Shown: positions 1 through 64,000 of the stretch, piece by piece
Position numbering within the stretch: position 1 is the stretch's first letter
Layout of the letters: the number at the start of each line of letters is the position of its first letter
Assembly (NCBI RefSeq): GCF_002904345.1
Contig: NZ_PEIH01000003.1
Location: forward strand, 1-64,000
DNA from: Bacteroidetes bacterium endosymbiont of Geopemphigus sp.
Lineage (GTDB): Bacteria > Bacteroidota > Bacteroidia > Flavobacteriales > Blattabacteriaceae
DNA: 64,000 nt
Reading direction: 5' to 3'
Position numbers and translations under genes: made by a program
Notes under the pieces: model-generated
What the model was told of the DNA's origin: nothing
Databases searched by the model: none
What the model saw: the letters and a program-made list of their open reading frames with translations, nothing else

Positions 1-306
1 GTCTTCAAAAGGAACGCTCTCGTTTGGAAAGCTAGGCGATTTTTATAATTTTGTAGCTTTTATTTCCGCCCCCGCCCAGGGGCGGATTTAGCTAAAAAAT
101 ATAACCAAAAGATGATCCACGCTATTTGTTTATTTCTCGGGGATATGGGGTTACTTTCATTATTTTCTATTAAAGATGAAGCACTGATTTTCCTTCCTGC
201 GATTCTTCTTTGTTTTTGTTGATCCAGTATAGTAGGTATGTCTTATGTGTTATTAGCCTATAGGCGCTTGGTTGAACGGGAGATCCTCGAAACGCTACTC
301 GATTAA
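1..306 (+). pseudogene. SLC45-type MFS sugar permease remnant (5' end outside window)
   Basis: Translating 112-306 gives a hydrophobic peptide interrupted by one in-frame TGA. The part around the stop reads AILLCFC*SSIVGMSYVLLA, which resembles the conserved segment of SLC45/sugar-proton symporters, where the stop position is normally Trp (a TGG to TGA change). The 1-111 segment also yields MFS-like residues (DFYNFVAFISAPAQ) but in another frame, so there is at least one frameshift too. The open reading ends at 306, far short of a 12-helix transporter. I infer a dead sugar permease whose 5' part lies outside the window. The family is inferred from motif resemblance only. Confidence 0.5.
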
Positions 307-372
307 TTCGCGCATTGCTTATCCGAAAAAACCCGATGAGAAAAATATATAAAAGCTTTCCTCTTAGAAAGA

Positions 373-1215
373 TTATTTAGAGGTCATTGATATAAATTCG
401 GAGATACTTTTCTTTAATTCGTTTCGATTGCAGATAATATCTATGAAGCCATGCTCAAGTAAAAATTCGGCGGTTTGAAAGCCCACAGGTAAGTCTTTTC
501 CTATAGTTTCTTTGATCACACGAGGCCCTGCAAAGCCAATCAAAGCTCCTGGCTCAGAAATATTAATATCTCCCAGCAAGGCATAAGATGCAGTTACTCC
601 TCCGGTGGTAGGATCGGTTAATAATGAGATATAAGGTAGCTTAGCCTGAGAAAGACGACTAAGCATTGCTACAGTTTTAGCCATTTGCATAAGGGAATAA
701 GGAGCTTCCATCATACGTGCTCCTCCGGATTTTGAAATCAATAAAAAAGGACATTTCTTTTTGATAGCCTTTTCAATAGCTCTTTTGATTTTTTCGCCCA
801 CAGCAGATCCCATAGATCCCCCTATAAAAGTAAAGTCCATGCAAGCAATTACTATTGTTCGGCCATCAAGCTTTCCAAAGGCTGAACGCAGAGCTTCCTT
901 AAGACCGGTTTTCTTCTTAGCCTCCTGAAGTCGTTCGCTATATTTTTTAGAATCGATCCATTTAAGAGGATCTTCTGAGGATAGATCGGTATCAAATTCT
1001 TCAAATTCACCCTCATCAAAGAATATATCAAAATACTCGCGGCTGCCTATTTTGACATGGTAACCATCTTCTAAACTTACATAAAGATTTTTCTTTAGTT
1101 CCTGAGTATCTATAATCTCCCCGCTGGGAGTTTTATACCAAAGGCCTTTGGGAAGGTTTTTGCGATCTTCGCTGGGGGTCAGAATATTTTTCTTCTTCCT
1201 TAGAAACCAAGCCAT
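373..1215 (-). CDS. accD: Acetyl-CoA carboxylase carboxyltransferase subunit beta
   Basis: The protein is the beta half of the carboxyltransferase that moves CO2 from biotin-BCCP to acetyl-CoA in the first step of fatty acid synthesis, acting in the cytoplasm with AccA. Its 280 residues match the usual family length. The GGARMMEA stretch (164-171) followed by SLMQMAKT and the [11 protein letters not shown] segment are characteristic of the crotonase-like CT domain. In the N-terminal zinc-ribbon region (residues 26-55) none of the four zinc-binding Cys of the E. coli type is present: the sequence reads WYKTPSG and YVSLEDG. It lies 39 bp downstream of fbaA on the same strand and is probably cotranscribed. 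The start ATG at 1215 gives the typical MAWF beginning. Confidence 0.95.
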
Positions 1216-1254
1216 AATTGATGATTCAAGCAGAAATCGTTACGCACTGGGTAA

Positions 1255-2325
1255 CTACTCAAGCGTATGAATATTGTTGAGATTTTTGAAGGCTTTTTTT
1301 AAACGCGCTTTAAAGCTTTTTTCTCCTTCACGAAGCCATATGCGAGGGTCATAAAACTTTTTGTTGGGTTGCTCTTTTCCTTGAGGATTCCCGATTTGTC
1401 CTTTTAGATAGTCTTTTTTTTCATTCATATAGTCGCGTATACCACTCATAAAAGCATACTGTAAGTCGGTATCAAGATTCATTTTTACCACCCCATAGTT
1501 AATAGCTTCTCTGATTTCTTGTTCTGAAGATCCTGAGCCCCCATGAAACACGAAGTAAATCGGTTTTTCAGCCGTCTTGTATTTCTTTTGAACATAAGTC
1601 TGAGAATGCAGTAAGATCTTTGGACGCAAGCTCACATTTCCAGGTCTGTAAACACCATGAACATTCCCAAAGGCCGCCGCTATGGTGAAGTTTGGACTGA
1701 TTTCTAATAATTTTTCATAAGCGTAGGCTACTTCCTCAGGTTGGGTATAGAGCTTATTATTATCTACATCCATGTTATCCACACCATCTTCTTCACCTCC
1801 TGTGATACCTAATTCTATTTCTAGCGTCATATTTAATGCGCGCATGCGTTTTAAATAGTCACGGCATATATCTAAATTTTCCTCAAGAGGTTCTTCTGAA
1901 AGGTCAAGCATATGAGAGCTAAAAAGCGTTTTCTTATTACATTTATAATATTCTTCACTCGCTTTTAGCAAGCCATCTATCCAGGGTAAGAGCTTTTTAG
2001 CGCAATGATCGGTATGTAAAATCACCGTAGCACCATAAGCTCTAGCCAATTCATGTATATGCTTAGCCCCAACGATGGCTCCGAGAATTGCGGCGCGTTG
2101 ACCTTCATTGCTCAATGACTTTCCTGCATTAAAAATCGCTCCTCCGTTAGAAAATTGGAGAATAACAGGAGCTTTAAGCTCTGCGGCGGTTTCTAAAACT
2201 GCGTTAATTGTATTGGATCCAGTGACATTTATCGCCGGAAGCGCAAATTGAGCTTCTTTAGCGTATCCAAACAGTTCTTTTACTAAAGTTCCGGTAGCTA
2301 CCCCTGCAGGAAATTTCTTGGACAT
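1255..2325 (-). CDS. fbaA: Fructose-bisphosphate aldolase, class II
   Basis: This zinc-dependent aldolase interconverts fructose 1,6-bisphosphate with dihydroxyacetone phosphate and glyceraldehyde 3-phosphate. At 356 residues it is the long class IIA form. The HTDHC motif at 104-108 contains the catalytic Asp and a zinc His. The EELGITGGEEDGVDN-like loop, the FHGGSGS phosphate-binding stretch and the NLDTD motif follow in the expected order. A TAnnTTTG-like element (TATATTTG) lies 32-39 bp upstream. The gene precedes accD and would take carbon from the polyol operon in this window into glycolysis. Confidence 0.97.
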   Translation of the reverse strand: MSKKFPAGVATGTLVKELFGYAKEAQFALPAINVTGSNTINAVLETAAELKAPVILQFSNGGAIFNAGKSLSNEGQRAAILGAIVGAKHIHELARAYGATVILHTDHCAKKLLPWIDGLLKASEEYYKCNKKTLFSSHMLDLSEEPLEENLDICRDYLKRMRALNMTLEIELGITGGEEDGVDNMDVDNNKLYTQPEEVAYAYEKLLEISPNFTIAAAFGNVHGVYRPGNVSLRPKILLHSQTYVQKKYKTAEKPIYFVFHGGSGSSEQEIREAINYGVVKMNLDTDLQYAFMSGIRDYMNEKKDYLKGQIGNPQGKEQPNKKFYDPRIWLREGEKSFKARLKKAFKNLNNIHTLE

Positions 2326-2356
2326 GGCTTTGTAGTTTACTTTTTAAAGGATGTGG

Positions 2357-2364
2357 CAAATATA
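2357..2364 (-). promoter_or_regulatory. Bacteroidota -7 element (TATATTTG) of fbaA-accD
   Basis: Read on the minus strand the sequence is TATATTTG, matching the Bacteroidota -7 consensus TAnnTTTG, and it lies 32 bp before the fbaA ATG. No clear -33 TTTG was seen at the expected distance. Confidence 0.5.
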
Positions 2365-2384
2365 GCAAAAACCCCTTCGCATCC

Positions 2385-4895
2385 TTAAAAAGGATAGCTT
2401 ATACCGAAATTGATGACAGGATTTAATAGATTTAATTTGTTAAAAACCCATCTGTTTTCCTCAGAATCTGATGGATCACGCAGTTTATAAGCAAAATCCA
2501 AACGTGCGATAACGAATCTCAAATCATAACGAAGCCCTAAACCCGCTCCTAAAGCCAGTTGCTTATAAAAACTATTCCATCTAAACCTGCCTGGATCTAC
2601 AGTGGAATTGACATTACTCCCTTCTTCTTTTAATGACCATATATTACCTGCATCCAGAAAAAATGCCCCATAAATCTTTGAAAATATATTAAGACGATAC
2701 TCTGCGTTCATGGTTATTTTGAAATCTGAAAAGGCTAGATCTCTTGAATCATCATGCGTTCCTCCAGGTCCCAGTTCATAAGCGCGCCAGGCGCGGACAT
2801 CATTAGAGCCGCCTGCAAAATAACTCCGGTCAAAAGGAAGCTCACGGGAATTCCCGTAAGGAACCGCAACGCCAAGAAAGATACGCGAAGCTAAGGTTTG
2901 CGCCGGGGCAAGTTGCCAGTGTTTTCGAAATTCCAGATCAACTTTTACAAATTGTGAATAGGGCACTTTAAATAAGGTGTAGGCTTGTTCGCCGTTCGTA
3001 TTTATTTTCTTCAGCGAAAAGCGTTTTTTAAGCCATGTAAGCAAATTGCCTCCGGTTTCTATTTTTCCGGAGAAAAAAATCGGATGAATGATATATTTAT
3101 TTCCATCATTTCCGTATTCATAATTGTAACTGAGTGAATGAATAAGATAATCGCTGGTAATCCGTCTTTGTCGACTTTGCATTCTCTCGTATTCTATGCG
3201 AGTCTGATCACTGAGATTGTCATTTTCTTTCTCTAAATCGTAACGATTTTTTATGGCCTTGTCGTTATCATAAAAATCAAAGTAATACTTTTTTTCAAGA
3301 TTTTGAATAAACTCAGCATTTAACAGACTGAATCGGTGCCGATAGTTAGCGGAGCTTTTCCATTCATATTCAATTCTTCCCAAGATATTCATCCTTCCTA
3401 TGCCGATATTTTTCTGCCGGGTTAGGTTTATAAGTATCCACGAGTGTGGACTATAGTTTTTGGGCACGATAAATTCACTATTCAAGGGAAGAAGAAACCG
3501 GGGAAAGCTAAGTTTAGCCTGTGCTGCCGCTTCCAAGGAATTGAAATAGTCTTGGTTTTTTGCCGAGGTCTTTTTCATAGAGGCGAGATTGCCTTTTAAG
3601 GATAATTCAAGATTTTCCGCTCCTCCGAAGATATTGCGCGTAAGCAAGGCGATCCCAGGTGTAATACCCAAATTATTCGTTCGTGAAAAATTTCCCTCGA
3701 AAGAGAGCTGTAGTTCATATTTCTTATTTGGGTTTAGCTCTATATTTACATCTAAGGCAGGATTCTGCTGAGTAGATTCTTCACTTTCTTTTATAGAAAA
3801 CGCTCCGATATTAAAATTCTTAAGGTTATAAAGATTATCCCTAGCGATAAGAACATCTTGTAGTTTATATAACCCCTTAGGTTCAATTACCAAAGCCCTT
3901 GAAATTGCGTCGGGCTTATATTTTAAAGTCCCAGGTAAGATCATATCATAGCCCTTATAGCTAAGGGCTTCTGAAGCCTTGTGTAATTCGTTCTGAATAA
4001 TGATTTTGATCTGATTAAAGTGATAGGGGAGATGTGGAGCTGTTTTTATTGAATCGTCATCTTTTTTAGCAAGGCTTTTTTCCTTTACGTGCATGATCAC
4101 TTGTGCTTTATGCTTGCTAAAAGTGGAGTCGATTTCAAATTCCACCTCATCCTTTGAATAATTAAAGTTATAGTATCCATAATTCTCATAAATATTTTTC
4201 ATCCGATTGAGCTCTTTTTCGAAATCCTTTGTGTTGTATATTTTTCCTATCTTAACTTCGCTTTCTTTTTTGTATTGAAGATAAATTTTTTCCAATTCTG
4301 ACTCTTTAAATCGATATTGTATATCTCCTAAGGTATAAACTTGACCTCTTTGCGTGTTATAAATAACTTTCCCTTTTTTATCTTTTAAATCAAGCGTGGT
4401 TTTTGTGCGCACATCAAAAAATCCCTTTGAAAAATAGGCGGTCTCAATAGCCTTGGATGAAGCTTCCACAAGGGCTGAATCTATAAGAATAGGTTTGTTT
4501 GAGTTTCTGAATACAAACTTATCCCACCATAAACTTTTTCCTGCATACTGACCCAGTCCATATTCTTGCAAGAGACTATCTAGTAGTTTAGATTCGTCTT
4601 TTTTGCGCAGGGCCTCAGGAATATTATTGTAGAGATTATCAAAGACATTTTCCAATTTTGGATTGGAAATATTATAGAACATCAGACCCAATGGTAAAAA
4701 TCCAAATGTTTTATTAGGCCGAAGCTGTACATATTCGTTAAGATTGGAAAAGTACCGTCGTTTTCCATTTTCTTTAAAAATATTTCCTGTGAGTAAATAC
4801 TTTCCTTGAGGTACTCTTTTGGTAAGATTGCAAGCGGCCAAAAGCAGGCAAATGCTAACTATGAATGAATTTTTACAGAGCTTTCTTTTCATCAT
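2385..4895 (-). CDS. TamL-like Omp85 outer-membrane assembly lipoprotein
   Basis: This is a large BamA/TamA superfamily protein (surface antigen D15 family) expected to form an outer-membrane barrel with N-terminal POTRA-type domains and to help assemble outer-membrane proteins. The reading frame can be opened from 4943, but I prefer the ATG pair at 4892-4895, which gives a normal signal sequence ending in LLLAAC, a lipobox. A lipidated TamA-like protein (TamL) is the typical Bacteroidota form. The C-terminal part has the barrel features: the DRSYFAGGSNDVRAWRAYEL motif, the AFFLDAGNIW strand, and a terminal ...NFGISYPF strand ending in Phe. The frame is intact over about 836 codons. It diverges from the methyltransferase gene at 5012. 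Confidence 0.85.
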   Translation of the reverse strand: MMKRKLCKNSFIVSICLLLAACNLTKRVPQGKYLLTGNIFKENGKRRYFSNLNEYVQLRPNKTFGFLPLGLMFYNISNPKLENVFDNLYNNIPEALRKKDESKLLDSLLQEYGLGQYAGKSLWWDKFVFRNSNKPILIDSALVEASSKAIETAYFSKGFFDVRTKTTLDLKDKKGKVIYNTQRGQVYTLGDIQYRFKESELEKIYLQYKKESEVKIGKIYNTKDFEKELNRMKNIYENYGYYNFNYSKDEVEFEIDSTFSKHKAQVIMHVKEKSLAKKDDDSIKTAPHLPYHFNQIKIIIQNELHKASEALSYKGYDMILPGTLKYKPDAISRALVIEPKGLYKLQDVLIARDNLYNLKNFNIGAFSIKESEESTQQNPALDVNIELNPNKKYELQLSFEGNFSRTNNLGITPGIALLTRNIFGGAENLELSLKGNLASMKKTSAKNQDYFNSLEAAAQAKLSFPRFLLPLNSEFIVPKNYSPHSWILINLTRQKNIGIGRMNILGRIEYEWKSSANYRHRFSLLNAEFIQNLEKKYYFDFYDNDKAIKNRYDLEKENDNLSDQTRIEYERMQSRQRRITSDYLIHSLSYNYEYGNDGNKYIIHPIFFSGKIETGGNLLTWLKKRFSLKKINTNGEQAYTLFKVPYSQFVKVDLEFRKHWQLAPAQTLASRIFLGVAVPYGNSRELPFDRSYFAGGSNDVRAWRAYELGPGGTHDDSRDLAFSDFKITMNAEYRLNIFSKIYGAFFLDAGNIWSLKEEGSNVNSTVDPGRFRWNSFYKQLALGAGLGLRYDLRFVIARLDFAYKLRDPSDSEENRWVFNKLNLLNPVINFGISYPF

Positions 4896-5011
4896 AGGAT
4901 AAAAGTCTGCACAAATATATATTTTTCGATTGCCGCTTTTCATTTATTTGTTTGTGTCATTTTTTTTATAATGTATATAGATGTGTAATTTCATCGCCTG
5001 ATTTTCAGTAT

Positions 5012-5767
5012 ATGATCACTAAATCCCAAAAACAACTTATAAAATCGCTCAGACATAAAAAATATAGGGAGCTCAATGGCTTATTTGTTATAGAAGGGCT
5101 TAAGTGCGTTCAAGAGGCGATTAAAAATGATCTTCCTCTCACACAGATTTTTTGTACGGATAAATTTTTCGATTACTTCAAAAAACAAACTGAACTTACT
5201 GTTTTTATCAGCGAAAAAGAAATGGAGCAGATTAGCTTTCTGACGCATTTTTCGGGCGCTCTCGCGCTTTGTCGTTTGTCGGACTCCCTACCTATTCCGA
5301 TTTCGGGCGAACCAAAGCATTGGAATTTAGTACTTGATGAAATCTCAGATCCCGGCAATCTTGGAAGTATTCTTCGACTTGCCGACTGGTTTGCTCTGCC
5401 TACTCTGTGGATTTCGAAAAATACAGTCGATGTTTACAATCCTAAAGTTATCCAATCTTCTATGGGTTCTTTTTCACGTGTGCGAGTTTTTTACACCGAT
5501 TTAGATAAGGTTTTGAGTCAAACTCATTTGCCTATTTGGGGGGCCTCTTTAGAAGGAGATAATATTTACCACCAGTCTTTTCCTGAGTCGGGTTGGCTCA
5601 TTATGGGCAATGAGTCTCGCGGTATTTCTCCAGGTCTGCAGAGGTATATTTCCAAAAGGGTAAGCATTCCCAGGTTTCATCCGAAATCGACTGTTGAGAG
5701 CTTGAACGTCGCCATGGCTACATCTGTATTTCTAAGTGAACTTCGTCGCTGTATTTTTACAAGATAA
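5012..5767 (+). CDS. TrmH/SpoU family RNA 2'-O-methyltransferase
   Basis: This SPOUT-class methyltransferase would transfer a methyl group from S-adenosylmethionine to a ribose 2'-OH of rRNA or tRNA. The three SpoU motifs are present: DEISDPGNLGSILRLADWF, NPKVIQSSMGSFSRV, and the C-terminal knot MGNESRGISPG followed by VESLNVAMATSVFLSE. An N-terminal substrate-binding region (FVIEGLKCVQEA) precedes the catalytic part. The frame opens at 4952, but the ATG at 5012 starts the conserved part (MITKSQKQLIKSL) and gives 251 residues, normal for the family. Whether it acts like RlmB or on tRNA cannot be told from sequence. Confidence 0.9.
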   Translation: MITKSQKQLIKSLRHKKYRELNGLFVIEGLKCVQEAIKNDLPLTQIFCTDKFFDYFKKQTELTVFISEKEMEQISFLTHFSGALALCRLSDSLPIPISGEPKHWNLVLDEISDPGNLGSILRLADWFALPTLWISKNTVDVYNPKVIQSSMGSFSRVRVFYTDLDKVLSQTHLPIWGASLEGDNIYHQSFPESGWLIMGNESRGISPGLQRYISKRVSIPRFHPKSTVESLNVAMATSVFLSELRRCIFTR

Positions 5768-5804
5768 AACCTCTTATCTTAAGGATAATTATTTATTTTT
5801 TTAG

Positions 5805-8456
5805 ATGTTATCGCATGCTACATTAAGTGTTTACGAAGCGTCAGCTGGAGCAGGAAAAACCTATTCCTTAGTTAGAGAATACCTTGCTTTGGTTTTGGCC
5901 TCGCAAGATTCATACACTTTCAAGAATTTACTCGCTATTACCTTTACCAATAAAGCAGCTTTTGAGATAAGAGTGCGCATTTTGGAAAGTTTACGAGAGA
6001 TTTCAGAGCCCGCGATGGCGCCCTATCATCCATTTTTTGAAGATTTTTTAAAAGAATTTAATTGCTCTCCCATGCAATTGATTAGTAGGGCCGCGGCGGC
6101 GCTTAAGGCCATTTTACATACATTTTCTGATTTTTCTATAAGTACAATAGATAAGTTCACTCATAAGATCGTTCGCGCCTTTGCGGCAGATCTTAATTTG
6201 GCTCGCAACTTTGAATTGGAAATAGACAGTCATTTTTTACTTCAAGAGGCTATCGAGAGGTTTCTTTCAAAAATGTCTCCTGAGTGTCCGGTAAGCATTT
6301 TTTTAGTTGAATTTTCTTTTGAAAACCTTCAGCAAGGGAGGATTTGGGATCCCAGCGCCGCACTTTTAGAAACCACTTCCTTGTTGCTAATGGAGGAAAG
6401 CGTTGTGCCTGTGCAAAAGCTCAAAAGACACACGCTTTCAGATTTTATTCGTCTAAAAAAGCATCTTACTTATAAGGTGGAGCTTTTTGAAAAAAATATT
6501 ACCCGGCAAGCGAAAAACGCGCTTAATTTTCTTGAAGAAAAAAATATTTCACCTCATTCTTTTTACCATTCCGATTGGCCCAATGCTCTTAAAAAACTTA
6601 TTAATGGCAAGTTTATGGTAAGTCCTTTTGGCAAGCGCTTAAAGGAAAGCATGCTTTTAGGGAGGCTTTATTCCAAATCTTGTAATGACGTCTCTCAAAA
6701 ACAGTTGGTCGATAGTTATGCGCAAGAGATTTTGGAATATTATAACTCCCTTTTAAATTTTTATAAGAAAAACTTCTCAGAATATTTGAGCGCTCGTGTT
6801 TTTTTAAGAAATATCTCTGCTTTAGCTTTGCTTTGCGAGATAGATAAGGAACTCAGTCTTTTAAAAAAAGAAAAGGATTTAGTGTTTATAGAAGAACTTA
6901 ATCTACATATAGCTCAATGGATTAAGCGCGAATCGATCCCTTATATATATGAACGCTTAGGCGAGCGCTATACTCATTATTTTATTGATGAATTTCAAGA
7001 TACCTCTTTAATGCAGTGGGAAAATTTTAAACCCCTGATTGAAAATGTGTTGTCTGAAAACGGAACGGCTATGATCGTAGGTGATGTTAAACAGTCCATC
7101 TACCGTTGGCGCGGCGCTTATCCTGAACAGTTTCTTTTCCTCTCTCAAGAGAATCAAGAGTCTTATCGTAAGGAAGTACACTGTCTTAAAAAAAATTTTC
7201 GTAGCTTACGAAATATCATCTGTTTTAATAATGAACTCTATTCTAGCGCTTCGGAACTTCTTTCTGAAGCGCTTTATCAAGAAATTTACCGGCAATGCCC
7301 TCAGGAATCTGTAGAGAAAGACGAGGGTTATGTCGAGCTCAATTTTCTCCATTCCGCTGATAATAAGTCATATTATGCCATGACCTTTGATGAAATACAA
7401 CAGCGTATAAAAGGTTTGTTAATGCAAGGATATGAATGTCGCGATATTTGTTTGCTGGTTCGTAAAAAAAAACAAGGCGCCTTCTTAGCAGAATCTCTTA
7501 TGGGTTGTCAATGGCCGGTGATCTCTTCTGAATCTTTGCTTTTAAAGAATGCATGGACAGTAAAGATTGCTCTGGGCTATCTTCAAGTACTTTCACGTCC
7601 TGAGGACAGTGACTTGCGTGTTGACTGGTTATTGTTGCTTTTGCAATACAACTTACTCAAACCTCAGGGGGATTCTCATCTCTTTCTTCAGACTCTTACA
7701 ACATTGTCTTTTGAAGACTTTTTTAAAGAACTTAACAGAGAAGGGCTCTATTTTCAAGGCTATTTGGGCTGTGGATATTCGCTATATGAATTGTGTGAGG
7801 AAGTTATAAGGATAGGTCAACTTAATGTTTCAGAGGGTGCGGCCGCGCTTCATTTTTTTCTCGATGTGGTATATCGTGCTATGAACAAAGGACTTTTTAC
7901 GCTCTTAGAATTTCTTGAATGGTGGCATCAAAGGCAAGATAAAGAGCGTGTTATTTTTCCTGAATCGCTTAACGCTATAAGTATTATGACTATTCATCAA
8001 GCAAAAGGATTGCAATTTCCGGTGGTGCTTTTACCTTTTGCCGATTGGGAAGCTCTTGAAGAAAAAAAAGGAGGTTTATGGCTGGAGGTGGATCCGAACG
8101 GATATGAAGGGTTTGATCTTCTGTATGCTAATACAAACGCTTCGATGAAATCTTTTAAAGGGAAGCTTAAACAAGCTTATGAAGCTTATTTATCTCAGGT
8201 GCAGTTCGACCATTTAAACCTTTTATATGTAGCTACCACGCGCGCTATAGAACAATTATTTATTTTTTCTCGCCAATCAAAGTCCCAAAGCTCTACCGTA
8301 ACATTTTATCTGGAACATTACTTGAAAACAAAATCTTTCTGGGAACCCTCTAAGGAGATTTACAAGATAGGTTCATCAGTGAGAAGTTCAGAAAAAACAT
8401 CATCGATAATTAATCAAGAGACCTTGCCTTTGATATGTGCTCGTAAGACGATTTAA
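5805..8456 (+). CDS. UvrD/RecB-like (AddA-type) helicase, apparently lacking the nuclease end
   Basis: This is a superfamily 1 DNA helicase of the kind that acts in double-strand break processing. Visible motifs are Walker A ASAGAGKTYSL near the N-terminus, ITFTNKAA (Ia), HYFIDEFQDTS (II), GDVKQSIYRWRGAYPEQF (III), MTIHQAKGLQFPVVLLP (V) and LLYVATTRAIEQLF (VI). Bacteroidota relatives usually run past 1,000 residues and end in a PD-(D/E)XK nuclease domain. Here the protein stops at 883, soon after motif VI and the linker, and I could not recover nuclease motifs in the next 600 bp. No addB-like partner is in the window. The protein may be a nuclease-free helicase or an early pseudogene. Confidence 0.85.
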   Translation: MLSHATLSVYEASAGAGKTYSLVREYLALVLASQDSYTFKNLLAITFTNKAAFEIRVRILESLREISEPAMAPYHPFFEDFLKEFNCSPMQLISRAAAALKAILHTFSDFSISTIDKFTHKIVRAFAADLNLARNFELEIDSHFLLQEAIERFLSKMSPECPVSIFLVEFSFENLQQGRIWDPSAALLETTSLLLMEESVVPVQKLKRHTLSDFIRLKKHLTYKVELFEKNITRQAKNALNFLEEKNISPHSFYHSDWPNALKKLINGKFMVSPFGKRLKESMLLGRLYSKSCNDVSQKQLVDSYAQEILEYYNSLLNFYKKNFSEYLSARVFLRNISALALLCEIDKELSLLKKEKDLVFIEELNLHIAQWIKRESIPYIYERLGERYTHYFIDEFQDTSLMQWENFKPLIENVLSENGTAMIVGDVKQSIYRWRGAYPEQFLFLSQENQESYRKEVHCLKKNFRSLRNIICFNNELYSSASELLSEALYQEIYRQCPQESVEKDEGYVELNFLHSADNKSYYAMTFDEIQQRIKGLLMQGYECRDICLLVRKKKQGAFLAESLMGCQWPVISSESLLLKNAWTVKIALGYLQVLSRPEDSDLRVDWLLLLLQYNLLKPQGDSHLFLQTLTTLSFEDFFKELNREGLYFQGYLGCGYSLYELCEEVIRIGQLNVSEGAAALHFFLDVVYRAMNKGLFTLLEFLEWWHQRQDKERVIFPESLNAISIMTIHQAKGLQFPVVLLPFADWEALEEKKGGLWLEVDPNGYEGFDLLYANTNASMKSFKGKLKQAYEAYLSQVQFDHLNLLYVATTRAIEQLFIFSRQSKSQSSTVTFYLEHYLKTKSFWEPSKEIYKIGSSVRSSEKTSSIINQETLPLICARKTI

Positions 8457-9051
8457 AAGAATCAACTGATAGCACTGTCACAATAAGCATATTCTATATA
8501 ACTAAGTATCTTTTTTAGATCACTTAAACCTTTATAAAATAAAGACTTCATTTTTATTTCTGATGAGATAAAATCCGTAATTTTTCTACTTTGATTTCTT
8601 TTAAAAACACTTAGATCATAAACGGATATTTGGTTAATTCTCCTGACCAAAAATCAAGCGCTTTCTCTGATATATGGTACTAAAAGGCCTTTTTTCTTCT
8701 TGTTATTAAAACAATAACATCTATCAGTAGTATTTGATCTGAGTCTTTCGTAATATTCAAAACCTTATATTTAGTACGCTTAAAAAATCAAAAGTCCGTG
8801 GCTACTTTGTAAAGGCTTTTATGGAATATAAAAACTATTGAAAATGTATACCTCAATTACTATTAATAAAGTGCCATACGTTAGTTCAAAAAAATATTCG
8901 CTTTTTTACTACCTTAAAAAAATTAACAAGTGATATACTTATATAAACATATAGCTAATATTTACATCATTGAAATCACTATGTGTTATGAATATAATAA
9001 ATAACTTATAATAAATAATTAAATTAGTATTCCATTTAAATATCATGTTTC
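8457..9051. other. AT-rich stretch without recognisable gene
   Basis: I see no coding sequence, RNA gene or clear repeat. It may be the eroded 3' end of the helicase gene, but no nuclease motif can be read in any frame. Confidence 0.4.
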
Positions 9052-9581
9052 ATGAGCGCCATAAAGAGGTTTTGCACGTCATTTTTAGTATTTATCCTTT
9101 GCTTTTCAATGCAAGAGGCTCAGAATCATCTTGATCTCGAACGACAAACAGATAAAAACGGCTATGCTTATGATTATGTAAAAGGGGACCCCCACACATA
9201 TAAGGGTGTATTTGCTCAAAAATGAATTAAAGGTTTATCTCTCGAAAAACCCTGGTCAATCTCAGATTTGCGCGTGTATAAAAATAAACGTGGATTCAGC
9301 TGATGATCCTCATGATCATACAGGTCTAGCGGATTGTCTCGAACACATGCTTTTTAAAGGTACTGATCAATTCGGAACTAGACATTATGAAAATCAGGCG
9401 TCTTTATTGGAGAAAATCCCTCAGGCTTAACAGGCAAAAAGAGTTGAATCTTAAAAAAAAGAGAAATTCTATCGCAAGAGAGACTCGCTCTCTCAAGAAG
9501 CGTCCAAATACTCTTGGTTTGCTCTCAAAACTTAAGTATGACAAAAAGCTTCTGGATGGTTTATTCGTAGATAAATCCTAA
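9052..9581 (+). pseudogene. M16 family metallopeptidase remnant
   Basis: The reading starts with a signal-like peptide at 9052 and shows DKNGYAYDYVKGDP before a stop at 9225. Frame changes then give LKNELKVYLSKNPGQSQI, GLADCLEHMLFKGTDQFG (9206-9430), and finally a lysine-rich segment to 9581 that corresponds to the helix following the active site. This matches the start of the long Bacteroidota M16 (insulinase-like) zinc peptidases. The zinc motif HxxEH (normally AHYLEH) reads ADCLEH, so the first His is lost. The remaining roughly 700 residues are gone. The gene is clearly dead; the ancestor was probably a periplasmic or outer-membrane-associated protease. Confidence 0.8.
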
Positions 9582-9725
9582 TAATCTCTCATTATTATTC
9601 TTAATAGTCTGATTTAAAATAAGTCAAAAAATAAGGAAATATTACGACGTAATGTACCTTTGTTTTTTATAACAAATCGGGTAACTCTCTCTTGTATTTT
9701 ATTATTAAATATAATGTCAGAAGCT

Positions 9726-10415
9726 CTATGATATGAACTGATAGGCTTGCAAATATTCTTCAAATGGGAAACGATATGTGATAAAAGATTCGGTATGAAT
9801 TTTTCTCTTCCGATAAGAATCAGACGGCTTCTTCATAATCTTCATCTCTATATATCAACTTCCTGTAAGCTTAATCTCGTGTTTACCTACTATGGGTCAT
9901 ATTTACTCTTGAAGCCCGTTCATATACTCCTTATAATACTATCTCTCCTCCTTTTTCTATCTTGCTTATAAGCGCACTCAGAGCATTTTCCGCGCTTACT
10001 GCTTCAAAAGGCCACTTGGAAGTCTTCTTTTTCAAATTCTTTTTGAATGGCTTATTCAAAGCTTAATTTTTAATTAACGCCCTCTTCAATACCACATCGT
10101 ACGGCTATCTCAAGCCTGAAATCGTTAAAATAAGTGATCATCACTTCTTTAACCCATCATCGTATTCGTTCACATTGCGCCATAAGATTTCAAATAGGTT
10201 TGGCTCCAGAGATCATTACGTTTTCCTTTAACGGGTTCACCCTCTGTAGCGCGTGCGGCAACGGATAAAGGTTCTACCAGCGCCGCTTACTTGTAATTGA
10301 TATACTCAGGTGTAACCATTACACGCTATTGAGGCACCACAAAATACTCTTCTACGCAACCTGGAGCTTGGAAAGCTTCTACCTTAAGGTCTTTACAAAT
10401 ATTATAAAGGCTATT
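9726..10415 (-). pseudogene. Zinc-dependent alcohol (sorbitol-type) dehydrogenase remnant
   Basis: In several minus-strand frames one can read, in order, NICKDLKVEAFQAPG, CVEEYFVVPQ, AALVEPLSVAARATE, GLWSQTYLKSYGA-like residues, RLEIAVRCGIEEGVN, ENALSAL, and finally ESFITYRFPFEEYLQAYQ before a stop at 9726. This is the order of segments in medium-chain zinc dehydrogenases such as sorbitol or L-iditol dehydrogenase: proton relay loop, EPLSVA helix, Rossmann fold, C-terminal ITHRF-type motif. At least five frameshifts or stops interrupt it, and the N-terminal catalytic zinc site is missing. Its place beside the polyol operon suggests it once belonged to the same sugar-alcohol pathway. Confidence 0.7.
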
Positions 10416-11190
10416 TACAGGGGTTGCATTTATCTCATACCTATTCGGAGGCGTACTGTGAATTTCATACCTGCTTGTAGTAATCATAGAGATCTTATCG
10501 GTAAGCTCATAATCAAAAGAAACCTTGCCGGAGAAGTAATCTTTCTTATTTTTTCTTATTTTCTGTATCCAAGTTTCCATGGGATAAAAAATATTAGATT
10601 TCTCAACAACCGCTTCATTTCCCATTTGTGCATCAGCGTTTAATAACAAGCGTATTTTCCCTTTTTGATAAGAAAAAATATTGCCTAGAGTATACATTGG
10701 ATATGTGGCTTGAGTATAATATAAGACGATAGCCCTGAATCTATTATTCTATTCGTTTTTTATCCTTTCTTATGTTTGATATTGATTATTCCGCTATTGC
10801 CTTCGGCTTCATCCTCTTGCCAGAGGTGTGGTAATGACCTCTATGCTTTGCATATCATCAGCGGAAATGCTTTTGAGATGGTTGCTTAGGTCTTCTTTAG
10901 AAGGGTTCAGTGGACGATCGCCAACTATCAAACATCACATTGCTTTTACCTATCATGGTAATGTTATCATTTTGAACCATGATATTCGGTGTTACTTTTA
11001 AGGCTTCCAGCGCATCTCCTGAAATTTCCGAAATAGAATTTTCTATGGTTAGAACTAAACGATCCTCTTTCAGTACGATAATTTTTTTTAGTCCTCAATG
11101 TCACAACATCATCGGAATTTAAGCTAGGATATACATTTATAATTCCTAAGTCTGTAGGGGCGGACACTTCTATGATATATCTACTTTCTG
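10410..11190 (-). pseudogene. TonB-dependent outer-membrane receptor remnant (OMP_b-brl family)
   Basis: The minus strand gives pieces of a Bacteroidota receptor with a carboxypeptidase-regulatory-like N-terminus: PTDLGIINVYPSLNSDDVVT, then KEDRLVLTIENSISEISGD and ALEALKVTPNIMVQNDN, then HLKSISADDMQSIEVITT, EAEGNSGIINIKHKKG, and part of the barrel (KDYFSGKVSFDYELTDKIS). These correspond to the plug domain and early barrel strands. Frameshifts and stops separate every piece, and most of the barrel is deleted. The last fragment is joined in frame to the dehydrogenase remnant. The substrate is unknown. Confidence 0.75.
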
Positions 11191-11624
11191 TCACAATATC
11201 TAACTAAGAGAGAAATGAAAGTTAAGGGACTTTTATTAAAAATCGTATGACATTTATCCTGCCAGCGAAAACAGTACTTTGTCTTTTCAACAATATCGAG
11301 ATATTTTTTACCCCTCAAGTATCGATCGATAGGAAAATATTTTGGTAATTTTTCCTTATGCAATACAAAATACAACATCTTTTTTTTCAGTTTAATATGT
11401 CTTTATTCTAATGATCTTATCTTATTTTTTTTACAATTTTAGTTGTTAAGTTTTTTAAATGAATCTGATATATTAATAATAGTATGATTAATTTTTAATA
11501 TGTATAATAGGTAGTGCATGTTGCATGACATTAACTAGTTTCGTGAGTAGAAAGGGATCCCGTTTCAATCTTCTATTTATTTTTTAGATCGAAATTGTAC
11601 CTTGTTTTTATAGTTAACTTATTA

Positions 11625-12608
11625 TTAATTGTGATTACTTTTTGATTGAAATTTTTGCAACAATACAGCGAAAATAATAATGACTCCCTTGATTACTTGC
11701 TGTGGATAGGCCGGAATACTTATAAGATTCATAATATTTCCGATCATTCCTAAGATGAGCACCCCGAGCAGTGTATTGATCGCTGTTCCTTTTCCTCCTT
11801 GTAAACTAGCTCCTCCGATAACCACAGCCGCGATAGCGTCTAGTTCCATGCCTACTCCGACGATAGGCGATCCTACACCTGTTCGAAAGGTAGTTATAAG
11901 TCCGCTTAGGGCTGCAAGTCCTCCGGAGATGGCATAGACGCTAAGCTTATGAATTCCCACCCGAATTCCTGATAGTCGTACAGCTTCTTCATTGCTGCCT
12001 ATGGCGGTGATGATACGTCCAAAGATGTGATGGCGTAACAATAGAGCGCATATTACAGAGATTACCAGAAAAATCCACACCGGATAAGCAATTCCGAGCC
12101 AATACCCGCTGCCAAACTCTATAAAAGCGGAAGCCTCGTCGGCTAATAATATCGGAGCGCCATTAGAAAATATGAAACCAAGTCCGCGCGCGATGGTCAT
12201 CATCGCCAAAGTAGCAATAAAAGGCGCCATTTTATGAATCGCTACCAGGTATCCTGAAAAAGAGCCTACCGCAATACCTGATGCTACAGAAATCAAGAGC
12301 ACTATAGATAAAGGTGTTGTTGAAGAAAAAACCGCACACAGCACGCCAGCCATTGCCGCTATAGAACCTACCGAGAGATCGATTCCCCCAGTAATAATTA
12401 CTAAAAGCATACCTATACTCGCCAAGCCTATACCTGCTACTTGTCGCGTAAGATTTGATAGATTAGTTTGAGTAAAAAAAACTTCCGATACATTTGCCGA
12501 AATGATAAGTATCAAGAAAAAAATAATCATGGTGTTGTGTTCTATAAAGAACATTGTTGTTCTTTTTAAGAATTTTCTCATCAATTTCAGATGTTCACTA
12601 TATTTCAT
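11625..12608 (-). CDS. CUT2 (ribose-type) sugar ABC transporter permease
   Basis: This 327-residue inner-membrane protein would form the channel of a ribose/xylose-class ABC importer. It has about nine to ten hydrophobic segments and the family motif ITGGIDLSVGS near residue 72, followed by the IGGASLQGGKG segment near the C-terminus. The start ATG overlaps the stop of the ATPase gene by four bases (ATGA), which implies translational coupling. It is the last gene of the five-gene polyol operon. The substrate cannot be read from the permease; the two upstream enzymes suggest a polyol or ketohexose. Confidence 0.9.
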   Translation of the reverse strand: MKYSEHLKLMRKFLKRTTMFFIEHNTMIIFFLILIISANVSEVFFTQTNLSNLTRQVAGIGLASIGMLLVIITGGIDLSVGSIAAMAGVLCAVFSSTTPLSIVLLISVASGIAVGSFSGYLVAIHKMAPFIATLAMMTIARGLGFIFSNGAPILLADEASAFIEFGSGYWLGIAYPVWIFLVISVICALLLRHHIFGRIITAIGSNEEAVRLSGIRVGIHKLSVYAISGGLAALSGLITTFRTGVGSPIVGVGMELDAIAAVVIGGASLQGGKGTAINTLLGVLILGMIGNIMNLISIPAYPQQVIKGVIIIFAVLLQKFQSKSNHN

Positions 12609-14101
12609 TGTCCCATTGCCTTTCTAAGAAGATTTTCTTCTGAAAAATCTTTTTGCTCGAAAGCAGCCTGTATTTTTCCTTCGTACATAACGAGTATGCG
12701 ATCGCAGATTTCCATGAGCTCAGCTATTTCCGATGAGACTATTAGCAGAGCTACTCCTGTTTGGGCCATTTCATTAAGGAGCTGATAAATTTCCGTCTTG
12801 GCTCCGATATCTACCCCCCGGGTAGGTTCGTCGATAAGCAGCACTTTTACATGAGGTGTGAGCCATTTGGCCAGGGCTACTTTTTGTTGATTTCCACCGC
12901 TCAGTGCCTCTACTTTTAAGTTTTCGTGCTTTGTTTTAATGGAAAGTTTTTGTATGAGAGCTTTGGTATTTTCTTTTTCTTCGGCGGCTTTTATAAAACC
13001 TGACCGGTGACTCAACTCATCCAAAGAAGTTAAGCTAATATTATTTTTAATCGAAAGATTGAGCAGTACCCCTTGTTGTTTTCGATCTTCAGGCACAAGA
13101 CCTAATCCTGATTTAACGGCTTTCCTGAGCGAACTGAAAGAAATTTTTTTGTCTTGTAAAAAAACATGTCCGCTTGATTTTTTGTCAGCTCCGAATATTG
13201 CCCGAAGCGTTTCGGTGCGTCCGCTTCCTACCAATCCGGATAACCCGACGATTTCTCCTGATTTTACTGAAAATGAAACCTTATGCACTCTGTTTTTTGA
13301 GCTAAGCTCTTTTACCTTTAGCACTTCCCGTCCTATTTTAGGCGTTCTTTGCGGATACATCTGTTTCATGGATCGGCCCAACATACGTTGTATAATATCG
13401 TCTTTATTGGTTTTACCCGAAGGCAAGGCTTCGCTCGAGAGCCCATCTTTCAATACAGTGATATTATCCGATAATCTTAAGACTTCATCCAGGTGATGGG
13501 AGATGTAGATTATAGCCAAGCCTTCTTTTTTGAGCTCTCTAAGAATCTGAAAAAGTTTCTCGGTTTCTTTTGGTCCGAGTACTGCTGATGGTTCATCAAG
13601 AATAAGGACTTTCAAGGGCTGGCACAGCGCTTTGGCAATTTCTACGATTTGCTGTTCTGCAATGCTTAATCGGTGAATTTTTTCTCCGGGATTTATGTCA
13701 AAACCTATCTTTTGAATCAGCGCTTTGGACTTCATTCTTAACTCTCTCCATTGAATATAACCGCTTTCCCTTCCCAGATCGTGCAAATAGATATTTTCAG
13801 CCACCGAAAGCGCAGGAACTAAAGAAAATTCTTGGTAAATAATACCAATACCTAAAGCTTTACTTTGATGAGGATTTTTGATCGACACCTCACGCCCATG
13901 GAGTAGGATTCTCCCGCTATCCTTCTGATGAGCTCCCGAGAGAATCTTCATCAAGGTTGATTTACCTGCTCCATTCTCCCCTACGAGCGCATGAATTTCT
14001 TCGGATTTTACCTTAAGCGTAACCTTTTTTAGCGCACGTGTTCCTCCAAAGCTCTTGGATATATTTAGCAGCTCTACACAGTAATTTTTGAATTTATCCA
14101 T
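12605..14101 (-). CDS. CUT2 (ribose-type) sugar ABC transporter ATPase
   Basis: The protein has two fused ABC domains, as in RbsA, XylG and MglA. The first has Walker A GENGAGKSTLMK, a LSIAEQQIVEIAKAL signature region and Walker B LKVLILDEPS. The second has the degenerate Walker A GLVGSGRTE typical of the family, the signature LSGGNQQKVALAKWL and Walker B KVLLIDEPTRG. The ATG at 14101 is preferred to the in-frame TTG at 14110; it leaves a 12-base gap after the binding-protein gene. It energises the permease encoded directly downstream, with which it overlaps. Confidence 0.93.
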   Translation of the reverse strand: MDKFKNYCVELLNISKSFGGTRALKKVTLKVKSEEIHALVGENGAGKSTLMKILSGAHQKDSGRILLHGREVSIKNPHQSKALGIGIIYQEFSLVPALSVAENIYLHDLGRESGYIQWRELRMKSKALIQKIGFDINPGEKIHRLSIAEQQIVEIAKALCQPLKVLILDEPSAVLGPKETEKLFQILRELKKEGLAIIYISHHLDEVLRLSDNITVLKDGLSSEALPSGKTNKDDIIQRMLGRSMKQMYPQRTPKIGREVLKVKELSSKNRVHKVSFSVKSGEIVGLSGLVGSGRTETLRAIFGADKKSSGHVFLQDKKISFSSLRKAVKSGLGLVPEDRKQQGVLLNLSIKNNISLTSLDELSHRSGFIKAAEEKENTKALIQKLSIKTKHENLKVEALSGGNQQKVALAKWLTPHVKVLLIDEPTRGVDIGAKTEIYQLLNEMAQTGVALLIVSSEIAELMEICDRILVMYEGKIQAAFEQKDFSEENLLRKAMGQ

Positions 14102-14113
14102 GAGATACAAACT

Positions 14114-15145
14114 TTAAAAAGCAGCCTTCGGATCATAGTATTTGTTAACATTCTCTTTTGTGACCGCAATCGCCGGGCTGTGGATGAGTTTGGGTAAATC
14201 TCTTTCCCCCTTTAGATACTTTACGGTCAGGTCTAAAATAATCTCCCTAAGAGCCTTGGGGCTATTGACAGATGTAATTCCTAATTTTCCTTGCTGAATC
14301 ATCTGATAAGCCTCTTTTTGCCCGTCAAAGCCTATGGTAAGAATTTTATCGGTTTTTCTTGCCTCTTCGATAGCTTTGATTGCGCCCATGGCCATAGCGT
14401 CGTTTTCGGCAATAAGTACATTAAGATCCGGATGTGACACTAGTAAATCTTCCATAGCTTTTAAACCACCATTGTTAGACCAATTTCCCCAGCCTTGACC
14501 CAGGATCTCAAGCGAGGCTTTTCCTTGTGATCGTAATTGTTGTTCAGTGATGCCGCGAAAAACTCCCTGGCGTTTTTCCTTTCCGATTTTATTCCCCTGT
14601 GCGCCGCTGATCACTACAGCTTTGATGGGCTTATTATACATTTTTTTAGCAATCCAATTACCAATAAGCTCTCCGTTTTTTTGATTATCCGCTTGCACTG
14701 AAGTAATATATTGAGCTTTCTCATCGATATAGCTATCTACCACAAATACCGGAATACCTGATTTGGATGCGTCATTTATAGCAGGAATCAAAGCTTTGTA
14801 ATCCAGTGGATTGATGATAAGCGCGTCTATACCCTTTGAAAGAAGGTCTTCTACGGCAGCTATCTGCTTAGTAATATCTCCTTGCCCGTCAGCTGAAAAA
14901 AAGCGCATCCCCATAGCCTCGGTCTTTTTTTGAATTACCTCAGAGAGCACAACATAAAACGGTCCGTTTAATAAAGGAGAGCAATAGCCTATTTTAAATC
15001 CGTTAAGGTCTTTAGCTGACGAAGATGAGGTGTTTTCGCTAGTTGTTGTATCCATAGTTTTTTCTTTATATTTATTTTGACAGCTTATAAAAAACGATAG
15101 TAAAAAGCCTATAAATAATAGCTGAATGAATTTGTGAAATTTCAT
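14114..15145 (-). CDS. Ribose-type sugar-binding lipoprotein of the ABC transporter
   Basis: This is a periplasmic binding protein of the Peripla_BP_4 / RbsB group, 343 residues long. It begins with a short charged stretch and hydrophobic segment ending in FFISC, so it is probably a lipoprotein anchored at Cys22 rather than a free periplasmic protein. A Ser/Thr-rich linker (about 30-45) precedes the two-lobed domain. Family landmarks include KGIDALIINPLDYKALIPA, IPVFVVDSYI, QGNKIGKEKRQGVFRGI, LIAENDAMAMGAIKAI and ILTIGFDGQKEA. It sits between the dehydrogenase gene and the ATPase gene and should determine the substrate of the importer. Confidence 0.9.
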   Translation of the reverse strand: MKFHKFIQLLFIGFLLSFFISCQNKYKEKTMDTTTSENTSSSSAKDLNGFKIGYCSPLLNGPFYVVLSEVIQKKTEAMGMRFFSADGQGDITKQIAAVEDLLSKGIDALIINPLDYKALIPAINDASKSGIPVFVVDSYIDEKAQYITSVQADNQKNGELIGNWIAKKMYNKPIKAVVISGAQGNKIGKEKRQGVFRGITEQQLRSQGKASLEILGQGWGNWSNNGGLKAMEDLLVSHPDLNVLIAENDAMAMGAIKAIEEARKTDKILTIGFDGQKEAYQMIQQGKLGITSVNSPKALREIILDLTVKYLKGERDLPKLIHSPAIAVTKENVNKYYDPKAAF

Positions 15146-15193
15146 AAAAAAGAAGTATTGCGCGAGAATATAAGTTTCATAAGTTCAAATTTT

Positions 15194-16666
15194 TCATAAG
15201 GTGATTTTTTCTAAAAGTTCGATGCTATCGCATTTATAAAGCGCTTTTTCATATTCAATATATTTTTTTATAAAATCCGGATACATTGTAAGCTGAATAT
15301 TTTCAAATATTCCTCCCTTTAAAAACTCTTTCGCTTCAGCTTGCATAAGCTTTCTTATATCTTCTTTCTGAAGATGCGGTTCAGATTTTATAAAAGTTGA
15401 ATCTAATGATTTATTTCTTAATAAAAAATGTTTATAGCAAGCCAAAAGATAGGCCATATTATTTGTGTTAGATTTTGTCTTCAGACATCCTGATAATGTA
15501 GGAAATACAAATACAGGTAATTTAGAAGCTCCGTCAAAACAGATCCTTTCGAGTTGATCCTCTAATTGAGGATTGCTAAATCGTTCCAATATTTTTTCTA
15601 TATATTCTTTAAGATTGAGTCCCCGTGGACTCTCGAGCAAAGGAGCAGCTTTTTCTCTCATGAAACCTCTTAAATACTCTCTAAGCTTTGCTTCTTGCAT
15701 GGCTTGGTGAACATACTTAAAACCTCCTAACGTAGCCGGATAAGCAAGCATGCTGTGCGCGGCATTCAGCAATCTTAACTTGGCCAGCTCGTAAGGAGTT
15801 ACATCTTCAGTAAATAGCGCACCGGATTTTTCCCATTGAGGACGTCCGGCACAAAAACGATCTTCAAGAACCCATTGAATAAAATCTTCACAGAAAACGG
15901 CCGTTTTATCCTCAATTCCATAATTTCCTTCTATGTATCGACGATCTTTTTCACGAGTAGCTGGCGTGATTCTGTCGACCATACAGCTGGGAAAGCTTAA
16001 ATTTTTTTTCATCCAATCGGCAAGCGCCTCATCCTTAGCTTGAGCAAAGGAAAGAAAAGCTTTTTGCGTTATCTCACCGTTGCATTGAAGATTATCGCAA
16101 GAGAGTAAGGTAAAAGGGCCCACACCGCTTTGTCGTCGTCTTTTTAACGCTTCGATCACCAGTCCAAAAACCGTTTTGGGCTGATGAGGATATTTTAAAT
16201 CATGCTGAATATCAGGATTCAAAAGATTAAAAAACCCTGAACGGTCTATATTGTATCCTCCTTCGGTAATAGTTAAAGACACGATTTTAATCGAGGAATC
16301 TGCAAGACGCTCTATGGCTTTTTCTGGATCATCGGGCATAAATAAGTATTCAAGTATACTTCCTATGACAGATGTGCTTTTATAGCCGTCGGGTGCGCAC
16401 TCGGTGAGTGTATAGAGTTGTTGTTGTTTTATGAAGGCTTCAGAAAAATCTCTGTCTTTTGGTAAGATTCCTATGCCACATATACCCCAATTCTGATGTT
16501 CTTCCAAAGAAAGGCATTTATGGGTGTAAAAAGCCTGATGCGCCCTGTGAAAATTACCTACCCCTAAATGCGCAATACCCACACCTAGAGCGGAGCGTCT
16601 ATAATCCGGTGTTTTAAGCTCCGAGATCAAATGGGACTGAGAGAGATCTTCTGAGATCTTACGCAT
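15194..16666 (-). CDS. Mannitol 2-dehydrogenase-like polyol dehydrogenase
   Basis: The protein belongs to the long-chain polyol dehydrogenase family (mannitol 2-dehydrogenase, fructuronate reductase, arabitol dehydrogenase), which oxidises a sugar alcohol with NAD. The N-terminal LGVGNFHRAHQAFY is the conserved nucleotide-binding and family motif. The catalytic block LAKLRLLNAAHSML places Lys296, Asn301 and His304 in the K-x4-N-x2-H pattern known from the Pseudomonas mannitol dehydrogenase. The length of 490 residues is typical. The ATG at 16666 is preferred to an upstream TTG. With the fructokinase gene 15 bp upstream, the likely route is mannitol to fructose to fructose 6-phosphate. Fructuronate or arabitol are alternatives. 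Confidence 0.85.
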   Translation of the reverse strand: MRKISEDLSQSHLISELKTPDYRRSALGVGIAHLGVGNFHRAHQAFYTHKCLSLEEHQNWGICGIGILPKDRDFSEAFIKQQQLYTLTECAPDGYKSTSVIGSILEYLFMPDDPEKAIERLADSSIKIVSLTITEGGYNIDRSGFFNLLNPDIQHDLKYPHQPKTVFGLVIEALKRRRQSGVGPFTLLSCDNLQCNGEITQKAFLSFAQAKDEALADWMKKNLSFPSCMVDRITPATREKDRRYIEGNYGIEDKTAVFCEDFIQWVLEDRFCAGRPQWEKSGALFTEDVTPYELAKLRLLNAAHSMLAYPATLGGFKYVHQAMQEAKLREYLRGFMREKAAPLLESPRGLNLKEYIEKILERFSNPQLEDQLERICFDGASKLPVFVFPTLSGCLKTKSNTNNMAYLLACYKHFLLRNKSLDSTFIKSEPHLQKEDIRKLMQAEAKEFLKGGIFENIQLTMYPDFIKKYIEYEKALYKCDSIELLEKITL

Positions 16667-16681
16667 AGTCAATATATGGAG

Positions 16682-17581
16682 CTAAATTTGATGTTTATGC
16701 CGGAACGTTTTTAAATCCTCAAAGCTGTAATCTGGACAGGCCCCTTCTTTCGTGGTTATAAAAGCTCCTAGTAAAGTACCTTGATCCATAGCCTCGTCAG
16801 CGAATTTTCCCTCGATGATTTTAGAAAGAAAGCCTGCCAGAAAAGCATCTCCACTACCTACAGTGTCCTTTACCTTAACAGCTATACCTGATCTATCGTA
16901 GGTGGCGTCCATAGCATAATAAGTTGCACCATTATTTCCTTTGGTAATAAGTATTTTGTCAATTTTGAAATGCTCTTTAATATAGCTTACCGCATCGTTC
17001 TCGACAGATGATTCAGATTTTATCCAAGATATAACTTCCTGAAGTTCTGCAAGATTCATTTTAACCAAGTCAGCATTTTTCATCAAATCTTTAATAAGAG
17101 TTTGCGTATAAAAAGGAGGACGAAGGTTAACGTCAAATACTTTATAAGACGCCTGCTCAAGCAATGCATAGAGGGTTTTTTTTGAGCAATCATTACGACC
17201 TGTAAGACTTTGAAATACAAAAGCATCAGCTCTTTGAACATAGATTTCCTGCGCTTTTTCTTTAGTTATAAAATCCCAAGCTACCGGCGCTATAATTTCA
17301 TAATTTACCTCATTATTGATCGTATCTACCTTAGAAATAACTTCTCCTGTAGGGTAATTCTCATCGACTCTGCAAAACTCATGACTTATCCCCCACTCGT
17401 CGATGATTTTTAAAAGTTTTTTCCCGAGCATATCCTTACCCACACGACTAATAATATGACTGTCAATGCCCATTTTTTTTAAATGATAAGCTACATTTAA
17501 CGGAGCACCTCCTGGTTTTAATCCCGAAGGGAATCTATCCCATAGAATTTCTCCGTAGCATATGATTTTTTTAGCCGACAT
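16682..17581 (-). CDS. PfkB family fructokinase
   Basis: This 299-residue sugar kinase would phosphorylate fructose with ATP. It has the N-terminal GGAPLNVAYHLKKMG motif of the PfkB/ribokinase fold and the C-terminal signature DTVGSGDAFLAGFL, where the Asp is the catalytic base. It is the first gene of the operon running to the sugar ABC transporter. The start lies 133 bp from the divergent MazG-like gene. No transcriptional regulator is encoded nearby, so control is probably through the shared intergenic region. Confidence 0.9.
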   Translation of the reverse strand: MSAKKIICYGEILWDRFPSGLKPGGAPLNVAYHLKKMGIDSHIISRVGKDMLGKKLLKIIDEWGISHEFCRVDENYPTGEVISKVDTINNEVNYEIIAPVAWDFITKEKAQEIYVQRADAFVFQSLTGRNDCSKKTLYALLEQASYKVFDVNLRPPFYTQTLIKDLMKNADLVKMNLAELQEVISWIKSESSVENDAVSYIKEHFKIDKILITKGNNGATYYAMDATYDRSGIAVKVKDTVGSGDAFLAGFLSKIIEGKFADEAMDQGTLLGAFITTKEGACPDYSFEDLKTFRHKHQI

Positions 17582-17656
17582 ATTGATTTTTTTCGCGGAA
17601 TTTTAGTTTATTGCTTTGTATCTTTTATTTAGTGCCTAAAATAGAAAATAATTTAT

Positions 17657-17671
17657 CTTAATTTTATTAAG
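17657..17671. promoter_or_regulatory. Candidate operator: palindrome CTTAAT-TTT-ATTAAG
   Basis: A perfect 6-bp inverted repeat with a 3-base spacer lies between the divergent fructokinase and MazG-like genes. A related half site (CTTATTAATTTT) follows about 20 bases later. It could be a regulator site for the polyol operon, but such palindromes arise by chance in AT-rich DNA. Confidence 0.2.
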
Positions 17672-17714
17672 GATTAGAAAATATCTTATTAATTTTCCTG
17701 TCATTAAATCTGTT

Positions 17715-18041
17715 ATGAATATTAAAGACGTGCAAAAATCGGTTGATGATTGGATCATTACCCACGGTTTTCGCTATTTCGATGTACTTACCAATATGGT
17801 ACAGCTTACTGAAGAAGTAGGCGAGGTAGCCCGAATCATTGCCCGGCGCTACGGAGAGCAATCTGAAAAGGAAAGCGATAAGAGAAAAAATCTCGGAGAA
17901 GAACTCTCCGATGTACTTTTTGTTTTGCTATGTTTGGCAAATCAAACAAATATTGATCTTTCCAAAGATTTTTATGAAAGACTTCAAGCTAAAGCTAAGC
18001 GCGATCATAACCGACATCACAACAATGAGAAACTGAAGTAG
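17715..18041 (+). CDS. MazG-like nucleotide pyrophosphohydrolase
   Basis: This small 108-residue all-alpha NTP pyrophosphohydrolase would hydrolyse nucleoside triphosphates to monophosphates and PPi, probably as housecleaning of abnormal nucleotides. It has the metal-binding EEVGEVARI motif (about 34-42) and the second acidic motif EELSDVLFVLLCLAN, giving the ExxE ... ExxD pattern. The stop is three bases before the aroA start, so the two are likely cotranscribed. It diverges from the polyol operon. Confidence 0.85.
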   Translation: MNIKDVQKSVDDWIITHGFRYFDVLTNMVQLTEEVGEVARIIARRYGEQSEKESDKRKNLGEELSDVLFVLLCLANQTNIDLSKDFYERLQAKAKRDHNRHHNNEKLK

Positions 18042-18044
18042 TTA

Positions 18045-19286
18045 ATGGCTTATTTAAAATTGTATAAGGCCGATGCTTTTTTAAAAGGAGAAGTTTCGAT
18101 AGCAGGCTCCAAAAGTGAATCGAATCGCTTACTTATCCTTAAAGCGCTTTTCCCTGATAGCATCTTTATTGAAAACCTCTCTACCTCAGTTGATACATGT
18201 GTATTACAGAGTGCTCTTTCTACAGAAGGGACTTTGGATGTTCATCATGCTGGAACCGCTATGCGGTTTTTAACGGCTTATTGCGCCGCTCAACTCAATA
18301 AAGTCTTTATAATAAAGGGATCTAAACGTATGCATGAGCGCCCGATAGCAACTCTGGTAAAAGCTTTGAGAAAACTTAGCGCTAAGATTGATTATCTCGA
18401 AAATGAAGGTTATCCTCCTCTGAGAATTTATGGGAAGCAAATCATCGGAGGAAGTTTGTCTATTGAGGCTGACGTGAGTAGCCAGTATATCAGTGCTTTG
18501 ATGTTGACAGGAGCTATTTTTAAAGAGGGTTTACACCTTAAACTATCTAAAAAGATCACCTCTGCTCCTTATATTTCTATGACGTTAGAGTTATTGCGTA
18601 AAGTCGGTATTTCCGTTCTTTGGAAAGACCGTGAAATTTTTATAGAACCACTCACTACAACTCCTTCTAAAACAAAATTTTTCGTCGAATCTGATTGGAG
18701 TTCCGCTTCCTATTATTATTCTTTGGTCGCGTTTTCGGAAAAAAGCGATATTCATTTAAACGTTTATAAAAGGAAAAGTTTGCAAGGCGATCGAGCGTTA
18801 AAAAATATTTATAAACGTTATTTTGGAGTCCAAACTGTTTTTAAAAAACATGGCATTCACCTGAGCAAAGATCCCTTACAAACTCTACCTGCTTATTTTG
18901 AATGTGATCTTAACCAATGTCCCGACATTGCCCAGACCATTGCTGTAACTTGTGCCGGTTTAAAAATCAGATGTTTGCTCAAGGGTCTTGAAACCTTAAA
19001 AATTAAAGAAACGGACCGTTTGCGTGCGTTGCAAAACGAGTTGATTAAAATAGGAGTTCGAACATGTATTACAGAAAATTCTTTGGAAATTCTCCGGTTT
19101 GAAGAGGTGAGCGATATACCTTTAATTTATACTTATCATGACCATCGTATGGCAATGGCCTTTGCGCCTTTAGCCTTATATCGTCCATTAGTTATACAAG
19201 ATCCGAAGGTCGTGGAAAAATCCTACCCAAATTTTTGGAGAGACCTTAAAAGTCTGGGGTTTTGTTTAGAAAATTATACTATATGA
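18045..19286 (+). CDS. aroA: 3-phosphoshikimate 1-carboxyvinyltransferase (EPSP synthase)
   Basis: This enzyme joins phosphoenolpyruvate to shikimate 3-phosphate, the sixth step to chorismate. The 413-residue frame is intact. Visible landmarks are GSKSESNRLLILKAL at the N-terminus, HHAGTAMRFLTAY (the GTAxR substrate loop), RMHERPIATLVKALRKL, KETDRLRALQNELIKIG and DHRMAMAFAPLAL. The presence of an intact copy implies that aromatic amino acid or chorismate synthesis is retained. The gene ends one base from the stop of the convergent NlpC/P60 gene, without an obvious terminator. Confidence 0.96.
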   Translation: MAYLKLYKADAFLKGEVSIAGSKSESNRLLILKALFPDSIFIENLSTSVDTCVLQSALSTEGTLDVHHAGTAMRFLTAYCAAQLNKVFIIKGSKRMHERPIATLVKALRKLSAKIDYLENEGYPPLRIYGKQIIGGSLSIEADVSSQYISALMLTGAIFKEGLHLKLSKKITSAPYISMTLELLRKVGISVLWKDREIFIEPLTTTPSKTKFFVESDWSSASYYYSLVAFSEKSDIHLNVYKRKSLQGDRALKNIYKRYFGVQTVFKKHGIHLSKDPLQTLPAYFECDLNQCPDIAQTIAVTCAGLKIRCLLKGLETLKIKETDRLRALQNELIKIGVRTCITENSLEILRFEEVSDIPLIYTYHDHRMAMAFAPLALYRPLVIQDPKVVEKSYPNFWRDLKSLGFCLENYTI

Positions 19287-19287
19287 A

Positions 19288-19974
19288 CTAATTAACGATT
19301 AATAAAGAAGGCATCTCTTTAACTTTAGTTGCCTCTAATCGCGTCTCTTTAAAAATACGTCGAGCCGTAACAAATCTCTTATTCCAATAAGGATCTTCCA
19401 AATCAGATACCATTACACCATGCGACCGGGAGGCATGTATAAAAGAAACTTTGTGGTTTTTTATCTCTAACACTATACCCACATGGGTAATCCCTCGCCT
19501 ACGAGAGCAACTTCGATTTATAGAGAAAAATACCAAATCACCTTTTCTCATCTCATCTTTAGTTATGTGTATCCCTGATTTAGCTTGCATAGCAGAGACA
19601 CGCGGTAAAAATTCATAAGGCTCAAAAGCTTGTTTTACAAGCGCGGAACAATCCATTCCACTTGGTGACTCCCCTCCATATCGGTAGGGAGTTCCAAGAT
19701 ATTCTTTAGCATTTTCAATGACATGATCTGTCAATACATTATTTGTGATATAAATAAGAGGAAACCTCCAGTTGTGGTTTAAATCTGTAAGAGTAGGGGG
19801 AAGTTCGTTGGATTCGATGCTTTTAATTTTTTCATAAGAAAGCGCTTCTCGATATTTCTTTTTGGCGATGAATCGGGGATAATCAATTCTACAGCTGCCG
19901 GCACATGAAGTTAAGATAATCGATACTGTAAAAGCAATCGTTGTCCGGCAGGGAAGTTTGATGTATTTTCTCAT
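19288..19974 (-). CDS. NlpC/P60 (C40) peptidoglycan endopeptidase lipoprotein
   Basis: The protein is a predicted cell-wall hydrolase. The N-terminal hydrophobic segment ends in ILTSC (Cys24), a lipobox. After about 65 residues comes the C40 domain with GTPYRYGGESPSGMDCSALV, whose Cys109 is the catalytic nucleophile, and THVGIVLEI with the catalytic His. KGDLVFFSI between them is also typical. The length of 228 residues fits small Bacteroidota C40 lipoproteins. It likely cleaves peptide crosslinks during growth. Confidence 0.88.
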   Translation of the reverse strand: MRKYIKLPCRTTIAFTVSIILTSCAGSCRIDYPRFIAKKKYREALSYEKIKSIESNELPPTLTDLNHNWRFPLIYITNNVLTDHVIENAKEYLGTPYRYGGESPSGMDCSALVKQAFEPYEFLPRVSAMQAKSGIHITKDEMRKGDLVFFSINRSCSRRRGITHVGIVLEIKNHKVSFIHASRSHGVMVSDLEDPYWNKRFVTARRIFKETRLEATKVKEMPSLLIVN

Positions 19975-20152
19975 TCTTTTGCTTGTTTTGGAGATTATAC
20001 AAGAATAATATAAAGCACTTAAGACAAAAATATGAAAAATATATTTTTATTTTGCACCAGGACTATTCGTTTCATAATAATAAAAAATAAATATTAATAT
20101 AAATATAGAATAAATTCTAATATTTATATTAATTTGTAATTAATTAAATGTT

Positions 20153-20532
20153 ATGAAACATAAAATAGTAGCTAACCTTACTAACTATATTTCTTGGAGG
20201 TTTCGGAGCACATAAGTTTTACCTGGGATGTTCAAAAATAGGCGTTTTATACCTTATCTTTTGCTGGAGTTTGATCCTTGGAATCATAGCTTTTTTTTGA
20301 AGGGCTTTTCCTTTTAGGAACGTCTGATAAGCAGTTTAATAAGAAATATAACAAAGGTCTTTCGGCTTGTCGTTCTTTTTCTTTTGAAGAGAATGTAAAT
20401 CTCGATATGCAAGAAGCAAAATTAGTCCCGGCGACTGTTGGTAAAGAGAAATTATCTGCCAGAAGAAAATATACTTCAACTAAGAGTTCTTCTAAATCTG
20501 TTTTACAAGATAATTCTCAAGAAAAGTACTGA
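20153..20532 (+). pseudogene. TM2-domain membrane protein, frameshifted
   Basis: A start at 20153 gives MKHKIVAN, then the frame must shift to read [20 protein letters not shown], the hallmark of TM2 domains (GxHxFYLG). The second hydrophobic helix follows ([13 protein letters not shown]). A second shift at about 20300 restores a Lys/Ser-rich tail that ends in a TGA at 20530-20532. Two frameshifts in a gene of about 125 codons mark it as dead. The function of TM2 proteins is poorly defined. Confidence 0.65.
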
Positions 20533-20660
20533 CGAAAGACATGATGAGGAGCCAAAGATTTACAGATCCCGAACTTTTTATTTATTTATTTTACTTTATT
20601 GCGATGAAAATTTGGATTTCCCCGCTTTCTTTGTTTATTTTGCACTGGAAAGTCACAGCC

Positions 20661-20671
20661 CCTATGGGCTA
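20661..20671 (+). repeat. tRNA-Glu 3'-end stub upstream of rpsT copy 1
   Basis: The 11 bases, with the adjoining CC, match the T-stem and acceptor 3' end of the tRNA-Glu at 20972-21043. The following CGGAACAGGATTAAAATC is the same DNA that follows that tRNA before the second rpsT copy. No tRNA body precedes it. It marks the left edge of the tandem duplication. Confidence 0.7.
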
Positions 20672-20694
20672 CGGAACAGGATTAAAATCATTTA

Positions 20695-20967
20695 ATGGCA
20701 AACCATGCATCAGCGATAAAGAGGCTACGCCAGGACAAAGAACGTCGCTTGCGTAACCGCTATGATCACAAAAGCGCTCGAACCGCTTTAAAACAATTTC
20801 GTCAGGAACTGAGCAAAGCTCAGGAAGAGACAGAAAAAAAGGCTCTCATGGCAAATCAAGGAGTTTTAAGTTCGAAGCTTGACAAATTGGCTAAGAAAAA
20901 CATCATCCATAAGAACAAAGCCGCCCATCTAAAGAGTCGTCTGGCTCGTGCTATAGCTTCGATATAA
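20695..20967 (+). CDS. rpsT: 30S ribosomal protein S20 (intact copy)
   Basis: The 90-residue basic protein begins MANHASAIKRLRQDKERRLR and ends in KSRLARAIASI, as in S20, which binds 16S rRNA. The frame is intact. A tRNA-Glu gene starts five bases after the stop codon. A second, damaged copy of the same gene and tRNA follows immediately. This copy must be the functional one because the second has a frameshift and loses conserved Arg residues. Confidence 0.93.
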   Translation: MANHASAIKRLRQDKERRLRNRYDHKSARTALKQFRQELSKAQEETEKKALMANQGVLSSKLDKLAKKNIIHKNKAAHLKSRLARAIASI

Positions 20968-20971
20968 AAGC

Positions 20972-21043
20972 GGCCCATTCGTCTATCGGTTAGGACATCA
21001 GGTTTTCATCCTGAAAAGAGGGGTTCGATTCCCCTATGGGCTA
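20972..21043 (+). tRNA. tRNA-Glu (anticodon TTC)
   Basis: The 72-nt sequence folds as a standard tRNA. The acceptor arms GGCCCAT and ATGGGCT pair with a G-U first pair. The D-arm contains CGGTTAGGA, the anticodon loop is TTTTCAT, and the T-arm GGGGTTCGATTCCCC is perfect. CCA is not encoded, which fits the CCA-adding enzyme gene in this window. It lies directly downstream of rpsT and is probably cotranscribed with it. Confidence 0.95.
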
Positions 21044-21066
21044 CGGAACAGGATTAAAATCATTTA

Positions 21067-21339
21067 ATGGCAAACCATGCATCAGCGATAAAGAGGCTAC
21101 GCCAGGACGAAGAATGTCGCTTGTGTAACCGCTATGATCACAAAAGCGCTCGAACCGCTTTAAAACAATTTCGTCAGGAACTGAGCAAAGCTCAGGAAGA
21201 GACAGAAAAAAAAGGCTCTCATGGCAAATCAAGGAGTTTTAAGTTCGAAGCTTGACAAATTGGCTAAGAAAAACATCATCCATAAGAACAAAGCCGCCCA
21301 TCTAAAGAGTCGTCTGGCTCGTGCTATAGCTTCGATATA
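21067..21339 (+). pseudogene. Second rpsT copy, frameshifted
   Basis: This is a near-identical copy of the 20695-20967 gene at a spacing of 372-373 bp. Compared with copy 1 it has three nonsynonymous changes close together (Lys to Glu and two Arg to Cys, giving RQDEECRLCNR) and one extra A in the poly-A run near 21210. The insertion shifts the frame and ends the product after 62 codons. It is an inactive duplicate. Confidence 0.92.
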
Positions 21340-21344
21340 AAAGC

Positions 21345-21415
21345 GGCCCATTCGTCTATCGCTTAGGACATCAGGTTTTCATCCTGAAAAGAGGGGTTGG
21401 ATGCCCTATGGGCTA
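21345..21415 (+). pseudogene. Second tRNA-Glu copy, damaged
   Basis: It matches the 20972-21043 tRNA, including acceptor stem and TTC anticodon, but differs in the D-loop (CGG to CGC) and in the T-arm, where TTCGATTCCCC has become TTGGATGCCC with one base deleted. The T-stem can no longer pair properly, so the copy is probably not a working tRNA. Confidence 0.8.
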
Positions 21416-21474
21416 TAGCTTTATTTTGATAATCTTTTTCTAGTTTTGTAACTGAAATTTAAATCTTTTACATT

Positions 21475-21900
21475 ATGAATTTTATCCTGATGATTCATCG
21501 CTATATAGCCTTCGTCTTACTTTTCCTTATGGTGTTTACAGTTTTGTATGTTTTTTACATAGCTCTAAATAGACATCAAAAAACAGAAAAGATGAGAAAT
21601 TTTATCCTTGTTATGATCTCTCTTTTACATCTTCAATTGATTTTCGGACTTTTATTAACCATTAGATATCTTTTCTCTCTTTCAGATGCGGGTTTTTCCT
21701 TTAAAGAAGTCATGGGAAACGCGGCGGTGCGCTATCAAGCCTTGGAACATCCGGTGATGATGCTCATCGCCATAGCGTTATCTACAATTGCACATGTTTA
21801 TTTAAAAAAGAGCGCTCATAATAAAAAGGCAGCTTTTTTACTCTTGATCGCTTTTGTATGTATGCTCGGACGTGTTCCTCTTGCTAAGATTTTTGCTTAA
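21475..21900 (+). CDS. Four-helix integral membrane protein of unknown function
   Basis: The 141-residue protein has four hydrophobic segments: about 7-32, 42-66, 93-109 and 119-135. Its layout is reminiscent of small Bacteroidota membrane proteins sometimes annotated as cytochrome b-like, with His residues in the first helix (MIHRYIAF), second (LLHLQLIFGL) and third (ALEHPVMMLIAIAL) that could bind heme. This is only a resemblance. The frame is intact and stands alone between the rpsT duplication and a dead receptor. Confidence 0.7.
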   Translation: MNFILMIHRYIAFVLLFLMVFTVLYVFYIALNRHQKTEKMRNFILVMISLLHLQLIFGLLLTIRYLFSLSDAGFSFKEVMGNAAVRYQALEHPVMMLIAIALSTIAHVYLKKSAHNKKAAFLLLIAFVCMLGRVPLAKIFA

Positions 21901-23558
21901 TCTTTACAGATATGCTCATACCCACAAGAAAATGTGTTCCGGCTTGTGGAAAATAGTAAGCTTTTTTAGAAAAATAACCATTGTTCTCGTAGGGTGTATT
22001 AAGTAAGTTTTTGATTTGTAAATAGCTTTCTATTTTTCTGGTTTTTTTTAAAAAATGTCATACTTCATAAAAATATCATGCAGTAAGAAAGCTTTTAGAT
22101 TTGCCTCGGGTCGATTTTCGTTGGTCATATTTTGCCTTCCTGTATATTTTGATTGCAAAGATGACTTCAATTTTTTTAAACATCTGCCAGAAGATACTAT
22201 TAAAGGCTATAACGGAAGGAGGGATAAGAAATATCGCTTATATCCAAATAGCCTAAATTTCCATCAGGCCTGCTTGTATAATAAGCTTAATTTTTATTGA
22301 TAATTAGCGGGATGTTACTTTGCCATGAACAGTTGGCCGTGGCATTGTATTTAGAATATAATTCTAGTCCCAGACGATAGCTTTTGCCGGAGTTTTTTTG
22401 AATGGGCACTCCGCTTATATATACCGCTCCACTTAAGACCATTTGGTCTTTATACAACATATAATAAGTGTTTGTTTGCCATGACCATTTGTTGTTTTTG
22501 TATTCTTAACCCAGTTCAAAATCATAAAGACGTTCTGTTTTAGATTTATTAATTTTATAATGATCATCTCTTTGAGGCTTGCGTTACGCTAAAGCGTAAG
22601 ATATAGAGGCTTTATGTTGCTGAACAGATAGCTCAGACCTGTCTTGGAGTTGAGAAAACAAAATCGCTCGAAAATATTTATCAGGCCATAGCCTGCATGG
22701 GGAATATGTAGGTTATCGATATCAAATGCTTTGTAATTTATATACCTATATTATATATCTGCAAAACCGTAGATTTGCTTTGTAAAGCCATAAGTGACTT
22801 TCGTATAAGTTAAAAATTCTTCTTTTTTCCTATGGAAAGATAGTATTTTTTGTTATTAATCTGAATCAGAGGCAAATCGAACCAAAATGATCTTTTCAAA
22901 ATGATTTCCTGTATACTGATTATAGGCTGTGCTAAATTGTATTTTCCAAAATTCTTTTTTGTAAAGCCAGTCTTTCTCTGTTTCTGTTATAAAATGAATA
23001 ACTCGCTCCAAAAGCTCCCGTTCCGTTGGTGAAAATTCCTGATCTGCTTTAAATCTGTACGTTATGCACCGAAGAAGAAAGATCCGGCATATTGTCCTAA
23101 AACACTCCCTGAGATTCACTATCATTTACAGGAATTCCGTTGATGGTCACGTTCCAGCTATTGAATTTTTGAAAATCTTTTTAGGAGATATAGATTTTGG
23201 CCGTAGGAAATCGATCTCCGATGCGCACTCCGGTAATAATAACCTCATCGAGTGGTTTTTCTATTTTAAATAGAAACTCAATTGTACTTTCTTTTTTTTC
23301 TACAAAAATTTTACGAACTTGTTCACTATAGTTGTACTTAACTGATAGTATAGTTGACCCTTATTTAAAGAATCGATAATAGATAGCCCCTGAGCGTCAC
23401 CTTTTAAAACGATGTGTCCATCTACACCGACCGACGCGCCTTGCAGTGGCGTTCCATTTTGATCATTCACGCTACCCTGTAGAGGGTTTTATTCATTTAA
23501 GGATGGATTTGAGAAAAAAATAAAAGAAAATCGAAAAAAGAAGGACACATATACTCAT
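21887..23558 (-). pseudogene. TonB-dependent receptor remnant, probably for thiamine
   Basis: The minus strand gives a signal-like start at 23558, then a carboxypeptidase-regulatory-like segment (GSVNDQNGTPLQGASVGVDG), plug motifs PVNDSESQGVF, MPDLSSSVHNVQI and GIFTNGTGAFGAS, barrel segments NNKWSWQTNTYYMLYKDQMV and SGKSYRLGLELYSKYNATA, and the C-terminal strands RKIESYLQIKNLLNTPYENN and GTHFLVGMSISVKI. Stops and frameshifts occur throughout. The order is that of a full receptor with large internal losses. The broken TPP riboswitch in its leader suggests it was a thiamine-regulated receptor. The last codons overlap the end of the neighbouring plus-strand gene. Confidence 0.8.
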
Positions 23559-23619
23559 GTTTAAAGAAATTAAACACGAATAAAAGGGTCGTTTCCGCTT
23601 ATATTAATTAGCGCATAAA

Positions 23620-23687
23620 CTCCCCCTTCCCAGGTTCTATGGGTTATAATCTCTCAGCCTGTTTTTACACGGGCTCCCTCGGAGATG
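23620..23687 (-). promoter_or_regulatory. Degenerate TPP (THI) riboswitch
   Basis: On the minus strand the sequence holds the P2/P3 part of the THI element: GGGAGCCCG, a short hairpin, CAGGCTGAGAG, then AACCCATAGAACCTG, the two most conserved blocks (CTGAGA and ACCC...GAACCTG). The expected P4/P5 arm with its GG-TAAT-CC pyrophosphate-binding loop is missing: the sequence goes directly to GGAAGGGGGAG, which can still close the P1 helix with CTCC at the 5' side. It lies about 60 bp upstream of the dead receptor on the same strand. It is probably inactive. Confidence 0.7.
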
Positions 23688-24268
23688 TGTGCAATAGATC
23701 TTTTTATTAAATACGAAAAATATTATGTTAAAATGAAAAACCAAAGCGAAATTTCAAACCCCTTTAAAGTCAAAAAACTTAACAAAGTTGCTTGTGTTTT
23801 CTTCAAATATTTGCGCTATGTATTGGCCAAATTTTATTATACAGAACTTAGGTCTTATTATTTATCGAAAGCTTTTGAGCGCCGTTTATTTGCATATTAT
23901 AGAAAATACACTGTACGAATTTTCTAAAAATATATAAACTCATAATTTTTTATTTGATCTCCGGCGCAAAAAAAAGAATGAACTTAATAAGTCTTTTTAT
24001 CTAAAAATCTTTAATCCTATAGAAAAATTAATTTTTTTAAACAGAGATTTATTTCATCGACTTAGGTAAAATTTATAGCAGGGATTATTTTATATTTTAC
24101 CTGATAAAAAAGCCCTCTTTCTCTGACGTATAGATGTAGTATTTCAGGGAGAAATCCTTTTGTTTTTAGCCTAAAGAACCAAGAGATTATCCCAGGATGT
24201 TTTTTTTATTTGTAGATAATGAATCGCCTTTAATCTATTAGTCTTTAAAATGTAAGTTACTAGGAATG
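23688..24268. other. AT-rich stretch without recognisable gene
   Basis: An 80-codon frame at 23685-23927 has no recognisable features and lies in low-complexity AT-rich DNA. I see no other gene or repeat here. Confidence 0.4.
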
Positions 24269-24298
24269 AAAATGATTAAAAATCAATTTAATCATTTT
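24269..24298. terminator. 12-bp perfect inverted repeat, possible terminator
   Basis: AAAATGATTAAA and TTTAATCATTTT form a perfect stem with a 6-base loop at the 3' end of the LysE remnant. It overlaps the remnant's stop codon. A stem this AT-rich would be weak, so terminator function is uncertain. Confidence 0.35.
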
Positions 24299-24909
24299 TA
24301 AAAGCCATTTTCAAACCTAAAATTACCATTACAGTGCCGCTTACATAGTGTAGGATTTTTTACACGAGTATTTTTGCAGGCTTATTCCAAAGGTTCCGGA
24401 AAAACGGCCAATCTAAAACGGATCATAGCGTCCCTAGCAAGACTAATATTCCACTTAAATAATAAAAAGCTCCCTTGTCATGCGAACTTTAGGGATAAAT
24501 GAATTGTGGCAAAAAAACATAAAGGTAATGATGGCTTTAGGGTTAAATACGTTCACTAAAATGCCTTGCCAAAAAAGGATTTGGTTTTTTTTGCTCGAGG
24601 ACCTAATTTTTAAAAAATGTTTCGGACATTTTAATAAAGCGTTTAGTTCGATATATATATCAAGTAAGCTGCCCCAATATATTTAACAATTAAATAAAGG
24701 TTCTTTGAGGTTTATAAAAGACTCGAAAGACCAAAGGTCGTTAATAGACTATGAATCCATAATCCTAAAGCAACACCCAAGACAGATGATATGCCGATTT
24801 TTCCTTGTTCAATTCCCGAATTAATCACATAGACAAAGTCAGGGTCGGGTGAAATTATTAGTAGAAGCGATGAAATCAGAAAAAGTGATAAATCAGTGAT
24901 ATTTTCCAT
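24288..24909 (-). pseudogene. LysE/RhtB family amino-acid exporter remnant
   Basis: The first 65 codons (24712-24909) read as the N-terminus of a LysE-family exporter: FLISSLLLIISPDPDFVYVI corresponds to the conserved PGPD region with Gly replaced by Asp, followed by GISSVLGVALGLWIHSLL. After frameshifts one finds ILVNVFNPKAIITFMFF (the conserved NPK motif) and the last helix VSGTVMVILGLKMAFKND before a stop at 24288. Family length and order fit, but the frame is broken at least three times. Confidence 0.75.
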
Positions 24910-25200
24910 AGGGGATAAAAATTCTATCTTAATGGAACAAAATTAATTCATGGTATTCTATAAATAAGACATCTCACTCATAAAAATTTGTTTTTTCACT
25001 TGTCAATAATCACTAAAAAAGAGATGTTCATGAAAAAGCTTCGTAAAAATAATATTAGCATATAAAAATAATATATACTTATTAATTAGTTACTTATATG
25101 TTAAATATTAACATATATTTGACAAATTTTTTAGACAAAAAACCTAACTAACACATTGATTAAATTATATATTATTTATTAACTTAATTTCAAATTTATT

Positions 25201-25624
25201 ATGAGGAAAAACTTCGTTTCAATGATATTTTTACTGTTATCTACTATTTCTCGTAGCGATTCTTTAGAAGGAATGTCTCAGGGCGCAAACAATTCCCCTA
25301 CACAACCTTCAAAAATGGCGCTCACCACACCTTTATCTACGGTAATTATGAGGAGATCGCCGCGCTAAAAGGTTGTAAAGGATATTTATCAGACTTATTA
25401 AAAGTTTCCTTAAAAATGGGGTTTACAAAAAAGACGAACAAAACCCTTTTAATAACGGTATACCTGAATAACTCTTTTAAAAGGTTAATAGAAATACCAG
25501 AAAGTGGTGTCTGGACGAAATACTGTATATTTATCTAAAAGATGGAGATACTTTAAGTTTCATAGAAAACTTAAAATCAAATATCATAGGATCTAATAGT
25601 TTTGCAATCGGGGTGAATCGATAG
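25201..25624 (+). pseudogene. Secreted protein of unknown function, frameshifted
   Basis: The ATG at 25201 starts a signal-like peptide (MRKNFVSMIFLLLSTIS) and the frame runs to a stop at 25368. From about 25325 an overlapping frame continues with IYGNYEEIAALKGCKGYLSD, and a third gives YIYLKDGDTLSFIENLKSN, ending with a stop at 25624. The pieces look like one small exported protein broken by two frameshifts. I do not recognise the family. Confidence 0.5.
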
Positions 25625-26594
25625 ATTCTTCAGTTTCTCTTAAAGAACTACGCTTAGTTAAACAACTTTCTCTCTGCATCCCTATAGGAGCATTCGGAGA
25701 AACTTTTTGAAATTTTTATTATTTCACCAAAAATTATCTTATATTCTCGCTCTTAAAGAAAGGAATGTAATACGAAAAGTCAGGAAAAGCTTTAAATATT
25801 AGTTAGGTATTTCTGTTGCTTAATATAATTTATGTTGTCAACACCTTCGTAACTTCCGGTAAAATAACTCATACTACTGAGAACGTTTTTTTGTTGGTAA
25901 GTTTCTAGCAATATCAAAACTATCACCCAGTAACAGTCGGTTTGGTACGCCATCAAAGCTATTTAAAAAATTTGACACTGGTAATTCAGGTAGGTGTTAG
26001 TTCATCAAGTAAATAAACTTGATCTTGTTTGCTCTCATCTCAACTTCTTTAAGCACAGCGCGCACAGCGACGATAGAGCGACTTCTAAATTTCTCTATCT
26101 CATCCTGATAATCTCTATTTTTCAATTATACTCCCCCATATAAAGAAGATTTTTTTTGCTCATAGTTTCCTGTTAAGCTTCTTAAATCAGAAGAAAGTTA
26201 GGTTCTATTGCAATAAATAAGATCCAAGTCAAGTGTGAACAATAGGGATGTAATTATTCAAAATGAATGTCAGGGTATCTTCCTAAAAACTTAACAATAC
26301 TAATTCCTCTTAGCGCGCTTTTTGCGTTAAATTCATGAAAATTTATACTTAAAATCTAATTTTTTTTAAAATATTTTTTCTTATCAGACTTAAAATCAAA
26401 ATACTCCACCAAAATATCACCTGAAGAATGGCGATAAATCGTAGAATTTATATGCCTATCAATGAGTTTTTTAAAGAATATTTTCGGATTTTTGACAGAA
26501 ACCTTTCGTTTCCAATTTTTGATATTTTTAATGATTTATTGAACTTAAAAATATGCTTGTTTATCATATATTTATTCTATTGATAAGATCACCG
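25625..26594. other. Decayed stretch without recognisable gene
   Basis: About 970 bp upstream of hemW with many stops in all frames. Minus-strand snippets such as DEIEKFRSRSIVAVRAVLKE and GDILVEYFDFKSDKKKYFKK look protein-like and may be the last traces of one or two minus-strand genes. No family can be named. Confidence 0.4.
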
Positions 26595-26602
26595 TAATTT
26601 TG
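26595..26602 (+). promoter_or_regulatory. Bacteroidota -7 element (TAATTTTG) of hemW
   Basis: TAATTTTG fits TAnnTTTG and lies 19 bp before the hemW ATG. No convincing -33 element was seen. Confidence 0.4.
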
Positions 26603-26621
26603 CAGACACTTCAAAAAAATC

Positions 26622-27776
26622 ATGGCAGGCATTTATCTTCATATTCCATTTTGCAAAAAAAAATGCCATTATTGTGATTTTCATTTTTCTACGCGTTTAA
26701 ACGATAGGAAAGAGATGATCGTCGCTTTGTGTCAGGAATTAGTATTAGCCCGGGAAGATTTTATCGAAGAATCTATAAAAACGCTTTATTTCGGTGGGGG
26801 TACTCCTTCATTGTTAAGTGCCCATGAGCTCAATATAATCTTAAAAACAATTTATAAAAATTATTCGATTTCCTCAGAAGCTGAAATCACCCTTGAGGCC
26901 AATCCCGATGATTTATCCATAGAAAAATTAAAGGATTTTTACGCCTTGGGAATTCGCCGTCTGAGTATAGGGGTGCAATCTTTTTTTGATGAGGATCTGT
27001 ATTTTATGAATCGTTCCCATACCGCCTTAGAAGCCCTTGGTTCAATTGAGAGGGCTCAGAATGTGGGTTTTTTAAATATCAGCATGGATTTGATATACGG
27101 ATCTCCTACCACTACTGATAGGATGTGGTTGAAAAATTTAGATATAGCGCTCAAAACGGGTGTTTCACATATCTCCTCCTATGCTTTGACCATTGAGCCT
27201 AAAACTATCCTTTTTAACAGGATTCGCTTGCGCAAAGCTCCTATTATTCAGGAGGAAACTCAGGCGAGGCAGTATGAGCTTTTGGTAGAATATTTGGAAC
27301 ATGCAGGTTTTATACACTATGAAGTCTCTAATTTTGGACGAAAGGGCTGTTTTTCCCGACACAACACGAGTTACTGGAAAGGATTGCCTTATTTAGGTAT
27401 CGGTCCATCGGCCCACTCTTTTGACGGGTTTAAAAAAAGACGCTGGAATGTACGCAATAATCGACTCTATATAGATTCTATAGGGGATGGGCTTATTCCT
27501 TCTCGGAAGGAACAGCTTAGCCTCGCGGATCGCTATAACGAGTATCTCTTGAGAGGCTTGCGTACTTTATGGGGAGTGAATATACTTGAAATTAAACGAA
27601 ATTGTGGTCAAAGGTACCATGACTATCTTTGTAAAGAAGCTAAAAATTTTATTCAACAGGACATCCTTAAACGTAGGAAAATGCAATTTTTGCTTTCCAA
27701 AAAATATTGGTTCTATGCAGACGGTATTACTTCCGATCTGTTTTTTACTCAAAAAACTATTGATAATGATAAATGA
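26622..27776 (+). CDS. hemW: HemW-like radical SAM heme chaperone
   Basis: The protein resembles oxygen-independent coproporphyrinogen oxidase but belongs to the shorter HemW group (384 residues), which is thought to deliver heme rather than act as an oxidase. The start MAGIYLHIPFCKKKCHYCDF contains the CxxxCxxC motif for the 4Fe-4S cluster, followed by the FGGGTPSLLS SAM-binding stretch and IRRLSIGVQSF. The absence of the N-terminal extension with an extra Cys supports HemW over HemN. Its end overlaps the murI start by 11 bases. Confidence 0.9.
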   Translation: MAGIYLHIPFCKKKCHYCDFHFSTRLNDRKEMIVALCQELVLAREDFIEESIKTLYFGGGTPSLLSAHELNIILKTIYKNYSISSEAEITLEANPDDLSIEKLKDFYALGIRRLSIGVQSFFDEDLYFMNRSHTALEALGSIERAQNVGFLNISMDLIYGSPTTTDRMWLKNLDIALKTGVSHISSYALTIEPKTILFNRIRLRKAPIIQEETQARQYELLVEYLEHAGFIHYEVSNFGRKGCFSRHNTSYWKGLPYLGIGPSAHSFDGFKKRRWNVRNNRLYIDSIGDGLIPSRKEQLSLADRYNEYLLRGLRTLWGVNILEIKRNCGQRYHDYLCKEAKNFIQQDILKRRKMQFLLSKKYWFYADGITSDLFFTQKTIDNDK

Positions 27777-28578
27777 CAGCTCTGCACCCATAGGTATTTT
27801 CGATTCAGGAGTGGGAGGACTTACTATTGCTAAAGCTATTAAAAACTATATGCCTTATGAGCGTTTGATCTATTTTGGCGATACTCTTCATTTTCCTTAC
27901 GGAGACAAATCTCGCGAGATTCTTGAAAAATATTCCTTAGATATAAGTCGTTTTTTGATAAAAGAAGGCTGTAAAGCCATTGTGATCGCTTGTAACTCAG
28001 CATCGTCTAATACTTTTTTATCACTCAAGGAGGCTTTTGGAGATAAGATTCCGGTACTTAATGTTATCGACCCTGTAGTGAGTTATATTTCTGAGAAAAA
28101 TTATACGAAGATCGGTCTCATCGCTACGCGAGCTACGATAAAATCTCAGGTGTACGAGAAAGTAATTAAAAACAATCGCCCTGAGGTACAGTTATGCTCC
28201 TTGGCTACTCCTTTACTAGCACCCATGGTGGAAGAGGGTTTTGTAAATGATAAAATTTCAACTGCTGTTTTAAGGTACTATTTAAACCAAGAAACGCTTT
28301 ATGGTATAGAGGCTTTGTTATTAGGTTGTACCCATTATCCGATTATTTTTGAAGAAATCGATCGTTTTTATAATGGAAAAATAGATATAATACAGGCTCC
28401 GGATTTGTTGGCTAAGAAATTGCATTCTACATTGAAAGAAGAAAAATGTTTAGCAAACACAAATATCCTTACAGAGGATATTTTTTATGCCTCTGCTCTT
28501 ACAGAGACTTTTAATCATAACGCTAAGTTGTTTTTTAGCAGTAAAATTTTTCTAAAAGAGCATCATTTAAAGTTTTGA
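27766..28578 (+). CDS. murI: Glutamate racemase
   Basis: The enzyme makes D-glutamate for peptidoglycan. The ATG at 27766 gives MINDSSAPIGIFDSGVGGLT and a 270-residue protein of normal family length; opening the frame from 27586 would add 60 unrelated residues overlapping hemW. The two catalytic Cys are in AIVIACNSASSN and LLLGCTHYPI, and the conserved Asp of FDSGVGGL is present. It is translationally linked to hemW. Together with dapD it suggests that peptidoglycan precursors are still made. Confidence 0.94.
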   Translation: MINDSSAPIGIFDSGVGGLTIAKAIKNYMPYERLIYFGDTLHFPYGDKSREILEKYSLDISRFLIKEGCKAIVIACNSASSNTFLSLKEAFGDKIPVLNVIDPVVSYISEKNYTKIGLIATRATIKSQVYEKVIKNNRPEVQLCSLATPLLAPMVEEGFVNDKISTAVLRYYLNQETLYGIEALLLGCTHYPIIFEEIDRFYNGKIDIIQAPDLLAKKLHSTLKEEKCLANTNILTEDIFYASALTETFNHNAKLFFSSKIFLKEHHLKF

Positions 28579-28594
28579 GGACTATCTTATACTC

Positions 28595-29135
28595 TTTAGG
28601 CTCTTTTTACTGCTGAATAATTTGAATTCCTGATGGAGTTACTTTATAATCCATTTTCCCATTTGTAAAGATAAGAAAGTACGGAAAATTCTACTTTTAC
28701 AAATTCGCCTGAACACTCAAAAGATAACGTATGGTAATTGTCAAAAATTACAAAACCGGTAGAGTTAAAGGTATATAGTTCATTTGGATTTCTGCCGAGT
28801 TTCGTGCCCTGGGGAAACCATTTTTCTATAAGCGCCTTTTGCTCTTGAGAACCTTGCTCCCCAAAAATTAAGCCTTTCGGTGAGGTACATTAATGATTAT
28901 TAAAACAATATACTTCCGTAGCTGGCGCTATAATAATCTAATAAAGCTTTCAAAGGTTCATCCAGCTTAATTAAAGTTTCTTTATTAACTAGACCCAGTC
29001 CGTTTTTTGAGTCAATTAGTATATATTTTTTAACCACCGCTTCTTGTTCGTGTTGTTCTGCCACACCTGGATTTTTTCATGTTTTTTAATCGTTGAATAT
29101 TTTTTACAAGCACTCAAAAGAAAACTTATTATCAT
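28595..29135 (-). pseudogene. Small lipoprotein of unknown function, frameshifted
   Basis: The start at 29135 gives MIISFLLSACKKYSTIKKHE, a lipoprotein signal with lipobox LLSAC. Further frames yield YILIDSKNGLGLVNKETLIK, then GEQGSQEQKALIEKWFPQGT and NELYTFNSTGFVIFDNYHTL. The pieces are collinear and belong to one gene of about 170 codons with two or more frameshifts. The family is not recognised. Confidence 0.5.
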
Positions 29136-29346
29136 AAACCCTATAGATAAAATCTTCTTATAAAAGAAATATGACGATGCAAGCTAAATGACAATGCAAG
29201 CTGCATTTAATAGATTTAATGTTAACTCTGAGGAGTTATTAAGCATACATAATACCACTTTGGTATATGATAACTTAAATAAATAATATTTATTGGATTA
29301 CGGCATGTAAAAATGTACCTTCGCCGCCGCAACAGATCTACCTACG

Positions 29347-30222
29347 ATGAACATACATGTGGAAAATACGCCATTACCTAATATTATAAAGTTCGTTTCT
29401 GATGAGATGCTTACTCAAGGAAGTTATGAGTTTGAGGATATAACCTCTGCCCGTGACTCTCCACTTTCAACGCAATTGCTTGAATACCATTTTGTTAAAA
29501 AAATATTTATCACTGCTAATTTTATTGCCCTAGAAAGGATAGAAAATTCTCATTGGGAATCGGATCTTATTGAGGAACTTAGAGGTATTATAGAACGCTA
29601 TCTTAGTAGTGGCCATACGGCAATTCTAAGTGAGAATTCCAAAAAAGAACCTGTATCGGTATATATTGAGCTTACACCTAATCCACAAGTTATCAAATTT
29701 ATAACCAATTATCCTTTGGTTTCCGAAATGCTTGAAATCAGAAATAAGAAGGATTCCTATCTATCTCCATTGGCTGAAGAGCTCTTCAGTTTCTCCTTTG
29801 TCAGGCAGTTATTTTTTATGGAAAATTATATTTCCGTTACTAAAGATAAAGATACGCCCTGGGATGACATATCTCTACAACTTAGAGATTATATCGCGAA
29901 ATATCTTCAACAGGATAAGCCCGTGGTTCACGATCTGATGTTAAAAGCTCGCCTTAATCAAAAACATAACGAATCTCGCTCAGCTATAGAAGAGGAAATA
30001 TTATCGATCTTAAAAGAATACGTAGAACCTATGGTAGCTCGGGACGGAGGTCATATTCAACTAATTTCTTTTGACCCTGCTCACAAAACAGCTAATATGT
30101 TGCTTCAGGGTGCCTGTAGTGATTGTCCTTCTTCTATGGTTACCCTTAAAGATGGCATAGAAAATTTATTGAAAAACATGCTGCCGGGTAAAGTAGAACA
30201 TGTGCAGGCACACAACGCTTAA
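29347..30222 (+). CDS. Nfu-type iron-sulfur cluster carrier protein
   Basis: The 291-residue protein has two tandem Nfu N-terminal (scaffold-N) domains, roughly 1-95 and 104-200, both starting from a TPLPNIIKFV / TPNPQVIKFI motif. A C-terminal NifU-like domain (about 213-288) follows with DGGHIQLI and GACSDCPSS, whose CxxC pair binds a 4Fe-4S cluster. It would transfer assembled clusters to target enzymes. The duplicated N-domain is, to my knowledge, common among Bacteroidota Nfu proteins. No other iron-sulfur assembly gene is in the window, though hemW and pyrD products are nearby users of redox cofactors. Confidence 0.9.
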   Translation: MNIHVENTPLPNIIKFVSDEMLTQGSYEFEDITSARDSPLSTQLLEYHFVKKIFITANFIALERIENSHWESDLIEELRGIIERYLSSGHTAILSENSKKEPVSVYIELTPNPQVIKFITNYPLVSEMLEIRNKKDSYLSPLAEELFSFSFVRQLFFMENYISVTKDKDTPWDDISLQLRDYIAKYLQQDKPVVHDLMLKARLNQKHNESRSAIEEEILSILKEYVEPMVARDGGHIQLISFDPAHKTANMLLQGACSDCPSSMVTLKDGIENLLKNMLPGKVEHVQAHNA

Positions 30223-30227
30223 ATTAT

Positions 30228-30491
30228 TTTATCTTGTTATCAAGATACATGTTCCTGTTAGTGATGTATAAATATTATATTCTATTAGAGGTGTACCATG
30301 ATTTATAGGATAGCCTGTAAACCACCACTTCGAACCGTCAGAGGGTGAGACGATCTTATCATTACGAACCTCAAGCAGGTAAATCCCGTTTTTATCCGGG
30401 CATTTATGTGGGGAGCGTTTCTGTCAAAGATCTTTATTGTTGTTAGATCCGAGACGATAATCAGCTCTGATATGCCTGCGCCAAATTTCAT
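30228..30491 (-). pseudogene. Frameshifted hypothetical fragment
   Basis: An ATG at 30491 opens a frame (MKFGAGISELIIVSDLTTIK) which must shift near 30400 to continue as CPDKNGIYLLEVRNDKIVSP and SDGSKWWFTGYPINHGTPLI up to a stop near 30228. The second part looks strongly protein-like. The family is not recognised. Confidence 0.4.
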
Positions 30492-30810
30492 TTAATTAAA
30501 TCCATCCCTTTGTATATATCATTATATAAAGGGATGGCAAAGTCAAGGTATTTATGAATTATCGATCGACCTATACACGTAGGAACGTTTCTTTGATCAT
30601 CTCAACTTATTAATAAACCTAAAAACATCATTAGAAAATGAAACCTTCCTTTTATTAATGAATATTTTAATAAAAATATCATTTATCGTTATTATAAATT
30701 TATAATCACCCCCTTTATTTGTAGCAAAAAATTGAGTAAATAAAAGAGTTTAAATTCCAGGATTTCTCATTTGCGCCAGCAAAAAATCTTTTTAGTTTGT
30801 TTAAAAAAAG
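30492..30810. other. AT-rich intergenic stretch
   Basis: Nothing recognisable; it is very AT-rich and leads into the greA promoter. Confidence 0.4.
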
Positions 30811-30818
30811 TATATTTG
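30811..30818 (+). promoter_or_regulatory. Bacteroidota -7 element (TATATTTG) of greA
   Basis: TATATTTG matches TAnnTTTG. It lies 69 bp before the greA start, leaving a leader of about 60 nt. Confidence 0.5.
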
Positions 30819-30887
30819 TTCAACAATCCTGAGCGGTTTAAGTACCTCGCTCTTGGGTTGTTTTTATTTATATAAAAACTCAACGCT

Positions 30888-31364
30888 ATGGCAAAAGCCC
30901 AATACGTTACCGGAGAAGGATTGAAAAAACTTCGTGAAGAACTCGAACAATTGGAGACTTTAGAGCGTCCTAAAATATCGCGGCAAATTGCCGAGGCTAG
31001 AGATAAAGGAGATCTCTCGGAGAATGCGGAATATGATGCTGCGAAAGAAGCTCAGGGACTTATGGAAATGCGTATTGCGCGTTTGAAGGAAAAAATTATT
31101 AACGCGCGTGTCATAGACAGCTCTCAGGTGGATCATTCCAAGGTTTCAATTCTCTCCACGGTTCAGATTAAAAATATCACGCACGGCTTAGATCAATCCT
31201 ATACGTTGGTACCTGAAAGCGAAGCGGATTTAAAAGCTGGAAAAATTTCTGTCAATACACCTATTGCTCAGGGATTGCTTGGAAAGAAAATTGGAGAAAC
31301 CGCCAGAATTGCTTTACCAAATGGTAATGAACTGGATTTAGAGGTGCTCAAGATAGATTTTTAG
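30888..31364 (+). CDS. greA: Transcription elongation factor GreA
   Basis: GreA rescues backtracked RNA polymerase by stimulating transcript cleavage. The 158-residue protein has the N-terminal coiled coil with ARDKGDLSENAEYDAAKEAQG, the conserved DLSENAEYDAAK tip whose acidic residues reach the polymerase active site, and the C-terminal FKBP-like part (TPIAQGLLGKKIGE). The next gene begins two bases after its stop, so the two form an operon. Confidence 0.97.
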   Translation: MAKAQYVTGEGLKKLREELEQLETLERPKISRQIAEARDKGDLSENAEYDAAKEAQGLMEMRIARLKEKIINARVIDSSQVDHSKVSILSTVQIKNITHGLDQSYTLVPESEADLKAGKISVNTPIAQGLLGKKIGETARIALPNGNELDLEVLKIDF

Positions 31365-31366
31365 CT

Positions 31367-31765
31367 ATGGCCTCGGTATTTACTAAAATCGTTCATGGTA
31401 AGATTTCTGCTTATAAAGTAGCTGAAGATGAGTCTCATTTAGCTTTTTTAGATATTGCCCCGATTAAAAAAGGCCATGTATTAGTCATTCCAAAAAAAGA
31501 AACAGATAAAATTTTTGATCTTTCCCCTAGTGAGTTTGCTGCTTTGATGAGTTTTTCTTATCAGGTAGCTAAGGTTCTTGAGAAGGTGATTCTTGCTCAT
31601 AGGGTGGGTGTGGCTGTGTTGGGTTTTGAGGTGCCTCACGCGCATATTCATCTGATACCTATAGATCAGGAATCAGATCTTGATTTTTCACGTCCAAGAA
31701 TCTCCATGAGCATAGAGGAATTTAAGCAGCTGGCTTCAGCTATTCAGAGAGCTTTTAGAAGCTGA
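31367..31765 (+). CDS. HIT family nucleotide-binding protein
   Basis: The 132-residue protein is a histidine-triad hydrolase or transferase acting on nucleotide phosphoramidates. It begins with the typical MASVFTKIVHGKISAYKVAEDE and ends with the triad motif HAHIHLIPI. The usual Gly/Glu-rich loop before the triad reads AVLGFEVPHAHIHLIP. Its stop abuts the stop of the convergent histidine kinase gene. The physiological substrate is unknown. Confidence 0.92.
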   Translation: MASVFTKIVHGKISAYKVAEDESHLAFLDIAPIKKGHVLVIPKKETDKIFDLSPSEFAALMSFSYQVAKVLEKVILAHRVGVAVLGFEVPHAHIHLIPIDQESDLDFSRPRISMSIEEFKQLASAIQRAFRS

Positions 31766-32950
31766 CTACGCAAGATTTTTTCTAAGTGAAATTTTTATCG
31801 TTGTTCCCTTATTCCTTTCTGAGTGCATTACGAATATCTTTCCTTTGTGAGATTTTTTGATAATGCGTTTGGCCAGAGAAAGCCCTAGACCCCAGCCTCT
31901 TTTTTTTGTTGAAAAACCGGTATAGAATATTTTCTTAAATAACCAGGGCGGGATGCCGCAACCTGTATCGGTAATACTAATATCCACCGTATTTTTGTTT
32001 TCCTTAATTCTAACGCTTATATTTTCCTTTCCATAAGGACTAGTTAAGAGTTGTATCCATTTTTTTTCTATAGCGAATGCCGAATTCTTGATGAGATTGT
32101 CGATTACCCAGCTGTAAAGTATTTTGTTGATTGGAAGTAATATAGACTCGCTGCTGCTTTGAAAGTTAATTTGGATACTTTTTGAAATTCGTCCTTGTAA
32201 ATATTCACAGTTTTGTCTGGTTATACTTACTATATCTTCCAAGGAAAACTCCGTTTTAGATCCCAGTTTTGAAAAACGTTCAGCGATCTGCTTGAGACGT
32301 TCGGTGTCTTTTTCTAATTCCTGAATTACTAAAGGGTCGGTATTTTCAATTTTTAGCAATTCTATCCAGGCGATAAGTGAGGTGAGTGGTGTGCCGATTT
32401 GATGAGCGGTTTCTTTGGCCATAGCCGCCCAAAGGCAGTTTTGCTCAGAGCTTTTTAATGAACATAAATACCAATAACTATAAATACTAATGAGAATCAG
32501 TATGAAAATCAATATGGCAGGATATAATTTGAGCTGTTCAAGAAAAGCAGAATGCTCGTAGTAGACATACCTGTCTCCTTCTATAGCGATGGGTTTGTAG
32601 AGCGATTGCATACGATGAAGCGTCTTTGGAAGGTTCTTTCGATTTACTTTGAAGGAGGGTATATTTCTCGATAACATCAAATTTTTATTTTTATCCACCA
32701 CTACAACCGGAATGAAGTGGTTAGAAATGATGATATCAAAAACAAAAGAATGCGCCTTTGGTAACATATCCGTATCGGAGTTGATAAATAACTCCAAAGC
32801 TCTCGCATAGATTTTTACGTTTTCTTTTTCTTCCATGCGTAATTTCTCCACTAAATGCTTGGAAGTAAATATGATGATCACTACAATGAGAAAGGCAATG
32901 AAAAATCCTGCCCAGCGATTATACGATTTAGGTATAGAAAAAGCTTCCAT
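31766..32950 (-). CDS. Sensor histidine kinase
   Basis: The 394-residue membrane kinase has transmembrane segments at about 14-31 and 143-161 enclosing a periplasmic domain of roughly 110 residues. The H-box is AMAKETAHQIGTPLTSLIAW, the N-box NLIKNSAFAIE, and the ATP-binding motifs DTGCGIP and GWGLGLSLAKRI follow. The catalytic domain is complete. No response regulator gene is adjacent, so it is an orphan within this window. The HQIGTPL type of H-box is, as far as I recall, common among Bacteroidota kinases. Confidence 0.9.
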   Translation of the reverse strand: MEAFSIPKSYNRWAGFFIAFLIVVIIIFTSKHLVEKLRMEEKENVKIYARALELFINSDTDMLPKAHSFVFDIIISNHFIPVVVVDKNKNLMLSRNIPSFKVNRKNLPKTLHRMQSLYKPIAIEGDRYVYYEHSAFLEQLKLYPAILIFILILISIYSYWYLCSLKSSEQNCLWAAMAKETAHQIGTPLTSLIAWIELLKIENTDPLVIQELEKDTERLKQIAERFSKLGSKTEFSLEDIVSITRQNCEYLQGRISKSIQINFQSSSESILLPINKILYSWVIDNLIKNSAFAIEKKWIQLLTSPYGKENISVRIKENKNTVDISITDTGCGIPPWLFKKIFYTGFSTKKRGWGLGLSLAKRIIKKSHKGKIFVMHSERNKGTTIKISLRKNLA

Positions 32951-33023
32951 AATGATAAAAATAAAGTCTTCGCTTATTGCGTATTACCTATCTGGTAATA
33001 GGATAGCCTTCTTTAAGAAAGGA

Positions 33024-33806
33024 CTAATTATATTTTTTAATAGTCCCTTTACTGAATCTTGCTAAAAGAGCAAGACCTTTAAGGGTGTGAAGTTTATCGA
33101 TTTGATGAATTTTTTTTGTTAAAGGCTCATACAGGTGAGCCATGCCACCTGTGGCAATGACATGACATTTTTCTCCAAGTTCTGAATTAATGCGCTCAAT
33201 CAATCCCTCTACCATACTAAGATAACCATGAATCATACCACTTTGGATACAAATTTCTGTATGTAAACCTAATACATGGGCCGGCTTTTTAAGTTCTACG
33301 CCCGATAGGTTAGCTGTATCTTGTATCAGAGAACCAAGCGAGCTATTGACGCCCGGTGCTATGATGACGCCTTTGAATTGTGCATTACTATCTACACAAG
33401 TTAAGCTAAGAGCTGTTCCAAAATCTACTATAAGAGAGGTTTTATTATAGAGTTTATAGGCTGCAACGGCATTAGCGTATAAATCAGTTCCCAGCTGATG
33501 GGAATAATGTCTTACAGGTGATTCCGAGTATCTGTTCACTACCAATGGAGTAAAATTATGCATAGAGGTCAATGAATTACTTATAAAGTCCGTCAAAGCA
33601 GGCACTACAGAACCTATAACAATGGCTTTGATCTTTTTCCAGTCGATGCCATAGCGACGATAGAGACTCTCGAAAAGAATAGCGTATTCATCAGAGCTTC
33701 GAGAAGTTTTGCTGTTGATAATCCAAGAGTTTTGACACTCAAGACTCTCATCTTCAAAAACTCCAAATCGCAAGCTGGAATTTCCTATGTTAACTACCAA
33801 GAGCAT
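33024..33806 (-). CDS. coaX: Type III pantothenate kinase
   Basis: The enzyme phosphorylates pantothenate in the first step of coenzyme A synthesis. The frame can be read from a TTG at 33830, but the ATG at 33806 gives the family start MLLVVNIGNSSLRFGVFE and 260 residues. In this first motif, normally DxGNT, Asp6 is replaced by Asn and Thr by Ser. The second motif IVDFGTALSLTCVD, with the proposed catalytic Asp, and PGVNSSLGSL with the downstream ATGGMAHL are retained. It lies upstream of the histidine kinase on the same strand. Confidence 0.9.
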   Translation of the reverse strand: MLLVVNIGNSSLRFGVFEDESLECQNSWIINSKTSRSSDEYAILFESLYRRYGIDWKKIKAIVIGSVVPALTDFISNSLTSMHNFTPLVVNRYSESPVRHYSHQLGTDLYANAVAAYKLYNKTSLIVDFGTALSLTCVDSNAQFKGVIIAPGVNSSLGSLIQDTANLSGVELKKPAHVLGLHTEICIQSGMIHGYLSMVEGLIERINSELGEKCHVIATGGMAHLYEPLTKKIHQIDKLHTLKGLALLARFSKGTIKKYN

Positions 33807-33845
33807 AGACAATATGGATAAGGTAGCCAAATTAAGCGTTTATTA

Positions 33846-34354
33846 AGATCCAGACCAAATATTGTCCTTTTCATCAATATCCGCTAAACGCCTGTTTGCG
33901 TCAATGCGCAGGCTTTTGATGCGTTCTATGGAATAAGGCAGATAAAGCTCATAGTTTTTTTTGGTCCATCCCCAAGCATCCAGTGTAGTCCTTTTCAGAT
34001 TCGACTGTTCAATTAGGTTTTTCTCCTCGCATCATTCGAAGAGGAATATAATAAAGTTCAGCACTCCCCGTCTTTATATTCTACAGTGAAATCAATAGGC
34101 ATGGGAATCTCTTCTTTGTGTTGAAGGATCAATTTTCTTATTCTTTTGCCAATGTTTTTTTTCATCTTACAGATCTTTGGAAACTTTGTTAAAGTTGGCC
34201 TCTCCACTTTATTATGCGCGGAATTTTTTTGACGACTTGCAGATAAACTCTGAGGAGTTATTTGCTCATAAGCAGACAGAGTGTGGTTCCAAGCGTTTTT
34301 AAAAGCGTCATTGATCCTAGCCATGTATTCTGTGAGGATTTTCTCTTTATACAT
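33846..34354 (-). pseudogene. C-terminal remnant of an M1 family aminopeptidase
   Basis: From 34354 the minus strand reads to PMPIDFTVEYKDGEC, then in shifted frames YIPLRMMRGEK, DAWGWTKKNYELYLPYS, and IDANRRLADIDEKDNIW before a stop at about 33846. This order (MPID - YIPL-MRGEK - WxWT..Y - ID..RxADxD..N) is the C-terminal end of the long Bacteroidota M1 metallopeptidases. The HExxH catalytic domain was not found upstream within the window's readable pieces. The gene is dead. Confidence 0.65.
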
Positions 34355-35901
34355 AGTCGTAAATTGATTATAATCGGCTATATATTTACCGGGTGACTGT
34401 TTTTTTCAGAGAGATGGAATTTAAAGTTTTAATTTCTTATCCACCTGATTAGCTGTTCAGATCGCCTCATGCAAAGAATGTCCACATCGTACGTAGGTAA
34501 GAAACATCATAGTTCCCAGCAGCGCACTACTTTAGGGTCTATTTTCTATCTTTCTGTCTTCTATTTAGATAATGAGTAAGGTGCATCATGATATTAGTAG
34601 TACCTGAAATACCATTGTGTTGACAAACGGAATGCCCCGCGCCATGCATTTTTTATGAAGTCCTGTGGTAGAATCAAAATCGGGCATATTAAATACATCG
34701 AGTCGCTTTCGCTGAACGAGTTAGTCATCTTTAATAAAGGCAGGATGATGTTGTAAATCGATGCCGGAATCGGAAGCTTCATCAGTTTTTAGGTTCTTTG
34801 GGGTAAACCTTGAGCACAAAAAGTTAGCGGAACCATCCGGTCTTTCAAAATGAAAATAACCTTTTTTTCTGTCAAAATATGAATAATTTTCATCTGCGGT
34901 ATCTATCCATTGAAATTTAGGATACATCGGATTTTCATAGATTTTGATTTTGAGATTTTTGTCTTTATCGCTCATTCTGCAAAGCTAAATGAGCATTTAT
35001 GGAAATATAGGGTATAAATATTCCTTGTTCAGTTGATTGAACGGGTTCTTATATTAATTTTTTAAAGATTTCTTGATCTTTTATGGTTTCTTTTTTGCAT
35101 AATACCAGACGTTTATCTATTTTATTAAAAAAAAACCATTAGGTTTTTTTTTAATAACCCTTCCAATCTGGAAATTTTATTGCGCCAGGTTACAGGTTCT
35201 TCTTTAGTCTTTACTTTTAAATTATTAATAAAACTCTTTGGTATTTTTGAATCAAAAGTGGCGTCACTTTACCTTATAAAATCTTTTCCCTATGGTTTCC
35301 ATGGTCTTTTTAACTTCTCGGGGAGGATTTTTCATGAGCTCTTCTGCCACCTTGCTCTCAAAGAGACGTCCGTACATATTGTTATGTAGCAGGGGATAAT
35401 TTCCATTGCCAATTTCTTTTTCGGATGGGTTTTTTAATAAAGCTTCCTGCGAATTTTCTTTAGGAATTACAGGTTTTATCACCGGATCTAAGTTGTTGAT
35501 CATCTCTTGCATTAGTTTCTCTTCCATAGAAGCGATAAATCGTAAACTATTTCGCTCGACCTCTTTTTTGAGCTCTGAAAGGACATTTTTTACCTCTTTT
35601 ATGCTCAGACGATGCGTCATCCAATTTATTATAAAGAGCTCCTGTCCTTTACGCTCTATAAAGTTTGCTTGTCTTGTGTTGGAATTTTCTTAGCCGCCTT
35701 TAAAGCGACAGCCATCTGAATGACAACTTCCGTAGGATCTTTAGGGGTGAATTCATTACCACTCGCGTTCGGTTCTTTTTGATAGATCCTTTGCAAAATG
35801 CTTGGTAATCCGCCTACGCTTAAAGCTCTGTTTTTGGGTAGCTCATAAGATTTATCTTTAAAGATCTGAGATCTGATTGATTTCTTGTTGCAGTAAATCA
35901 C
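34355..35901 (-). pseudogene. Unidentified decayed coding region
   Basis: Four minus-strand pieces look protein-like: 35656-35901 (SVGGLPSILQRIYQ, DPTEVVIQMAVALKAAKK), 35264-35620 (KEVERNSLRFIASMEEKLMQ, YGRLFESKVAEELMKNPPRE), 34721-34975 (YPKFQWIDTADENYSYFDRK) and about 34550-34720 (DFDSTTGLHKKCMARGI, NTMVFQ). Stops and frameshifts separate them. They may be one or two genes. I cannot match them to a family or show that they belong to the M1 remnant downstream. Confidence 0.4.
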
Positions 35902-36200
35902 GCGCCTTTATGCTTTATATTTGATGTTTTGTCGTCTTATAATCTTTTAAACGAACGCTGCTAAGAACAACCTATCCGTTTTCTTCTTTTAATAATAAAA
36001 GGTCATCGGGAAGGCTATTTTTTATAAAATATGAGGAGTATTATTTCTTAATACAGTTAATATTTCTAATATAACTAAATTATTTATCATATAAAAATAT
36101 TATATTAACATAATATTATATTATAGATAAGTTTTACGAATTCGCTTAGCTTATGGTTTTCTTATAAATAAGCTAATTTCATGGTCAAGAATACAGCTTA

Positions 36201-39026
36201 ATGAAGCTCGCAATAGACAAAAGACTTTTTTTACTCGATGCATACGCTCTGATTTTCAGGGGATACTATGCTTTTATCAAGAATCCTCGGATCAATTCTA
36301 GGGGCTTGAATACCTCAGCTATCATGGGATTCACCAACTCTCTTATCGACTTGATCATAAAAGAACGACCTACACACATGGCTGTTGTTTTTGATGTAGG
36401 TCCGGCAAGCATTCGAAAACAGAAGTATCCTCAATATAAAGCCCATAGAGAGGAAACTCCTGAGGCCATTCGCATTGCGGTTCCTTATATTCAGGATATC
36501 TTAAAGGCCTTTCGTATTCCTATTCTCTACGCTGAAGGATATGAAGCGGATGATGTTATCGGAACTCTAGCTCAAAAAGCTGAGAAAAATTCCTATACCA
36601 CTTATATGGTTACCCCTGATAAAGACTTTGCGCAGCTGGTAACCGATCGTATTAAAATCTACAAGCCTGCCGCTAAAGGAAATACCGCGGAGATTATTGG
36701 TGTTCAGGAGGTTTGCCAGCGTTATGAGGTACAAACCCCCAAACAAGTGATCGATATTCTCGGAATGATGGGCGATGCGGTGGATAACATTCCGGGTTTA
36801 CCCGGTGTAGGGGGGAAGACCGCTAAAAAGTTTATTCAGCAATATGGAAGTTTAGAGAATCTATTGAATCATAGCCATGAAATCAGTGGAAAACTAAAAG
36901 AGCGAGTAGAAGAAAATAAAGAATTGGGCTTGCTTTCTAAAAAGTTAGCTACCATTATTACCGACGCTCCGGTGGAATGGGATGAAGAAAAACTTCTGAT
37001 AGAAGCGCCCGATAGGCAGGAAATCCAACGAATCTTTGAAGATCTGGAATTCAGAAGGCTTTTGGATCAGTTTCATCGAATTTTCTCTGAACCCTCTCTA
37101 TCGAAAACCCCTGAGGTTTCCTCTTTGGAGATTTTTTCCACAGGTCAACAAACCCAACTTTTCGATCATTTTCCTCAGGAGCAGATCAAGCCCGTCATCA
37201 CCCACTCGAGCTTTGCCACCCTGGATACTACCGATCATTTTTACCAGCTTATCGATACGCAAGCTGCCTGTAAAATATTGCTTGAAAAGCTTATGAAACG
37301 AAAAACGGTGGCTTTTGATACTAAAGCCACCGGATTAGATGCCCTTAATGCATTCCTTGTGGGCATGGCTTTTAGCTATGAAAAGGGAACGGGCTATTAT
37401 GTGAGCTTTCCGGAAGATTTTGACCAGAGCCTTGCTCTTCTTGAAATATTCAGACCTTTTTTTGAAGACGAGCGTATTTTAAAAGTCGGCCATAATCTTA
37501 AGTATGATCTTAAGGTGCTTTATAAATATGGTTTTTATCCCAAGGGTCCTTTCTATGATACGATGATTGCCCATTATCTTCTTCGACCTGACGTGCGTCA
37601 TAATATAGATGCACTCTCGGAGAATTTCCTGCAATACAAACCCATTTCCATTGAGAGGCTTATTGGTAAAAAAGGAAGAAATCAACTAAGCATGCGCGCG
37701 GTGGAATTATCGCTACAGACCGAGTACGCCGCGGAAGACGCCGATGTCACTTTTCAGCTTAAAGAAGTTTTTGATCCTGAGATTACCCGCTATAAATCTG
37801 AAAAGCTTTTTTATGAGGTGGAAATGCTCTTAATGCCTGTATTAGCTGCCATGGAAATCGAGGGCATTCGCTTAGATGAGTCCGTTTTGAGTGTGCTCTC
37901 CAAAGAGCTCGAGGAAGATTTGGCCCTTATCGAGCAAAAGATTTACCGCTTCGCCGGTGATAGTTTTAATATCAACTCGCCTAAACAGCTGGGAGAGGTT
38001 CTGTTTGAAAAACTCAAAATCGTTAACCGGCCTAAAAAAACTAAAACCGGTCAATATGCCACTTCAGAGGATGTTTTAATAAAATTAGCCCATGAGCATG
38101 CTATAGTGAACGATCTTTTAGAACACAGAGCGCTCCAGAAACTCAAATCTACCTATGTTGATGCGCTTCCTAAACAAGTTGATCGGCAAAGCAACCGTAT
38201 CCACACCATTTTCGGGCAAACCATTACCGTCACCGGTCGCTTAAACTCTACCAATCCGAACCTTCAAAATATTCCCATGCGCAGCGTGCGCGGACAACAA
38301 GTGCGCAAGGCCTTTGTAGCGCGTGATGAGAATCATCTGATTTTATCGGCTGACTATTCGCAAATTGAGTTGCGTATTATCGCTGAATTGAGCGGTGATC
38401 CGAAAATGCGCAAGGCTTTCACTAATGGAGAAGATATTCACGCCTGCACAGCTTCTAAGGTATTCAATATTCCCTTAGAATCGGTCACACGCGAGCAACG
38501 CAGTCAAGCCAAGACGGTTAATTTTGGAATTATCTACGGGGTATCCGCTTTTGGTTTAAGTGAGCAAACCGGTCTTTCTCGCTCCGAGGCTAAAAAACTC
38601 ATCGATGCTTATTATGACACCTATCCAGTGTTGAAAGCTTATATGTCCGAGCAAATTACTCAGGCTCGCGATCGCGGTTTTGTGGAAACCATTTTAGGGC
38701 GCCGTCGTTACCTTCCCGATATCAATTCAACTAATAGCTTGGTGCGCGGACATGCTGAGCGCGATGCCATTAACACTCCCGTACAGGGAAGCGCCGCCGA
38801 TATCATCAAGCTCGCCATGATCGGTATCGATAAATGTTTTAAAGAAAATAATCTTCAGAGCAGGATGCTTTTGCAGGTGCACGATGAACTGGTGTTCGAC
38901 GTGCCAAAACAGGAGATAGATACCGTTGAGCCACTCGTGCGCGCGCAGATGCAAACGGCCGTAAAAACGCGCATTCCACTTTTAGTGAAGACAGGTACGG
39001 GTTGCAACTGGCTGGAAGCCCATTGA
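36201..39026 (+). CDS. polA: DNA polymerase I
   Basis: The 941-residue protein has all three domains. The 5'-3' nuclease occupies about 1-300, with FLLDAYALIFRGYYAF at the start and the GLPGVGGKTAKKFI helix-hairpin-helix. The 3'-5' exonuclease-like domain (about 350-540) has VGHNLKYDLKVL and YAAEDADVTFQL. The polymerase has motif A LILSADYSQIELRI, motif B RSQAKTVNFGIIYG and motif C LLQVHDELVFDVP. In the first exonuclease motif, normally DTETTGLD, the sequence is DTKATGLD: Lys375 replaces the metal-binding Glu, while the other acidic residues remain. Proofreading is therefore probably weak or absent. The gene is long, intact and alone on its strand here. Confidence 0.96.
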   Translation: MKLAIDKRLFLLDAYALIFRGYYAFIKNPRINSRGLNTSAIMGFTNSLIDLIIKERPTHMAVVFDVGPASIRKQKYPQYKAHREETPEAIRIAVPYIQDILKAFRIPILYAEGYEADDVIGTLAQKAEKNSYTTYMVTPDKDFAQLVTDRIKIYKPAAKGNTAEIIGVQEVCQRYEVQTPKQVIDILGMMGDAVDNIPGLPGVGGKTAKKFIQQYGSLENLLNHSHEISGKLKERVEENKELGLLSKKLATIITDAPVEWDEEKLLIEAPDRQEIQRIFEDLEFRRLLDQFHRIFSEPSLSKTPEVSSLEIFSTGQQTQLFDHFPQEQIKPVITHSSFATLDTTDHFYQLIDTQAACKILLEKLMKRKTVAFDTKATGLDALNAFLVGMAFSYEKGTGYYVSFPEDFDQSLALLEIFRPFFEDERILKVGHNLKYDLKVLYKYGFYPKGPFYDTMIAHYLLRPDVRHNIDALSENFLQYKPISIERLIGKKGRNQLSMRAVELSLQTEYAAEDADVTFQLKEVFDPEITRYKSEKLFYEVEMLLMPVLAAMEIEGIRLDESVLSVLSKELEEDLALIEQKIYRFAGDSFNINSPKQLGEVLFEKLKIVNRPKKTKTGQYATSEDVLIKLAHEHAIVNDLLEHRALQKLKSTYVDALPKQVDRQSNRIHTIFGQTITVTGRLNSTNPNLQNIPMRSVRGQQVRKAFVARDENHLILSADYSQIELRIIAELSGDPKMRKAFTNGEDIHACTASKVFNIPLESVTREQRSQAKTVNFGIIYGVSAFGLSEQTGLSRSEAKKLIDAYYDTYPVLKAYMSEQITQARDRGFVETILGRRRYLPDINSTNSLVRGHAERDAINTPVQGSAADIIKLAMIGIDKCFKENNLQSRMLLQVHDELVFDVPKQEIDTVEPLVRAQMQTAVKTRIPLLVKTGTGCNWLEAH

Positions 39027-39042
39027 TGAAAGATGAAATAGG

Positions 39043-39621
39043 CTATTTTTTGTATAGATGATGACTTATAAGATACTCCCATACCCTTATGGGTACAAGT
39101 GGACGTATATTTTTGCCCTCTTTAATACAAGAGCGTATAAAGGAAGCGGAGATCCCCACAAGGGGGGCTTTTACGTAGCGGATTTTTGAACTCTTTTCCT
39201 TAAGGGGCCGAAAAGGAAGACGTGGATATACATAAGGTTTGTAGCGCTCACTCAGTATATTTGCCTCTTTCCATTTGTGGAAATCTCTCATCAAATCTTC
39301 TCCCATAATCAATCGGAAGCGTTCTTTAGGATACTTCTCCTGAAGTATATTAAGCGTATCTATGGTACAGGAAGGTCGAGGTAGCTGAAATTCAATATCG
39401 GATACCCTCATGTTTTTATAGCCTTCAATGGCGAGTTTGGTCATGGCCAGTCGATCTTGTCCCTCTAGAAGATCCGATGGATTTTTAAATGGACTCTGAG
39501 GTGATACGATGAACCAAATTTTTTGTATATCGGTATGTTCGAGTATATGGTTTGCCATGATGAGGTGTCCTATATGAAAAGGATTGAATGAACCAAAAAA
39601 AAGCCCGATTTTCATAATCAT
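39043..39621 (-). CDS. nadD: Nicotinate-nucleotide adenylyltransferase
   Basis: This enzyme adenylates nicotinate mononucleotide in NAD synthesis. The nucleotidyltransferase motif GLFFGSFNPFHIGHLIMANH is at the N-terminus and the C-terminal ISASFIRSCIKEGKNIRPLVP corresponds to the SxTxxR motif region. WFIVSPQSPFK and GEDLMRDFHKW are further family landmarks. The 192-residue length is normal. The start ATG overlaps the TGA of the upstream SDR gene (ATGA), indicating coupling. Confidence 0.93.
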   Translation of the reverse strand: MIMKIGLFFGSFNPFHIGHLIMANHILEHTDIQKIWFIVSPQSPFKNPSDLLEGQDRLAMTKLAIEGYKNMRVSDIEFQLPRPSCTIDTLNILQEKYPKERFRLIMGEDLMRDFHKWKEANILSERYKPYVYPRLPFRPLKEKSSKIRYVKAPLVGISASFIRSCIKEGKNIRPLVPIRVWEYLISHHLYKK

Positions 39622-40634
39622 AAGAATGCTTTCTTATAACGCTCAAGATGCTCATTTAAAGCTGAATCGATCCCCATAAACTGATAACCCAAGGTTTTTC
39701 GTATTTTTTCATTAGAATAATAATTACAGCTGGTTAAGGATTCGACCATACCTGATGAAAGAGGATGGTCACGTCCGCTGAGAAAAGCCCATAATGCGTT
39801 TAATTTAGAAAAATTACGCAGATTTCTTTCGATAATCCCTCGGGGCGAGGAAAGGTTTAAGTCTTTTCGTATTTTTGTAATGATCTCTTTATGAGAGCAA
39901 TTCTCATCGATAAGAATATAATTTTGGTTCATAAATTCATCCCTCATAAGTGCTATACAGCATTTGGCGAGATCTCGTGCGTCTATATAAGCACTCGATC
40001 CTGTGGGATAGAAATACCATCGTTTTTGAATCTCTCTAAAGAGGGCTCCACTGCTGCTCTCCCAAAAAGTGGAAGCCAAAATTATGCCGGGATGGACGAT
40101 AACTGCCTTTAGCCCCTCTTGAATCGCCCTGTATACTTCCATTTCTCCTAAATATTTCGATTGCGCATAGGCAGAAGGTTTCGCGCGTTTTTGGAAGTCA
40201 GATTTTTCGGTGATTTGCTCATGTTTTTTTCCTTCCCCTAAAGTAGCTATGCTGCTGATATGACAAAATCTTTCCACTCCCTCTTCAAGGCAAGCGTTCA
40301 CCAGAGCCGTCGTGCCTTCAACGTTGGTTCGCATGAGCGCTTTTTTTTTCTTTCTGTTAAAATCGACCATTCCAGCTGCGTGGTATACCTCACAAACCCC
40401 CTTGAGCGCCTCATCTAGGGCTGGAATATCTAGTAAATCCGCCTCCGCCCATTCTATTTTTTTAAACAGAGCCTCTGAGTTTTCAGGCTCATAATAGCGC
40501 AATAGACACTGGATATTTTCAAATATGCTGCCTTTCCTTTTCAGCGCGCGAACTTCTTGAGTTCCTTGCAAAAGATATAATAATAAATGACTGCCTAATA
40601 AGCCTGTAGCACCAGTTACCAAGATTTTTTTCAT
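39618..40634 (-). CDS. NAD(P)-dependent epimerase/dehydratase (extended SDR)
   Basis: The 338-residue protein has a Rossmann start MKKILVTGATGLLGSHLLLY (GxxGxxG) and the catalytic YAQSKYLGE (YxxxK), preceded by the Ser-containing CHISSIATLGE. Motifs such as YHAAGMVDFNRKKK resemble dihydroflavonol reductase-like proteins. The substrate is unknown. It sits in an operon ruvC - SDR - nadD with 3-base spacing to ruvC and an ATGA overlap with nadD. Confidence 0.88.
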   Translation of the reverse strand: MKKILVTGATGLLGSHLLLYLLQGTQEVRALKRKGSIFENIQCLLRYYEPENSEALFKKIEWAEADLLDIPALDEALKGVCEVYHAAGMVDFNRKKKKALMRTNVEGTTALVNACLEEGVERFCHISSIATLGEGKKHEQITEKSDFQKRAKPSAYAQSKYLGEMEVYRAIQEGLKAVIVHPGIILASTFWESSSGALFREIQKRWYFYPTGSSAYIDARDLAKCCIALMRDEFMNQNYILIDENCSHKEIITKIRKDLNLSSPRGIIERNLRNFSKLNALWAFLSGRDHPLSSGMVESLTSCNYYSNEKIRKTLGYQFMGIDSALNEHLERYKKAFL

Positions 40635-40637
40635 ACA

Positions 40638-41228
40638 TTATCCACTAAGGCGTTCAGTATTTTCCTTAACAAAAGAAGTCCATCCCTGATAAGAGGATCT
40701 TTTCATACCTTTTACCATGCTTTTGTTCAAATGATGACAAACCGCCGCGGCAAGTCCGTCGCTGGCGTCTAGATGTATAGAAGGTTCCTTTTGCAAGCTT
40801 AAAAGATGTCTTAACATCCCCGCTACTTGCTCTTTCGAGGCGTTTCCATTTCCTGTGATGGACATTTTAATTTTTCGAGCTGAATACTCGGTAATGGGTA
40901 TTTCTCTGTGAAGACCTGCCGCCATGGTTACCCCTTGCGCGCGTCCGAGTTTAAGCATGGATTGCACGTTCTTGCCAAGAAAAGGCGCTTCTATAGCTAA
41001 CTCATCGGGCAGGAACTCATCGATAAGTGAGAGGGTTTTTTTAAAGATTTTCTTTAACCTGAGGTTATGACCGGAAGTTTTCTCTAAAAGTAGCTCATCC
41101 ATTCCTATAAATTCCATATCGGATCTCTTGCTTTTGATCAGACCGAAACCCATAATTCTTGTGCCCGGGTCTACTCCCAATATGATATGCTCTTGGGCAT
41201 CGAGTTCTTTAATTAAGAGATTCTTCAT
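40638..41228 (-). CDS. ruvC: Crossover junction endodeoxyribonuclease RuvC
   Basis: RuvC resolves Holliday junctions during recombination. The 196-residue protein has ILGVDPGTRIMGFGLI with the first catalytic Asp, LAIEAPFLGKNVQSMLKLGRAQG with the Glu, and the C-terminal LDASDGLAAAVCHHLN supplying two more acidic residues. The ATG at 41228 is preferred to a TTG at 41234; either way the gene overlaps the 3' end of the pyrE-pyrF fusion by about 20 bases. Confidence 0.93.
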   Translation of the reverse strand: MKNLLIKELDAQEHIILGVDPGTRIMGFGLIKSKRSDMEFIGMDELLLEKTSGHNLRLKKIFKKTLSLIDEFLPDELAIEAPFLGKNVQSMLKLGRAQGVTMAAGLHREIPITEYSARKIKMSITGNGNASKEQVAGMLRHLLSLQKEPSIHLDASDGLAAAVCHHLNKSMVKGMKRSSYQGWTSFVKENTERLSG

Positions 41229-42570
41229 AAGCAATCCAGCTGTGTTTGCGATAAGCTTTGGCTGATGCTACCGGATCATTCCCTTGGTATACGCCTCTGC
41301 CGACTATAATAAAATCAGTATGTTGTTCATTAAAAGCACGTTGAGGGGTTAAATATTTCTGACCCTTACCATCGCTTATATCCTCAAGATGTACGCCTGG
41401 GGTAAAAAGCAATAAATCCTCAGGGATCCTTTGCTGACATACCGAACCGATGATTTGAGGATGCTTCCGTGATATATTTAATACTTTTTTAGTATAGTTA
41501 GCGTCCATTAACTGGCCCTCTGAAGACATTTTAGCAATGGAAATCAAACCCGAAGAGGATTTTTCAAAGGCGCTAAGGCTTTTGCTTCCGGCTATGAGGT
41601 GCACTGTGACCATATCGGCCCAGTGGGCTATGCGAAAGATCCCTTTATAAAATTGCAAAGCCGTGCTATTTCTAATATCACCGAATTTGCGATCTTCTAT
41701 TAAGAGGAAATGGTTTTTTTGTGCGATTGTTTTGAGCTCGCCGATAAATTCTGCTGAAAAATCTTCGATGATATCCGCGTGAAGTTTAAGTGCGCATAGA
41801 TGCGAACCGGTGGAGCTTGCCAGTTGTAAAATAGACTGACTTTTAGTTAAGTCTGCCGAGAGTATAAGATTGCTTTTTTTCTTCAGCGCGATATCAAGAA
41901 GTTTTCTTCCTGTGGGATGGGTGATTTTTTCTCGTTTCTTTTCGTAAGATATCCTTTGCAGATTTTGCATCTGTAGGGTCTCTTTAAGAAAAGCGCGAAC
42001 ATCCTCTAAAGTTTGTGATTCGAGTAGTTTTTTCTCATCGAGTAAATCCAATACTTCATGAATGTGAAATAAGGCTTGTATGTGATAACCTTTATCGCAC
42101 AATCGTTCCATGCCTCCCTGCTCTCTGTCGAGCACCACGAGAATGGTGCTTACCTGAATTTCTTCTTTTTCAAGGCTCTCTATGGTCTCGAGCAGACTCT
42201 CGCCGCTGGTAATCACATCTTCAATGAGCAGGCAGCTCTGGCCTTTGTCATATAAACCTTCGATAAGGCGTTGAGTGCCATAATCTTTGTTTTCTTTTCT
42301 TTTGATGATCATCGGAATATCGCTCTCCAGAGACAGGGCTGTGGCCATGGGAAGGGCGGCGTAAGGCACGCCGCAGATGAGATCGGTGGGCTTCTTTCGG
42401 GCTTCTTTTTGAAGAATTTTGGCGAGTTTTTTCAGGAGTTCCGGACTCGAAGCGATAGGGCGGAAATCTATATAAAAAGGCGATTTAAGAGAACTTTTAA
42501 GGGTAAAATCGCCAAATTTTATGATCCCTAATTGATATAATTCCAGAAAGAAAGAATTTTTCTCCAGCAC
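41209..42570 (-). CDS. Bifunctional orotate phosphoribosyltransferase / OMP decarboxylase (UMP synthase)
   Basis: This is a pyrE-pyrF fusion catalysing the last two steps of UMP synthesis. The N-terminal half is OPRT: GDFTLKSSLKSPFYIDFRP, PMIIKRKENKDYGTQ, and the PRPP loop LLIEDVITSGESLLET. The C-terminal half, from about residue 210, is OMP decarboxylase with LCALKLHADI and the catalytic LLIEDRKFGDIRNST. The order and the EDRKFxDI form resemble eukaryotic UMP synthases, while typical bacterial PyrF has DLKFHDI. The frame opens at a GTG at 42654 inside pyrD, but the -7 element at 42586-42593 argues for the GTG at 42570 (453 residues). It precedes ruvC. Confidence 0.9.
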   Translation of the reverse strand: MLEKNSFFLELYQLGIIKFGDFTLKSSLKSPFYIDFRPIASSPELLKKLAKILQKEARKKPTDLICGVPYAALPMATALSLESDIPMIIKRKENKDYGTQRLIEGLYDKGQSCLLIEDVITSGESLLETIESLEKEEIQVSTILVVLDREQGGMERLCDKGYHIQALFHIHEVLDLLDEKKLLESQTLEDVRAFLKETLQMQNLQRISYEKKREKITHPTGRKLLDIALKKKSNLILSADLTKSQSILQLASSTGSHLCALKLHADIIEDFSAEFIGELKTIAQKNHFLLIEDRKFGDIRNSTALQFYKGIFRIAHWADMVTVHLIAGSKSLSAFEKSSSGLISIAKMSSEGQLMDANYTKKVLNISRKHPQIIGSVCQQRIPEDLLLFTPGVHLEDISDGKGQKYLTPQRAFNEQHTDFIIVGRGVYQGNDPVASAKAYRKHSWIAYEESLN

Positions 42571-42580
42571 GCCTCTAATT

Positions 42581-42609
42581 TTTGACAAAGGTAAAATTTT
42601 ATACTTTCG
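42581..42609 (+). promoter_or_regulatory. pyrD promoter (TTTG - 17 bp - TACTTTCG)
   Basis: TTTG at 42581-42584 and TACTTTCG at 42602-42609 are spaced 17 bases apart, close to the Bacteroidota -33/-7 arrangement (TAnnTTYG). The pyrD ATG follows 18 bases after, so the leader is very short. Confidence 0.45.
42586..42593 (-). promoter_or_regulatory. pyrE-pyrF -7 element (TACCTTTG)
   Basis: On the minus strand TACCTTTG is an exact match to TAnnTTTG. It lies 15 bp upstream of the GTG at 42570, implying an almost leaderless mRNA, and it falls within the -33/-7 spacer of the divergent pyrD promoter. Confidence 0.5.
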
Positions 42610-42627
42610 AAGCTCGAAAAAACCTAT

Positions 42628-43566
42628 ATGACGCAGGCTGATCTTTCTACTCACTGGGCGGGTGTTTCTTTATCATCCTGTATAGTAAACGCCTCGGGAG
42701 CCTGGTGTAGTACCTTTGCAGAGCTTATGGATTTAACAGAGAGTACATCGGGGGCTGTGCTTACCAAAAGCGCCACCTTATACCCAAGGAAGGGAAATTT
42801 AGAGCCGCGTTATTTTCAGTGGACGTATGGTAGCATTAATTCTATGGGTCTTCCGAATTTAGGCATAGATTTTTATCTGGATTTTATACGATCACAGGGC
42901 GCTAAAAAACCCATTTTTCTTTCGCTCGCGGCCATGAACCCTGAGGAACTTTCCAAGTTGTTACAACGTCTCAGAAAACTTGATTTTCCAGTGGTGACCG
43001 AGCTGAATCTTTCTTGTCCTAACCTCATCGGGAAACCTCAATTGGCCTATGATTTTTCCTGTGTAGAGGAAATTTTAAAGAAGGTTTTTGACTTTTATGA
43101 GTTTCCTCTTGGGGTTAAGCTTCCTCCGTATTTCGATACGATACATTTTGAAGAAATGGCGGAGCTTTTAAATTGCTTTCCTCTAAAATTCGTCACCTGC
43201 ATTAACAGTCCAGGAAACGCGCTTTTTGTAGATCCTCAAACCGAGTCTGTGGTGATCAAACCAAAAGAAGGTTTTGGAGGAATAGGGGGTCCTTGTATTA
43301 AGCCTATCGCATTGGCTAATGTGAACAAGTTTTTTAAGCTGCTCAAATCCGATATACAGTTGATCGGTTGCGGAGGCGTGAGCTCAGGTCAGGATATTTT
43401 CGAGCATATCCTCTGCGGCGCTTCCTTGGTACAGGTAGGTACCCAGCTGATGAAAGAAGGTCCCGGGGTCTTTGAAAGATTGCAAGAGGAATTATGCGTA
43501 ATATTAGATCGAAAATCATATACTTCCATAGAAGAGTTCAGGGGAAAGCTAAAATCTCTTGGGTGA
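42628..43566 (+). CDS. pyrD: Dihydroorotate dehydrogenase, class 1A-like
   Basis: The FMN enzyme oxidises dihydroorotate to orotate, the substrate of the divergent pyrE-pyrF fusion. The 312-residue protein has LNLSCPNLIGKPQLAYDF, in which the Cys of NLSCPN is the catalytic base of the class 1 enzymes. GVKLPPYFDTIHF and CINSPGN follow, and FMN-phosphate binding residues are in LIGCGGVSSGQDIFEHIL and GASLVQVGTQL. The lack of an N-terminal membrane helix and the Cys base place it in class 1. Cys in place of Ser and the lack of a pyrK-like gene suggest the fumarate-using 1A type. Confidence 0.9.
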   Translation: MTQADLSTHWAGVSLSSCIVNASGAWCSTFAELMDLTESTSGAVLTKSATLYPRKGNLEPRYFQWTYGSINSMGLPNLGIDFYLDFIRSQGAKKPIFLSLAAMNPEELSKLLQRLRKLDFPVVTELNLSCPNLIGKPQLAYDFSCVEEILKKVFDFYEFPLGVKLPPYFDTIHFEEMAELLNCFPLKFVTCINSPGNALFVDPQTESVVIKPKEGFGGIGGPCIKPIALANVNKFFKLLKSDIQLIGCGGVSSGQDIFEHILCGASLVQVGTQLMKEGPGVFERLQEELCVILDRKSYTSIEEFRGKLKSLG

Positions 43567-43572
43567 TCTTTT

Positions 43573-45045
43573 TCAATAGGCTCTTGCAAAGAGCACGCGT
43601 TGAGAGGAGGCTTTACCCGAGTATATGCATTTTCCTTCTTCCTTTGGAGAATTTAGCGGTATACAGCGAATCGTGGCTTTGGTTTCCTCTTTTATCTTTT
43701 CTTCGCTTTGAGTCGTTCCGTCCCAATGCGCGGAGAGAAAACCGCCTTTTTCATCTAAGATTTTCTTGAAATCTTCATAATCTTCTACAGGGGTAATCCA
43801 CGCGTTTTTTCGCTTCAGAGCTTTTTTGTAAAGATTTTCCTGAATAGCCTCGAGAAGTTTCGGGATCTGACTTTCGAGATCTTTTTGTAAAACTGATTGT
43901 TTCTCCATCAAATCTCTTCTGAAGAGCTCTGCCTGATGTTTTTCGATATCTCTTGGTCCGATAGTAATGCGCAACGGTACGCCTTTGATTTCATATTCAT
44001 TAAATTTCCATCCGGCCGTCTGGCTTTCCTTATCATCATATTTTACGACGATGCCTTGATATTCAAGGGATGATTTTATTTCCAGGGCGGCTTTCTCTAT
44101 GACTTTGTGTTGTTCCTGGTTTTTATAAATAGGGATGATCACCACCTGAACAGGCGCGAGTTTAGGAGGTAGTACCAAACCATAATCATCCGAATGCGTC
44201 ATGACAAGGGCACCCATTAAACGGGTAGAGGTTCCCCATGAGGTAGCCCATACGTATTGTTGTTTGCCTGATTTATCAAGGAATTTCACATCGAAAGCTT
44301 TGGAGAAATTTTGCCCTAAAAAATGCGAAGTACCTACCTGCAAGGCTTTTCCATCTTGCATCATTGCTTCAATACAGTAGGTTTCTTCCGCCCCGGCAAA
44401 GCGCTCGCTCGGGCTTTTAATTCCCTTAATGACCGGAACGGCCATAAAGTTTTCTGTAAAATCGGCATATACATCAAGCATTTTCTCAGCCTCGGTTATG
44501 GCTTCTTCTTTGCTGGCATGAGCGGTATGACCTTCTTGCCATAGGAATTCAGAGGTGCGAAGAAATAGGCGCGTGCGCATTTCCCAACGTACCACATTGG
44601 CCCATTGGTTGAGTAGCAAGGGAAGATCCCGATAAGATTGAATCCAGCGGCGATAGCTCTCCCAGATAATGGTCTCAGAGGTTGGGCGTATAATGAGCTC
44701 ATCTTCGAGTTTTGCCTGCGGATCCACCATAATACCCTTACCGTCAGGGGTGTTTATCAGTCGATAATGAGTCACCACAGCGCATTCTTTGGCAAATCCT
44801 TTGACATGCTTGGCCTCTTTTGAGAGATAGGATTTAGGAATGAAAAGGGGAAAATAGGCGTTTTCATGACCCGTAGCCTTAAACATTTCATCAAGAGCCG
44901 CCTGCATTTTTTCCCATATGGCAAATCCGTAAGGCTTGATGATCATACATCCTCGAACGCCGGAGCTTTCGGTTAAATCGGCTTTTATTACCAGTTCGGT
45001 ATACCATTTTGAGTAGTCTTCTTTTCGTGAAGTGAGTGAAGTCAT
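43573..45045 (-). CDS. proS: Prolyl-tRNA synthetase (archaeal/eukaryotic-like type)
   Basis: This class II synthetase charges tRNA-Pro. At 490 residues it lacks the editing insertion of the long bacterial form and has the C-terminal zinc-binding-like tail ending in [13 protein letters not shown], as in the archaeal/eukaryotic-like ProS found in many Bacteroidota. Motif 1 region [20 protein letters not shown], motif 2 ([18 protein letters not shown] and [20 protein letters not shown]) and motif 3 ([16 protein letters not shown]) are visible. A TAAATTTG element lies 33-40 bp upstream. Its stop is seven bases from the pyrD stop. Confidence 0.95.
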
Positions 45046-45077
45046 GAGGTGTTGTTATGGTTAAAAACCAAGGGCTC

Positions 45078-45085
45078 CAAATTTA
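45078..45085 (-). promoter_or_regulatory. proS -7 element (TAAATTTG)
   Basis: On the minus strand TAAATTTG fits TAnnTTTG and lies 32 bp before the proS ATG. Confidence 0.45.
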
Positions 45086-45663
45086 TATTAAAAATCACAA
45101 ACAGATCCTTTTTGGAAGGCTCAAAAAATTTCAGTTTAGTTTTTTTTAAATAAAGATGAAACGGTCATGAATTATTTTAAAGGAAGTGTAAAAGAGATTT
45201 TTTATTTGAGAGGGCTCTTTTATAGCTATTCAACTTGTTTACTCTAAGAAGTTGATGAAAGAATAGGATGGTATCTGTTTCAATTCCGTTGCAAATGAGT
45301 TTTTAGAGGATTCATACTAATGATGAAATCGATTTTGATATTTATCGCGTGATAACAGTACAGAGGAATTTTTGAAATTCTGAAATTATAAAAAATAAAG
45401 CTTGATGTCAGTTAATGTATCAAGTATTAAAATTTCTCCGAATTTAATCATGAGAATTTATAAAACCCCTTATTTTTGAGGGTTTGGTATGGAAATAAAT
45501 TATCAGCTTACTATACAAAAACCCTTTTCTCAGAATAAAAAGAGTGAGCCTTATGTATTAAACAGTCTTAATAGTGAGTAATAATTAATCCTTATTTAAC
45601 AGTGATTTAGAACAGAAACGAGTAATTTGGTATTATCAATGCTATGTATATAATTATTAAGAT
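45086..45663. other. AT-rich stretch without recognisable gene
   Basis: I see no open frame of note, RNA gene or repeat. It begins the second decayed island. Confidence 0.4.
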
Positions 45664-46230
45664 TTGAATATTAAATTACAAGAAGAACTTATAAGAACGA
45701 TAATTTATGATTTTGTTCTTCTTTTGCTATTTGTGGTGATGGTTTATGGTTTCAATGGTCAAGCCCTACTTCATGTGACAGTTTTTGCAGGAAGCAGTAC
45801 AGCTGTAGTTTCTTTTGGAGAAAGGTGCTTGGAGAAAGGCGCTGATGTCAACGCTAAAGATGACTTCGGTTATAATCCGCTTTTACTAGACGGCTTTTGC
45901 GATCCGCAGCGGAGCTATAGATTACCTTTTGACTAAACAAAGGAGGCTTCACCACTCTATTTATAAATAATTCTGACAGCATACCGCTTGATTGAGCGTC
46001 CGGAAATGAACGTACAGAAGTGATAAAATATCTTATCGAAAAGGGTGCAAATGTAAATTGTTAAAGATGATAATCTGCTTCATGTGGCAGCTTTTTGTAG
46101 CAATATAGAAGTTATGAAGTTTCTTTTAGAAAAGAGCGCCGATGCTAACGCTAATGATAAAAATGGTAGAACTCCTTTCGATTTATCCAAAACCAAAGAA
46201 ACTAAAGAGATGCTTAAATTATCTCATTAA
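45664..46230 (+). pseudogene. Ankyrin-repeat protein remnant
   Basis: A frame opening with TTG at 45664 gives a hydrophobic segment (YDFVLLLLFVVMVYGF), then ankyrin-like NGQALLHVTVFAGSS and CLEKGADVNAKDDFGYNPLL before a stop. After frameshifts the repeats resume with VIKYLIEKGANVN, then NLLHVAAFCSNIEVMKFLLE and ADANANDKNGRTPFDLSKTK, ending at 46230. The LLHxAA, LLEKGADVN and D.NGRTP patterns identify ankyrin repeats, at least four. Such proteins are often effectors in host-associated bacteria, but this copy is broken. Confidence 0.75.
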
Positions 46231-46284
46231 AAAATACTCCTCCATACAAAAACAAAGTAGATTCTTAGCCCCAAGTTTAGGATA

Positions 46285-47430
46285 TACATTATATGATCTA
46301 TGAAAATAAAGGCTCTGCGGCATAAGAGGGAACAACTACTTTTTCTATCAATCATGATAGATACTATCATGATAGAATTCGACACCATAGGGCTGGGAGT
46401 CGCTATCCCCTATATCGCAACTAAACTGGGCTTTTGGGATTAAGCAGGGAACCTGGTTAATCATCTCTTATACTTCTGGGTTTTCCGCGTTTTATTGCCC
46501 GCAGGTATTATCACGGACAAATCAGGAATTCGTCTGACTCTAATTTATGGTGTTATTGATTTTTGTTCTTACTTCCAATTTTTACTTGTTGTATTTCCAT
46601 GGAAGCTTTCACCGTAGTACGTTTATTTCAAGAAATATCCGCTGATTTCTTAATACCGGCGACCATGGGATTGCTGAATCTCTTATTGTCGGTGGATCGA
46701 CAGACCTAAAGTATTTAAATACTGGTCCCTTTTTCTTGGACTAATTTTTGCGTTAAGTTCAACATTAGGAATCGTTATTGTTACCTATACTTATGGCAGT
46801 GGATTATGTTAATTAATATTCCTCTTGAAATACTGGTGACAATCCCATTTATTGGTAATCCCTCAGATAAGGCACAGATAGCTGCGCGTTTAGTCGGAAT
46901 CTCTGATAAGCACTCTGCTTGCAGCGGTCTTGCTATTGCTTATTACAATGTAGCGATAGATAAGAAGAACGAATACCGGTAGTAAATGGGAAGATAACTG
47001 TCAATATCTTGATCATTTTATGTGTATTACTGGTTCTTTTCCATTTGCTATCAGAACGAAGCTTTAAGACTTCCAGAGCTAAAAAAATGGGACATTTCTC
47101 ACTTTATTGCTGCTTCCAGTGATCTTTTCCATTATCTATTGGAGTGTCTTTTTGTCTTCTCCCTAGATAATTTACAGTACGGCTGGAAATGTCGTCTATG
47201 GTTATTACACTAGCCATGCTACTGCTTGCGTTACCGCTCACGCTTGTTCCAGTATTTAAAATTCAGAAGCGACTGTTTTTAAACGCAGTCGATATGGCTT
47301 TTTGCTCCTCACCTGCGGTCTGCTCTTGCTTTCACCTCTCTTTGCCATGAACTCAGAGAAGTACTTATTTATCTCTTATTGCACCTCTGGGATTATTATG
47401 TGCTCTTGTTAATGAACAAAAACGATAAAT
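46285..47430 (+). pseudogene. MFS multidrug-type transporter remnant
   Basis: Early codons read SIMIDTIMIEFDTIGLGVAI and PYIATKLGF, resembling helix 1 of drug-proton antiporters (FDxTIVNVALP). Later hydrophobic pieces follow in several frames, among them AGIITDKSGIRLTLIYGV (the loop between helices 2 and 3 with the D-xx-G-R motif), FALSSTLGIVIVTYTYGSGL and MVITLAMLLLALPLTLVPVF. There are more than six stops or shifts. The total span of about 1.1 kb is near a 12-14-helix transporter with deletions. Confidence 0.6.
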
Positions 47431-47839
47431 CAATTTATAATCAATGATTTAATAAATAAGATGTAATGACCTAGGTTTGCATAAGTGGGTTTAGGGGATT
47501 TTTTGACCTCTTATTCCTTTTACTTCATTTTTACAACGGTCTCCCTTGATGAAAACATTGAGAAATTTTATAAAATGATAAGAGGGCTATTTTTCAAAAT
47601 ACAAAGCCTAACAGCACGCCTAAGGCGATTTAATAACGACGGCTAAAATCTATTTGGTGAGGTTTGCCTGATTCGTTAGCCGCTTCGGCTCTTGTATTAG
47701 CTATAGCAATGATTAAAAAAATCAATATATACTAAACAATAATAGTTTATATAGTATAAATATTATTTAATTATACTTATATTAATTTTTAATTATATAT
47801 AGTAATACGTGTATAATCGTTTATTTAATCAAAAACATA
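47431..47839. other. AT-rich stretch, little to identify
   Basis: A minus-strand peptide around 47580-47720 (NTRAEAANESGKPHQIDFSR, then ALGVLLGFVF) looks protein-like but cannot be assigned. The rest is AT-rich DNA leading to the next remnant. Confidence 0.35.
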
Positions 47840-48246
47840 TGAAACTACAATCATTTTTATCTTCATTTCTCATGACCATGGGAGCCCGCAGGCACAAGTG
47901 GGCATAGGCACAAAAACTCTCGAAGGGGTTTTACATATGAAAACCCAAACAAAAAACACTCAAGAGCAAAGTATTCAATCCGCCCTGGCACTTCCTGCGC
48001 CGGATAAATCGGAAAACGTGAAAAATATTCAGCGTGGGAAATTTGCTCCGGGATCTTTGATGTTTGATCAAAACAAGCAGTGCTTGAGGTATTTGTATCT
48101 TACAGAGACAGATTGATCCCGGATCGGAGAAATGGTCTGAATGTTCAGGTAAAGATGATATCGATAAAATGATTCGCCAGCAAGCCCATAATGCTGGAAA
48201 ATTTGATGTCAGAGAATGTGATTTTCTAATCTATAGAAACCTGTAG
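47840..48246 (+). pseudogene. Secreted protein with AQVGIGT-type N-terminus, frameshifted
   Basis: A signal-like start at 47840 (MKLQSFLSSFLMTMG) shifts frame into AQVGIGTKTLEGVLHMKTQT, the opening seen after signal peptides of many Bacteroidota surface proteins. It continues GKFAPGSLMFDQNKQCLRYL and, after another shift, GSEKWSECSGKDDIDKMI to a stop at 48246. Two frameshifts make it a pseudogene. The specific function is unknown. Confidence 0.6.
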
Positions 48247-48811
48247 CAGGTATTATTTATGTCACGTGATAAATCCGACAAAACTAAAAATGGCTTGATC
48301 GAAATATAGCGGCCCTAGTTCTTTTTAAATATATATTAGCATTTTATAAATGCTTCGCAGCTTTAAAAGATCGTGTATATATGCTGGTTAGCGTTGATAT
48401 CCTTAAAAAATCCCCCGTTCTCAGTGGTAACCCACGCCACTTGCTAAGCTTCCCGGAACAGAGATCATAAGATACTTCTCATAAATGCAGACGCTGATAA
48501 AGAAGCTAAAAGATGAGTTAACGACACCCCATCTCTCACAGGTTCGGCTCTCATCGGCATGGTAAGATATCAAAGCTCTTTTGGATAAGCGTACCGATAA
48601 AGCAATTAAGAATAATGAGAATAAAATCCTGCTTGACTGTAATGCCATGTCGTATAATAGAATGAAAAAGAGGTTCTTTAGAAAAGACCATGGATAAAAA
48701 TCATAAGGAGACTCAGAGTAGAGCAATACAATCCTGATATCATTCCATAGGGGTTAGATGCGTACGGATTTGGATTTTGACCGGATGTAGAAAGTAGTAT
48801 CCTAAAATTAA
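48247..48811. other. Decayed stretch without recognisable gene
   Basis: Short protein-like pieces occur (for example VEQYNPDIIP and LDAYGFGF near 48720-48780) but nothing can be named with confidence. A 101-codon minus-strand frame at 48421-48726 has no recognisable features. Confidence 0.35.
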
Positions 48812-49024
48812 CGCTTTTGGATCTCTAAAGAGCGTTATCCTAACTTTAAGCAACTACAAAAGCTCTCGAAAAGCTTTTATATTCCCTTTCACTATTTCAT
48901 CCTCGATGAAATCTCTTATAAATCATCGGATCCTAAGGCGGTAAAAATTATCAGGTTCAGAGCTACCCTCGTCTTTAAGAAGATAATTTTACATGAAAAA
49001 AATGAACTTTATAGTCCTTTTTGA
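48812..49024 (+). pseudogene. Possible HTH / ImmA-IrrE-like fragment
   Basis: The open stretch of 70 codons without a normal start reads KERYPNFKQLQKLSKSF followed by YIPFHYFILDE and KAVKIIRFRATL. It resembles the end of the HTH domain and the start of the peptidase part in XRE-ImmA/IrrE proteins (ERYPT..QLEKLAK..IPF..FFL.E...DFRT). The HExxH motif is absent. The assignment is tentative. Confidence 0.35.
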
Positions 49025-49154
49025 GGTTTTGATATAAATTTATATGAGAAATATAGATTACTGTATATCAGTAGATTGTACAGAACATATAGTGTCTTTA
49101 TCGATATAATCACTATCGATATAATCACTTAAGTATTTACCCTTCATGTTCTTA

Positions 49155-49310
49155 ATGGCCTATAATAAGAAAAACCTCCAAAAGGAGATAGAGCATATTC
49201 GTGAGATCTGTCTTCAAAAGACAAAAAATGGTTTAATCAAAGAAAATATTTATCGGGATCTGATGAATCGAGGGCTAATGAAGGTAAAATTTCACATGAA
49301 CTTAAAGTAG
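49155..49310 (+). CDS. Small hypothetical protein (51 aa)
   Basis: An ATG frame gives MAYNKKNLQKEIEHIREICL, then QKTKNGLIKENIYRDLMNR, and ends at 49310. The charged helical start followed by an I-Y-R segment resembles small Bacteroidota proteins near mobile elements, which usually continue with a Tyr-rich HTH-like end. The neighbouring frame continues with protein-like sequence (KISHELKVAFSYIKNRQ), so this may be truncated by a frameshift. Confidence 0.35.
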   Translation: MAYNKKNLQKEIEHIREICLQKTKNGLIKENIYRDLMNRGLMKVKFHMNLK

Positions 49311-49455
49311 CTTTTTCATATATTAAAAATCGTCAATTAATCTACCTCTAAATATGTTTAAGCATGTGTTTATCACGACTTATATTAAGTTAGATACAAA
49401 GATGAATATTTTCAGACCTGTTTATTAACAGGAAATTTCATTAAAAAAAACCTTT

Positions 49456-49910
49456 GGAAGAAGTTTCTCCCTAAGCGCTTGCTAAGGGGGTGTTTCCCTT
49501 CAAAGCTCCTTTAGTTTATTGATAATTGTAGAATATTTCCCACTATCTAAGTTTTTCTCAATATTCATAGCATCAGTATATTCGAGAAGTTGATAAAATT
49601 TTCGTTGATCCCTTAAATGCGAATACTCCGCTTTTCCATCCAGATGGGGACCAGCTTTTTTGATAGAAAGCTCTTATACCAAGATCTTCACGACGCTAAT
49701 GAAACCAGACTTGAAATTCATGTGCGTTATCAGTGCGCACCGTATGTATACTGAAAGGAAATCTCTCCATAACATAGTTATGGAAATCTATGGCACATTT
49801 TTGATTATGCTTGAAATAAGATTTAAGAGCTCCGGCTCTGCCGGCATTATCTATTTTGCCGTGTATGGATAAGCTTTGAACGCTTTACCTTCTTTATCCT
49901 TAAAAAAGCT
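49456..49910 (-). mobile_element. IS481-family transposase remnant
   Basis: Minus-strand frames give AFKAYPYTAK, AGALKSYFKHNQKCAIDF, HTVRTDNAHEFQVWF (the second DDE Asp region TDNGHEFQ), REDLGIRAFYQK, GKAEYSHLRDQRKFYQLLEY (the Glu region GKVERSHxxD), SGKYSTIINKL and GALKGNTPLASA. Spacing and order match the C-terminal half of IS481-type DDE transposases. Frameshifts break it and no terminal inverted repeats were found. It is the only transposase trace I recognised in the window. Confidence 0.75.
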
Positions 49911-50234
49911 CTTCTAATTTATCATTAGAATGTTGATTGACAAACTACAAATAGTCAATAAAAATCCTAAGTTTCACACTTAACAAATATTTCTCATAAT
50001 ATAAATAGTTTATCATTCGGTAAAACATTTGCCTTATACCTTAAAGTGCTTTGAATTCCTTGCTTCAAACCTAGTCTTTGGAAACGACGTCTTTGTGACA
50101 ATATTCACATAAGATAATAAAAAAAAACGTATGAAGGATTTATCAGGATAGTAAATTTTAATATTAAATACCTTAATTAGTATTAAAATTTAATAATATT
50201 TGTTATAATTAAGACTAGAATAACATTTATTATG
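49911..50234. other. AT-rich stretch without recognisable gene
   Basis: I see no gene, RNA or repeat between the transposase remnant and the cinA-like fragment. Confidence 0.4.
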
Positions 50235-50544
50235 ATTTCAATAGTGTTTAAGTATTGACCCTGTATTTATTCAAAAACATGGAACGGTAAGCAAAGAAGT
50301 AGCAAAGGCAATGGCTTTTGGCACAGAAGAAAAACTAAAAACCTCTTTAGTATTAGTTACCATTGGATTAGCTAGCCTTGGAAAAGGAAAAGAGTTAAAG
50401 GATGTTGGCACACTTTGCATTGGATTGGTTGTTGGTGATACAATCTACTCACAAGAGCTGCATTTGGCCTCCAGCGAGCGCACGCATTGGATAGAAAAAG
50501 CTAGTGCAAAGGCGCTGGAATATTTATATCGACATATTTGCTAA
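50235..50544 (+). pseudogene. Truncated CinA C-terminal domain (PncC-like)
   Basis: The frame reads LSIDPVFIQKHGTVSKEVAK and AMAFGTEEKLKTSLVLVTIG, then KDVGTLCIGLVVGDTIYSQE and the last helix KASAKALEYLYRHIC. This is the second half of the nicotinamide-nucleotide amidohydrolase domain. The first half with the catalytic ESCTGG segment is missing; only AT-rich DNA and stop codons precede it. The surviving half is still in one frame, so the deletion may be recent. Confidence 0.75.
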
Positions 50545-50590
50545 ATTGCTAACGATTTATTAGAAGTTCAACCGTTTAAAAATCTGATAT

Positions 50591-51148
50591 ATGGCACGTA
50601 CTGCTTCTGCAATGATACCTTTGGGCACTCCAATTATAGATTTCGAACTCCCGGATCCTGTATCCGGAGGTAAAAAATCATTATGGAAGCTATTATCTGA
50701 CAAAGCCACATTGATTGTTTTTATGTGCAACCATTGTCCTTTTGTTAAGAACATCAATGAAGAACTGTTACGTTTAAGTAAAGATTATCAAACCAAAGGC
50801 GCATCGATGATTGCTATTAATTCAAACGATGTAGAAAATTTCCCGGAAGATTCCCCTGAAGAAATGAAAAAAATGGCTGAGAGCTTAGGCTATACCTTTC
50901 CCTATTTATTTGACGAAGATCAAAAAGTGGCAAGGGCTTATAAAGCAGCTTGTACGCCGGATTTTTTTCTCTTCGATGGCCGTGGAAAACTAGTTTACAG
51001 AGGTCAACTGGACGATTCGCGCCCGGGAAATGAAGTTCCTGTCACAGGCAAAGATCTTAGAAAAGCCTTAGATACACTGCTTAAAGGACAAAAAGTTTTT
51101 CAAGAGCAAAAACCAAGCATTGGATGTAATATAAAATGGAAGTCTTAA
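50591..51148 (+). CDS. Thioredoxin-fold redoxin family protein
   Basis: The 185-residue protein belongs to the AhpC/TSA-thioredoxin-like group. It has an N-terminal GTPIIDFELPDPVSGGKKSL, the redox-site-like VFMCNHCPFVKNINEEL with a CxxC pair, and ACTPDFFLFDGRGKLVYRGQ, where the cis-Pro follows Thr. It probably acts as a cytoplasmic thiol reductase or peroxide-related protein, but the substrate is unknown. The start ATG at 50591 gives no signal peptide. It is the only clearly intact gene between proS and the nrnA-like gene. Confidence 0.85.
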   Translation: MARTASAMIPLGTPIIDFELPDPVSGGKKSLWKLLSDKATLIVFMCNHCPFVKNINEELLRLSKDYQTKGASMIAINSNDVENFPEDSPEEMKKMAESLGYTFPYLFDEDQKVARAYKAACTPDFFLFDGRGKLVYRGQLDDSRPGNEVPVTGKDLRKALDTLLKGQKVFQEQKPSIGCNIKWKS

Positions 51149-51238
51149 TTAAGAGCTTGCTTCTGAGATAAATTTGAAAATTCTTATTTATAGTTAAAAA
51201 GTATAAATAAGAGTTTATTAAGCAAAGTCATTCGAATT

Positions 51239-52300
51239 TCACTCCAATATTTCCATTTCAAAATAAAGCGTAGCATTTGTAAGGATAAGGCGGCCTCCGG
51301 AACCTTGCGTGCCATAAGCGCCCAATGTGTGAGGGAAGAATAGTGTAAGCCTATATACCCCTTTCTTGAGTTGCTCAAGCACCTTTATCCCATCTCTTAA
51401 TGACTTGTGACCTGAACCTACAATAAGTGTGTGAAAGATTCGTTTTTGTCCAAAGAAGAGCCTATCTTCCTGCCATTTTCAAGCCAAAGCGTATAATGAA
51501 CAGAGCTACCTGATCGCCCGATTTTATAGCGGCGCCTGTGAGAGCCTTCCTTCAAAAGAACATATTTAAGGCTATCAGTAATTTCAGAGGCTCTGGCATT
51601 CATTTCTTTTTGATGATTGATTAAGTAACTTGTTAGGAATTCTTTATGATATCCATTTTCTCATAAAATATTTTTGCGGGATCATAATCTCTATAGTCTT
51701 TTCCTTTTCTAAGGATACTTACCTTTTGTAAATGCACTTTCTCAAGCGGTTTATCGGCTGTATCGGTCTTTAAAAAGCCAAACGATATAATTCTCAATCT
51801 ATAGACTACCTCTGCAAAAATGCTGTATTTCCCATCAATCCAGGGGTAGCTTTTTGCGTGATAAAAAACTGACTGCTATTGGTATCAAGACCAGAGTTGA
51901 CCATAGAAAAAACACTACTTTTGTTATATTTTAGAACTTGATCAGTTTCATTGGGAAATTCATAACCCAGACCACCTGAGCCATCTCCTTTCGGATCACC
52001 TCCATGAATCATAAAGTCTTTAACAATACGGTGAAAAGTCACAGCCCATCATAAAAATGATGACCAGGCGCAACAAATCTATTGAAACCCTTCCATTCAG
52101 CCAAGCCAATGAAATTGGCTACTGTCATAGGGGATTTGACTGTCATAAAAGGGAATAAAGATAGCGCCTTTATTCGTCTCGAGATAGGCATACACGCAAT
52201 TATCGATCTGATCGTATAGATTTTTTATCTACCACTTTTGAAGATGTATATATTTTTGCCGAAAAAACAGCGGTGGCAGAGGTAAGGAATCATCTGATCA
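51239..52300 (-). pseudogene. Cyclophilin-FKBP double peptidyl-prolyl isomerase, decayed
   Basis: From about 52230 the minus strand reads YAYLETNKGAIFIPF, a disrupted TVANFIGLAE-like stretch, TFHRIVKDFMIHGGDPKGDG and SMVNSGLDTNSSQFFITQ (51806-52042), which is a cyclophilin domain. After a linker an FKBP domain follows: SGSSVHYTLWLENGRKIGSS (51418-51603), SLRDGIKVLEQLKKGVYRL, and LILTNATLYFEMEILE ending at 51239. At least four frameshifts separate the parts. Such cyclophilin-FKBP fusions occur in Bacteroidota, probably as periplasmic folding catalysts. Confidence 0.8.
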
Positions 52301-52800
52301 TATTAATGGGATTTTTATGAATTGCAAGAAAATAAGAATTGGCTGGTACAAACCGATCTGCTACCATCTCCTGAAATGGCATAAACGAAAAACGAAGGCA
52401 AGGTCAGTTGATGATTTACGCTTTCTCCATATGAAAATTTTGAATGCTAATGACCTCTTTACCGTAAACGTGATCTTCAAAGATATAAACCACATGAGTA
52501 AAACGTGCCATATCTGCATGTTTAGGAAAGCTTCGGAAAATTTCCATAAACTTACTTTTTTCCAAGGATGCTTTCCATCTAGAAATAAAAAAAATTGATA
52601 ATTTTTCTTTAGGATGAAGACATACGTAATTTTTGATATATTATTTATTTGTGGTAATTTTATTTGAGAATAATCAGTCAAATATCGATGAAAATCCTTT
52701 CTGAAAATTTCTTAAAAGAAGCTTACAGGGAGTATCCCTAAAGAATTAAAGTATAACGAATAAAACCAGAAATTCGTTTTACCATGATAAAACATCTTTA
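52301..52800. other. Decayed stretch with an unidentified minus-strand fragment
   Basis: The minus strand gives PKHADMARFTHVVYIFED and DHVYGKEVISIQNFHMEKA in one frame, clearly protein-like, upstream of the isomerase remnant. The 106-codon frame at 52361-52681 overlaps it in another phase and is probably an artefact. The family is not recognised. Confidence 0.4.
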
Positions 52801-53820
52801 TTAAGAAAGTTGATCTTTATATAAAGGTAAAAACCCTAAGAAATGTTCAAGCGTAGCTTTCAAATCTTCTCTTGAAACTCCACCAGCCGCATTTTTGTGT
52901 CCTCCACCCTGAAAATGCTCGCGAGCGAAGGTATTAACATCAAAATTAGTTTTTGAACGAAAGGAAATCTTAATAATTCCTTTAGTGCAATCTTCAATGA
53001 AAAGTGCCGCTAAAAGAACATTTTTTAAACTCAACCCATAATTAACGAAACCTTCAGTATCCCCTTTTTGATAATGACAGTCTTCCATATCTTGTGAAGT
53101 CACATACATATAAGCTGTCCGATACTCAGCTAGAATCTTCATTCCCTGTAGTGTTTTTGTCAATAATCGCATACGCCCCTGAGTATAGATAGCATATAAA
53201 CGATCTTGCACTTCCCCTGCATTGATACCTTTGTCCATAAGGTGCGCCGCTATGATATGAGTTTCAGAAGTGACAGATGAAAAACGAAAAGAACCCGTAT
53301 CACTTACCAAGGCTGTGTATAAACACATAGCCAGATCACGGTCTATGCAATCTAAATGGCCCATTTGCTCTATCAACCTAAATACGAGCACTGCCGTAGC
53401 GGGTGCCAAAGGATCACAAAACATCAGATCAAAAGTTTCCGGAGCAAGATGATGATCAATAAGAATCTTAAATGCAGGTGAGGATTTTAAAAAGACATCT
53501 AAAGGTTCAACCCTTGAAAGGGTATTAAAGTCCACAAAAAAAAGCACATTGGCCTCATGAATTTTTTTCTTTACCCTGCTATTCTGTTTTTCAGAAAATA
53601 CCAGCACCTGATCAACATTAGGTAACCAACGTAAAAAATAAGGAAAATCCGTCGGGGCAATTATATTTACCTCATGTCCAAATTTTCGCAAGTAAAGAGC
53701 TAAACCTAAACAAGAGCCCATAGCATCCCCATCGGGGTTTTTATGAGGCAAGACAAGAAATTTTACAGTTGGCCCATGAAGTTTTTTCTTAAAATTCGCC
53801 AAGGCTTCTTTATAACTCAT
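52801..53820 (-). CDS. DHH/DHHA1 family phosphoesterase (NrnA-like)
   Basis: The 339-residue protein resembles NrnA, which degrades short oligoribonucleotides and can dephosphorylate 3'-phosphoadenosine 5'-phosphate. It has LVLPHKNPDGDAMGSCLGL (motif I with the metal-binding Asp residues), FFVDFNTLSRVEPL (motif II), ILIDHHLAPETFDL (the DHH motif) and the C-terminal DHHA1 GGGHKNAAGGVSRE. The order and length are normal. It is the most downstream gene of a minus-strand series that starts with tsaC. Confidence 0.9.
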   Translation of the reverse strand: MSYKEALANFKKKLHGPTVKFLVLPHKNPDGDAMGSCLGLALYLRKFGHEVNIIAPTDFPYFLRWLPNVDQVLVFSEKQNSRVKKKIHEANVLFFVDFNTLSRVEPLDVFLKSSPAFKILIDHHLAPETFDLMFCDPLAPATAVLVFRLIEQMGHLDCIDRDLAMCLYTALVSDTGSFRFSSVTSETHIIAAHLMDKGINAGEVQDRLYAIYTQGRMRLLTKTLQGMKILAEYRTAYMYVTSQDMEDCHYQKGDTEGFVNYGLSLKNVLLAALFIEDCTKGIIKISFRSKTNFDVNTFAREHFQGGGHKNAAGGVSREDLKATLEHFLGFLPLYKDQLS

Positions 53821-53873
53821 AAAAATTCATAAAACATAAGTAGTTTTAAGATAAATAAGATAATGCTTGTAGT

Positions 53874-54404
53874 TTACAAATCTTCCTCGGAATAGCTTTC
53901 ATTATCTTCTACTTGAAGATCATTGAACATTTCATCGATATCTTCCTCATCTTCTATTACAGGTTTTTTTTCAACAGGAGATATCTTAGATATTTTTTTA
54001 AGATTTTTTAACGGGATTTTTCCCTTGCTATTTACCGTAAGCGGATAGTTAAGCGCAGGAGGTCTATTTTGAATTTCAACCACCTCGAGAAAGAAATGCC
54101 ACATATTAAGAAAATCATAAATATAAACGAGTTGCGCTTTTTCTTCGTCTGAAAAAGCCTCTTTCACATTTACATCAGCCATACTCATACCTGATTGATC
54201 ATCTGTAGGATCTTCCACAGGAATCTCCTTGATTTGATTCATGTCTTTATCGACATAACAAAAAGAAGCAAATTCTTCACCCGATAAATTAAAAGCATTT
54301 TTAATTCCTTTATGAAGATGCCATAGCGTCTGGCTGGCTTTGATATCGATATCTCGAAAAATTTCTTCTTCGGTATCCAGTGCAACTCTTATTCTATAAA
54401 TCAT
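53874..54404 (-). CDS. pRiA4b ORF-3-like family protein
   Basis: The 176-residue protein starts with IYRIRVALDTEEEIFRDIDI and TLWHLHKGIKNAFNLSGEEF, the pattern of the plasmid pRiA4b ORF-3-like family (R..i...TLxxLhx.I..aF). A KAQLVYIYDFLNMWHFFLEV segment, corresponding to the LxYxYDFGDxWxH motif, follows. The C-terminal 30 residues are strongly acidic. The molecular function of the family is unknown. It lies between the CCA transferase and nrnA-like genes and is not here associated with a plasmid. Confidence 0.85.
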   Translation of the reverse strand: MIYRIRVALDTEEEIFRDIDIKASQTLWHLHKGIKNAFNLSGEEFASFCYVDKDMNQIKEIPVEDPTDDQSGMSMADVNVKEAFSDEEKAQLVYIYDFLNMWHFFLEVVEIQNRPPALNYPLTVNSKGKIPLKNLKKISKISPVEKKPVIEDEEDIDEMFNDLQVEDNESYSEEDL

Positions 54405-54456
54405 TTATTTATAATTTTTTCAAAAATATGAGGCTGGAAATATACGACAGCTCCAT

Positions 54457-55875
54457 TTAACTTTTCCGCTCCAGACCTAACTCTTCACCTTTTTTCAACA
54501 TAAAGCAATATACAGATTCACGATCATTGCATATTTCTCCATCCAATATCGCCTCTTTTATGGCATTTTTTATAATTCCAACTTTTGGAGAAGGCTGTAA
54601 ATTAAATATTTTCATGATTTCTTCTCCTGAAACTGGGGGCTGCCAGTTTCGAATTCGGTCTTTTTCTTCGAGTTGATGAAGCTTTTTCTCAACCAGGATA
54701 AAATTATTACGGTAACGACGCTGTTTTTCCGGGTTTTTTGTAGTAATATCTGCCTTGCAAAGCACCATAAGATCCTCAATATCCTCACCGACATCAAACA
54801 ATAGCCGACGCAAAGCCGAATCAGAAGCTTCATCACTTACCAAGGCTATAGGCCGGGAGCTATACTGAACGATTTTCTGAACGTATTTTACAGTAGATCC
54901 CATAGGCAATTTAAGGCGCCGAAATATCGCCGGAATCATACGGGCGCCTACAAACTCGTGGGCATGAAAAGTCCAACCTGTACGGGCTATATATTTTTTC
55001 GTAACAGCTTTACCGATATCATGCAACAAAGCCGCCCAGCGAAGCCATAGAGAATTTGAAACCTCACTTACGTTATCCACCACTTCAAGTGTATGAAAAA
55101 AATTATCTTTATGAGAATGTCCTTCCTTTTCTTCTATACCTTCTAAAGCATTAAGCTCCGGCAAAATCATAGAAAGCAAACTTGTTTCATACAGAAGTCC
55201 TAGACCAATAGAAGGTTTTGGAGAGCGCATAATTTTTTGAAATTCATCCATGATACGCTCAATAGAAACAATCGAAAGACGCTCGCGATTTTTACATATG
55301 GCCTGAAAAGAAGCTTCTTCAATAATAAAGTCAAGCTCGCTAGCAAAACGTACGGCGCGTAACATACGAAGTGGATCGTCAGAATAAGTGATTAAGGGAT
55401 CTAAGGGGGTACGGAGAAGTTTTTTGTGAAGATCGACCAAACCACCGAATGGATCGATCAATCGCCCATAGTCAGATGAATTAAGGCTTATAGCCATAGC
55501 ATTAATGGTAAAATCTCTTCGGTTCTGATCCTCTACGATAGAGCCGTCTTCGATGAGTGGTTTTCGGCTTTCGCTGCGATAAGATTCCTTACGGGCGCCC
55601 ACAAACTCGATCTCTCGACCTCTGTATTTGAGCATAGCCGTTCCAAAACTCTTAAATACAGTAATCCTAGGTTGATGTTTAAGGTTTTGAGAAACTTGCT
55701 TGGCCAGCGCTATACCGCTGCCGGTGGTCACCACATCTATATCTTTCGAATATCTTTCATTAAGAAGAAAATCACGAACATATCCTCCGATAACATAGAC
55801 ATCTTGTTGAATTTCCGAAGCTGAGCAGCCAATAGTATGAAATATATTTTTCTCAATGGCCCGGGTCAAATCCAT
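54457..55875 (-). CDS. cca: CCA tRNA nucleotidyltransferase with HD domain
   Basis: This enzyme adds or repairs the 3' CCA of tRNAs; the tRNA-Glu in this window lacks an encoded CCA. The 472-residue protein begins with the class II head VYVIGGYVRDFLLN and KDIDVVTTG (DxD metal site), followed by QNRRDFTINAMAISLN and the neck DDPLRMLRAVRFASELDF. A C-terminal HD domain has WAALLHDIGKAVTKK and HEFVGARM. A poly(A) polymerase activity cannot be ruled out. It starts five bases after the tsaC stop codon. Confidence 0.93.
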   Translation of the reverse strand: MDLTRAIEKNIFHTIGCSASEIQQDVYVIGGYVRDFLLNERYSKDIDVVTTGSGIALAKQVSQNLKHQPRITVFKSFGTAMLKYRGREIEFVGARKESYRSESRKPLIEDGSIVEDQNRRDFTINAMAISLNSSDYGRLIDPFGGLVDLHKKLLRTPLDPLITYSDDPLRMLRAVRFASELDFIIEEASFQAICKNRERLSIVSIERIMDEFQKIMRSPKPSIGLGLLYETSLLSMILPELNALEGIEEKEGHSHKDNFFHTLEVVDNVSEVSNSLWLRWAALLHDIGKAVTKKYIARTGWTFHAHEFVGARMIPAIFRRLKLPMGSTVKYVQKIVQYSSRPIALVSDEASDSALRRLLFDVGEDIEDLMVLCKADITTKNPEKQRRYRNNFILVEKKLHQLEEKDRIRNWQPPVSGEEIMKIFNLQPSPKVGIIKNAIKEAILDGEICNDRESVYCFMLKKGEELGLERKS

Positions 55876-55880
55876 AATTC

Positions 55881-56456
55881 TTATTTGCGCAATATCTGCC
55901 AGCTTTCATCTTCATTGCATCTTACAATAAGAGAAGAGCTTGCATAAGTCGCCTGATCTTTTCGGCGCAAATCTACAATATAGTCTACCGCTTCCAAAAT
56001 ATCGGAGCTGATTTGACAAAAAGATAAAGGCGTAGGATCTCCTGAAAGATTAGCAGAAGTAGAAATTAAAGGCCCTCCAAGGGATTTTATAAGTTCTTGA
56101 CAAAAAGTATCGCTGGTAATACGTACAGCTAAGGCACCGTCGCTTGCGGAGAGAGCAGAAAATAAGGCTGTGGGATAGTCATATATAATGGTTAACGGAC
56201 GAGAAGTCTTTGCCATAAGATGCCAGGCTTTCCGAGGAACTTTTACTATACACCTGAGCATCTGAGCGCAGCTCACTAATAAAATCATAGGTTTCTGAGT
56301 ACTCCTTCGCTTGATTTCATAAAGTTTTTGAACGGCTTTGAGATTTGTGGGGTCACAGCCGATTCCCCATACTGTATCGGTAGGATATAAAAGGATTCCT
56401 CCTTGCTTTAAAGTCTCAAAGCTTCTAAAAAGCTCCTGAGAAAATTTTTCAGACAT
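55881..56456 (-). CDS. tsaC: L-threonylcarbamoyladenylate synthase
   Basis: The Sua5/YciO/YrdC domain protein makes threonylcarbamoyl-AMP for the t6A37 modification of ANN-decoding tRNAs. The 191-residue sequence has GGILLYPTDTVWGIGCDP, the nucleotide-binding KLYEIKRRSTQKPMILLVS (KxR..KP), and GPLISTSANLSGDPTPLSF. It lacks the extra Sua5 domain. It is the first gene of a series tsaC - cca - pRiA4b-like - nrnA-like on the minus strand. All four act on, or near, RNA if the nrnA assignment holds. Confidence 0.93.
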   Translation of the reverse strand: MSEKFSQELFRSFETLKQGGILLYPTDTVWGIGCDPTNLKAVQKLYEIKRRSTQKPMILLVSCAQMLRCIVKVPRKAWHLMAKTSRPLTIIYDYPTALFSALSASDGALAVRITSDTFCQELIKSLGGPLISTSANLSGDPTPLSFCQISSDILEAVDYIVDLRRKDQATYASSSLIVRCNEDESWQILRK

Positions 56457-56559
56457 CAGATGATTTTTCTTTTTAAACGTTTATAGACATATAAATTGTA
56501 AGTGACGTTAAATAATAAAACTCTCACTGAAGATTTTTATGTCTCATCCACAAAAAAAC

Positions 56560-57300
56560 ATAATGTCTAAATACATAATAGTCACAAAACCAAGATTTGA
56601 AAAATCCTTACTAGCTATTAAAAATACCTCCTTTAAGCAAATAATAATTGAAAAATCGTCAAAATGGCTTTAATACAAAATGGTGAAGGCGGGGTTGAAC
56701 ATTTTTTTCAAAGAGTTTATCAGTTTGTATACGAGCATATTAGCTGAGCTTTGCATCATACTGCTCCCGGGATAAATAGGTGTAATGATCGAGTTTATTT
56801 TTTAGATAAGCGATTGTGCTCTGACAATGAAGCTTTTCATGTACACGCCTGGAAGAGTCCATAAAAGCAATAATTTTCCTTAAATAATATAGGTAACTTA
56901 TCTTTCTGAAATCCGCTATAGCGCAGCGCTTTCCCTACGGGATAAAATCTCCTGTACACATAATAAGCCTAAAAGGCATCAGGCATATGGAGAGCTTTTA
57001 AAACTTTCATCCTTTAAGATTTTGTTCAAACGCTCATCGGCATCTATAAATAATACCCATTGATGAGCAGCAAGATCAAGCGCATGATTTCTTTGAGTAG
57101 AAAAATCTTCAAACAAGCGCTGATAAAATACGTACCTTCTGGCACTCCATCGAACTTTCCAAAGTTTTATCTGTGCCATAACTATCGAGGATAATAATTT
57201 TCATCAGCAAAGGAAACGCTCTTAAGAAATTCAGCAATATTTGACTCTTCATTATAAGTAATGACCAAAGCGCTGATAGAAGTTTTCTTCAATTTCTTAC
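56560..57300 (-). pseudogene. Family 2 glycosyltransferase remnant (LPS-core type)
   Basis: The minus strand begins with SALVITYNEESNIAEFL and SVSFADE, then a shifted frame gives VFYQRLFEDFSTQRNHALDL and HQWVLFIDADERLNKIL (56979-57179; FIDADER is the DxD region). Further downstream come LKNKLDHYTYLSREQYDAKL and NYYLLKGGIF. This order matches WaaE/KdtX-like GT2 enzymes of lipopolysaccharide core synthesis. Several frameshifts are present. An intact but different GT2 gene diverges next to it. Confidence 0.75.
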
Positions 57301-57403
57301 GATATGAATGAATTTAAAACGCCTAAAAAACCATAAAACTTGAGACAAAGTTAATTAAAAAAGCACGTAAGGAGGTATGTATTTTAAAAATAAGATTGTG
57401 TTA

Positions 57404-57411
57404 TACGTTTG
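57404..57411 (+). promoter_or_regulatory. -7 element (TACGTTTG) of the glycosyltransferase gene
   Basis: TACGTTTG fits TAnnTTTG and lies 24 bp before the ATG at 57436. It also explains why the in-frame TTG at 57409 is unlikely to be the start. Confidence 0.45.
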
Positions 57412-57435
57412 CTTTTTTATGTTTCACTTAATATT

Positions 57436-58269
57436 ATGACGCCTTTACTTTCAGTTATTATCAGCACTTACAATTCTACAGGATGGCTAAAAAAGGTATT
57501 ATGGGGTTATCAAAGACAAAGTTTTAGGTCTTTTGAGCTCATTATCGCCGATGACGGATCAGATGAAAATACAGCGCTATGCATTGCGCAAATGAAACGC
57601 ATCGTTCTTTATCCTATACAACATCTATGGCAAACTGATAGAGGCTTTCGCAAAACCACCATTCTAAATAAAGCTATAGTGCATGCCCAAGCAGAATATT
57701 TGGTGTTTAGTGACGGAGATTGTATTCCTCGAGATGATTTTCTTGAAGTTCACTGGCAAACGCGAAAACCCGGATACTTTCTCTCAGGAGGTTATTTGAA
57801 ACTGCCTGTGGAACTCTCGCAAAGGATTACATCAAGCGATATTCTCTCGGGAATTTGTTTCGATATACAGTGGCTCAAGTTGTATGGACTTAGTCCTTCT
57901 GTTAAGAATATGAGGCTTACACACTCCCCCTGGATATCAAGAGTTTTAAATGCCTTAACGCCTACGAAATCCACTTGGAATGGTCACAACGCCTCGGCCT
58001 GGAAAAAAGATCTTCTGAAGATAAACGGTTTTGACGAGCGTATGGCCTATGGAGGAGAAGATCGCGAACTGGGCGAACGTTTAGAAAACATGTATATAAG
58101 AGGAAAGCAGATTCGCTATAGTGCCATCTGCCTTCATCTTGAACATACGCGAGGGTATATCAGTGAAAAGGATCTAAAAGAAAATAAAAGGATTCGAGGA
58201 AAAACTCATGATTTCAAACTGATAAGAACACCCTGTGGAATTTTAAAGGAAAAAAGCAAGGATGTATAG
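57436..58269 (+). CDS. Family 2 glycosyltransferase
   Basis: The 277-residue GT-A fold enzyme starts MTPLLSVIISTYNSTGWLKK. LIIADDGSDENT (nucleotide binding) and YLVFSDGDCIPRDDFLE (the DxD-like metal site) follow. The C-terminal part has NGHNASAWKKDLLKINGFDE and GGEDRELGERL, the pattern of galactosyltransferase-like C-terminal domains (Glyco_transf_7C), with the catalytic-base-like EDRE. It probably adds a sugar to an envelope glycan. The acceptor is unknown. It is converging on dapD. Confidence 0.88.
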   Translation: MTPLLSVIISTYNSTGWLKKVLWGYQRQSFRSFELIIADDGSDENTALCIAQMKRIVLYPIQHLWQTDRGFRKTTILNKAIVHAQAEYLVFSDGDCIPRDDFLEVHWQTRKPGYFLSGGYLKLPVELSQRITSSDILSGICFDIQWLKLYGLSPSVKNMRLTHSPWISRVLNALTPTKSTWNGHNASAWKKDLLKINGFDERMAYGGEDRELGERLENMYIRGKQIRYSAICLHLEHTRGYISEKDLKENKRIRGKTHDFKLIRTPCGILKEKSKDV

Positions 58270-58274
58270 AGCAA

Positions 58275-59090
58275 TCAAACCGCCAGTGCATATTCGCGAA
58301 GCACTTCATTTAAGGAAGTTTTTTTATTTGTACTTTCCTTACGTTTCCCAATAATCAGCGCGCAGGGTACTTGATAGTTCCCTGCAGGAAAAGCTTTAGG
58401 ATAAGTGCCCGGAATTACTACAGATCTTCTAGGCACACGCCCTTTGATTTCTATAGGAGAGGAACTTGTGACGTCTATAATTTTAGTAGATCCCGTTAAA
58501 ATAACGCCTGCTCCTAAGACCGCTTCTTTTTCCACACAAACACCTTCCACCACAATACATCTGGAACCTATAAAAACATCATCTTCAACAATGACAGGGG
58601 ACGCCTGCAAGGGCTCTAATACCCCTCCTATACCTACGCCACCACTCAAATGAACGCGAGCTCCGATCTGCGCGCAACTTCCTACTGTAGCCCACGTATC
58701 TACCATGGTGTTTTCATCTACGTAAGCGCCAATATTAACGTAAGAAGGCATCAATATGACACCTTTAGAAAGGTAAGATCCATAACGGGCAATGGCATGA
58801 GGAACCACACGAACTCCCTGTTTTTCATAATCAATTTTTAAAGGAATTTTATCATAAAATTCCAAAGGTCCCAGTTGCGTTCGTTTCATTTCTGATATGG
58901 GAAAATACATCAAAATGGCTTTTTTCACCCATTCATTGATTTGCCATTTCCCTTCCATAAACTCAGCTACTCTGAGCGCTCCTTTATCGAGCTGCGAAAT
59001 AACCTCAAATACTACTTCCTTGGTTTCAGGCAGGGAGCGTTTTTCAGGGCTCTCCCATGCGATTTCTATATATTTTCTTAGGCTTGACAT
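58275..59090 (-). CDS. dapD: Tetrahydrodipicolinate N-succinyltransferase
   Basis: The enzyme succinylates tetrahydrodipicolinate in the succinylase branch to diaminopimelate and lysine. The 271-residue protein has an N-terminal alpha domain and the left-handed beta-helix of hexapeptide repeats, including VNIGAYVDENTMVDTWATVG, LSGGVGIGGVLEPLQASP and VIVEDDVFIGSRCIVVEGV. These are the most conserved DapD segments. With murI, its presence indicates peptidoglycan precursor synthesis. It diverges from ruvX. Confidence 0.95.
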   Translation of the reverse strand: MSSLRKYIEIAWESPEKRSLPETKEVVFEVISQLDKGALRVAEFMEGKWQINEWVKKAILMYFPISEMKRTQLGPLEFYDKIPLKIDYEKQGVRVVPHAIARYGSYLSKGVILMPSYVNIGAYVDENTMVDTWATVGSCAQIGARVHLSGGVGIGGVLEPLQASPVIVEDDVFIGSRCIVVEGVCVEKEAVLGAGVILTGSTKIIDVTSSSPIEIKGRVPRRSVVIPGTYPKAFPAGNYQVPCALIIGKRKESTNKKTSLNEVLREYALAV

Positions 59091-59139
59091 CTTAAAACTT
59101 TATTTTTTGTAAAGATAAACAAGCTGAAGATATCGAGTA

Positions 59140-59152
59140 TATTTGCAGTACA
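59140..59152 (+). promoter_or_regulatory. -7 element (TATATTTG) upstream of ruvX
   Basis: TATATTTG in this interval matches TAnnTTTG about 17-18 bp before the TTG start of ruvX; the exact -33 partner was not identified. Confidence 0.4.
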
Positions 59153-59165
59153 TATCAGAATTTAG

Positions 59166-59633
59166 TTGTCCCGCATACTGGCCATAGACTACGGAAGCAA
59201 AAGAACAGGACTTGCCACAACCGATCCACTGGAGCTTATCGCCTCAGGACTAAAAACCGTAGCTACAGAAGAATTGATGGTTTTTTTAGAATACTACCTT
59301 CCTAGAGAGGAAATTCATGCAGTGGTTGTTGGTGAACCCAAGCTATGGAACAACGAGCCTTCTTTAATAGAAAAAGATATTCAGAAATTCATTAAAAAAT
59401 TTCGCGTACGCTTTCCAGATATTTATTTAGATCGTGTAGATGAACGCTTTACTTCAAAAGTAGCTCAATACGCTATGATTGGCGGGGGGTTAAAAAAGAA
59501 AGCGCGACAAAATAAAGCACTTATCGATAAGATCAGCGCTGTGTTAATTTTACAATCTTATCTGGATAAAAAAAAAATGTATGATTTTACCAATCACTAT
59601 GTATGGGGACCCTGTATTGAGAAGAAAATGTAA
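59166..59633 (+). CDS. ruvX: Putative pre-16S rRNA nuclease / Holliday junction resolvase-like (YqgF)
   Basis: The RNase H-fold protein starts MSRILAIDYGSKRTGLATTD with the first catalytic Asp, and contains AVVVGEPKLWNNEPS (the family VGxP.. segment with an acidic residue nearby), YLDRVDERFTSKVAQYAM and KALIDKISAVLILQSYL, the last Asp motif (normally K..iDsiAA..iLq.yL). Family members act in 16S rRNA 5'-end maturation. The start is a TTG; no ATG fits. The last 17 codons overlap the def gene by 53 bp. Confidence 0.88.
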   Translation: MSRILAIDYGSKRTGLATTDPLELIASGLKTVATEELMVFLEYYLPREEIHAVVVGEPKLWNNEPSLIEKDIQKFIKKFRVRFPDIYLDRVDERFTSKVAQYAMIGGGLKKKARQNKALIDKISAVLILQSYLDKKKMYDFTNHYVWGPCIEKKM

Positions 59634-60174
59634 AGAAATTAAAGATTCTTATCCTAATCTCAAAACCTTGATTTATAATATGTTTGAAACTATGTATCAA
59701 GCTGATGGGGTCGGTCTAGCGGCGCCTCAGTTGGGTTTAAGCATAAGAGTATTTGTAGTGGACACTTCTGCTTTTGCAGATGAAGAAAATGATGATAAAG
59801 AAGCTTTTCAAGAATTGAGCGATTTTAAACGAGTATTTATCAATCCTAAAATAGTTAAAATTTATGGAGAGTTCTGGAAATTTAAAGAAGGTTGCCTGAG
59901 TATTCCAGAAATCAGAGAGAATGTAGATCGACCTGAGTACTTGCATATAGAATATTATGATGAACACTGGAAAAAGCATGAAGAAAGCTTAAAGGGTGTG
60001 CGTGCAAGAGTGATACAACATGAATATGACCACCTTTATGGTAAGCTATTTATCGATTATCTTTCGCCCCTAAAACGACAGTTGATAAACAAAAAACTGA
60101 AAAAAATTTCAGAAGGTATACTGAGGCCCAGCTACAAAGTTGAGTTTTCTAAAAAAACGCATAAAAAAATATGA
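59581..60174 (+). CDS. def: Peptide deformylase
   Basis: This metalloenzyme removes the formyl group from nascent protein N-termini. The 197-residue sequence has all three motifs: GVGLAAPQLGLSIRV (motif 1), EGCLSIPEI (motif 2, with the metal-binding Cys) and VIQHEYDHLYGKLFIDYL (motif 3, HExxH form). The start MILPITMYGDPVLRRKC is normal even though it lies within ruvX. The TGA overlaps the start of the DUF5606 pseudogene (ATGA), so the three were once one operon. Confidence 0.95.
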   Translation: MILPITMYGDPVLRRKCKEIKDSYPNLKTLIYNMFETMYQADGVGLAAPQLGLSIRVFVVDTSAFADEENDDKEAFQELSDFKRVFINPKIVKIYGEFWKFKEGCLSIPEIRENVDRPEYLHIEYYDEHWKKHEESLKGVRARVIQHEYDHLYGKLFIDYLSPLKRQLINKKLKKISEGILRPSYKVEFSKKTHKKI

Positions 60175-60542
60175 ACATATCAAAAGTCATCACCGTAGTA
60201 GGAAAATCAAGTTTGTATAGATTTATCTCACAAACACGAAACGGTTTTCTCATCGAGTGCTTTACTCAATCCAGACGCTTTCCTATTTCTTCTAAATAAA
60301 GTAATTCTACTTGAAAATATTAGTATTTATACTACAGATGAAAAAAAGTAAGTCTGATGGAAGTTCTAAAAAAAATAGAGCATAAAGAAAAAACAGGCCA
60401 TTCTTTGAACGCTAAGAAGAGTCATGGGAAGTTGCATGCCTATTTCAAAAATATTCTACCAAATTACGGTAAAACGCGTCTTTACGAATCAGACTTAAGA
60501 AAGATCTTTCGTTGGTATAATATTTACAGAACACTGAATTAA
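60172..60542 (+). pseudogene. DUF5606 family gene with two frameshifts
   Basis: From the ATG at 60172 one reads NISKVITVVGKSSLYRFISQ and TRNGFLIECF, then after a shift NKVILLENISIYTTDEKK, and after another shift VSLMEVLKKIEHKEK and LHAYFKNILPNYGKTRLYES to the stop at 60542. This is the full length and order of the Bacteroidota DUF5606 proteins (about 125 residues), which usually end in a DIKKIxxWYN segment (here DLRKIFRWYN). The function is unknown. The pieces are well conserved, so inactivation may be recent, or sequence errors could be involved. Confidence 0.75.
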
Positions 60543-60566
60543 CCTCTACAGAGTCCCCGGAAAAAT

Positions 60567-60598
60567 AAAAAAGGGAATAAATATTTATTCCCTTTTTT
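60567..60598. terminator. Bidirectional terminator, perfect 32-bp palindrome
   Basis: A 16-bp perfect inverted repeat without spacer (AAAAAAGGGAATAAAT and its complement) lies between the convergent DUF5606 remnant and rplT. The flanking A and T runs give a U-tract in both directions, as in factor-independent terminators serving both genes. Confidence 0.8.
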
Positions 60599-60618
60599 AA
60601 AGAATCATTTGATAGTTT

Positions 60619-60963
60619 TTACTTGACTTTTTCTATGATAGCTTTAAAAGCTTCAGGATGATTTAAAGCTAAATCCGCCAATACTTTACGATTAAGATCG
60701 ATTTTCTTATCTGAGAGCTTTCCCATAAGTTGAGAATAAGAAATACCATGCTCTCTAGCCCCGGCATTGATGCGCTGAATCCACAGACTTCTAAAATCTC
60801 TTTTCTTTCTTTTACGGCCTATGTAAGCATATTGGAGTGCTTTTTCAACAGCATTTTTAGCAACAGTAAACACTTTGCTACGCGCCCCATAGTAACCTTT
60901 GGCGGCTTTAAGTATTTTTTTTCTTCTAGCTTTTGCAGCCACTGCGTTTACTGACCTTGGCAT
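60619..60963 (-). CDS. rplT: 50S ribosomal protein L20
   Basis: The 114-residue basic protein begins [20 protein letters not shown] and has the [20 protein letters not shown] signature. It binds 23S rRNA early in 50S assembly and in many bacteria represses its own operon by binding the mRNA. It is the last gene of the thrS-infC-rpmI-rplT cluster, 77 bp after rpmI, and is followed by the strong palindromic terminator. Confidence 0.97.
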
Positions 60964-61040
60964 ATTAATTTAATTTTTTCCGAAAGGCGATCTTTTTCAG
61001 ATACTTAAGCGCACAAACGGAGGGTTTGAATTTATAAAAC

Positions 61041-61238
61041 TTAGCCTACTAATAATTGTTTTCTTATACTTTGCTCATCTACCTTCTCAACGAGAGAAAA
61101 ATGAGTCAAATGGCGCTTACGTTTGGTAGACTTCTTGGTAAGGATATGATTCTTAAGAGCATGCTTCCTCCTTATGAGGCCGCTGGAAGTAAGCTTAAAG
61201 CGTTTCTTAGCGCTAGATTTGGTTTTTAGTTTAGACAT
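61041..61238 (-). CDS. rpmI: 50S ribosomal protein L35
   Basis: The 65-residue protein begins [20 protein letters not shown] and contains [20 protein letters not shown], which is the L35 signature. It lies 23 bp after infC and upstream of rplT in the standard order. Confidence 0.96.
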
Positions 61239-61261
61239 TCTTTCTTAAAAATTAGATCATT

Positions 61262-61822
61262 TTATTTTTTTGGCGTCAAAATAAGAAACATTCTTTTTCC
61301 CTCCATATAAGGCATCTGCTCTACCTTGGCGCAATCCTCAAGATCACGTGCTAAACGCAATAACAATATTTCTCCCTGGTCTTTATAAATTATAGAACGG
61401 CCTTTAAAGAAGACAAGAGATTTAACCTTGGAGCCTTCTCCTAAGAATTTTCGGGCGTTTTTTTTCTTGAACTCATAATCATGTTCATCGGTTTGCGGAC
61501 CGAAACGTATTTCTTTTACTACTACTTTAGTCTGTTTGGCTTTAAGTTGCTTTTGCTTTTTCTTTTGCTCATAAAGGAACTTTTTATAATCGAGTATCTT
61601 ACAAACAGGCGGATCGAGTTTAGGGTTAATTTCTACCAAATCTAACTCCAGGTCCTGAGCAATAGCTAAAGCTTCCTGTAGAGAGTATATACCGTTTTCC
61701 ACATTGTCCCCTACAAGACGAATATCACGAGCAGTGATACGATCGTTGATTTTATGAGGATTCTCCTGATTTTGAGGACGGTAATTAGGTTTTCTCCTCA
61801 AAAATTTTTTTTGTAACGCGAT
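61262..61822 (-). CDS. infC: Translation initiation factor IF-3, probable ATC start
   Basis: IF-3 binds the 30S subunit and checks start-codon pairing. The protein has [20 protein letters not shown] in the N-domain, the lysine-rich linker near [16 protein letters not shown], and the C-domain [20 protein letters not shown]. No ATG is available. The first usable codon is either the TTG at 61801 or an in-frame ATC at 61822, which lies 12 bases after the thrS stop and gives [19 protein letters not shown]. In E. coli infC starts at ATT, and this rare start underlies autoregulation; the ATC is therefore preferred. With it the protein has 186 residues. Confidence 0.9.
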
Positions 61823-61834
61823 AACTCTGTAATT

Positions 61835-63757
61835 TTAATAGTTACTCAATTTCAGCTTTATCATACCTAGAAAATCTTCTACAGTATGAGTACCCAAATC
61901 CCCATTTTTATGTGTTCTTAGGCTAATTGTCCCGGAAGAGACTTCTTTATCTCCCGCCACTAACATAAATGGAATCTTGGACATCTCAGCATTTCTTATC
62001 TTTTTACTTGTTTTCTCACTGCGCATATCAATACTCACTCGAATATTAGCTTGGGAGAGCAAATTTAGAATTTTTTCCGCATAAGAGCCATGTTTTTCAC
62101 TAATCGGAAGAATTATTACTTGAACAGGTGCTAGCCAAAATGGAAAATCTCCGGCTGTATGTTCTATGAGAATAGCTATGAAACGCTCTAAAGAGCCGAA
62201 AGGAGCTCTATGGATCATCACAGGTCGATGCCATTGGTTGTCTTCCCCTTTATAATTCAGATCAAAGCGCTCAGGAAGATTATAATCTACTTGAATAGTG
62301 CCAAGCTGCCAACTCCGCTCTAAAGCATCTTTAACGATAAAATCAAGCTTCGGACCATAGAAAGCCGCTTCTCCGTAGGCTACCTCTACGGGCAAAGATT
62401 TATCCTTAACTGATTGAACAATAGCATTTTCAGATTTTTTCCAATACTCATCCAATCCTATATATTTATCTGGCGTTTTTGGATCTCTAAGGGAGATTTG
62501 AACCTTATATTGATCAAACCCTAGAGATTTAAAAACATATAACACCAGATCAATGACGCTCTGAAATTCTCCCAGCAGTTGGTCAGGCGTACAAAAAATA
62601 TGAGCATCATCTTGAGTAAAACCTCTCACGCGCGTCAAGCCATGTAATTCTCCACTTTGTTCGTATCGATACACTGTGCCAAATTCGGCAAAACGTTTTG
62701 GAAGATCGCGGTATGACCATTGCTGTGCACGGTAAAGCTCGCAATGATGCGGACAATTCATAGGTTTTAATAAGAACTCTTCCCCTTGATGAGGAGTGGA
62801 GATAGGTCGAAAGCTATTTTCTCCGTATTTAGCCCAATGACCAGAGGTGATATAAAGTTTTTTATGCCCAATATGGGACGTGACTACCATTTCATAGCCC
62901 GCCTTTTGTTGTGCGCGCATTAAAAAGTCTTCTAGGCATTTACGCAATACAGCGCCTTTAGGTTGCCAAAGCGGAAGTCCTGCGCCTACACGTTCTGAAA
63001 AAGTAAATAATCCGAGATCTTTTCCCAATTTACGATGATCACGATTTTTAGCTTCTTCAAGCCGAAAAAGATATTCATCGAGCTCTTTCTTTTTGGGAAA
63101 AGAAATTCCATAAACACGTGTGAGTTGTTTATTTTTTTCATCACCTCGCCAGTAAGCTCCGGAGATATTAAGGATTTTAACAGCCTTGATCCAGGAAGTA
63201 TTCGGAATATGGCCTCCGTGACATAAATCTGTAAAATCTTCATGACGGCAAAAGGTAATAGTTCCTTCTTGAAGGTTTTGTATGAGCTCGGTTTTATAGG
63301 GGTTTTCTTTGTAAACCTCTAAAGCCTGAGCTTTGGAAATAGAATACAATTCAAAATTTGAAGCTCTTTTAGCATGCTCGAGTATAAGAACCTCAATTTT
63401 TGGAAAATCTTTTTCTGAAAAATCAGCCTCACCCAGATCAACGTCGTAATAAAATCCATTCTCAATGGGCGGCCCGATGGTGAGTTGAACTTGGGGGTAT
63501 AGCTCCAGAATAGCTTGAGCTAATAAATGGGCTGAGGAATGCCAAAAAGCTTTCTTCCCTAACGGATCCTTCCAGGTATAAAACACAAGATGTGCATCCT
63601 GTGCCATAGGTACAAAAAAATCTACTTGGCGTTCATTCAAAGTGACGGATAGTACTTTTTTAGCCAAGCCTTCACTCAAATCACGAGCCACTTCAAATGG
63701 AGTAGTGCCTGATGGATATTTCTTTATTCGTCCATCAGGAAAGGTAATCTGAATCAT
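61835..63757 (-). CDS. thrS: Threonyl-tRNA synthetase
   Basis: The 640-residue class II synthetase has all domains: N1/TGS (MIQITFPDGRIKKYPSGTTP), the editing N2 domain with HSSAHLLAQAILELYP (the HxxxH zinc-like motif) and CHGGHIPNT, the catalytic core with LLKPMNCPHHCELYR (motif 2 region, zinc Cys) and RYEQSGELHGLTRVRGFTQD, and MIHRAPFGSLERFIAILIEH (motif 3), then the anticodon domain near QVIILPISEKHGSYAEKIL. It is the first gene of the thrS-infC-rpmI-rplT cluster. Confidence 0.97.
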   Translation of the reverse strand: MIQITFPDGRIKKYPSGTTPFEVARDLSEGLAKKVLSVTLNERQVDFFVPMAQDAHLVFYTWKDPLGKKAFWHSSAHLLAQAILELYPQVQLTIGPPIENGFYYDVDLGEADFSEKDFPKIEVLILEHAKRASNFELYSISKAQALEVYKENPYKTELIQNLQEGTITFCRHEDFTDLCHGGHIPNTSWIKAVKILNISGAYWRGDEKNKQLTRVYGISFPKKKELDEYLFRLEEAKNRDHRKLGKDLGLFTFSERVGAGLPLWQPKGAVLRKCLEDFLMRAQQKAGYEMVVTSHIGHKKLYITSGHWAKYGENSFRPISTPHQGEEFLLKPMNCPHHCELYRAQQWSYRDLPKRFAEFGTVYRYEQSGELHGLTRVRGFTQDDAHIFCTPDQLLGEFQSVIDLVLYVFKSLGFDQYKVQISLRDPKTPDKYIGLDEYWKKSENAIVQSVKDKSLPVEVAYGEAAFYGPKLDFIVKDALERSWQLGTIQVDYNLPERFDLNYKGEDNQWHRPVMIHRAPFGSLERFIAILIEHTAGDFPFWLAPVQVIILPISEKHGSYAEKILNLLSQANIRVSIDMRSEKTSKKIRNAEMSKIPFMLVAGDKEVSSGTISLRTHKNGDLGTHTVEDFLGMIKLKLSNY

Positions 63758-64000
63758 TTAATTTTATAGAAATCATTTTGAAAGTTGTAAATATAAAATA
63801 TCAGCAATAATAGAACTGCTTTTCAAAATGATTCCCAAATCAATATTATTTTTTAAGAAGATAACATGCTGTGCACAACTGATACAAGAATTCACCCAAG
63901 TAAAAGCCCTACTACAGGAGGAATCCAGACATATGACCATTGGCTGCTACCCTTATTGAGGAATACAAGCGTGTATGATTCTGGATTCCAGATCTCGCGC
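63758..64000. other. Upstream region of thrS and unassigned DNA
   Basis: The first part is AT-rich and would hold the thrS promoter and leader. A plus-strand frame from 63828 (MIPKSILFFKKITCC, 43 codons) ends at a TGA near 63960. I cannot recognise it, and it may be a remnant continuing beyond the window. Confidence 0.35.

Follow-up and report, generated by a model that had tools for sequence, protein, structure and literature searches.

The minus strand of the window, the 64-kb stretch of DNA analyzed here, carries the remains of a TPP riboswitch and, just downstream, those of a gene for a TonB-dependent outer-membrane receptor. The observation of a broken TPP riboswitch attached to a dead receptor, made in an earlier note on this DNA, is confirmed. 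The two remnants (Table 1) are very probably the fossil of a single transcription unit in which a TPP riboswitch preceded a TonB-type thiamine receptor, in an eroding genome that seems to have lost TonB uptake and has kept its use of thiamine. The genome is probably that of a symbiont. No new mechanism is shown, and the locus is a new instance of a known phenomenon.

Table 1. Positions of the riboswitch and receptor remnants in the window
Feature	Position	Strand	Basis and condition
TPP riboswitch aptamer remnant	23610..23690	minus	RF00059 25.1 bits, best in genome; local identity to relatives; P4/P5 hairpin deleted
P4/P5 arm junction	23625..23637	minus	GAACCTG (23637-23631) abuts GGAAGG (23630-23625) directly
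Thiamine-linked TonB-dependent outer-membrane receptor pseudogene (OMthi type)	about 21902..23482	minus	stops, at least three frame changes, two internal deletions
Receptor piece 1 (plug, NVTINGIPVNDSESQG...)	23001..23153	minus	two internal stops; matches to 19 receptor queries
Receptor piece 3 (beta-barrel)	22290..22622	minus	two internal stops; overlaps sub-threshold PF00593 match
Receptor C-terminal piece	21902..22054	minus	matches to relatives' receptors; translation

The aptamer remnant

In a search run at a permissive threshold, positions 1-105 of the Rfam TPP model RF00059 are covered at 23690-23610 of the minus strand. The score of 25.1 bits corresponds to an E value of 0.012 when 701 bases are compared with 4227 Rfam families, and to one of 0.0055 when the single family is compared with the whole genome (1,317,719 bases, or 1.32 Mb, in 5 contigs and 92% complete). 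This was the top match in the genome scan, ahead by 10 bits; the next two scored 14.7 bits (C4:590584) and 14.4 bits (C4:480159) and were regarded as chance matches. The score lies below the RF00059 gathering score of 54.3 bits, and the element was missing from a gathering-threshold Rfam scan of the 64-kb window. Of the 20 elements that were extended in relatives (see below), all of them receptor-linked, 18 also fall below this cut-off, at 34.3-50.9 bits. By model score alone, the relic is marginal. The earlier note had proposed an RF00059 search as a check on its reading, and what that search returns is a weak match under the cut-off. Compared with the range of 23558-23687 given in the note, the element proper is confined to the coordinates in Table 1, with the remainder of that range being leader.

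The core blocks CTGAGA, ACCC and GAACCTG are intact, and the RF00059 alignment retains GGCTGAGA, ACCC and GAACC. Missing is the P4/P5 arm with the pyrophosphate-sensing L5 loop: 22 positions of the RF00059 model are reduced to 2 bases, as are 16 positions of a model of the receptor-linked subfamily. The available excerpts of PMC4775224 describe this arm as the part of the TPP aptamer that contacts the pyrophosphate. The alignment thus agrees with the earlier note, which had read CTGAGA and ACCC...GAACCTG on the minus strand as kept and the P4/P5 arm as gone. The GGGGTGC block shows two changes in the alignments to both models, and was placed one base off in one further alignment. Between CTGAGA and ACCC the relic has 3 bases more than the spacing that all 18 relatives share; P2 and the core spacing both carry lesions. 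In a manual count on the alignments, about 24 of the 28 positions that are invariant in 18 relatives are retained, with two of the others altered in GGGGTGC and two deleted together with L5. The relic shares with the TPP riboswitch (THI element, RF00059) its three core blocks and its position upstream of a thiamine-linked receptor, but differs in the missing arm and L5, the altered GGGGTGC, the 3 extra bases and the sub-cut-off score.

It is extremely unlikely that the RF00059 match is a chance resemblance or stems from a different RNA. The score is under the cut-off, and a covariance model of the subfamily, built from 18 receptor-linked relatives, gave the relic 15.3 bits (E 0.037), a score that presumed chance matches also attain. 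The same model scored 17.3 bits antisense within the gene for thiamine pyrophosphokinase (TPK; L074) and 16.6 bits at a locus (L026) that we take to be rpoA, and for this reason the model was dropped as support. Its alignment comprised 18 of the 20 extended elements, with those of G053 and G045 omitted as near-duplicates of those of G038 and G058. Against chance stands the sequence itself. At best, the 415-base stretch ahead of the receptor (23900-23486) matches the elements of the 18 relatives locally with a score of 22.0, in an alignment of 28 identical bases that runs from GGCT to ACCCATAGAACCTGGG and has two short gaps. The maximum over 500 dinucleotide shuffles was 16.0, with none reaching the score of the relic, and among 616 window tiles taken from both strands only the relic tile, at the top, and its overlapping neighbor (16.5) exceeded 14.5. 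To this are added the 10-bit lead in the genome and the location just ahead of a receptor relic whose family adjoins TPP elements in 21 of 21 matching genomes. The relic RNA folds no better than its own shuffles (z 0.17), and we identify it by sequence identity and position, not by structure score.

The receptor pseudogene and its family

Behind the aptamer, the translation of the receptor relic is interrupted by stops in every frame. Pieces of the window from 23153 to 21902 match the receptors of relatives with a combined E value down to 2e-37, and the frame shifts between pieces. Piece 1 is 48-69% identical to 16 of the 19 receptor queries and 29-30% identical to two (L050 and L051), with 32% identity over a longer stretch to the L038 receptor. 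In comparison with the receptor of G053, the relic lacks about 38 residues ahead of NVTINGIP and about 206 behind piece 1. Pfam and NCBIfam searches of the short receptor pieces gave weak barrel matches only, and no open frame encoding both plug and barrel remains in the relic. The stops, frame changes and deletions bear out the frameshifted TonB receptor that had been noted behind the riboswitch.

A search of 23 same-order genomes with RF00059 yielded 30 matches at an E value of 1 or better. We extended 20 of these, chosen after viewing what follows them, and all 20 precede a TonB receptor of one family; the 10 unextended matches comprise the strongest six, in some cases lying ahead of thiS/thiC-like frames, and four weak ones of less than 21 bits. 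The open frame of one receptor (L048) starts inside the aptamer, and this frame was matched by the search with joined pieces. In that search, which scored first-look candidates only (1-10 per genome), the relic pieces were joined with X at the stops and matched 21 of the 23 genomes at an E value of 0.001 or better, with no match at this level in G048 and G049. In every one of the 21 genomes the matches are confined to a single locus that adjoins a TPP element, although the element beside the locus in G039 is weak (20.4 bits). Because the matches are single-locus and TPP-adjacent in 21 genomes, sequence comparison assigns the relic to a thiamine-linked TonB family. The aptamer remnant precedes the relic of a receptor of this TPP-linked family. 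The thiamine link claimed for the receptor in the earlier note is upheld by these matches, and a comparison of receptors across the 23 same-order genomes, in which clustering with receptors of other ligands would have spoken against that link, did not refute it.

In excerpts of PMC5613172, OMthi denotes a TPP-riboswitch-linked TonB-dependent outer-membrane receptor of Bacteroidetes, which in Bacteroides thetaiotaomicron is BT2390. The relic corresponds to the OMthi of those excerpts by role and linkage, with a presumed function in the outer-membrane step of thiamine uptake and with the link to BT2390 running through the same-order relatives. It differs in being a pseudogene, damaged by stops, changes of frame and deletions.

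Conceivably, the shortened RNA still works without its arm, either as an aptamer or regulatory leader for thiamine or the pyrimidine moiety of thiamine, or as a control of some small product that remains. Its intact CTGAGA, ACCC and GAACCTG blocks would suit such a role, as would the existence of another arm-less element, in a Micavibrio assembly, ahead of a thiC-like open frame. We nevertheless judge this highly improbable: the gene downstream is dead, GGGGTGC carries two changes, the CTGAGA-ACCC spacing departs from that of all 18 relatives, and the fold is no better than that of shuffles. In a count over 17 of the 19 receptors, omitting the most diverged (L050 and L051), the two well-aligned pieces of the dead gene keep 29 of 35 invariant residues, and all five pieces together, three of them poorly aligned, keep 38 of 54. 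At about 24 of 28, the aptamer has no clear advantage in preservation over the dead gene, and this speaks against selection acting on the aptamer by itself. That selection has maintained the arm-less RNA as a minimal aptamer or leader, one that responds to thiamine or the pyrimidine part and not to TPP, is doubtful to the same high degree; if it were true, the Micavibrio element would be an independent case.

That element was found in a search of the species-genome collection with one fixed, narrow pattern, which returned 13 stretches and is no census. On inspection of the 13 matches, one (L055, 5436-5520, from a Micavibrio metagenome assembly) is a TPP element that lacks the P4/P5 arm and may be either real or the result of an assembly error; it lies before an open frame with a motif that reads like ThiC. 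Ten of the 13 have the arm, some with an altered loop, and L058 and L059 look like chance matches. The Hyphomonas-type TPP elements (L054, L057, L060, L061 and L063), none of which reaches the Rfam cut-off, have GGGGAATGC as compared with mostly GGTAATGC or similar in the relatives of the window element. In Tenacibaculum holothuriorum (L056, about 5484-5512, minus strand), CTGAGA, ACCC, GAACCTG and the arm are kept, with no GGGGTGC in the preceding 60 bases. It may be another TPP element in decay, in this case damaged at the opposite end.

Thiamine use and TonB-type uptake

The genome has an intact TPK (TIGR01378, 126.3 bits against a cut-off of 76.4) with both Pfam domains, an intact PnuC-family transporter, and four matches to TPP-binding enzymes (Transket_pyr) in open frames. 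No match to the ThiC or ThiE families was found in the 92% complete assembly. With TPK, the PnuC-family carrier and the TPP enzymes intact and without ThiC and ThiE, the organism should still need, import and phosphorylate thiamine, and as far as gene content can tell it has not lost its use of thiamine.

The PnuC-family transporter is homologous to a gene upstream of the TPP element in six of the 20 extended loci. Near this homologue lies a gene with what we take to be a NadR-like kinase motif, and the substrate of the PnuC-family protein may for that reason be nicotinamide riboside rather than thiamine. The PnuC-family gene of the present genome (L073, G000:C4:949470-950724) adjoins a gene whose homologue in G044 and G057 lies about 2.2 kb ahead of the TPP element. 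This homology suggests that an ancestral thiamine-receptor neighborhood was split by rearrangement.

Excerpts of PMC5613172 describe a PnuT/TPK salvage route in Bacteroidetes and a TPP-riboswitch-linked operon, pnuT-tnr3, in B. thetaiotaomicron. The present genome resembles the route described there in having a PnuC-family carrier and TPK intact, but differs in that the two genes lie apart from the riboswitch and from each other, and in that the carrier may have the specificity of either PnuC or PnuT.

The other traces of TonB-type uptake genes that were found are broken or lie below threshold. A genome search with PF07715 found one plug, on C1, with two stops, and a search with PF00593 found three barrel traces, all below threshold: two stops interrupt the one in the window relic and four the one on C4, and the third, on C1, has none in its matched stretch. 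The stop-free matched stretch of the last (C1:163625-163885) scores 26.4 against a 27-bit cut-off, and the broken plug lies about 760 bases upstream of it. The plug and barrel piece at C1:162580-163885 (L075) and the barrel piece at C4:595621-596079 (L083) are apparent traces of two further TonB receptors. For ExbD there was only a sub-threshold match of 12.4 bits against a cut-off of 25.4. From the receptor traces and ExbD, the loss seems to be general to TonB-type uptake; since the assembly is 92% complete and in 5 contigs, an intact receptor or ExbD could sit in the missing 8% or so.

The earlier note had seen in the locus a loss of thiamine uptake, possibly because the host supplies thiamine in another form or because other cofactors replaced it. 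Abandonment of the whole of thiamine uptake, made possible by host-supplied TPP or replacement cofactors, would fit the death of both receptor and riboswitch. TPK, too, is missing above its cut-off in 18 of 41 family genomes, which are more reduced, and the family thus includes cases of complete loss. We consider a thiamine-specific loss very unlikely here, as it is contradicted by TPK with both its domains, the intact PnuC-family carrier and the four TPP-enzyme open frames, and as the traces of non-thiamine receptors and ExbD are also affected. The look-up of thi genes, PnuT and TPK elsewhere in the genome, which the note itself had recommended, turned up TPK and the PnuC-family carrier but neither ThiC nor ThiE.

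Erosion of the locus and the family

The history that we favor is that of a fossil transcription unit. An ancestor would have had a TPP riboswitch ahead of the gene for an outer-membrane TonB-dependent thiamine receptor, and, if this switch acted as known TPP riboswitches do, the binding of TPP would have lowered receptor synthesis. Once the lineage had become host-restricted, as we infer, the TonB machinery and its receptors would have been useless. The receptor accumulated stops and deletions as well as changes of frame, and the hairpin that contacts the pyrophosphate was lost from the aptamer; such an arm-less aptamer should no longer sense TPP. Thiamine would now pass the outer membrane by another, non-TonB path and may cross the inner membrane through the PnuC-family carrier, for which it is a putative substrate. 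The retained kinase gene would then provide for the conversion of thiamine into TPP.

Two other features of the window were observed. A tandem duplication (20659-21033 and 21031-21406) with a spacing of 372-373 bases and 98-99% identity includes two copies of tRNA-Glu and a frame that resembles rpsT. This frame is 90 amino acids long in one copy (20695-20967) and 62 in the other (21067-21255), from which it follows that one duplicate is already decaying. Upstream of the relic, at about 24300-24909 on the minus strand, a 65-amino-acid open frame (24712-24909), which we take to resemble the start of a LysE-type exporter, is followed by apparently broken sequence.

Under stricter filters, a scan of 36 same-family genomes of 200-600 kb found no credible TPP element. 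In one of the 36 (G028) there was a match of 20.5 bits, which was set aside as chance and lies inside an apparent rpoA, recognized by a sequence motif. TPK scores above cut-off in 23 of 41 family genomes, namely the present genome and all 22 of the reduced sister genus g9 (600 kb), and is absent at this cut-off in the other 18, which are of 200-300 kb. Genomes that retain TPK but not the riboswitch thus recur in the family, and in the smaller genomes the kinase has subsequently gone as well; the present genome shows an earlier step of this erosion that is still readable.

We found no description of such a relic in this group among the open-licence PMC papers, which were surveyed in part. Going by excerpts of the two papers, pseudogene expression in Sodalis is treated in PMC7067036 and riboswitch loss in yeasts in PMC5997356.

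The locus is a readable intermediate of symbiont genome erosion, ordinary in kind and unusually legible, in which the outer-membrane TonB step and the RNA switch have decayed while the kinase and the PnuC-family carrier persist. TPK without a TPP element in all 22 genomes of g9 and the absence of TPK from the 18 smaller genomes suggest an order of loss that can be tested. A dead riboswitch is not in itself evidence that use of the vitamin has been lost.
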